A stretch of 38,944 nt of DNA from Myxococcales bacterium (GTDB lineage: Bacteria; Myxococcota; UBA727; VGSZ01): positions 1-38,944 of the forward strand of contig JAHFED010000057.1 in the NCBI GenBank assembly GCA_023248635.1, given 5' to 3'. Position 1 is the stretch's first letter, and each line of letters starts with the position of its first letter. The notes below the pieces were generated by a model. It was not told where the DNA came from. It did not search any database and saw nothing but the letters and a program-made list of their open reading frames with translations. This document shows, in pieces, positions 1-38,944 of this stretch. The position numbers and the translations under genes were made by a program.

Positions 1-28
1 CCCCGTCGGCGACTTGCTCGACGACGGG

Positions 29-47
29 AGGGGGCGCAGCCCCCTTT
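29..47. other. Short GC-rich hairpin at the window edge
   Basis: Arms GGGGGC (30-35) and GCCCCC (39-44) pair around a three-base loop, followed on the plus strand by TTT. It could be the terminator of a plus-strand gene lying before the window or a generic GC-rich hairpin. Bases 1-56 show no convincing coding sequence. Confidence 0.3.
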
Positions 48-56
48 GAAACACAA

Positions 57-98
57 TCCCTGGGTTCAGTTGAGTGCAAACTCAACTGAATCCAGGGA
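57..98 (-). terminator. Terminator of the kinase/ATP-grasp operon
   Basis: A 19-bp inverted repeat (57-75 and 80-98) with a four-base loop begins directly after the stop codon at 99-101. All positions pair, one as a G-T pair. In the minus-strand direction it is followed by the moderately T-rich stretch ATTGTGTTTC. The stem is long and the T tract is imperfect, so this is a good but not perfect Rho-independent terminator. It marks the 3' end of the minus-strand cluster. Confidence 0.75.
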
Positions 99-2831
99 CT
101 AGGGCGAGGACGATCGAGAGCCCAAGGCGCCCGTCAGCTCGTGCAGCGCGTCCCACGCCGCCGACCTCGGCAGGGGGCGCACCTCGAACGCGAGCGATCG
201 AGCTGCGTCGAGATGAGCCGCTGCACCCTGCCCGCCACGCAGTGCCCATTGGCCCCGCAGGCAGGCGCAGCGCAGCAGCATGGCGAGATCAAAGAGCGTC
301 CGCGCGCGCGCCTCGGCTTCGTCGAGCAGGGGCTCGCTTTGGTCGAGCTCAGCGATGAGAAAGAGGGCTTCGAGGGCGGCGTCGGCGGTGGATCCAGCCA
401 GCACCTCGTCACCGCCACCGAGGCGCGGGCCATCGAGCAGCCTCAGGGCCGCCTGCGCCTCGATGCGCGCGGCCGCCAACGCGCCGCGCGCCCGCTCCAC
501 CAGGGCGAGCTCGATGCGGGCGAGGCCTTGGTTGTGGGCTTGGGGGTCGACGACGATGGCTTCTTCGAGCAGCGCTCGGGCCCCGGCGTGACGCCCTGCC
601 AGCCGCCAGATGCGCGCGCACTGCCGCAACAGGGGGGCGGTGCGGACCGGAAGGAGCGCGAGCCCGGCGGCGTCGACGGCTTCGTCGGTTTGGCCGGCCG
701 CAAGCAGCGCTTCGGCGAGGTCGACCCGGGCCGCGCCGACTTGAGCGCGCGCACCCTCTTTTTCGAGCAGGGCGACGGCTTCCGCCAGGAGCGCACGCGC
801 CTCCAAGCCTTCGCGCAGCGCGCATACACCCAACAGGTGCACATTCACGCCATCGCGCCCCAGGCGGACGCTGTCGTTGGCAAAGCCGCGCGCCCGCCGC
901 ACGTCGCCGCCGTCCAGACACAGCGCGCTCAACTGGGCCAGCACGAGCGAGCGCGCCGCCGCAGCAGCAGTCGGCGACGTCGTTGCCTGCAGCGCCCTGC
1001 GCGCACTCTCAAGGGCCGCCATCGTGAGACCGGCATGACGCTGGGCCTCGGCGAGGGCGGTGCAGGCGGCAACGAGACGGTTGGTGTCGCCCGAGGCTTC
1101 GGCGTCGTCGACGGCGCGTCGACGGTCGAGCAGCGCCTTTGCCTGCGTGGTGCGCAGCGCGTACCGGTGGGTGTGCGCGGCGGGGGCGCAGACGACGCCG
1201 ACGACGTCGTCGGTGCGCTGCTCGTGGCTGGGCCGCAGGTGCCAACCAGCTCCATCCCTGATCAAGACCCCGCGTGCTGCCGCCGTGCGCAGGCCCTCGA
1301 TGAGCAAGGCTGGGATGCCCCGGGCTGCTGGCACCAACGCCTCGACGAGCTGCGGCTGCACGCGAGCCGGGGGGGCCAGCGCCAAGGCATCGGCCAGCAT
1401 GTGCCCCACAGCGCCGTCGTCGAGGGGACCGACGTCGACGACGAGGGCCGGGGCGGTTGCCGATTTCTGCAGCTCGGGGGGCGCGACACTCGAAGTCGCG
1501 AGCACGATGAGATCCAGGGTCGCGAGCGCCGCACCCGCGACCAAAGCAGCCAAGAAAGCGCGGCTGTCCTCGTCGGCCTGCTCGAGGTCATCGAGCAGCA
1601 GAACCAGCGGCGCGGCGGTGGTGAGTCGGTGCAGGGCGGCGAGCACGTCGTCGGCGCCGCCGCGGGTCCCCAGGGCGTCGTGAAAGGGTTGCAGCGACGG
1701 GCCGTGGTTGCATGGCCCCACCAGCACGCGCGCTCCGGTTTTGGCGATGCGGCGAGCCAGCTCTTTGGCCAGGCGCGTCTTGCCGATGCCGCTGTGGCCC
1801 TGCAGCAGCACCAGCGCTCCCGCGCCGTCGACGGCAGCGATGCGGGCACCGACCTCGGCCATCAGGGTTTCGCGACCCACGAAGCGAGGGTGGTAGAGCG
1901 TGGGCCGTGGTGGTGGGCCGTCGTCGTCGACGTCCGCTCCGAGGGCCAGGAGCGCGGCGGCGACGTCGACGGCGTGGCCCAGGCGGTGGGCTGGATGTTT
2001 CTCGAGCAGGCTGCTCACCAGGGCCTGCAGCGCAGCGGGGATGGCGGCGACGCGATCTTCCAGCAGGGGCGGCGGCGCATGCAGGTGTTGCAGCAGCAGG
2101 TCGCTCGGATTGCGGGCGCTGAAGGGATCGGCCCCGGTCAGCAGGCGCATGCACAGGCAGCCGAAGGCGTAGAGATCGGCGCGGGCATCGACGACGTCGC
2201 CAGCGATTTGCTCCGGCGCCATCACGCTGGCGGTGCCGGCGCGGTGCAGGGTCAACGCGGCGGCTTCGGTGGCGTTTTTCGGATCGCGAACGACGACGAC
2301 GCCGAAGTCCACCAACACCGGCTGGGCGCTTCCCGCACGCACCAGCAGGTTCGCGGCGCTGAGATCGCGATGAACGAGCCCCTCGCCGTGGACGTGGGCC
2401 AAAGCCAGGCTCACGCGGCGCAGCAGGGTGAGCACCCGCCGCAGGTTGGCGTCGTCGATGCGGGGACGCACGCCCGCGGTGACCGGGTTCCAGAAGCGTC
2501 GGGCGTGGGCGACGATCGGCTCGCCCTCGACGAGCTCCATGGCAAACCACGGCACGCCAGCGTCGACGCCGCTGTCGACGACGGCAACGATCCCCGGGTG
2601 CGTTAGGCGTCGCAGCGCCTGCACCTCACGCCGAATCGCGTCGATGGCGACCGCACCAGGGCCCGCGCCTTCGGCCGCAGCGCGTGAGGCGCTCGTCAAG
2701 GGCATGCGGGGATCGGTGGCGAGCATCTTGACGGCGACGAAAGCGCCGGTGTCTTCGTGCGCGGCGCGATACACCACACCGGCGGCTCCGCGCCCCAGCT
2801 CCTCGTAGACGAAATAGGGACCCACCTTCAC
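99..2831 (-). CDS. Ser/Thr protein kinase fused to AAA ATPase and TPR-like region
   Basis: The product has 910 residues. An N-terminal Hanks-type kinase domain (about 5-300) has a glycine-rich loop at 13-18, VAVK with Lys35, HRDL with catalytic Asp156, DFG with Asp175 and MAPEQ in the activation segment. An AAA/STAND-like ATPase follows: the FVGRE entry motif, Walker A GHSGIGKT with Lys351 and Walker B LVLLLDD. The last 350 or so residues are Ala/Leu-rich helices of TPR type. No membrane segment is seen, so it is probably cytoplasmic. Kinase-ATPase-TPR architecture is common in myxobacteria and usually serves signalling. The start is GTG; the stop of the upstream ATP-grasp gene lies 18 bases away, so the two are likely co-transcribed. 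A link between kinase and modification enzyme is inferred from position only. No strong ribosome binding site is visible. Confidence 0.93.
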   Translation of the reverse strand: MKVGPYFVYEELGRGAAGVVYRAAHEDTGAFVAVKMLATDPRMPLTSASRAAAEGAGPGAVAIDAIRREVQALRRLTHPGIVAVVDSGVDAGVPWFAMELVEGEPIVAHARRFWNPVTAGVRPRIDDANLRRVLTLLRRVSLALAHVHGEGLVHRDLSAANLLVRAGSAQPVLVDFGVVVVRDPKNATEAAALTLHRAGTASVMAPEQIAGDVVDARADLYAFGCLCMRLLTGADPFSARNPSDLLLQHLHAPPPLLEDRVAAIPAALQALVSSLLEKHPAHRLGHAVDVAAALLALGADVDDDGPPPRPTLYHPRFVGRETLMAEVGARIAAVDGAGALVLLQGHSGIGKTRLAKELARRIAKTGARVLVGPCNHGPSLQPFHDALGTRGGADDVLAALHRLTTAAPLVLLLDDLEQADEDSRAFLAALVAGAALATLDLIVLATSSVAPPELQKSATAPALVVDVGPLDDGAVGHMLADALALAPPARVQPQLVEALVPAARGIPALLIEGLRTAAARGVLIRDGAGWHLRPSHEQRTDDVVGVVCAPAAHTHRYALRTTQAKALLDRRRAVDDAEASGDTNRLVAACTALAEAQRHAGLTMAALESARRALQATTSPTAAAAARSLVLAQLSALCLDGGDVRRARGFANDSVRLGRDGVNVHLLGVCALREGLEARALLAEAVALLEKEGARAQVGAARVDLAEALLAAGQTDEAVDAAGLALLPVRTAPLLRQCARIWRLAGRHAGARALLEEAIVVDPQAHNQGLARIELALVERARGALAAARIEAQAALRLLDGPRLGGGDEVLAGSTADAALEALFLIAELDQSEPLLDEAEARARTLFDLAMLLRCACLRGQWALRGGQGAAAHLDAARSLAFEVRPLPRSAAWDALHELTGALGSRSSSP

Positions 2832-2849
2832 GACGTCATTCTGACGCGT

Positions 2850-4613
2850 TCAGCGGAAAATGTAGAAAGCCGTGACGCTGAAGCGGCGGCCGCGGCGCAC
2901 TTCGCAGACCTCATGGGGTCGGTTCCTCGGCGGAAAGATCAGCAGCGAGCCGTAGAGCGGCGGAATGACCAGGCTGGGGTCGGCGCCTTCGTCGTCCGCG
3001 GGAAAAACGAGCTGGCCGCCGTCGACGTCGACGCTGAAGTTGTAGATGGCCGCCACGCCTTCGTCGTCGGTGTCTGTGTGCAGCGGGAAACGTTCTCCGG
3101 CGATCATGCGGGACACCTGCACCTGGATTTCGGCCAGGTGTCGGTCGTGGCGCACGCCGACGAGCTTGAGGTGCAAGCGGGCCGCAGCCGGGGTCGAGAG
3201 CCAGGCGACAAATTCGCGCAGCGCGCCTTGTTGCTCGTCGTGGGGGGCGATGTGCAGCGGGTAGGCAATGTGGTGATGGGGGCGAAAGCGCGCGCGCTTC
3301 AACTCGGAAAGCAGGGTGGCCGCCCGTCCCTGTGCCAACGACGACGACAGAAACAGGTGGGGCGGCTCCGAGCCCGCATAGTGCGCGCGCGACTCCTCAA
3401 GGGCGGTGCTGGTGAACAAGTCGGGCTCGAGCCAGCCCGTGTCCGTCGGGCCCCCACCAAAGACCGGGTCGACGGCGAGATCGGCACAAAACAACGCGGC
3501 CGCGGAGGCCTCGGCAGCGGGCACGACGTCGACGACGCTGCCTGCTGGGCGCGGCCCGAGATCGAAGGATCGTGCGCGGGCAACGAGGTGGGCGGCCAGG
3601 GTCGTGACGATCTTTCTCTGTCCGGCTCCGGCGAGGGAATCGTAGGGCTCCAACGCCGGCGTGGGATTGCACTCGAGGACCACGACGTCGTCGCCGCCTC
3701 CGCGCACATCGACGGCGGTGAAGACCAGGCCCAAGGCTCGCGCGGCACGCACAGCGACATCGGCCACCTCGGCAGGCGGTCGGGCGCGCTTCACGGCGGC
3801 CAGGTTCTCGCGGGCATCGACGACGCCTCTGGTTGGCAAGGCGAAGGCCGCGACCACGACGCCGTCGAGCACGTAGACGCGCCATTCGTCTTGGCGCTCG
3901 TCGCGCACCACACGCTCCTGAAAGAGCGCGGGTGCGGCCCCGAGCTGCCAGAGCCGAGCAAGGTCGTCGTCGACGAAGAGCCTGGCTTGGGCTCCGCCGG
4001 CCACGGGCTTGTAGACCCCCTCGCTGCCGCGCCCGGCCAGCTCCGACAAGAAGGCTGCGGCGGCCGCGGCCCCGCTGGTGGCCAACGACTTCGGCACCGG
4101 AATGTGCGCCCGCGCCAGCAAGGCCAGCTGCCACGGCTTCTGCAGGTGCAGCTCGACGGCTCCTGGGGCATTCACGAAGGCGCGCTTGCCGTCGTCGAGC
4201 ACCTGCAGAGCTGCTCGCAGCAGGGCGTGTCGTTCACGGGCTGCTGCCCAGCGATCACGCCAGTCGGCAAATCTTTGGGCGGCGATCTCGTCCGGGCCTG
4301 GAACCAAGGGCGTGAAGGGGAGATGGCGAAGGTAGACGGCGCCGGCGTCGTCGAGGGCCCTCTCGCCCCACCACACCCGCGCTGTTGCTGCGTCGATCTC
4401 CAAGCGCAGCGGAAGGGACGAAGTGGGATCGATGACAAACGAATCGCCGCCAGCGCGTTCAACGCTGGCGGCGATGCGTTCGACCTGCGCGTCAGCGCCG
4501 ATGAGAGCGACGCGGGGCCGGGGAGAGGGCGTGCTCAGGACCAGGCTCAGCTCTGGGAGACGCCACCGGACTTGTAAGCGCCGTCTTTGTCGAGGAGCGC
4601 GTTCACCATCCAC
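2850..4613 (-). CDS. ATP-grasp ligase fused to 2OG-Fe(II) dioxygenase
   Basis: The product has 587 residues and two enzyme halves. Residues about 33-370 form an ATP-grasp ligase: pre-ATP-grasp start PRVALIG, then FVNAPGAVELHLQKPWQ, VPKSLATSG, GVYKPVAGG, LFQERVV and the metal-binding VVLECNP segment. This order matches MvdC/MvdD-type macrocyclases of microviridin-like graspetides more than RimK or DdlB. The C-terminal half has a prolyl-hydroxylase-type 2OG-Fe(II) fold: HTD (His512, Asp514), distal His567 and 2OG-binding Arg577 in RRFSVTAF, so all cofactor ligands are present. The fusion suggests two-step modification of a peptide or protein, probably the product of the preceding gene, which it overlaps. 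The start is uncertain: GTG at 4611-4613 gives a 67-base overlap, and no ATG, GTG or TTG occurs in frame nearer the fold, so a rare CTG start near 4549 is also possible. Confidence 0.9.
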   Translation of the reverse strand: MDGERAPRQRRRLQVRWRLPELSLVLSTPSPRPRVALIGADAQVERIAASVERAGGDSFVIDPTSSLPLRLEIDAATARVWWGERALDDAGAVYLRHLPFTPLVPGPDEIAAQRFADWRDRWAAARERHALLRAALQVLDDGKRAFVNAPGAVELHLQKPWQLALLARAHIPVPKSLATSGAAAAAAFLSELAGRGSEGVYKPVAGGAQARLFVDDDLARLWQLGAAPALFQERVVRDERQDEWRVYVLDGVVVAAFALPTRGVVDARENLAAVKRARPPAEVADVAVRAARALGLVFTAVDVRGGGDDVVVLECNPTPALEPYDSLAGAGQRKIVTTLAAHLVARARSFDLGPRPAGSVVDVVPAAEASAAALFCADLAVDPVFGGGPTDTGWLEPDLFTSTALEESRAHYAGSEPPHLFLSSSLAQGRAATLLSELKRARFRPHHHIAYPLHIAPHDEQQGALREFVAWLSTPAAARLHLKLVGVRHDRHLAEIQVQVSRMIAGERFPLHTDTDDEGVAAIYNFSVDVDGGQLVFPADDEGADPSLVIPPLYGSLLIFPPRNRPHEVCEVRRGRRFSVTAFYIFR

Positions 4614-5959
4614 GCGGCCTGGCCGGTCTGCCAGTGGTTCACGTGCAGCACTGCGCGGAACTTGCCGTTCTCTTCGCGCACGCCGACGAGGTCGACGGTG
4701 TGGGACTTCGAGATTGCATGGCCCGAGCTCTTGCCCGCCTTCTCGGCCACGGCGAAGATCTCAGCGTAGGTGTCGAGCTTCTTGAGCACCTTCGAAGGCA
4801 CGGGGCCCCGCGTCCAAAAGCCCGTCTGCAGCTTTCCTGCATCGTCGACGGACGCGTGAATCTTCCCGAGCGACTTCTGTCGGCCGTCCCACGAGGGCAC
4901 GTTGTAGGTGGCGTCGAAGCCGCCGTCTTTGCGCTGCTTGAGCTCCTCGAAGGAGATCTTGCCGTCGCTGCGCGACTTGGGAAATCCAAGGCGCTCGGCG
5001 AAGGCGTCGGCGCTGCGGGTGAGGATGCCCGCCAAGTGTGTGCCCGGCTTGGGCTCGATGACCGGAAGGGGATGGGCAGGCGATCCCTTGAACGAGCCAC
5101 TGAGGAACTTGCCACCGACGTCGAGGAGGGCGGTGACTTCGCCGCGTTTTTGGTCCGGCGACAAAAAGTGGTGCACGCTGAGCGTGACGTGAAGCTTGCC
5201 GTCGCTGCGCTCGACCATGTTCTTGAGCGTCACACCATCAGAGCGTGAGAGCTTGGCCCCGGCCTGCTCGGCGATGTCGCGGGCGTGGGCCTGCACGGTC
5301 GTCGCCATCTTCATGCCGGCAGCGCCGATGTCGAAGGGTCCCGCCCAGCTCTTGCCGCCCCGCAAGGATTCGCTCTCGAGAAAGAACTGCGTGGCCTTGT
5401 TGGGATCGCTTGGATGGTTGAGCTGGCCGGCTTGCACGAACACGCGCAGGGCGTTGCCGTCGCGGGGTCGGTCGTCGCGGATGGTGACGCTCTCGAAGTT
5501 CTGCGACCCGATGGGCTGGCTCTGGATGAAGCCGCCGGCCTTGAACTTGGGGGCCTTGTCCATCATCTGCAGCGCGAGGCGGAACTGGTCCACTTTCTCG
5601 GGCGTGAAACTGGTCTTCGGCAGCGGATCGTCCGCGCGGATCTTGAAGATGACGGGGCCCGTGCCCGGGTCGTCGGCGCGGATCTTCATGATGATGCGGC
5701 CGCTGTCGCGCGCGGGCAGCCCACGCACGTTCGGGTTCACATGCGACTCCTGGATGGCCTCGCTCAGACGGTTGACCACCCGCGTCAACGACGACTTCTC
5801 GCCCGTGGTCTTGGGCTTCAGCCCCTCCAGCTGCGTCAGGGTCTTGGTCGCGCTCATGATGTCGATCTGCGAGACGCCGCCGCTCTGGTTGGTTTCGAGG
5901 CTCTTGGCCATCGAGTTGCCGGCTTTGACGAGGTTCGTGTCGTACTTTTGGATGGTCAT
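4547..5959 (-). CDS. Repeat protein with two KIRADDP motifs; candidate modification substrate
   Basis: The product has 470 residues and I do not recognise the family. The ATG at 5957-5959 is chosen because GGGAGA lies eight bases upstream. The first 85 residues are polar with no signal peptide or membrane segment. Two near-identical decapeptides follow, IIMKIRADDP (89-98) and VIFKIRADDP (103-112), exactly 14 residues apart. From about 117 to the end there appear to be four diverged repeats of roughly 75-100 residues, each a helix followed by strands, with recurring DGK, valine/histidine strands and LLD-GK-SG turns. Lys and Asp spaced by four residues in each motif resembles the K-x-P-S-D core of microviridin. 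With an ATP-grasp/2OG enzyme overlapping its 3' end, the protein is a plausible substrate; that role is inference. A structural repeat protein unrelated to the enzyme is the alternative. Confidence 0.85.
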   Translation of the reverse strand: MTIQKYDTNLVKAGNSMAKSLETNQSGGVSQIDIMSATKTLTQLEGLKPKTTGEKSSLTRVVNRLSEAIQESHVNPNVRGLPARDSGRIIMKIRADDPGTGPVIFKIRADDPLPKTSFTPEKVDQFRLALQMMDKAPKFKAGGFIQSQPIGSQNFESVTIRDDRPRDGNALRVFVQAGQLNHPSDPNKATQFFLESESLRGGKSWAGPFDIGAAGMKMATTVQAHARDIAEQAGAKLSRSDGVTLKNMVERSDGKLHVTLSVHHFLSPDQKRGEVTALLDVGGKFLSGSFKGSPAHPLPVIEPKPGTHLAGILTRSADAFAERLGFPKSRSDGKISFEELKQRKDGGFDATYNVPSWDGRQKSLGKIHASVDDAGKLQTGFWTRGPVPSKVLKKLDTYAEIFAVAEKAGKSSGHAISKSHTVDLVGVREENGKFRAVLHVNHWQTGQAAWMVNALLDKDGAYKSGGVSQS

Positions 5960-6011
5960 GTGTTTCTCCCGAGGTCTGTAGCGCCCAGCCCGACGGGTTG
6001 GCGCGGCGGTG

Positions 6012-6464
6012 TCACCACTTCTTCTTCTTCGGCTTTTCGAGTGTTTGCAGGCGGGCCATTGCGCCCGGGATGGTGCCCTGGGGCCGCTCGCCTCCCCCCA
6101 ACACACCCGTCGCCGCCTTCTGGCCGGCGAATTGTTCGAAGGGGTTGGCAGTGACCGCAGCCCCAGCATTGAGCTCCCGCCAGGCCTCCTGCAGCGCGGC
6201 CGCGAGGGCGGGGTTGGGCGGGTGCACTTGGTACCAGCGGTCGAAGGCGGCGACGACGTCGTTGGGCCCCATGCCCGCCGTCACGCCGGCCTGCTTTCCG
6301 GCAGCGGCGAAGATGCCGATGGTCGCCTCGTCCAGATCGGCCAGATCCACATCCATGTGGAGCAGGGTCCAGGGCAAAAAGTGCTCGATGTCGGCGATGG
6401 GAAAGCGCGGCATGTCGTCGTCGTCGAGGAACACCGACATCAAGCGCTCGAAGGAATCAGCCAC
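6012..6464 (-). CDS. Unknown 150-residue protein, first gene of the ATP-grasp cluster
   Basis: No family is recognised. The predicted protein is soluble, begins MADSFERLMSVFLDDDDMP with an acidic run, has a helical middle (AAFDRWYQVHPPNPALAAALQEAW) and ends in the basic tail KPKKKKW. No signal peptide is seen. The start is GTG at 6462-6464; an in-frame ATG at residue 9 is an alternative and neither has a strong ribosome binding site. The next gene begins 52 bases downstream on the same strand, so the two are probably co-transcribed. It could be a partner, recognition or immunity-type protein of the modification cluster, but nothing in the sequence decides this. Confidence 0.75.
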   Translation of the reverse strand: MADSFERLMSVFLDDDDMPRFPIADIEHFLPWTLLHMDVDLADLDEATIGIFAAAGKQAGVTAGMGPNDVVAAFDRWYQVHPPNPALAAALQEAWRELNAGAAVTANPFEQFAGQKAATGVLGGGERPQGTIPGAMARLQTLEKPKKKKW

Positions 6465-6496
6465 GGCGCAGGCTACGTCCGCTTTGGATTCAGAAA

Positions 6497-6532
6497 CAAA
6501 CCCAGCGCAGATGATGCCGCGGCGCGATCATC
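6497..6532 (-). terminator. Possible weak terminator after the aminopeptidase gene
   Basis: Arms GATGAT (6510-6515) and ATCATC (6527-6532) flank a self-complementary GC core. In the minus direction a T-rich stretch (GGGTTTGTTTC) begins about eight bases later. The distance from stem to T tract is too long for a strong terminator. If real, it would separate the aminopeptidase from the modification cluster. Confidence 0.3.
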
Positions 6533-6545
6533 GCCCAGCGAGGGT

Positions 6546-8114
6546 TCAGGTGGGATCGATCAGGCCCACCAAGGTGCGCACCGCGAAGCCGGCGCCGCCG
6601 CGGGGGGTGTACTCGCCGTCTTTCTCACAGGTGGCCGGGCCAGCGATGTCGAGGTGGGCCCAGGTCGCGCGTCCGTCGACGAATTGCTTGAGGAAGAGGG
6701 CAGCCGTGATGGCGCCGCCGTAGCGCAGGCCGGTGTTTTTGAGGTCGGCGATGGGACTCTTCAGCTGGCCCAGCAGATCTTCGTTGAGGGGCAGGCGCCA
6801 GAAGTCCTCGCCGTTGCGCTTGCCGATGCGCTTGATGTCTTCAGCGAGGGCGTCGTCGTCGGTGAACACGCCCGCCGTCGACGGCCCCAGGGCCACCATG
6901 CAGGCCCCCGTGAGAGTCGCCAGATCGATCAAGAGGTCGGGCTGCTGCTCGCTGAGGGCCAGATCGATGCAATCGCCCAGCACCAGGCGGCCTTCGGCGT
7001 CGGTGTTGTTGATCTCCACCGTCAGGCCCTTGCGGGACTTGAGGATGTCGCCGGGGTGATAGGCGTTGCCGCCGATGCCGTTTTCGACGCAGCCCAAGTA
7101 ACCGGTGACGGCGACGTCGGGCTTGATGCGAGCGATGGCGACCAGAGCCCCCAGCACCGCGGCGGCCCCAGACATATCGACCTTCATGTCGAGCATGCCG
7201 TCGGCGGGTTTGATGTCGAGACCACCGCAATCAAAGGTGAGGCCCTTGCCAACGAGGACGACGTGCTTGGCCGCCTTCTTTGCCGCTCCTTTCTTGGCGC
7301 GCGCCGCTGGTCGGTACTCCAGGCGCACCACCCGGGGCGGTGTGTACGGCGCCGCCGCCGCCGCCACGGCCTGGATCATGCCCATGCGCTCTTTGGCGAT
7401 GCCTTTCTCGTCGAGGACCACCACCTTGAAGCCCGCGGCGCGCCCGGCGTCGACGGCGCGTTTGGCGAATTCGATGGGGGTGAGGCTGCCGGCGGGTTCG
7501 TTCACGAGATCACGCGCGAGGAACACGCCTTCGGCCACCGCCCGGGCCCGCGCCAGGGCGTCGTCGACTTTGGAACGCGAAGCCAACGCGATCTCCAGCA
7601 CCTCCACCGACGACGTCGTCTTGTCTTTGGTCAGGTATTTGTCGAAGCGGTAGGTCGCAAGCAAAGCACCCTCGGCCGCGCATTGCACACTGGGCTCCAA
7701 GCGCACGCCCTCTTCGTCGGGCAGCACGATCAGGGCCTTCTTCGCCTTGGCCTTTTCCGCGTGTTTGACGACGATGCCCGCAAAGCGACGCAAGGTGTCG
7801 GGTCCCAGTTTGTCCGCCGAGCCCAGGCCCACCAGCAGCACCCGCGCAGCGGCAATGCGGCCATGGGTGTGCACCGCCAGCGTCTGGCCCGCCGCTCCCG
7901 TGAAGCCCTCCGACGCAGCCACCTCGGACAGCAGCCCAGACAAAGCCGCGTCGACGGCATGCAACGACGGCGGCAGCGTCTTCGGTTTATTGGCGGCAGG
8001 CTTCTTGGCGGTGCCTTTGGCACCCTTGGTGTCGGCGGCGGCGAAGACGGCGTAGGCGAGGAGGTCGGTGGAGCGGGCTTCGGGGGCGCCGGACACTGCA
8101 AGCAACTTCATCAC
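6546..8114 (-). CDS. pepA: Leucyl aminopeptidase (M17 family)
   Basis: A 522-residue zinc/manganese aminopeptidase that removes N-terminal residues from peptides in the cytoplasm. The M17 signature NTDAEGRL is at 370-377, with catalytic and metal ligands in VGKGLTFDCGGLDIKP and MKVDMSGAAAVLGAL upstream. The N-terminal half is the more variable macro-like domain, with a Lys/Pro-rich insert (KGTAKKPAANKPK). The length is close to the usual 500. The first codon is GTG directly followed by ATG (8109-8111), and GAAGGGA lies upstream; either may be used. It lies 81 bases before the unknown 150-residue gene on the same strand. It could be ordinary housekeeping, or could supply peptide trimming to the cluster downstream; the sequence does not decide. 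Confidence 0.96.
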   Translation of the reverse strand: MMKLLAVSGAPEARSTDLLAYAVFAAADTKGAKGTAKKPAANKPKTLPPSLHAVDAALSGLLSEVAASEGFTGAAGQTLAVHTHGRIAAARVLLVGLGSADKLGPDTLRRFAGIVVKHAEKAKAKKALIVLPDEEGVRLEPSVQCAAEGALLATYRFDKYLTKDKTTSSVEVLEIALASRSKVDDALARARAVAEGVFLARDLVNEPAGSLTPIEFAKRAVDAGRAAGFKVVVLDEKGIAKERMGMIQAVAAAAAPYTPPRVVRLEYRPAARAKKGAAKKAAKHVVLVGKGLTFDCGGLDIKPADGMLDMKVDMSGAAAVLGALVAIARIKPDVAVTGYLGCVENGIGGNAYHPGDILKSRKGLTVEINNTDAEGRLVLGDCIDLALSEQQPDLLIDLATLTGACMVALGPSTAGVFTDDDALAEDIKRIGKRNGEDFWRLPLNEDLLGQLKSPIADLKNTGLRYGGAITAALFLKQFVDGRATWAHLDIAGPATCEKDGEYTPRGGAGFAVRTLVGLIDPT

Positions 8115-8160
8115 GTCGGTGGTCCCTTCTTCGTGTCTGACGCAGGCCCGGCTTGGATCA

Positions 8161-8200
8161 CCAGCGCTTCAGGCGTCGGAGCGTCCTGAACGCGCGCTGG
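8161..8200. other. Imperfect hairpin in a divergent intergenic region
   Basis: Arms CCAGCGC-TTCAGG and CCTGAA-CGC-GCGCTGG pair over 13 positions with a three-base bulge. It lies in the 206-base gap (8115-8320) between the divergent aminopeptidase and the next plus-strand gene. It may be a regulatory site or leader hairpin. No promoter consensus could be assigned in the gap. Confidence 0.3.
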
Positions 8201-8320
8201 GAGGGCAGAGCACACGCGTACCAAGACACGCGCTGCTGACAAGGCGCGAGAGCGACTGCGGAGCGGCGGGTCGCTAGAGCTTGGTGTTCCGAGGAAAGAG
8301 GGTCTAGATTCCCCACGCTC

Positions 8321-9775
8321 ATGGCCGACCTTTTCTTGCACCTGCCATTCGCTCGTCGGCTGCGCTTCGCCGAAGGGCTCCACCCGCTGATCGCAGAGGC
8401 CCTCGCCCGCCGGCAAACGTTGATGGCTTTTGGTGCCGCGCTGCCCCTGCTCCCCGGGGTCGAGCTCCACGGGATGTCGTTTTTCCGACGCCTCTTCTCC
8501 GGCGGCGACGCAGCTCGTTGGCAAAAGCAGCTGGCCCCTGGCCCGTCGGCGCGGGTGGAGCTGGTGAAGCGTTTCCTTCTCGGCGGCGATCCCGGCCAGG
8601 GCCTGGGCACCATGTCGCGCCTCGCCCTTGGTCTCGGCGTCCTGTCCCACGAGCTGCTTGAGCTGAAGCTCCAAGGCGCCGGAGCCCCCAGCGCCGGGGA
8701 GCGCGCCGCCGTCGAACGCGCCCAAGCCCGCCTGTGGATGCAGGGCGCTATCCCGGACAATCTCGAAAATGAGTGGAAGGCCACAGCCGAGCTCGGCGAC
8801 GGCGACCTGCACCGGCGCACCTTTGACCACGTCGACGCCGCCCTCAAGGCTGCCTTTGGTCAGGGTCCCGGCAAAGATGCGCTGTTGCGTTGGGCCAAGG
8901 GGCTGGTCGCCGAGGTCAGCCCAGCGCTGCAGCGGGGTTTGCCGGCCTCGCTCTCCCTGCCCGATCACGTTGCCCGGGGCCCCCACTTCGAGAACAACAA
9001 TTTCAGCGCCAAGGTCCAAGCCGCCGTCGTCGGCTTCATTTCATTGGCCAACCGCCTCGGCGAGCGCTTGACCCAGTCCACCGACCTCGACGCCCTCGCC
9101 ATCGTCGAGGCCCTGTGCGGATCCGGCGGTCAGGGCGTCATGCTCGATGGGCCTCCCGACGCCGCCGCTGCTGGGCGCTGGGTCGAGTGGCAGGTGGCCA
9201 AGCGCAAGCAAACGCTCGAGCGCGGGCGCAACGAGAAGCCGGCGTTCATCGAGGGTCTCGGCGAGGTCAAACCCATCCACCGCAGCGCTGCCTTCACGGG
9301 CATGATGAACCTCTCGGACATTCCCGCCGACCAGCTTCCCCCCGAGCTCAGACAGGCCCCGCTGCCGCCGCCGTCGTCGGCTTTTTCGCCGCCGGTCCCT
9401 GCCACCAGCGACATCTCTCTCGCCGCCATCGAAGCCGCCGCCGTCGGCCAGCCCCCCCTGCCGGTGGATGCCTCTGGTCCCGTTCCGATGCGGCCCCTGG
9501 GCCTTCCCCCAGCGCTGACCCAGGAAATCTCGGTCGCCCAGATCGAGGGCGAGATGCGTGCCTTTCCGACGCCGGCGCTGACCCAAGAGGTGGCTGCCAT
9601 TCAGGTCGAGGGGAGCTTCTCGCCCCCAGCGATGACCCAAGAGGTCTCCCTGATGCAGATCGAGGCCCAGTCGGCGGCGCACCAGCAGCAGGCTCACCAG
9701 CACCCACACTCGGGCAACGGTGAAATCAGAAACGGCGAGGCGCGGCCCGAGGACTCCGACCCGCCTCGCGAGTAG
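8321..9775 (+). CDS. Unknown protein with C-terminal TQE repeats
   Basis: A 484-residue protein of no confidently recognised family. Residues 1-300 are a helical, largely cytoplasmic-looking domain. The start (ARRLRFAEGLHPLIAEALARRQTLMAFGAALPLLPGVE) recalls the zinc-dependent phospholipase C-like proteins often found in myxobacteria, but I cannot confirm the full set of metal-binding histidines. Residues about 320-400 are a Pro/Ala linker. The tail has three diverged repeats of P-A-L/M-T-Q-E-I/V...Q-I/V-E starting at residues 397, 418 and 436, then a Gln/His-rich end. The ATG start is preceded by GAGGAAAGAGGG, some 20 bases away, so the ribosome binding site is weak. It is divergent from the aminopeptidase gene and 214 bases before the S41 protease gene. 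Confidence 0.8.
   Translation: MADLFLHLPFARRLRFAEGLHPLIAEALARRQTLMAFGAALPLLPGVELHGMSFFRRLFSGGDAARWQKQLAPGPSARVELVKRFLLGGDPGQGLGTMSRLALGLGVLSHELLELKLQGAGAPSAGERAAVERAQARLWMQGAIPDNLENEWKATAELGDGDLHRRTFDHVDAALKAAFGQGPGKDALLRWAKGLVAEVSPALQRGLPASLSLPDHVARGPHFENNNFSAKVQAAVVGFISLANRLGERLTQSTDLDALAIVEALCGSGGQGVMLDGPPDAAAAGRWVEWQVAKRKQTLERGRNEKPAFIEGLGEVKPIHRSAAFTGMMNLSDIPADQLPPELRQAPLPPPSSAFSPPVPATSDISLAAIEAAAVGQPPLPVDASGPVPMRPLGLPPALTQEISVAQIEGEMRAFPTPALTQEVAAIQVEGSFSPPAMTQEVSLMQIEAQSAAHQQQAHQHPHSGNGEIRNGEARPEDSDPPRE
9509..9664 (+). repeat. Coding repeat: three TQE-type peptide motifs
   Basis: Three in-frame segments encode P-A-[LM]-T-Q-E-[IV]-x3-[AIM]-Q-[IV]-E, starting at residues 397, 418 and 436 of the unknown protein, so spacing is 21 and 18 residues. 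A weaker fourth relative (SDISLAAIE) lies earlier. Such short conserved motifs in a disordered tail look like repeated docking sites; that is inference. Confidence 0.7.
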
Positions 9776-9989
9776 GTTCTGCTGCCAAGGCGAAGGCCCT
9801 CCCCTTGGCGCCGGAGCTGCGTCAACTCGTTGGAGGCGGCGTCGTTCGAGCTCGCCCCAGGAGATCGGTACCAAGCCCCCACATGCGGGAACACCCCGAC
9901 GTTCGCTAAGGTCCTTCCTTGCGCCTCCGCCAGACCCAAACGCCGACGTCGACGTTTGCTTTCTGGTCCCCTTCGCCGAAGGACGTCTC

Positions 9990-12900
9990 GTGACCGCTCG
10001 CGCGCCGACAGTACTCATTGCTCCTGGCGCTCGCGCGCCGCGAGTCTCGCTCATCCCCGCGTTGTTGCTGGCCTGTGGTCTGGCGCTGCTGGCCTCGGAC
10101 TCCCGCGCTGACGGCGACAAAGAAGCCCTCTCCGAGCTGCGGGTGTTCAACCGCGTCGTGCTCTTGGTGAAGGAGCAGTACGTCGAGCCCGATCGCATCC
10201 GGCCCAAAGAGATGCTGCGTGCCGCCCTCGACGCCGTCGAAAAGAGCGTCCCCGAGGTGTTGGTCGAAGACGTCGACGACGACACCATCAAGGTCAGCGT
10301 GGGCAACGGCTCGGGGACCGAGCAACGCGTGTTCGACATCAACGACGTCACGTCTTTGTGGGAGCTCTCGTTTCGCCTTTCGAGCATCTTTCGCTTCCTC
10401 GAGACCCGCATCTCCCCTGACGTGAACAAGAAGGACGTCGAGTACGCCGCCGTCAACGGCATGTTGGGCAAGCTCGATCCCCACTCGGTGTTGCTCGAGC
10501 CCCGCTTCTCTCAAGAGATGAAGCTCTCAACCAAGGGCGAGTTCGGCGGCCTCGGCATCGTCATCTCGATCCGCGACGGCGGCCTCACCGTGATCTCGCC
10601 CATCGACGGCACGCCGGCGGATCAGGTCGGCATCAAGGCCCAGGACAAGATCGTGAAGATCGGCGAGGAGTCGACGGTCAACATGGGCCTCGACGAAGCC
10701 GTCGAACGCCTGCGGGGCAAGCCCGCCACCACCATCACCATCTGGGTGCTGCGCAAGGGCTGGGAGGAAGCGCGGCGCTTCGACATCGTGCGGGCGATCA
10801 TCAAGGTCGACGCCGTTAGCGTCGAGCGCAGCGGTGACTTCGCCTATGTGAAGATCAAGCAATTCGCCGGGCACGTCGCCGAAGACGTCTTGGCAGGGGT
10901 CGAGAAGGCCGAGAAGGCCAGCAAGGTCCCGCTCAAGGGGATGATTCTCGACATGCGCAACAACCCCGGCGGTCTGCTCGATCAGGCCATCGAAGTCTCC
11001 AATCTCTTCCTCAAAGACGGCGTCCTCGTCGTCACCCAAGATGGCCAAGCCAAGGATGGCCGTCGCGAGGTCATGGCCCGCGCCAAGAACCAACGCATCG
11101 ATCTGCCTGTGGTGGTGCTCGTCAACGGTGGGTCGGCGTCAGCGTCGGAGATCGTCGCTGGCGCCCTGAAGAACCGGGGCCGCGGCTTCATCGTCGGCGA
11201 CCAGACCTTCGGCAAGGGCAGCGTGCAGCAGCTCTATGATTTTCCCGATTCGTCGTCGTTGAAGCTCACCATCGGCCAGTACCTCACGCCCGGCGATGAG
11301 AGCATCCAGTCCGTCGGCATCACCCCCGATCTGCAGCTGCATCCCATCCTCGCCTCGGACAAAGAGAACCTGAACCTGCTGCCCGACGAGCACACCCGCG
11401 AAGAAGATCTCGATCGGCACCTCGACGACGCCCGCACCAAGACGAACAAGAGCAGCTACGAGCTCGCCTATCTCGCCGAGACCGTCGACAAAGACGAGGC
11501 TGAACGCCGCGACGCCAGCTCCAAGCTCGTCGAGGATTTCGAGATCAAGCTGGCCAAGCGCCTGCTCGATCAAGTGCCCGTGTCCGAGGGCAGCCAGCGC
11601 CAGCCCATCGTAGGGCGCGATCAGCTGCGCCTGCTCGCCCGGCCCATCGTCGACGAAGTCTCCGCCGAAGAAGACAAGCGCATCGATGCGGCCCTGCTCA
11701 AGCTTGGCGTCGATTGGACCCGTGGTGCGCCGTCGTCGTCGATCGGCAAGCTCGGCCTGAGCATCATCGACAGCAAGGCGGTGAAGGCTGGTGACACGCT
11801 GCAGCTCACGCTCGATGCCACCAACCAGGGAAGCACCCCGCTCTACCGGGTGCGCGGCAACACGACGTCGACGCTGGGCTACTTGGCCGATCGAGAATTC
11901 CTCTTTGGCAAGATCGATCCCGGTCAAACCCGGCGGGTCACCGTCGACGTGAAAATGCCCAAGGAGCTGCAAGGCCGGCGCGATCTGGTGCGCGTCGCCG
12001 TCGCCGACGACCTCCATGCTCTTGCGACCATCGACCTGCCGGTCACCACCGAGGGCCTCGATCGTCCGCGCTTTTCCTACGGCCTCTTCATCGACGACGC
12101 CGCCGGCAAAGACACCAGCGGCAACGGCGACGGCCTGCTGCAGATGGGCGAAAGCGTCGCCCTCGTCGTCGGCATCAAGAACACGGGCAAGGGCCAAGCC
12201 GCCGAGCCCACCGCCTTGCTCAAGAACCTGGGCGGAGCAGAGGTGTTCATCGATCTCGGTCGCCAGCGTCTCGACGCCCTGCCGCCGGGCTCCACCGGCA
12301 CCGCGCGCTTCTTGTTCAAGGTGCAGCCGCCGACGAGCCAGGGGTCATCTGGTAGCGCCGCACTCGAGGGTCCGCCGCCGCAGAAGATCGAGCTGCGCCT
12401 GCAGGTGTTCGACGGCGTCTTGGGCGATTACCTCGTCGAGAAGCTGAGCTTTCCCATCAAGGCCCCCAAGACCGCGTCGACGTCGCCGCCGAAGAAGATC
12501 AAGGGCCTGGTCGAAGCCAACGCCGCCCTCTCCATTCTCGCTGCGGCCGATGCGTCGTCGATGGTGCTGGCCCACGCCGAACCCGGGGCCCGCTTCGACG
12601 CCGTCGCCGAAGTGAATGGCTTCGTGCGGGTGCGCTTGAACGCCGCCGAAAAAGCCTCCGGCAACCTCTACGGCTACGTGGCCCAGACTGGCGTCTCCCC
12701 CGCCAAAGGCAAGGCGAGTGCGACGACGGGGACCGGTGAGCCCCAGGGCTTGAGCTTGGTCTACGGCCGCGATCCCCCGACGATCACCTTCCTCGATGGT
12801 GGAGGCGCCACCCAGGGTGAATACGTCGTGACGGCCAGCGATCGCTTCGACATCCGCGCTCACATCGTCGACGACGGCAAGGTCAACGACGCCTATGTCT

Positions 12901-13115
12901 TCGTCGCCGACCAAAAGGTCTACTACCAGCGCTTCGGTGCCGCCGCCCGCGGGCCCACCGACGTCACGCTCAGCCACAGCGTGCCGCTCAAGCCGGGCAT
13001 CAATGTCATCACCGTGGTGGCGCGCGAAGACGACGAATTCGCTCAGCGCGAGGTCGTCACGGTGTTCTCGACCAGCGGCGATCCCCTCGCGCCCAAGAAG
13101 ATCTCGACCCACTGA
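9990..13115 (+). CDS. Secreted S41 (CtpA-type) PDZ protease with long C-terminal extension
   Basis: A 1041-residue serine protease of the C-terminal processing family, acting in the periplasm or outside the cell. The GTG at 9990-9992 is chosen because GAAGGA lies seven bases upstream and a signal peptide follows (VSLIPALLLACGLALLASDSRA). A PDZ domain (about 185-265) precedes the S41 core. In SASASE the likely nucleophile is Ser384, and Lys409 of FGKGSVQ lies 25 residues on, the normal dyad spacing. Most CtpA proteins end near residue 450-550. Here some 500 more residues contain two CARDB/Ig-like regions (NQGSTPLYRVRG; GNGDGLLQMGESVALVVGIKNTG), a bacterial SH3-like region and a final beta domain. 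The extra domains probably tether it to substrate or surface. The reading frame stays open upstream of 9990, but that stretch is not a plausible protein. A kinase gene follows 71 bases downstream. Confidence 0.93.
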   Translation: MTARAPTVLIAPGARAPRVSLIPALLLACGLALLASDSRADGDKEALSELRVFNRVVLLVKEQYVEPDRIRPKEMLRAALDAVEKSVPEVLVEDVDDDTIKVSVGNGSGTEQRVFDINDVTSLWELSFRLSSIFRFLETRISPDVNKKDVEYAAVNGMLGKLDPHSVLLEPRFSQEMKLSTKGEFGGLGIVISIRDGGLTVISPIDGTPADQVGIKAQDKIVKIGEESTVNMGLDEAVERLRGKPATTITIWVLRKGWEEARRFDIVRAIIKVDAVSVERSGDFAYVKIKQFAGHVAEDVLAGVEKAEKASKVPLKGMILDMRNNPGGLLDQAIEVSNLFLKDGVLVVTQDGQAKDGRREVMARAKNQRIDLPVVVLVNGGSASASEIVAGALKNRGRGFIVGDQTFGKGSVQQLYDFPDSSSLKLTIGQYLTPGDESIQSVGITPDLQLHPILASDKENLNLLPDEHTREEDLDRHLDDARTKTNKSSYELAYLAETVDKDEAERRDASSKLVEDFEIKLAKRLLDQVPVSEGSQRQPIVGRDQLRLLARPIVDEVSAEEDKRIDAALLKLGVDWTRGAPSSSIGKLGLSIIDSKAVKAGDTLQLTLDATNQGSTPLYRVRGNTTSTLGYLADREFLFGKIDPGQTRRVTVDVKMPKELQGRRDLVRVAVADDLHALATIDLPVTTEGLDRPRFSYGLFIDDAAGKDTSGNGDGLLQMGESVALVVGIKNTGKGQAAEPTALLKNLGGAEVFIDLGRQRLDALPPGSTGTARFLFKVQPPTSQGSSGSAALEGPPPQKIELRLQVFDGVLGDYLVEKLSFPIKAPKTASTSPPKKIKGLVEANAALSILAAADASSMVLAHAEPGARFDAVAEVNGFVRVRLNAAEKASGNLYGYVAQTGVSPAKGKASATTGTGEPQGLSLVYGRDPPTITFLDGGGATQGEYVVTASDRFDIRAHIVDDGKVNDAYVFVADQKVYYQRFGAAARGPTDVTLSHSVPLKPGINVITVVAREDDEFAQREVVTVFSTSGDPLAPKKISTH

Positions 13116-13186
13116 CGCTCCGGCAGACCAAGGTCGGTGACAGCGGACAGGATGACGTCGACATCGCCGTCGTGGGAACCTGAAGC

Positions 13187-15199
13187 ATGAGCGAAGCGAC
13201 CTTGGCGGACTTTGAGACCGGGCCCGTTTTGGGGCAGGGCGGCATGGCCACGGTCTATCGCGCCACCGACAAGCGCACCGGCGAGGTGGTGGCGCTGAAG
13301 CTGATGCTGGCCAACGTCGCCGACGACCCCACCTTCATCGAGCGCTTTCGCCGCGAAGCCCGCGCGACCATGGCCTTGCAACACGAGAACATCTGTCGCG
13401 TGCTCGCTGCCGGCGAAGGCGAAGGCAAGCTGTTCATGGCCATGGAGGTCATCGACGGCGGCTCGGTGCGCGAGCTCAAGCAAAAGTTCGGGGGCAAGCT
13501 CCCGCCCCAGCTCGCCGCTGAGATCGTGGCCCAACTGCTCCAGGCCCTGGGTGCTGCCCACAAGCTCGGGGTGATCCACCGCGATCTCAAGCCCGCCAAT
13601 CTGATGCTCACGCGTGCTGGCGTCTTGAAGCTCGTCGACTTCGGCATCGCCAAATCGTCGTCGGACAACACCCTGACGGCAACGGGCATGCTGGTGGGCA
13701 CGCCGGCCTACATGAGCCCCGAGCAGGTGAAGGGTGACGACCTCGACGGCCGCAGCGATCTGTTTTCAACGGGTCTGATCTTTCACGACCTCATGTGCGG
13801 CCGCAGTCCCTATTACTCGGACAACCCGGGCACCTCGCTGATGAAGGTCTTGCAAGAAGAGGTGCCCGGCATCTTCGACGTGCTCTTTGGCGTCGACGCC
13901 GTCGTCGAAGCGGTGCACGGCCGCTTGACCGCCAAGGAAAAAGAGGAGCGCTTCGCCGACGCCGCCGCCGCCGTCGCTGCCCTGAAGCCCTACCTGGAGA
14001 AGGTGCGCGCTCGTTATCCGCGCCTCATCTCGGAGTGTCTGAGAAACCCAGCGGGGATGAAGCAGTTGCTGTCGCGTGAGCAGGCCGACGCCGAGCTTCA
14101 GCGCGCGCGCTCTCTGCTGCAGCGGCATGGACCAGTGCACGCCGCTGCTCTCGCCTTGGAAAATGCCATGCACCTCGATCCCTCTCTCGAGGACGCGCGC
14201 CTCGAGCTCGAGGCCATCGCGCCCCAGCTCGGTTTCCATGCCGAGATCATCGATGACCCCCGCATCCAAGAGGCCCTGCAGCAGCTGAAAAAAGCGCCCA
14301 GCAACGCCGGCGTGCTCAAGCGCCTCGCGGACTTGCACAAGGCGTCCGGCAACCTGCGCGAGAGCGCGCGTTTCATGAAGCGGTATTTAAGGCTCAAGGA
14401 CGACGCCGCCGCGCTTCAGCAATTGGTGACGCTGCTGCACGGGCCGGGCAGTGATCCGGCGCTGGTCACGGGGACCATCGGCAAGCTGCGCACGCAGGAC
14501 ATCATGGCCGGGCTCAAGACCGGCGGCATGGCCGGGGTTCGCACCGAGCCGCCCCTGCGAGAGCGCACCCAATCGGCCCTGAAGAACCTCGACACCCAAA
14601 AGCGGGCCGCCATCGCCGACGCCGCCCGCCAGAGTCCCACCGGCCAGGTGCGGGCCGTGGGACCCACCATGAGCAGCGAGGCCGCCGACCTCGCCACGCG
14701 CACCGAAGACGACTACGGCCCCATCGCCCGTTTGCGCGAGCAGCTCGGGGCCTGGTGGTGGGTGGCCGTCGGCGCCGTCGTCGTCGTCGTCATCGTCATC
14801 GTTGCTTCTCGTTTGGTCGTCAGCGGCGTCACCGTGGCCCAAGAGGGACTGATCAAGCACGTCGAGGGACAGGCCATCGACGAGGAGAAAACCGTCTTCA
14901 ATCTGCAAACGACCAAGCTCAACGAAGCCCGCGCCGCCTTGGAGAAGGGGAGCTTCGTCGCCTGCGGCATCGCTGCGAGCCAGGCCTTGGAGGGGGAGAA
15001 GACGGCGAAGTTCGTCCTCGACGCCTACTTCATCATCGCCCAGTGCTCGCTGATGGCCGGCGACGTGTCGTCGGCCAAAGAGCGCCTGCAGGACTTCAAA
15101 GACAACGCGAACATGAGCGACAAGCGCTTCGAGATCGCCAAGGATCAGCTCAAGGCCATCGCGCGCGGCGAGACGCCCGGCGCCGTTCGCAAATGGTGA
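13187..15199 (+). CDS. Membrane-anchored Ser/Thr protein kinase
   Basis: A 670-residue Hanks-type kinase. The catalytic domain (about 8-275) has GQGGMATVY, VVALK with Lys38, HRDLKPAN with catalytic Asp133, DFG with Asp151 and GTPAYMSPEQ, so all key residues are present. A helical TPR-like region follows (about 290-430), then a linker and a single membrane segment (about 523-547) written with a run of GTC codons (VVVVVIVIV). The C-terminal 120 residues would lie in the periplasm and are helical, with a tail rich in Lys, Asp and Glu. They may sense a signal; this is inference from topology. It lies 71 bases after the S41 protease gene and may share its transcript. Confidence 0.94.
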   Translation: MSEATLADFETGPVLGQGGMATVYRATDKRTGEVVALKLMLANVADDPTFIERFRREARATMALQHENICRVLAAGEGEGKLFMAMEVIDGGSVRELKQKFGGKLPPQLAAEIVAQLLQALGAAHKLGVIHRDLKPANLMLTRAGVLKLVDFGIAKSSSDNTLTATGMLVGTPAYMSPEQVKGDDLDGRSDLFSTGLIFHDLMCGRSPYYSDNPGTSLMKVLQEEVPGIFDVLFGVDAVVEAVHGRLTAKEKEERFADAAAAVAALKPYLEKVRARYPRLISECLRNPAGMKQLLSREQADAELQRARSLLQRHGPVHAAALALENAMHLDPSLEDARLELEAIAPQLGFHAEIIDDPRIQEALQQLKKAPSNAGVLKRLADLHKASGNLRESARFMKRYLRLKDDAAALQQLVTLLHGPGSDPALVTGTIGKLRTQDIMAGLKTGGMAGVRTEPPLRERTQSALKNLDTQKRAAIADAARQSPTGQVRAVGPTMSSEAADLATRTEDDYGPIARLREQLGAWWWVAVGAVVVVVIVIVASRLVVSGVTVAQEGLIKHVEGQAIDEEKTVFNLQTTKLNEARAALEKGSFVACGIAASQALEGEKTAKFVLDAYFIIAQCSLMAGDVSSAKERLQDFKDNANMSDKRFEIAKDQLKAIARGETPGAVRKW

Positions 15200-15287
15200 G
15201 CTCGCGTCGCTGAGGCTCACGGGGTACGCCGTCGTCGAGGCACATGTGCTGCCAGAACGGCAAAGCTCGGGGAATAAGGGAGGCGCC

Positions 15288-15313
15288 CGCGGACACACTC
15301 TTCTGTGTCCGCG
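15288..15313. other. Perfect 10-bp inverted repeat between kinase and sigma factor genes
   Basis: CGCGGACACA and TGTGTCCGCG pair perfectly around the loop CTCTTC. It lies 88 bases after the kinase stop and 125 bases before the sigma factor start. There is no T tract on either side, so it is either a weak terminator or a regulator site for the sigma factor gene. A partial third copy (CAGACACAG) follows directly. The rest of the 239-base gap (15200-15438) shows nothing I can name. Confidence 0.4.
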
Positions 15314-15438
15314 CAGACACAGGCCCGTGCCGGCTCCGCGGTCCGGCGCCCGCTTTCGACCTCTTCGGTCCTGGCACAGCGGCTGCTTTTCACCGCTCAT
15401 CCGCCGCCCCGAAACGCCGAACGCCGAAGAGGTCGCCC

Positions 15439-16179
<741 letters not shown>

Positions 16180-16191
16180 TCGGCTCGCCCC

Positions 16192-16854
16192 TCAGCGCCC
16201 GCGAAAACCAACCGGCGTCCCCGACGACGATGCCACGGCTTCATCGGCTCCCGGCACGGGCACTGGGCGCGGGACGGGGTTTGACACGCCGTCGAGGGCG
16301 TCGGCGACGGTGCGCACGAGCGAGAACGTTCGCCGGGCCGCTTGCGCCGCCATCGGGCCGCCCACCACGACGGTGAGGACGCCGCCTTCGAACTGGAGAC
16401 TGCGAACGGGGACTGCGTCGGCAAAGAGAGCCGCCATCGCCTGCTGTACCGCGGGTTCGGTGAGGGCCCTCCGGATGTCGTCTTCGTCGAAACCCCGCAC
16501 CACGGTGTCGCGATCAAAAAGGGGCAGGCCGGTCGCGATCCCTCCACTGCGAAGCGGACCCAGCATCGAGGGCTCCATGGTGAACCATGAGTGCCGTTGC
16601 GCGATGCCGTGTACCGCGATGCTCCAGGTAGCATTGGCGTACCGACCCTCAACGGCCTCCATGTGCTGTCCGGCCGCAGTCGTCGTCACGCACAGCCCAT
16701 CGAACTGTACGATCGAGCACTGGTATTCAGGGTCCGCAGCAAACGCCGCCAGGAAACGATCTCGAGCGCGTCGCGCGTTCCACAGCGCCACACCGACCGC
16801 GAGCCCGGCCAAGCCCAGGGCCGTAATGACAAAGGGGAACGTCCACTCGCCCAT
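16192..16854 (-). CDS. Unknown single-pass membrane protein
   Basis: A 220-residue protein of no recognised family. One N-terminal membrane segment (about 5-26, FPFVITALGLAGLAVGVALW) is followed by arginines and a soluble domain, probably cytoplasmic by the positive-inside rule. The domain has the conserved-looking blocks YQCSIVQFDGLCVTTT and VRSLQFEGGVLTVVVGG and ends in a Pro/Val-rich tail. It converges on the ECF sigma factor gene with 12 bases between stops. It lies 80 bases after mnmG on the same strand and could be read through from it. The start ATG at 16852-16854 has no strong ribosome binding site. Confidence 0.7.
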   Translation of the reverse strand: MGEWTFPFVITALGLAGLAVGVALWNARRARDRFLAAFAADPEYQCSIVQFDGLCVTTTAAGQHMEAVEGRYANATWSIAVHGIAQRHSWFTMEPSMLGPLRSGGIATGLPLFDRDTVVRGFDEDDIRRALTEPAVQQAMAALFADAVPVRSLQFEGGVLTVVVGGPMAAQAARRTFSLVRTVADALDGVSNPVPRPVPVPGADEAVASSSGTPVGFRGR

Positions 16855-16934
16855 CTCGACGATGCTACCGGCTCTTGCGCTTTCAGCAGTCCCGAGGTGT
16901 TCAAGGCATCCCGAAATGCAGAAAGCACCGGGGC

Positions 16935-18839
16935 TCAGCGCTGGCTGGCGATGCGCCGCACTTCGACGGCCAGGAGGCCGACGGCAGCCGGGGTGACGCC
17001 CTGGATGCGGCTGGCCTGGCCCAAGGTCTGTGGGCGCAGGCGCAGCAGCTTCTCTTTCACTTCGTTGCTGATGCCCGACAGGCGGTCCTTGCCGGCCAGG
17101 CGATCGAAGATCGAGGGAGGCAGGGCTTCGTCGTCGAGGGCGCGCTCGCGAGCGACCTCGGTGGCAGCCCGCTCGAGGTAGCCGCCGTAGCGCAGCTCGG
17201 TCTCGACGCGGAAGGCCAGGCGGGCGTCGACGACGTCGTCGGGGAGCACCGGCGCGTGGGCCAGGGAGCGCACCAGAGCCAGGCCGAGCTGGGGACGCCG
17301 CATGAGCTTCGCCGCCGTCGTCGTCTCGTGGATGGGCGCGGTGCCGGCGGCGATCAAGCTCGCGTTGGTGGCCTCGGTCGGAAACACGCGCAGAGAGTCG
17401 AGGCCAGCGATGGCGGCGGCGACGGCGTCTTCGTGGGCCCGCAGGCGCTCCCGCCGCGCAGCACCGAGCAGGCCGATGCGCTCTGAGACCTCGAGCAGAC
17501 GGGCGGCGACGTTGTCCTCGCGCAACAAGAGGCGGTGCTCGGCCCGGCTGGTGAACATGCGGTAGGGCTCGTCGGTGCCTTTGGTCACCAAATCGTCGAC
17601 GAGGACGCCGGCGTAGGCCTGATCCCGGCGCAGCACGAGGGGTGCGGCGTCGTCGAGGGAACGCGCGGCGTTGATGCCCGCGAGCAAGCCCTGGATGGCA
17701 GCCTCTTCATAGCCCGTGGTGCCATTGAGCTGTCCGGCGCAGTAGAGTCCCGGCACGGTCTTGGTTTCAAGAGAATTAGAAAGCTGCGTCGGTTCGACGA
17801 AATCGTATTCGACGGCGTAGCCCCAGCGGGTGACTTCGCTTTGCTCCAATCCGGGGATGGTTCGCAGGAATTGAAGTTGCACATCGGGCGGAAGGCTCGT
17901 CGACAACCCGTTTGGATACACCTCGAAGGTATCGAGACCATGGGGTTCAAGAAAAATCAGATGCGACTCTTTCTCTGCAAAGCGAATGACCTTGTCCTCA
18001 AGTGATGGGCAATATCGTGGTCCTCGTCCCTCGATCGCTCCATTAAACAAAGGCGATCGGCCGGCGGCGACGGCGTCGTGGATGACCTGGTGCGTCTGTT
18101 TGGTCGTGCGCGTGAGCCAACAGCTGATCTGCGGCAGGGGCGGCAGCGCAGGGCTGTCGGCCGAGAAGCGCGGCGACGGCGTGTCGGGGCGCTGCTCTTC
18201 GAGGGTGCTGGTGTCGATGGTGCGCGCGTCGAGCCGCGGACAGGTGCCGGTCTTCAATCGCCCCAGCACGAGCCCAGCCTGGGTCAACGACGACGACAGC
18301 CCTTGGGCCTGTGCCTCGCCCGCGCGCCCGCCTGGGGCCCGATCTTGACCGCGGTGCAACAGGCCCCCGAGGAAGGTGCCCGTCGTCAAGATCACCCGCC
18401 GTGCGTGCAGGATCTCCCCTGTGCGGGTGACGACGCCGGCGGCGACGCCGTCTTTGAGGTGCAGCCCGGTGACGTCGTCTTGGCGCAGGCGCAGGTTCGT
18501 CGCCGTGCTCACCACCCGGCTCATCGCGCGCTGGTACTTGTCCATGTCGCTTTGGCAGCGCGTGGCCCGCACCGCCGGACCGCGGGACTCATTGAGCGTG
18601 CGGAAATGGATGCCGGTCTCGTCGGCGGCGCGGCCCATCTCGCCACCCAGGACGTCGAGCTCCTTGACCAGGTGCCCCTTGCCGACGCCGCCGATGGCCG
18701 GGTTGCAGCTCATGGCCGCGACGCGCTCGATGGAACCCGTGACCAGCAGGGTCTCTTTGCCCAAGCGCGCGCAGGCCAAAGCCGCCTCGCAGCCGGCATG
18801 CCCCCCTCCCACCACGATGACGTCGACGACGCGAGACAT
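16935..18839 (-). CDS. mnmG: tRNA uridine-5-carboxymethylaminomethyl modification enzyme MnmG (GidA)
   Basis: With MnmE, this FAD enzyme installs the carboxymethylaminomethyl group on U34 of several tRNAs. The 634-residue length from the ATG at 18837-18839 is normal for the family. The FAD motif VGGGHAGCEAAL is at about 10-21, and family signatures follow: NPAIGGVGKGHLVKELDVLGGEMG, TLNESRGPAV, ILTTGTFLGG, GLYCAGQLNGTTGYEEAAIQG and the tRNA-binding C-terminal helices. An 11-residue upstream extension is possible but MSRVVDVIVVGGG is the usual start. No mnmE is seen nearby. Part of the conserved middle (about 17760-18060) uses markedly more AT-rich codons than the rest. Confidence 0.97.
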   Translation of the reverse strand: MSRVVDVIVVGGGHAGCEAALACARLGKETLLVTGSIERVAAMSCNPAIGGVGKGHLVKELDVLGGEMGRAADETGIHFRTLNESRGPAVRATRCQSDMDKYQRAMSRVVSTATNLRLRQDDVTGLHLKDGVAAGVVTRTGEILHARRVILTTGTFLGGLLHRGQDRAPGGRAGEAQAQGLSSSLTQAGLVLGRLKTGTCPRLDARTIDTSTLEEQRPDTPSPRFSADSPALPPLPQISCWLTRTTKQTHQVIHDAVAAGRSPLFNGAIEGRGPRYCPSLEDKVIRFAEKESHLIFLEPHGLDTFEVYPNGLSTSLPPDVQLQFLRTIPGLEQSEVTRWGYAVEYDFVEPTQLSNSLETKTVPGLYCAGQLNGTTGYEEAAIQGLLAGINAARSLDDAAPLVLRRDQAYAGVLVDDLVTKGTDEPYRMFTSRAEHRLLLREDNVAARLLEVSERIGLLGAARRERLRAHEDAVAAAIAGLDSLRVFPTEATNASLIAAGTAPIHETTTAAKLMRRPQLGLALVRSLAHAPVLPDDVVDARLAFRVETELRYGGYLERAATEVARERALDDEALPPSIFDRLAGKDRLSGISNEVKEKLLRLRPQTLGQASRIQGVTPAAVGLLAVEVRRIASQR

Positions 18840-18897
18840 GCCCCATGGGAGCACGCTCGAGCGCCGCCGCAATGGGGCCCGTCGGCAGCCCGCCGCG

Positions 18898-18926
18898 AAA
18901 AAAAGAACCCCGCTTGCGCGGGGTTC
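18898..18926 (-). terminator. Intrinsic terminator of the EF-hand lipoprotein gene
   Basis: GAACCCCGC (18905-18913) and GCGGGGTTC (18918-18926) form a perfect 9-bp stem with a four-base loop. In the minus direction it is followed by seven Ts (18898-18904 as A on the plus strand). It begins 28 bases after the lipoprotein stop and lies upstream of mnmG. This is the best textbook Rho-independent terminator in the window. Confidence 0.92.
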
Positions 18927-18953
18927 GGGACCAGCAGGGGTGAGGGTCGTCGC

Positions 18954-19847
18954 CTATTCCTCGCCGTCGGTCAGACCAGCAGCTTCGCCGAGGTTCAGCT
19001 CGAAGATGAGGGTGGACTGCAGCGAGAGCGAGGCCGCCCCATCAGGCCTCAGGACGCGAGAGGCGTCGCCGGCGACTTCCTTCAGCTGCAGGGCCTGGCC
19101 TTCGGGAGCTGCGACGACGAGAGTGAAGCTGAAGGTCTTCAGCTTCTCGTTGAACGTTTCCTTGCCGCCCTCGTCGAAGTTGAGGGGCACGGAGTCGGCG
19201 ACGCCGGCGGCCTGCCCGAGCTCGAGCGCTTCTTCACCTTCACCGACGGACTTGCTGATGGTGCCGACCTTGACGAAGTCCGCGCCGGCGATGAGCGCGG
19301 GGACGTCGAGGAGCGCGTCGGAATCGACCGTCGGCCCGATGTAGACGTCGAGCACGGGTGCGTCGAAGGTGAGGGAGTTTTCGAGCCAGCCGAGCGCGAT
19401 TTCGTCGAAGCTGATGTTCTTCACTTGGTTGGGATCGATGGCGGCGTCGGCCATCTGTTCGCCGAGGTCGACGGGCAGCGCGAGCTGCACCTTGGCGGCC
19501 TCGACGAGATCGGGGCCCAACAAGCCCTCGAGGGATTCGCCGTCTTCGATCTCGCCATCGCCGTCGAGGTCGATTTCCTTGAGGAACTGCGCGGGCAGCG
19601 TGACCGGATCGCATTCGGCGACGGGGTCGTTTTCGTTGGCGCACAGGGCGGCGATGCCCAGGCAGCTCGCGGCGCTGGGGTCAGAGCAGGCGCTCTCGAC
19701 GCCGGCGGTGACGGCAGCGCCGATGTCGAGGTCGACCGGGGGGCTGTTGAGGTCGATCGGGATCGGGATCGGCTCGAGCAGCTCACAGCCAGACAGCAGG
19801 GCCACAGGGACGAGAAAGACGGCAGCAAAAGACAGTCGCACGCTCAT
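18954..19847 (-). CDS. Lipoprotein with an EF-hand calcium loop, function unknown
   Basis: A 297-residue lipoprotein. The ATG at 19845-19847 follows GAGGAG at a good distance and is chosen over the open frame upstream. The signal peptide ends in the lipobox LLSGC, Cys20 or so being the lipidated residue. A canonical 12-residue EF-hand loop, DLDGDGEIEDGE, lies near residue 105: Asp at 1, 3 and 5, Gly at 6, Ile at 8, Glu at 12. The rest appears mainly beta, with several FDEIALGWLENSLTFDAPVLDVYIG-like strands. Several cysteines occur near residues 55-85. It is expected in the outer membrane or periplasm. The gene ends at a strong terminator and stands as a single unit or behind the SlyX-like gene. 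No function can be named. Confidence 0.85.
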   Translation of the reverse strand: MSVRLSFAAVFLVPVALLSGCELLEPIPIPIDLNSPPVDLDIGAAVTAGVESACSDPSAASCLGIAALCANENDPVAECDPVTLPAQFLKEIDLDGDGEIEDGESLEGLLGPDLVEAAKVQLALPVDLGEQMADAAIDPNQVKNISFDEIALGWLENSLTFDAPVLDVYIGPTVDSDALLDVPALIAGADFVKVGTISKSVGEGEEALELGQAAGVADSVPLNFDEGGKETFNEKLKTFSFTLVVAAPEGQALQLKEVAGDASRVLRPDGAASLSLQSTLIFELNLGEAAGLTDGEE

Positions 19848-19989
19848 GAGGCTCCTCTTGGCTCGTCGACGAGGTCGACGAAACATGGTTCGAGACATCG
19901 AGCATCTCGAATCTCGCGGCAAACCGTAGCTGGGCTCCCGGCGAAGCGCGAACATTGACCGCCGCCCTGCCTCACACTGCGCACCCACA

Positions 19990-20241
19990 TCAGCCCGAAT
20001 GTGGGACAGGGTCGGTGGCAGCGTCGGCGCCGACGTCGTCGCCCGTTCCGCCTGCTCGGGGGGAGCGCTGGGCCAGCACCTGCAACGCTTTTTCGAGCAG
20101 CGCGACGCGCTCTTGCAGGGCGAGGTGCTCGCGTACCTCTCGGGCCAGCGTCGTCGCCAGCTCACCGACCTGCTGCTCGAGGAAGGAGAGCTTCACTTCG
20201 ACGTCGATGGCGCGCTGGGCCGCGTTGGGGTCTTCTTCCAT
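19990..20241 (-). CDS. SlyX-like coiled-coil protein
   Basis: An 83-residue protein with the SlyX pattern: after a short acidic start, IDVEVKLSFLEQQVGELATT and VREHLALQERVALLEKALQVLA form two heptad-repeat blocks. SlyX proteins are small cytoplasmic coiled coils of unknown role. The C-terminal 20 residues are Gly/Ala/Asp-rich. The start ATG at 20239-20241 has no good ribosome binding site and the frame is open upstream, so the start is a choice based on family length. It is divergent from the PilZ gene with only 47 bases between starts. A 7-bp hairpin (19984-19990 with 19999-20005) overlaps the stop. Confidence 0.65.
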   Translation of the reverse strand: MEEDPNAAQRAIDVEVKLSFLEQQVGELATTLAREVREHLALQERVALLEKALQVLAQRSPRAGGTGDDVGADAATDPVPHSG

Positions 20242-20288
20242 CCCAGGGGGATGACGGTGTTGGCGACGTCGTGTCAAGGTCTGCCGCG

Positions 20289-21989
20289 ATGGAGCCCACC
20301 CGCCTTCGCGCCCGCGTGGAGCACAAGAACCTCGAGGAGCTCGAGTCGGGTTTTGCCGATCGGGTGAGCGCGCGGGCTCTGTTCCTCGCTCGCCGCCAAT
20401 TGGAGGGGGCCGCCGACGTCGAGGTCGGGGCTCGGGTGCGCGTCGAAGTGCTCTTGGCGTCGGGCGAGCCAGCTCTGGTGGTCGACGGCGTCGTTGCCTG
20501 GGCCATCTCGGTGAAGCCACCGCCGGGGAGGGAGCCAGGTCTGGGCATCGCCATCACCGCCAGCGACGCCGCCAGCGCCGCCAGCCTGCAGCGCATGGCC
20601 GGCCGGCCCGGATGGGGCGGGCGGGTTCGGGTTCCCGGGCAACGCTTGGCTGACCGCCTGCGCCTGGGCCAGGCCCTGCTCCAGCCTCCCGCGTGGTCGC
20701 CCCCCGCTCCGCGCCCCACAGCCCCTGCCCCGACCGCTGCACCAATGGCTGCGCCGGCGCCTTTTGCCTCGCTGTTTCCCCCCGAGCTCGCCCCCGAGCG
20801 CCCGACGTCGGATCGGCCTTTGCCTCGCTTGCTCGGCCTGTTCGAGGGCGATTCGGGCATCGATTCGAGCGCCGAACCAACCCAACACCCCCTCGCCCCC
20901 CGTTTCGAGACACCCGAGCTCGAGGCTCCCGCTCCCCCCGTCGGCGACGTCACCGCCGCCGGCGAGCCGGGGATCTTTCTCGAAGGCCCCACCCTCGATG
21001 GGCTGGATCACGAGGCGGCACCCCAGCCCGCAGCGTCGCCGTCGTCGGAGGGCCTGGCGAGTCTCCCTGATGCGCCGCCCCTCGATCGGTCTCCGTTCAG
21101 CGAAAACCACGAAGCCCCCCGACCCTTCGAGAGCCAATCCACCGACGTCGATCTCTTGGCGTCGATTTCGGCCGCCGAGCTCGTCGGTCTCGATCCGGCA
21201 CATGCACGTCCCTTGGCGCCTGACATCGAGCCCAAAACCGATCCTGGTTGGCGCGAAGGCGACGACCTGCCCTCCGCCGACGCCGAGCTCGTGACCGCCG
21301 GCGATTGGGACCACGCTCCCGCCGAGGCCGCCGCTTGGCCCGCGCTGGAGTTGAGCGAGACCCTGGTCTTTGACCCGCGCTCCCTGCCCGAGGCCGACGC
21401 CTGGCCGCCAGGGTCGGACCTCGTCGACGCCCGCCCCATCGGCACCTTCTGCTCCTTCGGCAAGCGCGGCGCTCAAAATGTCGAGCAGGTCACCTGGCCT
21501 ACAGACGGGACCAAGCGCTTCTCGCGCAGCGAAGTGCCGCCCGAGCCCGCCGACAGCGACGTCTTCGCCAGCGGCCACAGCGACCCCTTTGCCGCGCCGC
21601 CCGAGCTGGATTGGTCCTCGTCGTCGCCGGCCGTCGCCGCCGCGCCACCTGCCCCCATCGGCCTCGATCCCTTTGCACCCGCAGCAACCGATCCCCGCCT
21701 CAACGTCGAGGGCGTGGTCGCCCGGGCATTTCGGACGGCCCAGGGCGACAGCGACGTCGACGCCGATGTCTTTTCTGGCTCGGGTGCTGGGGACGCGGGC
21801 GACGAAATTCTCGGCCCTCAGGCCGGGCGGCCAATACTCGGCCCTCAGGCCGGGCCCAGGGCGGAGCTCGCCCCTGCGACGTCGTCACCGCGGCCCTCGC
21901 CGCCGCCGCCGCTTGAGCCAGCTGAGCTCGCCAAAAACAACGCGACCACGGATCCTGACCTGCGCCGACCTCCGAGCAAGGAAGGCTAG
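20289..21989 (+). CDS. PilZ-domain protein with a long disordered tail
   Basis: A 566-residue protein. Residues about 3-95 look like the PilZ-type domain common in myxobacteria: LRARVEHKNLEELESGFADRVSARALFL, VEVGARVRVEVLLASGEPALVVDGVVAW and PGLGIAIT. Classical PilZ proteins bind cyclic di-GMP through RxxxR and D/NxSxxG; here those motifs are not clear, so binding is doubtful. The remaining 450 residues are Pro/Ala/Asp-rich with no fold visible, like the tails of myxobacterial PilZ and gliding proteins. The ATG at 20289 is the start of the domain; the reading frame upstream is Arg-rich and non-coding in appearance. Near the C-terminus the peptide LGPQAG occurs twice, written by a DNA repeat. 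The stop overlaps the stop of the convergent outer-membrane protein gene. Confidence 0.8.
   Translation: MEPTRLRARVEHKNLEELESGFADRVSARALFLARRQLEGAADVEVGARVRVEVLLASGEPALVVDGVVAWAISVKPPPGREPGLGIAITASDAASAASLQRMAGRPGWGGRVRVPGQRLADRLRLGQALLQPPAWSPPAPRPTAPAPTAAPMAAPAPFASLFPPELAPERPTSDRPLPRLLGLFEGDSGIDSSAEPTQHPLAPRFETPELEAPAPPVGDVTAAGEPGIFLEGPTLDGLDHEAAPQPAASPSSEGLASLPDAPPLDRSPFSENHEAPRPFESQSTDVDLLASISAAELVGLDPAHARPLAPDIEPKTDPGWREGDDLPSADAELVTAGDWDHAPAEAAAWPALELSETLVFDPRSLPEADAWPPGSDLVDARPIGTFCSFGKRGAQNVEQVTWPTDGTKRFSRSEVPPEPADSDVFASGHSDPFAAPPELDWSSSSPAVAAAPPAPIGLDPFAPAATDPRLNVEGVVARAFRTAQGDSDVDADVFSGSGAGDAGDEILGPQAGRPILGPQAGPRAELAPATSSPRPSPPPPLEPAELAKNNATTDPDLRRPPSKEG
21810..21855 (+). repeat. Two copies of a 19-bp GC-rich repeat inside the PilZ gene
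   Basis: CTCGGCCCTCAGGCCGGGC occurs at 21810-21828 and 21837-21855, a period of 27 bases. The core GCCCTCAGGCCGGGC is also found at 34894-34908, with a one-base variant at 34772-34786, in the pilus locus. The gene tolerates it because the copies are in frame. Confidence 0.8.
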
Positions 21990-23407
21990 AAATTCATCCG
22001 CAGGGCGACGCCGACGTCGACGCTTTGGGTCGGCAGCGTGAACCCATCGGGCAAGAGTGGGGGCAGTGCGGGGACGTCGAGGCCCAACTTGAACTCGCCG
22101 ATCTGACCCCAATGTCCCGCCACGAAGGCGTTCACGGTCAGGTACTGGAGCACGACGTATTGAACATCGAGGCGGGACAAGAACGAAACATCGCTGAGAT
22201 TTGAGAGCGTGCTGACGGTAATCGTGAGATCTTTGAAATCGAAGGGCGCCTGCGCGAAACCGTATATCGAGGCATAGTGGGCGCCGGTGTAGAGCGGTAC
22301 GAAGGCCTGGTTCAGGAACAAGAAGGGGTAGAGCTCCGCCGACGAATAGCCAGCCTGGTTGTAGAAATACTCGGCGCCGACCGAGAAGCTGCGGGTGTCT
22401 GTGTAGTTGAAGCTGGCTTCGAGGCCGGCGACGCCCTGAAACCACCAGTCGTCGTCGTCGGGGTCGCGCTCTTCTGGCACCACGCCCTTTTCGAAATCGA
22501 GCTCGCCTTCGAAGAGCTTGCGACCAAGCCCCCGCGAAAGGACGGCTTCGCCGCGCACGTCGAAGATCCAGATGCCGGCGGAGACGTCGGCGCCGAAACG
22601 CAGGGGTGCGTCTTTCTTCACCGACGCCGACAGGGCCAGCTCGAGCTCACCAAAGAGCATCTCCGCGCGGGCCGCCAGGGCGGTGTCCTCGAGGAGGTCG
22701 ACGCCGGCGAAGGAGCTGATCAGGTAGAGGTTCCAGCCGAGAGCTTCGAAAGGGAAGTGCAACTTAAGCATGTCGACGCCAACACGTTGATCGAAGAAAT
22801 CGACGCTATTTCTGATCTCTTGATTTACGAAATCTGATGGATTCCAGAATCGACCAGTACCCCAGCGAATGCGCTGACGGCCAGCGGTGACGTAGGCGAC
22901 GCGGCCGAGGTCGAACTTGGCCCACACCTGGGCAAGCTGCAGGCTGAAGGCCGCGACCTCCTGGCCCAACTCGTTCTTCTCACCGGGTTCGACCGTGTAG
23001 TCGAAGTTGAAGCGCAGCTGCGCATAGGCGCGAACGCGATCGCTCGGTCGCACGTCGGCGAAGGCGTCGAGCAGCGAGGCGCCGTTCAGCGGCCCTTCAC
23101 CGATGGATTCATCCTCCCGAAAGCTCCCGTTGAAGCGCAAGAAGAGCTGACCCCCCAGCGCGAGGGCAGCGTCGGCCTCTTTGAGCAGCCCCTGATCGCT
23201 CAGCAACCCCGGTGTCGACGTCTCCGGCGTCCCTGGTCCAAAGACGTCGGTGTCGCGGTCGCTCGGCGGCGCAGTGCTCGCGGCTGGGTCGGTGGCGCTG
23301 CTTTCTGAGGGCGAAGCAGTGGCCGCTGGATCGGGGCCGAACATTTCGGCTTCGCGCTCTGCGTGGGGCAGGGCGGGCAGCACGCAGGCGAGGAGGAGTG
23401 TGTACAT
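21986..23407 (-). CDS. Outer-membrane beta-barrel protein, last gene of the MarR operon
   Basis: A 473-residue protein. After a short signal peptide (MYTLLLACVLPALPHA) comes a Ser/Pro/Thr/Asp-rich linker with two FGP repeats (residues about 22-65). A barrel of alternating strands follows, such as LRFNFDYTV, VAYVTAGRQRIRWGTG, WFQGVAGLEASFNYT and SVDVGVALRMNF. The C-terminal Phe fits recognition by the BAM machinery. The family resembles the porin-like proteins that accompany LolCDE-like ABC genes in other bacteria, but no specific one is recognised. The ATG is preceded by GAGGAGG. Only nine bases separate it from the LolA-like gene, so it is in the same operon. It may receive the cargo of this transport system at the outer membrane; that is inference. 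Confidence 0.85.
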   Translation of the reverse strand: MYTLLLACVLPALPHAEREAEMFGPDPAATASPSESSATDPAASTAPPSDRDTDVFGPGTPETSTPGLLSDQGLLKEADAALALGGQLFLRFNGSFREDESIGEGPLNGASLLDAFADVRPSDRVRAYAQLRFNFDYTVEPGEKNELGQEVAAFSLQLAQVWAKFDLGRVAYVTAGRQRIRWGTGRFWNPSDFVNQEIRNSVDFFDQRVGVDMLKLHFPFEALGWNLYLISSFAGVDLLEDTALAARAEMLFGELELALSASVKKDAPLRFGADVSAGIWIFDVRGEAVLSRGLGRKLFEGELDFEKGVVPEERDPDDDDWWFQGVAGLEASFNYTDTRSFSVGAEYFYNQAGYSSAELYPFLFLNQAFVPLYTGAHYASIYGFAQAPFDFKDLTITVSTLSNLSDVSFLSRLDVQYVVLQYLTVNAFVAGHWGQIGEFKLGLDVPALPPLLPDGFTLPTQSVDVGVALRMNF

Positions 23408-23416
23408 CCGACCTCC

Positions 23417-24256
23417 TCAGCGAGACTTGGATTCGAGCCAGGCCTTGGTGAACAGGTTGGCGTCGAGGGGACGCAGGTCGGTTTCGCGGATCTGGATCAA
23501 GGTGCTGTTACCCTTCTCGACCTCGTCGAAAATGCGGATTTCGCCGGGGATGTAGACGTCGCCCTTCTTGGATTCGCTGTAGATCCTGTTCCATTTTGGA
23601 TAGTAGGTCGTGCGAAGAAGCTTACCAGACAAAGCCTTATCTTCGCGCTTTAGAATGTTGCCATCCTTGTCGATGTAGAGCTCGACGGTCGGGAAGGCCA
23701 CGTCAACGCCTTCTTTCATGCTCAACGTCATGTGGGTGACATCGTGCTTGCCGAGCTTCTCCATAGCGACGAACTTGGGTGTGTATTCAACAGCCAGTCG
23801 GCTCTCATCGAAATCTTGACGATTGGAGTTGGTGCCACCGATGCGCTCGCGTTCGGTGCGCCTCTCCCATTTTCCGACGGTGGGGTCGTAGAGGAAGAGG
23901 TTCTTGTCGACCCGCAGATAGCCCTTGCCGGCTTCGGTCTTGGGCTTCGTAAAGAGGATCATCAGCTTGTCGTCGGCGTCACGACGATAGAAGACGACCT
24001 CGAAGGCGGTGTCGGCCTTGCCTTTTTCCTTCTGCTCCAAGTAGGCAATCGAGCGGTAGTCGCCGGTGTTCGCCTGGCGGTCGTCGACGACCTTGAGCAT
24101 CTGCACCAGGTCGGCCTCGCCGGGCACTGCCCCTCCTCCGGGTGGTCCCCCCAGAACGCCTGGCTGCGGAACATCGGTGGGGGCCGCGACGGCGAGGGGG
24201 CTCGCGACGGCGACGAGGGCGCACAGTGCACCGAGAATGTTCGGCGAAAGGCTCAT
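23417..24256 (-). CDS. LolA-like outer-membrane lipoprotein-sorting protein
   Basis: A 279-residue secreted protein. The signal peptide (about 1-25, LGALCALVAVASPLAVAA) is followed by a Gly/Pro linker. The rest has the LolA-like half-barrel pattern typical of the outer membrane lipoprotein-sorting protein family: YRSIAYLEQKEKGKADTAFEVVFYRR, MILFTKPKTEAGKGYLRVDKNLFLYDP, then the strands VELYIDKDGNILKRE and TTYYPKWNRIY. In this family the protein carries a lipid or lipidated cargo from an ABC transporter across the periplasm. GGAG precedes the ATG. It lies nine bases after the second permease gene. The codons in 23560-23850 are AT-richer than elsewhere. Confidence 0.88.
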   Translation of the reverse strand: MSLSPNILGALCALVAVASPLAVAAPTDVPQPGVLGGPPGGGAVPGEADLVQMLKVVDDRQANTGDYRSIAYLEQKEKGKADTAFEVVFYRRDADDKLMILFTKPKTEAGKGYLRVDKNLFLYDPTVGKWERRTERERIGGTNSNRQDFDESRLAVEYTPKFVAMEKLGKHDVTHMTLSMKEGVDVAFPTVELYIDKDGNILKREDKALSGKLLRTTYYPKWNRIYSESKKGDVYIPGEIRIFDEVEKGNSTLIQIRETDLRPLDANLFTKAWLESKSR

Positions 24257-24265
24257 GGTGGGCTC

Positions 24266-25615
24266 CTATTCGGCGGACTGCATGGCAGTCACGGGCGTGA
24301 TGCGCGCGGCGCGCAGGGCTGGGAAGAAGGCAGCAGCAGCGCTGACAAAAGTGAGGACGGCGACGGCGATGACGACGTCGACGACGCGGGGCACCAGGTG
24401 CAGGGTGTCGGAGAGCAGCACGATGCGCATGGCATCGACGTCGACGCGGATGGCAGCGGCGTTGATGGCGGCGGCGATGCCAGCGCCCGCGAGTCCGCCC
24501 GCGCCCGAGGCCACGATGCCGAGGATCGCGGCTTCGAGCAGGAAGAGCATGAGGATGCTGCTGCGGTTCATGCCGATGGCGCGCAAGGTGCCGATCTCCC
24601 GGGTGCGCTCACGCACCGCGATGGTCATGGTGTTGCTGATGCCGACGACGATGACGAAGGCCAGCAGCATCACCAGCGCCAACGACACCGCCTTGAGGCC
24701 GTTGATGATCTGCACCAAGAACGCCCCCTCGTCTTCCCACGTCGTCACATCGAGCTTGGCGCCCGTCCAGTCCTCGCCGGGAACGGTCTGCAACAGCTTG
24801 ATGAAGAAGGGCTGGGCATCGTGCTCGAGCTGCGCATAGCCTTTCTTCGCAAGATGGGCGCGCAATTCATTCATGGCCGCAGTGCTGCGTTTGATGTCCT
24901 TCAAATAAATCTGAACGACGCCAGAGACGCCAGGTTTAAACTGATAGAGATCGATGACGGCCTGCTTGGGCACGAAGGAGGCAAAGCCCGAGAGCAAGCC
25001 CAGATCCCGCGCGATGGCGACGACGGTGACGTCGGCGGTGTTGGTTGCGCCCTTGAGCGTCTCGGTGCGAAGAGTAACCGAGTCGCCGACTTCGGCCTTC
25101 AACAGCTTGGCCTGACCAGCGAACAAAAGAATCGTATTTGGCTTCTGCAAGTCGGCGAAATTTCCTCGTGTTTCTTCGGGGTTCGCGGGATTTTCTCTGT
25201 AGTCCTTTGCAGGGGCGAGCGTCAGCATCGAGAAGAGGTCGGCTTCGTCGTCGAAGGCGATGCCATTGATGCCGGTCTGTACGCTGCCGCGGTCAGCGAT
25301 GATCTTGCCCCAACCGCGCAAGCGGTCGATGACGACGACGGCGTCGGGCAGAGCCTGCCGTGCTTCCGCTTTCAAGGTGTCGACGTTGGTGACCAAGGCC
25401 TGTGAGTCCGTCGGCGACGACTTGTAGTAGCCGGCGATGTTGACGTGCCCCGACGACACCGCCGTCGCACCTCTGATCAGATTGTCGGTGACGCCGGCCG
25501 TCAGCGAGAGCAGCAAGACGAAGAGCAGGGTCACGCCAAAGAGCGCCGTGCCCAGAAAGAGAGTGCGACGTCGCGAGGCGAGGAGGTTGTTCCGGGCGAT
25601 CTCGAAGATGATCAT
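24266..25615 (-). CDS. ABC transporter permease (FtsX/LolC type), second subunit
   Basis: A 449-residue inner-membrane protein. One N-terminal membrane segment (about 20-42) is followed by a large periplasmic domain (about 43-320) and three C-terminal segments, the FtsX/MacB topology. The motif NTMTIAVRERTREIGTLRAIGMNRSSI, just before the second-last helices, is the coupling segment characteristic of FtsX permeases. It pairs with the first permease and the LolD-like ATPase. The ATG at 25613-25615 has AAGGAC upstream and lies two bases after the stop of the first permease, so translation is probably coupled. The frame continues upstream but overlaps the first permease gene and is not a plausible protein. 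Confidence 0.93.
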   Translation of the reverse strand: MIIFEIARNNLLASRRRTLFLGTALFGVTLLFVLLLSLTAGVTDNLIRGATAVSSGHVNIAGYYKSSPTDSQALVTNVDTLKAEARQALPDAVVVIDRLRGWGKIIADRGSVQTGINGIAFDDEADLFSMLTLAPAKDYRENPANPEETRGNFADLQKPNTILLFAGQAKLLKAEVGDSVTLRTETLKGATNTADVTVVAIARDLGLLSGFASFVPKQAVIDLYQFKPGVSGVVQIYLKDIKRSTAAMNELRAHLAKKGYAQLEHDAQPFFIKLLQTVPGEDWTGAKLDVTTWEDEGAFLVQIINGLKAVSLALVMLLAFVIVVGISNTMTIAVRERTREIGTLRAIGMNRSSILMLFLLEAAILGIVASGAGGLAGAGIAAAINAAAIRVDVDAMRIVLLSDTLHLVPRVVDVVIAVAVLTFVSAAAAFFPALRAARITPVTAMQSAE

Positions 25616-25617
25616 GG

Positions 25618-27696
25618 TCAGTCCTTGCCTTGCATCGCGACGACCGGTTGAACGCGCGTCGCCAAGCGGGCCGGGTAGAGCGTGGCGAGGATGCCGACGA
25701 TGAGCGTGGCCACCAACCCAGCGACGACGTTGCTGGCTTCGACCGTGGGGTACAGGCGCGGCCCACCAAAGACGACCTGCAGCAGATCCGCCGGAGCGGG
25801 GATGCCGACGCCGTGCAACCAGGTGACGAAGGCGACGCCGAGCCCCGCGCCAAAGAGGCCAGACAGGAAGCCAAGCACCGCGGTCTCGAAGACCACCATC
25901 GCGTTCACGAAACCGCGCTGGGCGCCAATGGCCCGCAGCGTGCCGAACTCGCTCACCCGCTCGAGCGTCGCCATCACCATCGAGTTGTTGAGGATGACGA
26001 TGGTGACCAGGAAGAGGATGAAGATCGCAGTCATCAGCACCGCCCGCACCACCAGCGTGATCTGGCCGATGAAGCCGGTGGCCTGCTGCCAGTCGACGGC
26101 CTGCAATCCAAGGGGCTCGCACACCTTGCTCAGCGCGGCCAGCGTGGCCCGCAGCTTCGAGGGGTCCTTCAGCATCACGGCGATCGAGAGCACCAAGCCA
26201 TCGCCGACGGTATTCTGATCGAAGGTCATCTGCTCATCGCGCACGACCTTTTCAATCACAGGATCTGAGGAACCCGTTCCTACACCTGACCCTTCAACAG
26301 TCTTGACCGTGACTGCGATGTCGTCGTCGCCGCCAAAAAGGTCGGCTTCGGCAGTGCCGCGATCCACTTCCTTGATGCCGGCCGACTTCTTCATGGCCGC
26401 GAGCTCGTCGTCGAGGACCGCTGTGCGCTGCCCATAGAGCTCGCGGAAGGTCACCAAGTCGACGAGCGAGAGGGCGCCAGCGATGATGGATTCGTCGAGG
26501 CCCTGCACGGTGTAGACGCCGTAAACCTTGACATTCATTGACTTCAGGTATCCAGACTTTGTGAACGACGAAAGGGTAATGGTATCGCCGACTTTGAAAG
26601 GGTAAAGCTGGATGCGAGGACCGATGACGTCGTAGAAGAGCTTGAGGCGTCGTTCGAAGTTGGCGTCGTCCATCTGAAAAAACGACGACAAGAGGGGGAC
26701 AAGCTCCGTCGAAGGCGGCTGAGCCAGCTCCTTTGCCAACGCGTCCTTGACGGCAGGCACCTCCCGCGGGGGCAACAGGTAGGCGATGCGCGGTGAGGCG
26801 CGTTGGGCTTTTTGCAGGGTCTCTTTGAGCACCGTCGACGTTGCGATGGTCTCGCCCTTGGTCCGCTCGTTGTGCACGAGGTCGAGGAACATGGCGACGC
26901 TGAACTTCAGCCTCTTGTCGAGGAGACTCTTGCCAACGAGGACCCCGCGCGCACCCGGGGGTACCGCGGTGCCTTCGACGATGCGCACGCGGTTGAAGAC
27001 CTTTTCGAAGGTGGGCATGTCGGTGCCCACCAGTCGCATGAAGGCTTGGTTGCCCTGTTCGCCGAGGGGTCCGAGCTTGCTCTCGAGCCAATCGAGGGTC
27101 CCGCCGGGGTCTCTGTCCATGTCGGCCCACAGCTCGTCCGAGAGGGCGCGCTCGAGCAAGACCTTGGACTCCGACGACGCCGCCGTCTCGGTGATGGCCG
27201 CCTGCTTGGCCTGCTGCTCGAGCAAGACGCGGGCGATGCTCTTCACGCGCGCCGAAAGATCGTGGATCTGGCTCCGGTCGCCGACGTCGACGGCCTTGCG
27301 CAGATCGTCGAGGGCGTGATCGAGATCGCCGGGCGATTTCACACCGGCGGTGGCGATGCCCATCGGCACCACAGCGCGAACGTTGTCGACGGCGGCGATG
27401 GCGTCTTTGACTTTGTTGAACGAGGGAATGTTGCCCAGCTCCTCGGTGCCGAAGGTGAAACCGCCGAACAACGAGAGCTTGTCCTTGGCGAGCTTGTCGT
27501 AGATCTGGATGTCGCCCGAGATCGACTCGACGACGCTTTGGCGGGTACCGCGCTCGACGCTCTCGAGCAGCGCCAGCGAGACGACGACGAGAAAGGCGCC
27601 GAAGGTCATCAGACCGCCGACGATGAGGGTCTTGCTGCGGTGGGCCTTGAGGCTTTGCAGACCAAGGTGAACGAGCAGCCGAACAAGAGCAAACAT
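25618..27696 (-). CDS. ABC transporter permease (FtsX/LolC type), first subunit, with large periplasmic domain
   Basis: A 692-residue inner-membrane protein. One segment near residues 25-45 is followed by an unusually long extracytoplasmic region of some 490 residues, then three C-terminal segments with the FtsX coupling motif VMATLERVSEFGTLRAIGAQRGF. LolC/LolE and MacB permeases usually carry about 200-250 periplasmic residues, so this one has an insert; part of it (140-200) is helical and may be coiled coil. The extra domain may contact the LolA-like carrier. GAGGAG precedes the ATG. It follows the ATPase gene by 12 bases. Confidence 0.92.
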   Translation of the reverse strand: MFALVRLLVHLGLQSLKAHRSKTLIVGGLMTFGAFLVVVSLALLESVERGTRQSVVESISGDIQIYDKLAKDKLSLFGGFTFGTEELGNIPSFNKVKDAIAAVDNVRAVVPMGIATAGVKSPGDLDHALDDLRKAVDVGDRSQIHDLSARVKSIARVLLEQQAKQAAITETAASSESKVLLERALSDELWADMDRDPGGTLDWLESKLGPLGEQGNQAFMRLVGTDMPTFEKVFNRVRIVEGTAVPPGARGVLVGKSLLDKRLKFSVAMFLDLVHNERTKGETIATSTVLKETLQKAQRASPRIAYLLPPREVPAVKDALAKELAQPPSTELVPLLSSFFQMDDANFERRLKLFYDVIGPRIQLYPFKVGDTITLSSFTKSGYLKSMNVKVYGVYTVQGLDESIIAGALSLVDLVTFRELYGQRTAVLDDELAAMKKSAGIKEVDRGTAEADLFGGDDDIAVTVKTVEGSGVGTGSSDPVIEKVVRDEQMTFDQNTVGDGLVLSIAVMLKDPSKLRATLAALSKVCEPLGLQAVDWQQATGFIGQITLVVRAVLMTAIFILFLVTIVILNNSMVMATLERVSEFGTLRAIGAQRGFVNAMVVFETAVLGFLSGLFGAGLGVAFVTWLHGVGIPAPADLLQVVFGGPRLYPTVEASNVVAGLVATLIVGILATLYPARLATRVQPVVAMQGKD

Positions 27697-27708
27697 GGTC
27701 GTCTCCTC

Positions 27709-28449
27709 TCAGTGAGCTGCAGGGGTGGGAGCCGCCGCAGACGCGCTCGTCGGCGTCTTGCCTTGCTTGCCGTCGTCGACGACGCGACCGTCTTGCACCT
27801 GCACGATGCGGCCAGCGAGCTCCATCACCCGGTGGTCGTGGGTGGAGAACAAGAAGGTCACGCCCTGCTGTTGGTTGAGCTCTTTCATGAGGCCGAGGAT
27901 CTGGCCGCCAGTCACGGAGTCCAGGTTCGCCGTCGGCTCATCGGCGAGGACCAATTTGGGGCGGGTCACGAGAGCGCGGGCGATGGCGACGCGTTGGCGC
28001 TGGCCGCCCGAGAGCTCGTTGGGGCGGTGGCCGATGTATTTGCCGATGCCCACCCGGTCGAGAATGTCGACGACGCGCTTCTTGCGTTCGTCGTTGCCAA
28101 TCCCGCCCTGCAGCAGCAGCGGCAGCTCGACGTTCTGAAACACCGAGAGCACGGCGACGAGATTGAAGCTCTGAAAGATGAAGCCGAGCTTCTCGAGCCG
28201 CAGACGGGTCAGCTCTCGATCGCTGAGCTTGCTGGTGACCGCGCCGTCGAAGACCACGGTGCCTTCGGTGGGGACGTCGACGCAGCCGATCAGGTTGAGC
28301 AAGGTCGTCTTGCCCGATCCCGAGGGTCCGGCGATGGCGGTGAACTCGCCGCGCGCGATGGTGAGATCCACGCCGTGGAGCGCCCGCACGCTGAGCTTGC
28401 CCAGCGGGTAGTCCTTGATGACGCCCTGGACCTCGATGATGGCACTCAT
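27709..28449 (-). CDS. ABC transporter ATP-binding protein, LolD/MacB type
   Basis: A 246-residue ATPase of the exporter class that drives FtsX-type permeases. Walker A GPSGSGKT is at 41-48, the Q-loop at IFQSFNLVAVLSVFQNVELPLL, the signature LSGGQRQRVAIARAL, Walker B LVLADEPTANLD and the H-loop STHDHRV. The tail is Ala/Thr/Pro-rich. It powers the two permeases that follow. AAGGAG precedes the ATG, and its start overlaps the MarR stop by four bases (ATGA), so it is tightly coupled to the regulator. Confidence 0.95.
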   Translation of the reverse strand: MSAIIEVQGVIKDYPLGKLSVRALHGVDLTIARGEFTAIAGPSGSGKTTLLNLIGCVDVPTEGTVVFDGAVTSKLSDRELTRLRLEKLGFIFQSFNLVAVLSVFQNVELPLLLQGGIGNDERKKRVVDILDRVGIGKYIGHRPNELSGGQRQRVAIARALVTRPKLVLADEPTANLDSVTGGQILGLMKELNQQQGVTFLFSTHDHRVMELAGRIVQVQDGRVVDDGKQGKTPTSASAAAPTPAAH

Positions 28450-29111
28450 GACTTCTCCTTCTTGATGGCGGATGTCTTTGGGGCCTTGTGAGCGGGCCGC
28501 GGGGGAAGCTGGGGGCTGCCGAGCAGGTGCTCCTCGACGTCGTCGCCGACGTCGATTCGCTCGAAGATGCGGTCGAGGTCGCCGGGCGAGCGGTGGCTGC
28601 TTTGGTGGTCGGCGACGCCAAGCTGGGCCAGCTCTTCGATGACGACGCGCAGGGCTTCGCTCAAGAGCGCCCGAGCCCGTGGCGACAGGGGCTCGATCGA
28701 GCCTCTGGTGTCGTTCATGCGTGACTGCACGAGCTTCTTGATCACGTGTTGGCCGGCGACGCTGAGTCGCATTCGTCGTTGGCGTCGATCGAGGGGATCG
28801 TCGCGCCGCTCACACAGCCCCAGCTCGACCAGGCGGTGCAGCAACGCGCTGACTGCACTTGTCGACAGACCCACCCGCTCGACGAGGCGGGTCATGGTCG
28901 TCGGCCCCTCGAAGGCGATGACGTGCAGCGCCACCAGCTGGGGCAGGGTGAGGCCAAGCTCGTTCAGCATGCCCAGGTTGTCGGTCATGGGGCGGGCGTG
29001 GGCGAGGCGCATCGACAGCCCCACCCAAGTCATGACCTGCTGGGCGACGTCGTCGACGGAGGCGTCGGCGGCCACGTCCTTTCTTCGCGCGGGTGGGACC
29101 TTCCGGGTCAT
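28446..29111 (-). CDS. MarR-family transcriptional regulator
   Basis: A 221-residue regulator. The winged helix-turn-helix is at about 45-135: LTLPQLVALHVIAFEGPTTMTRLVERVGLSTSAVSALLHRLVELGLCERRDDPLDRRQRRMRLSVAG, with the DxRxRR wing typical of MarR. About 60 residues after the fold are extra and charged. As a dimer, MarR proteins usually repress their own operon until a small ligand binds. The gene is first of a six-gene operon encoding an ABC lipid/lipoprotein transporter. A perfect inverted repeat sits two bases before its start codon and fits an autoregulatory operator. Confidence 0.93.
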   Translation of the reverse strand: MTRKVPPARRKDVAADASVDDVAQQVMTWVGLSMRLAHARPMTDNLGMLNELGLTLPQLVALHVIAFEGPTTMTRLVERVGLSTSAVSALLHRLVELGLCERRDDPLDRRQRRMRLSVAGQHVIKKLVQSRMNDTRGSIEPLSPRARALLSEALRVVIEELAQLGVADHQSSHRSPGDLDRIFERIDVGDDVEEHLLGSPQLPPRPAHKAPKTSAIKKEKS

Positions 29112-29113
29112 CG

Positions 29114-29137
29114 GATGTTCCTACTCACAGGAACATC
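29114..29137 (-). promoter_or_regulatory. Inverted repeat, probable MarR operator
   Basis: GATGTTCCT (29114-29122) and AGGAACATC (29129-29137) form a perfect 9-bp inverted repeat with a six-base spacer, two bases before the MarR ATG. The AGGA of one arm would also be the ribosome binding site, so a protein bound there would block both transcription and translation. A MarR dimer usually reads a palindrome of this size. The 73-base gap between the operon and the CPBP gene holds no other clear signal. Confidence 0.7.
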
Positions 29138-29184
29138 TAAGGACAAGGACCTTTTTCGCAAACGGCGCGCGGCGGCGTCAACGG

Positions 29185-30018
29185 TCAGCGATGGTACCCG
29201 GCATTGAGGTAATACGAGAAGGCGTTGCTTAGTCCATGGTATAATATTGCGCCGCTGATGCAGCGCGAACGACGCACCAGCATCGAAAAGACGAAGGCCG
29301 GGAAGAAGGGCCCGAAGCGCGCGGGATTGTACTCGCCGAGGAAGTGGCCGAGGGCAAAGAGAAACGACGCCATGACGACGGTGCGGCCCAGGGGGAGACC
29401 GAAGAGAAAGCGGCGCGTCGGCCACACCCGCTCCAGCCGGGTCTCGAGGAAACCGCGGTAGAACAGCTCCTCGGGCAGCGCAATCAAAAAGACCTGTTTT
29501 AGCAGCACCATTCCGAGATCATCCGGGATGTGAAATCCGTGATATCGGGCCCCCATGAATTCCTGCCAGAAGTGATGGCCCACCAGAAAGAGCGGAAAAG
29601 TGACCGCGGCGACGACGACGGCGCGACCGATGTCCTCGAGAAAGGGTCGGGGGCGCAAGGTGGCGCCGCGCCCGTAATGGGCCAGCAGGCGAGAGAAGGG
29701 ACCGGGCCGCCCGCGTCGTCGACGTCGCCGCCGGCCTCTCACCACGACGCCGCGGAGGGCGGCGATGGGTCCCAGCAGCAGACCGTGCGTGTGGATGGCG
29801 TGAGACTCGGGGGACTCGCCGGCCCGTTGGATCAGCCACAGGGGCACATAGAGCTGAAAGCCCGCAATCAGCGTGAAGATGACGTCGCCGAGGCCGGTGG
29901 CGTTGGCGAGGTGCTTGCCCACCCAGAGCGAGAGCAGCAGCCCGCACGTCGCCAGCAGCGCCTCACGCTGCCCGGCTCGCGCCCGCGCCGATGGCAGCTC
30001 GGCGGCCACCGTGGTCAC
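29185..30018 (-). CDS. CPBP-family intramembrane metalloprotease-like protein
   Basis: A 277-residue membrane protein with about seven or eight hydrophobic segments. The CPBP (Abi, Rce1-like) motifs are present: PEELFYRGF with Glu183/Glu184, LFALGHF and YHGLSN, giving the glutamate and histidine residues that form the active site. A run of arginines (RRRRRRRGRPG, near residue 100) lies in a cytoplasmic loop. Family members cleave prenylated or other membrane proteins or process bacteriocin-like peptides; some in myxobacteria process MYXO-CTERM surface proteins. Which substrate applies here cannot be told. The GTG start overlaps the stop of the MshEN gene by four bases (GTGA), so the pair are coupled. 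The 73 bases downstream separate it from the MarR operon. Confidence 0.88.
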   Translation of the reverse strand: MTTVAAELPSARARAGQREALLATCGLLLSLWVGKHLANATGLGDVIFTLIAGFQLYVPLWLIQRAGESPESHAIHTHGLLLGPIAALRGVVVRGRRRRRRRGRPGPFSRLLAHYGRGATLRPRPFLEDIGRAVVVAAVTFPLFLVGHHFWQEFMGARYHGFHIPDDLGMVLLKQVFLIALPEELFYRGFLETRLERVWPTRRFLFGLPLGRTVVMASFLFALGHFLGEYNPARFGPFFPAFVFSMLVRRSRCISGAILYHGLSNAFSYYLNAGYHR

Positions 30019-31238
30019 AGCCGGATGCCCACCTGCCGCAGCGCGACCGTGACCGCCAGCGCGATGGCCCTGGCGCCATCGGGGAGCTCGGCGTGTTGAT
30101 CGACGAAATCCAGCAGTCGCAGCTCGAGGTCGCCGCCGAGCACGATGATGCAGGGACGGTGCTCGTCCTCGTTGAGATCGAGCAGCGCCGCCAGCAGCGT
30201 TGGATGGTTTCGCGGCGCCATCAGCACCAGTGCGCGCGCGCCTCGGGCCGCGCGGCAGGCCGCCATGGCATCGATGTCGACGTCGACGGGACCAAGGAGA
30301 TCGACGAGCTCGCTCATGAGCGTCGCCCGTTCGTCGGGAGCCAATTCCGCTGGCAGGGCCAGGGTGACGCGCGAGGGTGGGGGGCGGTTCAGCGAGCGCA
30401 CGCCTTCGACTTCGACGGTCTCGCCATAGAGCGCGTCATCGCGCAGCGCCGTGAGCAGGACCGAGCTCGAAGCCGCCCCGCGCCCGACGACCGACGGCGG
30501 CTCGATGCCCAGCTCCGACAGCGCCGCGCTGGTGTCCTGGGAGCGCGCGCCGCGCACCTCGGGGAGGGTGCGTCCGCGCTGGGGAGCAAGGGTATCGGCG
30601 GTGGCTTCGGTGAGGGCGGCCAACGAGACCGACGCGGGTCGTCGTCGGAGGTCGAGGGTGGGTCCGTCGAGCTCGAGCCGCGGAGCTTGGGGCGAGCGGG
30701 CAAAGCGCAGGGCCTCCGCCGTCGATTCCGTCAGGAGCTCGCTGCCCTCGGCACCCTCGGCGAGCTGACCGACCAGCACCGGAGCGTCGACATCCTCGCC
30801 AACGACGGCGACGGCATAATGCCGATCGAACGAGCGGGACAAGGCGTCGTCGTCGCAGGCGAGGGGCTCGATGGTGCGACCGGTGGCCTTCTCGACGATG
30901 GCGATGGTGTCGTCGTCGCTGGGATCGGCCATGGCCAAGAAGAGCCGTTCGCCGGCCGGCGCTTGGGTGACGCCGATGGGCAGGATCCGCAGGCGCTCGG
31001 CGGCGTAGCGGGGGATCACCTGCAGCAAGCCCGGGTGTACGTCGATGCCGCCGACGTCGATGAAGTTCACATGCAGGGCCCGCGCAAGCAGGCGGGCGAG
31101 CTTGTTGCCGTCGACGACCTGGTAGCGAACCAGCACATGCACCAGCGGCGCCTGCGTCTGGGCCGCCACCTGCTCCGCCTGCGCGAGCACCGCCGCGTCG
31201 ACGGCGTGGGACCGAACCAGGATCTCTCGGAAGCGCAC
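30015..31238 (-). CDS. MshEN (GspE N-terminal) domain protein without an ATPase domain
   Basis: A 407-residue protein. Residues about 1-130 are the GspE/PilB/MshE N-terminal domain: LVRSHAVDAAVLAQAEQVAAQTQAPLVHVLVRYQVVDGNKLARLLARALHVNFIDVGG, then IPRYAAERLRILPIGV and LFLAMADPSDDDTIAIVEKATGR. In MshE this domain binds cyclic di-GMP. The ATPase that normally follows is absent; instead there is an acidic linker (about 130-280) and a C-terminal domain (about 285-400) with alternating strands and helices, AAELAPDERATLMSELVDLLGPVDVDID, ARALVLMAPRNHPTLLAALLDLNEDEHRPCIIVLGGDLELRLLDFVDQHAELPDGA, reminiscent of a response-regulator-like fold. It may be a stand-alone cyclic di-GMP or pilus-related regulator; that is inference. 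GTG start. Confidence 0.85.
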   Translation of the reverse strand: MRFREILVRSHAVDAAVLAQAEQVAAQTQAPLVHVLVRYQVVDGNKLARLLARALHVNFIDVGGIDVHPGLLQVIPRYAAERLRILPIGVTQAPAGERLFLAMADPSDDDTIAIVEKATGRTIEPLACDDDALSRSFDRHYAVAVVGEDVDAPVLVGQLAEGAEGSELLTESTAEALRFARSPQAPRLELDGPTLDLRRRPASVSLAALTEATADTLAPQRGRTLPEVRGARSQDTSAALSELGIEPPSVVGRGAASSSVLLTALRDDALYGETVEVEGVRSLNRPPPSRVTLALPAELAPDERATLMSELVDLLGPVDVDIDAMAACRAARGARALVLMAPRNHPTLLAALLDLNEDEHRPCIIVLGGDLELRLLDFVDQHAELPDGARAIALAVTVALRQVGIRL

Positions 31239-31287
31239 CGCGGCACCGTAGCAGCAGGAAGGGCAGATGACCTGCTGGCGTCGCGGC

Positions 31288-32244
31288 TCAGGCGAAAAGG
31301 GCGTCGAGCTTCTGCAGGAGCTCGGGGGAGACTTTGACGTCGAGGGCGCCGAGATTCTCCTCGAGCTGGGGCACCGAGGTGGCTCCCATGATCACGCTCG
31401 ACACGCCCGGCCGCGCCAAGGTCCACGCCAACGCGAGCTGGGTGCGCGAAATGCCGGCGTCTTTGGCGAGTGCGCCGAATTTCTTCACCGCGGCGAGCTT
31501 TTCCTCGGTGAGAAAGGACTCGCGCAACCAATCGATGCGAGACAACCGGGAGCCCGCAGGGACGCCGTCGTCGTACTTGCCCGTCAAAACCCCCGATGCC
31601 AGCGGGCTCCAGACCACCAGTCCCATGCCGAGGGAGCGCGTCTGCGCCAAGAGGTCGCCCTCGACCTTGTGACGGGCCAAGAGCGAATACTGCGGCTGCT
31701 CGACGACGGGCGCATATAGGTTGCGCTTGTCGGCGATGGCGTGGACATCGCGAAGTTGGGCTCCGGTCCACTCCGAGGTGCCCCAATACAGAATCTTGCC
31801 GTGGTGGATGAGGTCATCCATGGCACGGGCGGTCTCTTCGACGCGAACGTTCTCGTCGAAGCGGTGACAAAAATAGACATCGAGATAGTCGGTGCCGATG
31901 CGCCGCAGCGATTTCTCGACGGATTCGATGATGTGCTTGCGACTCAACCCCTGATCGTTGGGGTCCTCGGACATCGGCCAATAGACCTTCGACGAAATCA
32001 CCAACTCGTGCCGCGGCAGTTGGCGCAATACGGCACCCATCTGCTTCTCGGACTCGCCCTTGGCGTAGACGTCGGCGATGTCGAAGAAATTGACGCCCTT
32101 CTCGAAGGCCGTGCGCAGGATGCGGGCAGCGACGTCGACGTCGTCGATGCTGGCACCGAAGGTCGTCCAGCCACCCAGGGAGAGCGCGCTGACCTTGATT
32201 CCGGCGGCGCCGAGACGGCGATAGGGCATGGCCGTTTTGCTCAT
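31288..32244 (-). CDS. Aldo/keto reductase, voltage-gated K+ channel beta-subunit-like class
   Basis: A 318-residue NADPH-dependent reductase of (beta/alpha)8 type. The catalytic tetrad can be placed: Asp and Tyr in FDIADVYAKGESE, Lys in VISSKVYW, His in VYFCHRFDENVRVEET. The C-terminal cofactor stretch (GVSSVIMGATSVPQLEENLGALDV) matches the Kv-beta/YghZ-like subfamily, which reduces aldehydes and ketones such as methylglyoxal. The ATG at 32242-32244 has AGAGGA upstream. It stands 49 bases ahead of the MshEN gene and 119 bases after the GST-like gene, all on the minus strand. Confidence 0.95.
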   Translation of the reverse strand: MSKTAMPYRRLGAAGIKVSALSLGGWTTFGASIDDVDVAARILRTAFEKGVNFFDIADVYAKGESEKQMGAVLRQLPRHELVISSKVYWPMSEDPNDQGLSRKHIIESVEKSLRRIGTDYLDVYFCHRFDENVRVEETARAMDDLIHHGKILYWGTSEWTGAQLRDVHAIADKRNLYAPVVEQPQYSLLARHKVEGDLLAQTRSLGMGLVVWSPLASGVLTGKYDDGVPAGSRLSRIDWLRESFLTEEKLAAVKKFGALAKDAGISRTQLALAWTLARPGVSSVIMGATSVPQLEENLGALDVKVSPELLQKLDALFA

Positions 32245-32363
32245 GAAGTCCTCTTGGTCAGATGTTCGGACGCAGGGGCGTCGTGAGCGGTGGATACTTC
32301 AAGCACGGCCGGCGCTGAAGCAACGAAGGCATCGATCTGCCGACGCTGGAGCCTCGAGTGACG

Positions 32364-33017
32364 TTATTCGTCGTCTTCTTCGCCCGGCCAGGCGTCCTTG
32401 TATGACGGCCGTTCGCGCAAGCGATCGCGCCACGAGCGCACCCGCGGGAAGGCGTCGAGGTCGATCTTCAGCTGCTCGAGCAGGTCGAGCAGCGGCGTCG
32501 CCAAGGTGTCGGCGACGGAGTAGTCACCGGCGAGAAAAGCGCGTCGCGCCAGATGGCGATCGAGGACGTCGAGGTGCCGGTCGAGCTCGGCCTTGGCCCG
32601 CACGTTCGACCGCGGCGAGCGTTCGCTGTCGTCGAGGACGTGCTGCTCGCAATAGACCGTCCACAGCTCGACGGCGAAACCGGTGCCGATGTAGCTGAGC
32701 CAGCTGTAGGCCTCCCCGCGCGCCGTGAGATCTGTGAACCCCAAGGGCGACTGCGGAAAACGCTCGGCGAGAAAGAGCAGGATCGCCGGGGACTCGAAGA
32801 TGGCCAACTCGCCGCCCGGACGATGCTCGACCAGCGCCGGCAAACGACCGAAGGGACTGCGCTTCAAGAAGGCGGCCGTGCGCGGTTTGGTGAGGTCGAC
32901 GTCGCGGGGTGTGAACGGCACCTGGCACTCGTTCAGCCCGACGCGGACGGCGACGCAGAAGGGCGAGGGGCGGTATTCATACAGGGTAAAGGGCGGAGCC
33001 TTCGAGGTTGTCGTCAT
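32364..33017 (-). CDS. Glutathione S-transferase-family protein
   Basis: A 217-residue protein. The N-terminal thioredoxin-like domain has the RPSPFCVAVRVGLNE start with Ser/Cys candidates for the active site, then SPFGRLPALVE (cis-Pro region) and IFESPAILLFLAERFPQSP. The helical C-terminal domain follows (FLAGDYSVADTLATPLLDLLEQL), with the conserved ADTLATP N-cap motif. GSTs conjugate glutathione or reduce peroxides and dehydroascorbate; the exact class is not assigned. ATG at 33015-33017 with GGAAAG upstream. It is divergent from the pilin genes; its own promoter must lie in the 108 bases (33018-33125) shared with the sigma-54 promoter of the first pilin gene. Confidence 0.92.
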   Translation of the reverse strand: MTTTSKAPPFTLYEYRPSPFCVAVRVGLNECQVPFTPRDVDLTKPRTAAFLKRSPFGRLPALVEHRPGGELAIFESPAILLFLAERFPQSPLGFTDLTARGEAYSWLSYIGTGFAVELWTVYCEQHVLDDSERSPRSNVRAKAELDRHLDVLDRHLARRAFLAGDYSVADTLATPLLDLLEQLKIDLDAFPRVRSWRDRLRERPSYKDAWPGEEDDE

Positions 33018-33087
33018 GCTCTTTCCGGTTGGGCGTGGACCCTACGACGGATCGAAACCGGACGCGAGCTTGCGCCGCGAATTACCC

Positions 33088-33104
33088 TTGGCGCACTATC
33101 TGCT
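33088..33104 (+). promoter_or_regulatory. Sigma-54 promoter of the first pilin gene
   Basis: TTGGCGCACTATCTGCT has the invariant -24 GG (33090-33091) and -12 GC (33102-33103) exactly ten bases apart. It matches most of the YTGGCACGrNNNTTGCW consensus, differing at three positions. The expected start of transcription is near 33115, 11 bases before the ATG at 33126. Type IV pilin genes are commonly sigma-54 controlled through PilR. Confidence 0.8.
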
Positions 33105-33125
33105 GAACCGGCGACGAGGTTCCCC

Positions 33126-33536
33126 ATGCGCGCACGCGGCTTCACCCTGATCGAGCTCATGATCGTCGTCGCGATCATCGGCATCCTCGCCGTCATCGCC
33201 ATCCCGAACTTCGCCAAATTCCAGTGCAAGGCCAAGCAAAGCGAAGCCAAGTCGAGCCTCAAGCTCATCCAGCTGGGCGAGGAGTCCTACCGCGCGGAAA
33301 ACGACACCTACGTCGTCGCCGATGCCGCCCAGCTCAACGTCATCAGCGTCGTCATCAAGGGCAAGCAGCGCTACGCGTACAGCGTAGCCGTTCCCCCCGG
33401 CGGCGACGTGGTCTCAGCGATCACCATCGCTGCGGTCAGTCCGGGGGGAGAGATGGCGGACGATCTCTGGACCCTCGACCTCAGCACCACCACCGCCGCG
33501 CTGACGAATAGCGTCGATGGCTGCCAATCCTTCTGA
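33126..33536 (+). CDS. Type IV pilin-like protein 1
   Basis: A 136-residue prepilin. The leader is MRARG, cut by the prepilin peptidase before Phe6; FTLIELMIVVAIIGILAVIAIPNF is the hydrophobic N-terminal helix with Glu at +5. Two cysteines, in NFAKFQCKAK and the final DGCQSF, can close a C-terminal disulfide loop. The length is short for PilA (usually 140-210), a small major-pilin or pseudopilin type. GAGG lies seven bases before the ATG. Upstream is a sigma-54 promoter; downstream, 94 bases away, a second pilin gene has its own. Both products share about the first 40 residues. Confidence 0.94.
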   Translation: MRARGFTLIELMIVVAIIGILAVIAIPNFAKFQCKAKQSEAKSSLKLIQLGEESYRAENDTYVVADAAQLNVISVVIKGKQRYAYSVAVPPGGDVVSAITIAAVSPGGEMADDLWTLDLSTTTAALTNSVDGCQSF

Positions 33537-33579
33537 CGTTTTTCGTCACTCGCGTCGCGTCGCGCCGCGATCCCGACGC

Positions 33580-33595
33580 TGGCTTGGAGATTGCT
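33580..33595 (+). promoter_or_regulatory. Sigma-54 promoter of the second pilin gene
   Basis: TGGCTTGGAGATTGCT has -24 GG (33581-33582) and -12 GC (33593-33594) ten bases apart, with a full TTGCT -12 element. The transcript would start near 33606, 25 bases before the GTG at 33631. It lies between the two pilin genes, so the second can be transcribed by itself. Confidence 0.82.
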
Positions 33596-33630
33596 CAGAT
33601 CGGGAATGGTCCCATCACCCAGGAGGTTAC

Positions 33631-34017
33631 GTGTCCAAGAGAGCCTTTACCCTCATCGAGCTCATGATTGTCGTCGCGATCATCGGCATCCTCGCCGCCA
33701 TCGCCATCCCGAACTTCGTGAAGTTCCAATGCCGCTCGAAGCAGTCTGAAGCCAAGGGCAACCTGAAGGCGATCTACGTCTCGGAGGAGAGCTACCGCGC
33801 CGAGGCCGACACCTATGGCACCAACACCACCGTCATTGGCTTCCAGCCCAAGGGCAACAAGATCCGCTACGTCTACACCATCGCCGCCAGCACCAACAGC
33901 AACACGTTTACGGCGACGGCGACGCCGGCCGCTCAGTTCAGCGGTGAGCTGAGCAGCGACAGCTGGACCGTGGACAACAACAACAATGTTACCAATGGTA
34001 CCAATGGCTGTAACTGA
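33631..34017 (+). CDS. Type IV pilin-like protein 2
   Basis: A 128-residue prepilin. The GTG at 33631-33633 has a perfect AGGAGG five bases upstream, stronger than any other in this region, so high expression is likely. The leader is MSKRA, so the residue before the cleavage site is Ala rather than the usual Gly; peptidases such as PilD usually tolerate Ala. The mature chain begins FTLIELMIVVAIIGILAAIAIPNF with Glu at +5. Cysteines in KFQC and the C-terminal NGCN can form a loop. The C-terminal half is rich in Thr and Asn, offering many possible glycosylation sites. This is probably the major pilin. Confidence 0.94.
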   Translation: MSKRAFTLIELMIVVAIIGILAAIAIPNFVKFQCRSKQSEAKGNLKAIYVSEESYRAEADTYGTNTTVIGFQPKGNKIRYVYTIAASTNSNTFTATATPAAQFSGELSSDSWTVDNNNNVTNGTNGCN

Positions 34018-34020
34018 GTC

Positions 34021-34764
34021 GTGAAAGGGATCGCTCTCGCCGTGGCGTTGTTGACCCTCGCGACAGCTCAATCCAGACCTCACAGAACGGACAAGTCGTC
34101 TCCCAACGACTTGTCCGTTCCTCTTTTGCGGACGCTGTCACTGGGGGACGATCATGCGGCGGCGGCCATCGCCCACCTCGCCTTCGTTCAGTACGTTGGC
34201 GGTCCCGTCGTCGACCCCCACGTGGTGTTGTCGTGGGCCCAGCTCATCACCGATCTCGACCCGACGGCGTACCAGGCCTACTACTTCGCCGGCGTCTTCG
34301 CCTTTACCGATGAAAAAGAGCACGCCAAGCTCGATCAATTATTGGCTCGTGGTCAGGCCCAGTTTCCCGACTCTGTTGAGCTGACATTGCTCCGTGCCTT
34401 TGCCGCCCATTTTGGGGTGCAGGACGTGAAGGCTGCCGCGTATTTCTATGGACTGGCGAGTCGGCAGCCGAATGCCCCTCCCTATGTTGGCGCGTTGGCC
34501 GAACGGCTGGCCGCCGACTCCTCATCGTGCGGCGCCGTCTCTGCTTTCGCCGCGCAGCAGGACCGTTCCATCGGGCTGCCCCTCTTGAAGAGCTGCTTGA
34601 AACGTCAAATTGAGCTCGCCGCCGCCGCCTACCGACTGCGCTTTTCGGTGGCGCCTGCCGACATCTCCACCTTGCAGCAGGCAGGTTTGCTGGGTCCCCT
34701 GCCTTCGTGGTCGGGCTTGTGCTGGACCTTGCATGGGATGGCGGCGGAGCTCGCGCCTTGTTGA
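34021..34764 (+). CDS. Secreted helical-repeat (TPR-like) protein of the pilus locus
   Basis: A 247-residue protein. The GTG at 34021 is three bases after the second pilin stop; MKGIALAVALLTLATAQ is a good signal peptide. After a short linker comes DLSVPLLRTLSLGDDHAAAAIAHLAFVQYVGG, then the WAQLITDLDPTAYQAYYFAGVFAF helix block typical of a family of myxobacterial TPR-like proteins found with pilin and ABC genes. Four cysteines are near the C-terminus. Given its place before an ABC ATPase and permease, it may correspond to PilG of the Myxococcus pilGHI set, which I infer from position only. An intrinsic terminator hairpin lies within its codons 22-36, so its expression should be much lower than that of the pilins. 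Confidence 0.85.
   Translation: MKGIALAVALLTLATAQSRPHRTDKSSPNDLSVPLLRTLSLGDDHAAAAIAHLAFVQYVGGPVVDPHVVLSWAQLITDLDPTAYQAYYFAGVFAFTDEKEHAKLDQLLARGQAQFPDSVELTLLRAFAAHFGVQDVKAAAYFYGLASRQPNAPPYVGALAERLAADSSSCGAVSAFAAQQDRSIGLPLLKSCLKRQIELAAAAYRLRFSVAPADISTLQQAGLLGPLPSWSGLCWTLHGMAAELAPC
34085..34127 (+). terminator. Terminator/attenuator hairpin inside the secreted TPR-like gene
   Basis: GAACGGACAAGTCGT (34085-34099) and ACGACTTGTCCGTTC (34106-34120) form a perfect 15-bp stem with a six-base loop, followed by CTCTTTT. It is 68 bases after the stop of the second pilin gene and has the form of an efficient Rho-independent terminator. It is also within an open reading frame that has a credible signal peptide just before it. 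The likely role is to end most pilin transcripts and let a few continue into the ABC genes. Confidence 0.85.
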
Positions 34765-34931
34765 GTTCTTTGCCCTCAGGCCGGCCGGCCAATTCATCGC
34801 CGCCAGGCGATGAACCTGTTGACAATTCACCGACACGCGAAGCGCTGTCGGCGAATTCATCGCCGCCAGGTGATGAACCGGTAGGCAATTCTCTGCCCTC
34901 AGGCCGGGCGGCCGATTCGCCGACAGGCGGA
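34764..34931. repeat. Array A of short palindromic units
   Basis: The whole gap between the secreted TPR-like gene and the ABC ATPase gene is built of about six units, most beginning with an AATTC-like element, spaced some 26-34 bases. Three unit types alternate: TGCCCTCAGGCCGG (34771, 34893), a perfect hairpin with arms TTCATCGCC and GGCGATGAA (34793-34814, and 34856-34877 with one G-T pair), and CCGACA...TGTCGG (34830-34851). The GCCCTCAGGCCGGGC core recurs in the PilZ gene at 21814 and 21841. The reading frame stays open through it on both strands, which makes start choice hard. Confidence 0.8.
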
Positions 34932-35798
34932 GTGAATCCCCTGATCATCGAGCATCTGGGTCGAGACATCCGCCACGGCTTTCTCGGACGACGTCTGACC
35001 CTGCTGGACGACATCTCCTTTGAGGTCGCTCCCGGGCAGACGGTGGGCTTCGTCGGGCGCAACGGCGCGGGCAAGACCACCACCATCCGCTGCATCGTCG
35101 GGCTTTCGCGGCCCTCGCGGGGCAGCATCTCGGTGTTTGGGGGACCGCCGCGCGATCCTGCTGTACGCCGCCAGCTGGGCTATCTCCCCGAGTCCGTCAT
35201 CCTGCCGGGCTCCCTGACGGTGCAAGAGACCCTGAGGTTGCACGCGGCCCTCGCCGGCGTCGTCGTCGACGAAGGCGCTTGCCTGCGAGAGGTGGACCTG
35301 ATCGATGTGCGCCGCCGGCTGGTGCGCGATCTCTCCAAGGGTCTTCAGACGCGTCTGGGGCTGGCCTTGGTGTTTCTCAGCAAGCCTAAGCTGCTCATCC
35401 TCGACGAACCCATGAGTGGTCTCGATCCCGTGGGTCGCCAGCTGGTCCGCGATCTCATTCGGCAGAACGCCGTCGACGGCGCCAGCGTCCTGTTTTCCTC
35501 CCACGTGCTGAGCGACGTCGAAGCGCTGAGCGACCGCGTCGTCGTCATCGAAAAAGGACGAATCGTGCACCAGGGCCCGGTGGCGACGTCGGGGAGGGGC
35601 TGGGAGATCCTAACCGTTCCCCCCGCGGGCTTGGCGATCGAAGGCCAGCGCAAAGAGGCCGGTCTCGTCGTTTTCGAGCGCGACGACGACGGCCTCGCTG
35701 CTGCGCAGGAGCTGAGATCCCAGGGCCACGAAGTGCGCATCGTCCGCCCGGCCCGCTCGTCGCTGGAATCGCAGATCAACTCCATCTTGAGCGCATGA
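34932..35798 (+). CDS. ABC-2 type transporter ATP-binding protein (PilH-like)
   Basis: A 288-residue ATPase. The GTG at 34932 is the first start after the palindromic array and gives a normal N-terminus (VNPLIIEHLGRDIRHGFLGRR); AGGCGGA lies close before it. Walker A GRNGAGKT is at 42-49, the signature is DLSKGLQTRLGLA (LSKGL for the usual LSGGQ, as in many ABC-2 exporters), Walker B LLILDEPMSGLD and the H-loop SSHVLSD. The C-terminal 70 residues are the regulatory tail of such ATPases. In Myxococcus, pilH and pilI encode a like pair needed for pili; the context fits. Its stop overlaps an ATG (ATGATGA at 35795). Confidence 0.93.
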   Translation: MNPLIIEHLGRDIRHGFLGRRLTLLDDISFEVAPGQTVGFVGRNGAGKTTTIRCIVGLSRPSRGSISVFGGPPRDPAVRRQLGYLPESVILPGSLTVQETLRLHAALAGVVVDEGACLREVDLIDVRRRLVRDLSKGLQTRLGLALVFLSKPKLLILDEPMSGLDPVGRQLVRDLIRQNAVDGASVLFSSHVLSDVEALSDRVVVIEKGRIVHQGPVATSGRGWEILTVPPAGLAIEGQRKEAGLVVFERDDDGLAAAQELRSQGHEVRIVRPARSSLESQINSILSA

Positions 35799-36289
35799 TG
35801 AGCCGCCTCGGCCCAGAGGACCGATCCGCATGCGGCACCGTCGCGAGGCTGTGCCCGACGAGACTCGGCGGCGAGGAGCCCGGACGGAACGACGACGCAA
35901 GGGCGGGGGAGCACTCCCTCGTCGAGGCCGTCCGGCGCAGCCGCAGTGCGCGGCGTATGCGATTTGGCTCTCTCGACAGCGACGTGCCGATGGTTTGCGC
36001 CGTTGGCATTGAGCCGTTGGCAGGGCGCAGCGTGCTGATGTTTGCGCCGTCGGCAGGGCGCGACGTACCGCCTTCGGCACGGGGTAAAGGGCCGCTGTTT
36101 GAGCCGTTGGCGCGGCTCAAGGTGCCGGTGTTTGAGCCCTTGGCACGGCTCAAGGTGCCGGTGTTTGAGCCGTTGGCACGGCTCAAAGGGCTTCCTGCTT
36201 TGCGCCGTTGGCCCGGCGCAAAGGGCTTCCTGCTTTGCGCCGTTGGCACGGCTCAAACTCCAACGGGACCCTCGGTGAGGACGAGATGA
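35795..36289 (+). other. Open frame between ATPase and permease genes, mostly repeat; doubtful gene
   Basis: A 164-codon frame whose ATG overlaps the ATPase stop by four bases (ATGA) and whose TGA overlaps the permease ATG by four (ATGA at 36286). Such double coupling is what a true operon gene would show. Yet its product is Arg/Ala/Pro-rich, has no fold I recognise, and its second half is written by the palindromic array (FEPLARLKVPV repeated). The unique first part (35799-35993) also encodes nothing recognisable in any frame. Either this is an unusual small gene, or an element carrying the array has been inserted at a former ATGA junction, leaving ATGA at each side. The stretch 35799-36285 holds no other gene. 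Confidence 0.4.
35994..36257. repeat. Array B of palindromic units with compensating stem changes
   Basis: Five clear units begin with TTTG at 36098, 36131, 36164, 36199 and 36234, so the period is 33, 33, 35 and 35 bases; three more diverged ones fill 35994-36090. Each is a stem-loop with a constant loop near TTGGC. Arms are TTGAGCC/GGCTCAA in some units and TTGCGCC/GGCGCAA in others, so stems change together and stay paired. Connecting segments are GGTGCCGGTG or GGGCTTCCTGC. The last unit has one arm of each type. It is not a CRISPR array: repeats are palindromes and spacers are short and alike. Confidence 0.88.
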
Positions 36290-37029
36290 AGCTCCTGGTG
36301 CTGGTTTATTACGGCTGTGTGCAGCTGGCGCGCGCTCGCATTGCGTCAGTGTTCTTGGTGGGCGGCCTGATGCTGGTGGGGTTCAGCGTCCTGCTCGAGG
36401 AGATCGCTGCCGGCCAGGCCGGCCGTGCCCTTGTGCACATCGGTCTCGCCGCCATTTCGCTGGTCACCTCGGGCTTGGCGGCCGTGTTGCCCATCCTCAG
36501 CGTGCGCGGCGAGCTCGACAACCGCCACGCGCACGTTCTGTTGACTCGCCCCATCCCCCGTTCGTTCTTCGTCATCGCGCGCTTCGCCGCCACCGTCGTC
36601 GTCGTCGTCGCCGCGGCGCTGCTCTTTTCGCTCGTGCTGGGCGCGTTGAGCGTCGTCTACCACGGGGAGCCTTTCGTCGTCGTCGTCGCCGCTGGTCTTT
36701 ATGGCTCCTTGGGGGCCGTGCTGCTGGCCGCCGTATCGACTTTGGCCTCCGTGGCGACCACGTCGGTTACGAGCATCGTCATCGTCAGTTTGATCTTTGT
36801 CCTCGGCAGGCTCACGCCCGAGCTCGCCGAGCTTGCCCAGCGGGGCGGACCCTCGGCTCCGGTGCTCGATGCGCTCGCTCGCGTGCTGCCCGACCTGGGG
36901 CGCTTTCACTGGTTCGACATCGCGAGCGCGGGTGACTCCGTCGGTGCCGGCCTCCTCTACTGTTGCACCTATGCCACCTTTCTCATCACCGTCGCCTCCA
37001 CCGTCATGGGCGGGAAGGACCTTCATTGA
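36286..37029 (+). CDS. ABC-2 type permease (PilI-like)
   Basis: A 247-residue inner-membrane protein with about six hydrophobic helices: LARARIASVFLVGGLMLVGFSVLL, LVHIGLAAISLVTSGLAAVLPIL, FAATVVVVVAAALLFSLVLGAL, VVVVAAGLYGSLGAVLLAAVSTL, SVTSIVIVSLIFVLG and LLYCCTYATFLITVAST. The cytoplasmic RGELDNRHAHVLLTRPIPR is the coupling segment of ABC-2 permeases. With the preceding ATPase it forms an exporter, equivalent in position to PilI of Myxococcus. The ATG at 36286 has GAGGAC upstream. Its stop overlaps the TTG start of the next gene by four bases. Confidence 0.9.
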   Translation: MKLLVLVYYGCVQLARARIASVFLVGGLMLVGFSVLLEEIAAGQAGRALVHIGLAAISLVTSGLAAVLPILSVRGELDNRHAHVLLTRPIPRSFFVIARFAATVVVVVAAALLFSLVLGALSVVYHGEPFVVVVAAGLYGSLGAVLLAAVSTLASVATTSVTSIVIVSLIFVLGRLTPELAELAQRGGPSAPVLDALARVLPDLGRFHWFDIASAGDSVGAGLLYCCTYATFLITVASTVMGGKDLH

Positions 37030-38801
37030 CCGAGAGTCGAAAGTGCCTGTCTGCGCTGGCGGTCATCGCGTTGGCCACGATTCTCTCTTATTTTCGCGTC
37101 ATCAACTCCTACTTCAATGCTCTTGATGATGCGTTGTATGTGGTGTTGAATAACTTAATTACGAATCCGACGATAGACTCTCTCAAAGAGCTCTGGAGCC
37201 CGGAGCGAGCTCTGGCCGGCACTTTTGTTGAGTATTTTCCGCTGCGCGACAGTATCTACTGGCTCACGTCCAGATTGTTCGGAGTCGCACCAGCGGCGTT
37301 TCACGCCGTCAACATCCTGGTTCACCTGCTTTGCTCCTGGATGGTCCTGCGTTTCTTGCGAACGTGGGGATTGAGCTGGGCGGCGGCGACCTTTGGCGGG
37401 CTGATCTTCGCGGCGCACCCTGTGCACACCGAGTCGGTGTCGTGGATCTCGGCGCTGAAGGATCCCCTCTACTCGCTCTTCGTCATCGCGACGCTCGACT
37501 GCCACCTTCGCTGGCTGCACTCGCGACGAGCGGGGTGGCTCGCTCTTTCCCTCGTCGCACTCATCGCTTCGTTGCTCACGAAGTCCATCGGCGTCGTGGT
37601 GTTCCCGGTCATTTTCTTGTTTGGGGTTTGGGAAAAACGGGGCCTGGTCCGCAGCGCCGTCGTCGCCTTGCCCTACGCCGTCTTGTGCGGCTCGTTCTTG
37701 ACGCTCTTTCTGCAGATCGGCGCGGCCAACGACGTCATCCGCCCTATTGGCAGCTATTGGGTACAGTTCTCCGTGATCGTGTGGAATCTTCTCTGGTATG
37801 TCGGTCTAACCGTCTTTCCCTATGACTTGGTCATCTGGCACGCGGTGATGCCATTTTTCGGACTTGAATGGCGCCACGCCATCATCGCTGTCTTCTGCCT
37901 CACCGGCCTGGTGCTGTTTTCCTATGCGCTCATGAAACAGCGCGAAGCGGCCCTTTGGGTCTGCTTTTTCGTGCTATTTCTGGTGCCCGTGCTGGGCTTT
38001 ATTGCCATCCCAGTCTTTTACGCCGATCGTTACCTCTACCTGTCCATCCTCGCAGTGTCGGTGCTGCTGGGCCGCCGCTGGGACGAGAGCCCCCGCTGGC
38101 GCCCTTTTCTCGTCGCCGTCTTGCTCTTGTTCTCGCTGCGCACGGTCGCGCGCAATGAGCAGTGGCGCAGCAACATCGAGATCTGGGAGGAAGCGACCAG
38201 TCAGCAAGGCGCAGACAGCGCACCCGCCCTTTTTGCGAGCTTGGGTGCCACCCACATGAACGAGGGCAACGCCGGCCGGGCCGCCTTCGCCTACGAGCGG
38301 GCGCTGCAGCTCGACAGTCGTACGCTCGACAACGCGCCCGGGCCGTCGCAGCGGGTGCGCGAGCAGTGGCGCGCGCGCACGTGGTCCGATCTCGCCGCCG
38401 CCCGCCGGATCGTCGGCGATCTCCCCGGAGCTCTCGTCGCCGCGCGGGAGTCGACCAAGAGGGATCCCGGATCGGCGGCCTTTTGGCTCGTACAGGCCAA
38501 TCTCGAGGCCTCCTTGGGTCAGCAAGAGGCCGCTCTGGCTTCGCTCACGCGCCTGCTGCGACTCGAGCCCCTGTCGCCGGCAGGTCACTACACGCGCGCC
38601 CTCTCCCGCTTTGACCTGGGACAGATCGACCTCGGCCGCGCCGACCTCGAACGTGCGCTGCACCTCGACCCTGCTTTCGTCTGTCCCCTGGGGGTCCGCT
38701 ATGTAAAAGGCGCAGCGCCAGCGGTGGTGAAGCAGATGCGGGACATCATCGACGACGGCTGCGAGGAACGCGCCCCCCCGCCGGACCCCGACGGCGATTG
38801 A
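37026..38801 (+). CDS. GT-C glycosyltransferase-like membrane protein with TPRs (TMTC-like)
   Basis: A 591-residue protein. The start is TTG at 37026-37028, overlapping the permease stop (TTGA), with GGAAGGA upstream. The N-terminal 400 residues hold about ten membrane segments with marks of the GT-C/TMTC family: an acidic pair in the first outer loop (NALDDALYVVLNN), AAHPVHTESVSWISALKDPLYSLF and FYADRYLYLSIL. The C-terminal 170 residues are TPRs (ASLGATHMNEGNAGRAAFAYERALQLD; AAARRIVGDLPGALVAARESTKRDPGSAAFW). In eukaryotes TMTC enzymes transfer mannose from a lipid carrier to Ser/Thr on cadherins; bacterial homologues are mostly unstudied. Sited last in the pilus operon, it is a candidate for pilin O-glycosylation. 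The first 70 codons are AT-richer than the rest. Confidence 0.88.
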   Translation: MTESRKCLSALAVIALATILSYFRVINSYFNALDDALYVVLNNLITNPTIDSLKELWSPERALAGTFVEYFPLRDSIYWLTSRLFGVAPAAFHAVNILVHLLCSWMVLRFLRTWGLSWAAATFGGLIFAAHPVHTESVSWISALKDPLYSLFVIATLDCHLRWLHSRRAGWLALSLVALIASLLTKSIGVVVFPVIFLFGVWEKRGLVRSAVVALPYAVLCGSFLTLFLQIGAANDVIRPIGSYWVQFSVIVWNLLWYVGLTVFPYDLVIWHAVMPFFGLEWRHAIIAVFCLTGLVLFSYALMKQREAALWVCFFVLFLVPVLGFIAIPVFYADRYLYLSILAVSVLLGRRWDESPRWRPFLVAVLLLFSLRTVARNEQWRSNIEIWEEATSQQGADSAPALFASLGATHMNEGNAGRAAFAYERALQLDSRTLDNAPGPSQRVREQWRARTWSDLAAARRIVGDLPGALVAARESTKRDPGSAAFWLVQANLEASLGQQEAALASLTRLLRLEPLSPAGHYTRALSRFDLGQIDLGRADLERALHLDPAFVCPLGVRYVKGAAPAVVKQMRDIIDDGCEERAPPPDPDGD

Positions 38802-38823
38802 GGATGACAGCGGGGAGCCTTTG

Positions 38824-38864
38824 ATCCCGCGTCCGCTTGATGTTCGACCGGAAAGACGCGGGAT
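38824..38864 (+). terminator. Inverted repeat after the glycosyltransferase gene
   Basis: ATCCCGCGTC (38824-38833) and GACGCGGGAT (38855-38864) pair perfectly with a 21-base loop, 22 bases after the stop. No T tract follows, so it is at best a weak or Rho-assisted terminator. A second GC-rich hairpin (CCCCGCG at 38909-38915 with CGCGGGG at 38930-38936, plus an inner CCGGC/GCCGG stem) lies near the window end. Bases 38802-38944 otherwise hold no gene. Confidence 0.4.
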
Positions 38865-38944
38865 GATGCGCGTGAAGCGCGCCCGCGGAACGCGGAGTTG
38901 GTGGGGGGCCCCGCGTCCGGCTCCGCCGGCGCGGGGGGAGGTCT

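What the first reader, a model, noticed from the sequence alone, without database searches (positions are those of the whole stretch)
99..6464. Candidate undescribed modification system: KIRADDP-repeat protein with ATP-grasp/2OG-dioxygenase fusion and kinase
Seen: four minus-strand genes in close array end in a terminator. The third encodes an ATP-grasp ligase with MvdC/MvdD-like segments joined to a 2OG-Fe(II) domain with all ligands present (His512, Asp514, His567, Arg577). The second encodes two exact KIRADDP heptapeptides 14 residues apart, where Lys and the first Asp stand at i and i+4, as in the K-x-P-S-D core of microviridin. Known: graspetide ligases join Lys, Ser or Thr to Asp/Glu side chains. 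Inference: the ligase may link Lys92 to Asp96/97 and Lys106 to Asp110/111, and the oxygenase may hydroxylate a residue in the motif, such as the Pro that follows. The substrate would be a large repeat protein, not a short peptide, and a kinase may control the process. I know of no described system with this set.
Basis: partly seen in the sequence, partly recalled or inferred. Interest (0 to 1): 0.9.

Follow-up and report, generated by a model that had tools for sequence, protein, structure and literature searches.

The report
Fused-enzyme corallotide-type protein stapling locus
A myxobacterial gene set appears to encode one fused enzyme that ties a lysine to an aspartate inside a large protein and then hydroxylates that bond; the chemistry was described in 2026 for Corallococcus "corallotide", but the fused enzyme, the large substrate and the host lineage are new.

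Summary
The genes are as described: a 470-aa protein with KIRADDP at Lys92 and Lys106, then a 587-aa ATP-grasp/2OG-Fe(II) fusion with H512, D514, H567 and R577 present, then a kinase. The claim that no such system is known is out of date. Carter et al. 2026 (PMC13097080) described corallotide (graspetide group 15): CorB joins Lys to Asp at i+4 in KIVADDP-type motifs, then CorC, a 2OG oxygenase that binds and activates CorB, hydroxylates C5 of the bridged Lys. The published CorA fragment is in a Corallococcus exercitus locus fetched here. The window ligase falls in the CorB clade (99/99), the oxygenase is 31-45% identical to CorC-type proteins, and all 14 CorBC loci checked have one KxxxD-repeat protein just upstream of CorB. 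Best reading: a corallotide-type system with CorB and CorC fused, making two 5-hydroxy-isopeptide staples. New here: the fusion, occurrence outside Corallococcus, a substrate ending in three tandem alpha-beta4 modules, a conserved 150-aa partner, and no CorD. Hydroxylation is predicted on Lys, not Pro. The kinase has no support beyond adjacency: about 100 kinases in this genome, none beside the sister locus. New variant of a known kind; nothing was tested biochemically.

The parts
6012..6464 (-). p150: 150-aa conserved partner protein of unknown function (GTG start)
   Evidence: 53% identical homologue directly upstream of the substrate homologue in same-family genome G003; family members elsewhere precede other ~455-aa proteins
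4547..5959 (-). substrate (CorA-like): 470 aa, predicted helical N-terminus (1-75), two KIRADDP motifs, C-terminal region (about 205-470) of three alpha-beta4 modules
   Evidence: 48% identical homologue in G003
5666..5686 (-). KIRADDP motif 1 (Lys92...Asp96); predicted Lys-Asp isopeptide with 5-hydroxylation
   Evidence: chemistry by homology to corallotide
5624..5644 (-). KIRADDP motif 2 (Lys106...Asp110); the copy unchanged in the G003 homologue
2850..4613 (-). fused CorB-CorC enzyme: ATP-grasp graspetide synthetase (about residues 30-349), linker (350-390), 2OG-Fe(II) oxygenase (about 390-587)
99..2831 (-). Ser/Thr kinase with AAA ATPase and TPR-like region, 910 aa; 18 bp after the fusion gene; link to the system unproven
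54..101 (-). strong hairpin after the kinase, no U-run; possible terminator or other inverted repeat

Best explanation
This is a corallotide-type (graspetide group 15) modification locus in which the synthetase (CorB) and the 2OG-Fe(II) hydroxylase (CorC) are one protein. The helical N-terminus of the 470-aa substrate probably serves as leader or docking domain (inferred). The ATP-grasp half phosphorylates Asp96 and Asp110 and joins them to Lys92 and Lys106 as i/i+4 isopeptides; the 2OG half then hydroxylates C5 of each bridged Lys, net -2 Da per motif (inferred from homology to experimentally solved corallotide chemistry). Fusing the two makes permanent the CorB-CorC complex that activates CorB in Corallococcus (inferred). 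The product is a large protein whose segment between the helical domain and the folded C-terminal modules carries two rigid staples; p150 is probably a partner or chaperone of the substrate. The staples' cellular role is unknown; protecting or stiffening the linker of an exported or inhibitor-like protein is my guess.
For: Carter et al.: Lys-Asp(i+4) isopeptide then Lys C5 hydroxylation in KIVADDP, and CorC binds and activates CorB. Published CorA fragment found in C. exercitus locus L078. Ligase in the CorB clade, 99/99 and all 200 bootstraps, apart from the plesiocin-type and other Myxococcota ligases compared. CorC-type identity 31-45% with H-x-D...H...R invariant. ATP-grasp residues kept, including D266-x-R268 aligned to the DFR of PsnB. 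Nearest solved structure is PsnB (7drm). Exact KIRADDP copies beside CorB/CorC in L085; 14/14 loci have the motif protein upstream of CorB; KIRADDP kept in the G003 homologue.
Against: No biochemical data for this locus. Only two motifs in a 470-aa protein, against 4-8 in most other precursors. Leader homology to CorA is not established (hhalign probability 7.5% without the motif). The sister locus has the ligase but no adjacent 2OG gene (none found in that genome by profile), and that ligase lacks a segment. CorD is absent, though it is also missing from the flanks of other non-Corallococcus CorBC loci. The fusion's start codon is uncertain.
Confidence: 0.83

Rival explanations
1. The fusion is a graspetide synthetase/hydroxylase of this clade, but with different products: for example hydroxylation of another residue (Pro98, Asp97), or ligation only at the second, conserved motif.
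For: Oxygenase identity to CorC-type proteins is only 31-45%; motif 1 is absent from the G003 homologue; R within the ring and the flanks differ from KIVAD.
Against: Active-site residues and the KxxxDDP frame are kept throughout the clade; KIRMDDP motifs are native in CorA proteins of Corallococcus loci, so R in the ring is normal.
Confidence: 0.12
2. Kinase-controlled system: the adjacent 910-aa Ser/Thr kinase-ATPase is a dedicated part that regulates or adds a third modification.
For: Same strand, 18-bp gap; it lies on the non-syntenic side of the M17 boundary, with the other three genes.
Against: Over 100 kinase-domain matches in the 6.5-Mb genome; no kinase next to the sister G003 locus; none noted at the CorBC loci inspected except a generic one about 4-5 kb away in G005. 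The kinase's C-terminal half has no match in four relatives.
Confidence: 0.15
3. The locus is decaying: the fusion and substrate are remnants of a laterally acquired cluster and the enzyme is inactive.
For: Patchy distribution: absent from both same-genus genomes; the G003 ligase is shortened and lacks a 2OG partner.
Against: Intact ORFs, codon-position bias throughout, all catalytic residues kept, p150 and substrate 53% and 48% identical between genomes with the motif unchanged.
Confidence: 0.05

Closest known systems
Corallotide (graspetide group 15; CorABCD, Corallococcus exercitus; Carter et al. 2026, PMC13097080)
   Same: CorB-clade ATP-grasp synthetase, CorC-type 2OG-Fe(II) oxygenase with the same ligands, large substrate with K-I-x-x-D-D-P motifs, predicted helical N-terminal domain, same gene order substrate-synthetase-oxygenase
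   Different: Synthetase and oxygenase fused; substrate 470 aa with a large C-terminal domain and only two motifs; extra partner p150; no CorD; different order of Myxococcota
Plesiocin synthetase PsnB (PDB 7drm)
   Same: Closest solved structure to the ATP-grasp half; conserved catalytic residues
   Different: Acts on TTxxxxEE motifs to make esters (my knowledge), no oxygenase; PsnB itself was not in the tree, but the ligase beside a TTxxxxEE precursor (L037) falls outside the CorB clade
Microviridin MvdC/MvdD (MdnB/MdnC)
   Same: Same ATP-grasp superfamily; side-chain cross-links
   Different: Different motif and ring pattern; NCBIfam MvdC score 34 against cut-off 425
SmaO/SmaX oxygenases of group 18 graspetide clusters (cited in PMC13097080)
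   Same: Oxygenases in a graspetide cluster
   Different: They act on Asp of the linear peptide, not on a cyclised Lys; separate proteins

Membership tests
Graspetide group 15 (corallotide type) | ATP-grasp synthetase of the CorB clade with catalytic residues | tested here: met
   Tree 99/99, all bootstraps; invariant K, R, D, N residues
Graspetide group 15 (corallotide type) | CorC-type 2OG-Fe(II) oxygenase with HxD...H and 2OG-binding Arg | tested here: met
   31-45% identity, invariant ligands; Pfam 2OG-FeII_Oxy_3; here fused to the synthetase
Graspetide group 15 (corallotide type) | Substrate with repeated KxxxD motifs next to the enzymes | tested here: met
   Two KIRADDP; control count over 14 loci
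Graspetide group 15 (corallotide type) | Helical N-terminal leader homologous to CorA 1-86 | tested here: inconclusive
   Three helices predicted, residues 5-73 (low confidence); leader-only profile match 7.5%
Graspetide group 15 (corallotide type) | CorD beta-lactamase-like gene | tested here: not met
   Only beta-lactamase match in the genome is on another contig. The paper found CorD nonessential for cyclisation and hydroxylation, and it was not found in the flanks of other non-Corallococcus CorBC loci, so I treat it as accessory rather than defining
Graspetide group 15 (corallotide type) | 5-hydroxy Lys-Asp isopeptide product | not testable with these tools
   Needs mass spectrometry and NMR
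GAK system (TIGR04356) | GAK-family ATP-grasp | tested here: not met
   15.8 bits against cut-off 300
Microviridin MvdC family (TIGR04185) | Score above equivalog cut-off | tested here: not met
   34.1 bits against 425
PepSY/cystatin-like domain (substrate C-terminus) | Fold or profile match | tested here: inconclusive
   YpeB C-terminal domain (three PepSY domains, my knowledge) top Foldseek hit, E 1.8e-3, from a low-confidence model, Z 5.6 at rmsd 9.9; no Pfam match

The most novel reading that the evidence does not exclude
A stapling system for a folded protein rather than a peptide natural product: a bifunctional synthetase-hydroxylase puts two 5-hydroxy-isopeptide staples between the helical domain and a triple-module C-terminal domain of a chaperone-paired (p150) protein, so that the mature product is the whole stapled protein, not a released peptide.
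Probability: 0.35. Interest if true: 0.72.

Novelty: new variant of a known kind. Interest (0 to 1): 0.52.

Why it matters
Carter et al. found that CorB needs CorC as an activating partner, and their main text mentions no fused form; a natural fusion is independent evidence for that complex and a possible single-gene tool for installing a hydroxylated isopeptide staple. It also takes group 15 beyond Corallococcus, suggests CorD is dispensable for the core system, and shows that such staples may be placed in large multidomain proteins, which makes the open question of what corallotide-type products do more testable.

Tried and rejected
Fold search of the substrate (single-sequence AlphaFold2, pLDDT 53.7): only weak hits (YpeB C-terminal domain, an Aspergillus extracellular metalloproteinase chain, latexin) and no profile match, so no fold is claimed. 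Leader homology to CorA: 84% with the motif, 7.5% without: not claimed. Kinase link: not supported. GAK and microviridin membership: failed on score. Frameshift artefact as cause of the fusion: not supported. Literature: one paper on corallotide; no paper holds 'KIRADDP'; the 2022 graspetide census has no mention of oxygenases. Only open-licence papers were searched, so an unseen description remains possible.

Full report
OBSERVATION. The four minus-strand genes are real: p150 (6012-6464), a 470-aa protein (4547-5959), a 587-aa fusion (2850-4613) and a 910-aa kinase (99-2831). KIRADDP occurs at Lys92 and Lys106; its degenerate DNA pattern occurs only at those two places in the whole 6.5-Mb assembly. 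The fusion carries a RimK-type ATP-grasp region and a 2OG-Fe(II) domain with H512, D514, H567 and R577. Codon-position GC runs unbroken through the junction, arguing against a frameshift artefact. The 'terminator' is a strong hairpin without a U-run.

WHAT IT IS. Carter et al. 2026 (PMC13097080) solved corallotide from Corallococcus exercitus: CorB forms an isopeptide between Lys and the Asp four residues on, in KxxxD motifs (NMR fragment NPDDGVIVKIVADDPLR), and CorC, a 2OG-Fe(II) oxygenase, then hydroxylates C5 of that Lys. CorC also binds and activates CorB. That exact fragment is found here in C. exercitus locus L078, so the reference system is in hand.

The window's ATP-grasp half falls in one clade with all CorB proteins (99/99, 100% of 200 bootstraps), apart from the ligase beside a plesiocin-like TTxxxxEE precursor and from other Myxococcota ligases. 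Its oxygenase half is 45, 43, 43 and 31% identical to CorC-type proteins, with every ligand invariant. The nearest solved structure of the ligase is the graspetide synthetase PsnB, by sequence (E 7e-31) and by predicted fold (model mean pLDDT 67).

In 14 of 14 CorBC loci exactly one ORF out of 2,017 has clustered K[IVLM]xxD[DES]P motifs, and it lies just upstream of CorB on the same strand (in L081, upstream of the first of two ATP-grasps). Many of these loci are closely related Corallococcus, so the count is not 14 independent events; but the rule also holds in genera g51, g70 and g71 and in MAG Co_bin.297. Locus L085 has repeated exact KIRADDP copies.

RELATIVES. In same-family genome G003 (L028) the trio p150-substrate-ligase recurs at another chromosomal place: p150 53% and substrate 48% identical, with one KIRADDP in an unchanged VIFKIRADDP decapeptide, but no adjacent oxygenase and no kinase. 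Neither same-genus genome has the fusion. In same-genus G002 the neighbouring M17 aminopeptidase and the next two genes are syntenic while the block at 99-6464 is missing, so the block looks like an island; its other edge lies beyond the contig. CorC-type genes occur in 24 of 195 genomes of the phylum sampled, in 6 genera, which extends the paper's Corallococcus-only range. CorD is found in Corallococcus-type loci and not in the flanks of L081, L083-L087, L026 or L028, nor in the window.

SUBSTRATE. The single-sequence model is poor (pLDDT 53.7) but suggests three N-terminal helices, strands around the motifs, then three alpha-beta4 units. The internal repeat is supported by sequence: R1/R2 score 83 against shuffles 26 +/- 5, maximum 55. 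A PepSY or cystatin-like fold is only a lead. p150-like genes elsewhere in G003 and in this genome precede other ~455-aa proteins without a ligase, suggesting p150 is a general partner of such proteins to which stapling enzymes were added (inference).

MECHANISM. Shown: gene content, motif conservation, catalytic residues, clade membership. Inferred from homology: Lys92-Asp96 and Lys106-Asp110 isopeptides, C5 hydroxylation of the bridged Lys, net -2 Da per motif, acting in that order. Inferred: the fusion fixes the CorB-CorC complex. Unknown: cellular role, export, whether the staple-bearing part is released.

KINASE. Over 100 kinase-domain matches in the genome make adjacency weak evidence; the sister locus lacks one. 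It may be co-transcribed (18-bp gap) but a role is not shown.

VERDICT. The fusion, the large modular substrate with p150, and the wider host range are the new parts.

Noticed in passing
L081:3-3071 (G005, MAG Co_bin.297, contig end): Hybrid graspetide locus: one precursor mixes plesiocin-like TTxxxxEE units (TTEAVGEE, TTMAVGEE) with KVRADDP motifs, followed by two different ATP-grasps (one CorB-clade, one grouping with plesiocin-type ligases) and a CorC-type oxygenase. The precursor is cut by the contig end.
   Followed up: partly
6012-6464; L104:7316-7771; L109:7205-7840: p150-like genes directly precede different ~455-aa proteins elsewhere, without a ligase, like a partner-protein family with several clients.
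   Followed up: partly
L090:7212-8288 (G003): Paralogue of the substrate's C-terminal module without KIRADDP.
   Followed up: partly
L085:9310-9633: Very short CorA-type protein of Pro-Gly-Lys spacers (GKPGKPGKP) and repeated KIRADDP copies, lacking the long helical leader; relevant to the collagen-like behaviour noted for corallotide.
   Followed up: no
L028:8441-9280: CorB-clade ligase in G003, shortened and without an oxygenase, next to an intact KIRADDP protein; may ligate only, or be degenerate.
   Followed up: partly
54-101: Very stable hairpin at the kinase stop codon with no U-run.
   Followed up: partly
L037:8970-9920 (G092): Plesiocin-like precursor with more than ten TTxxxxEE units next to an ATP-grasp gene.
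   Followed up: no
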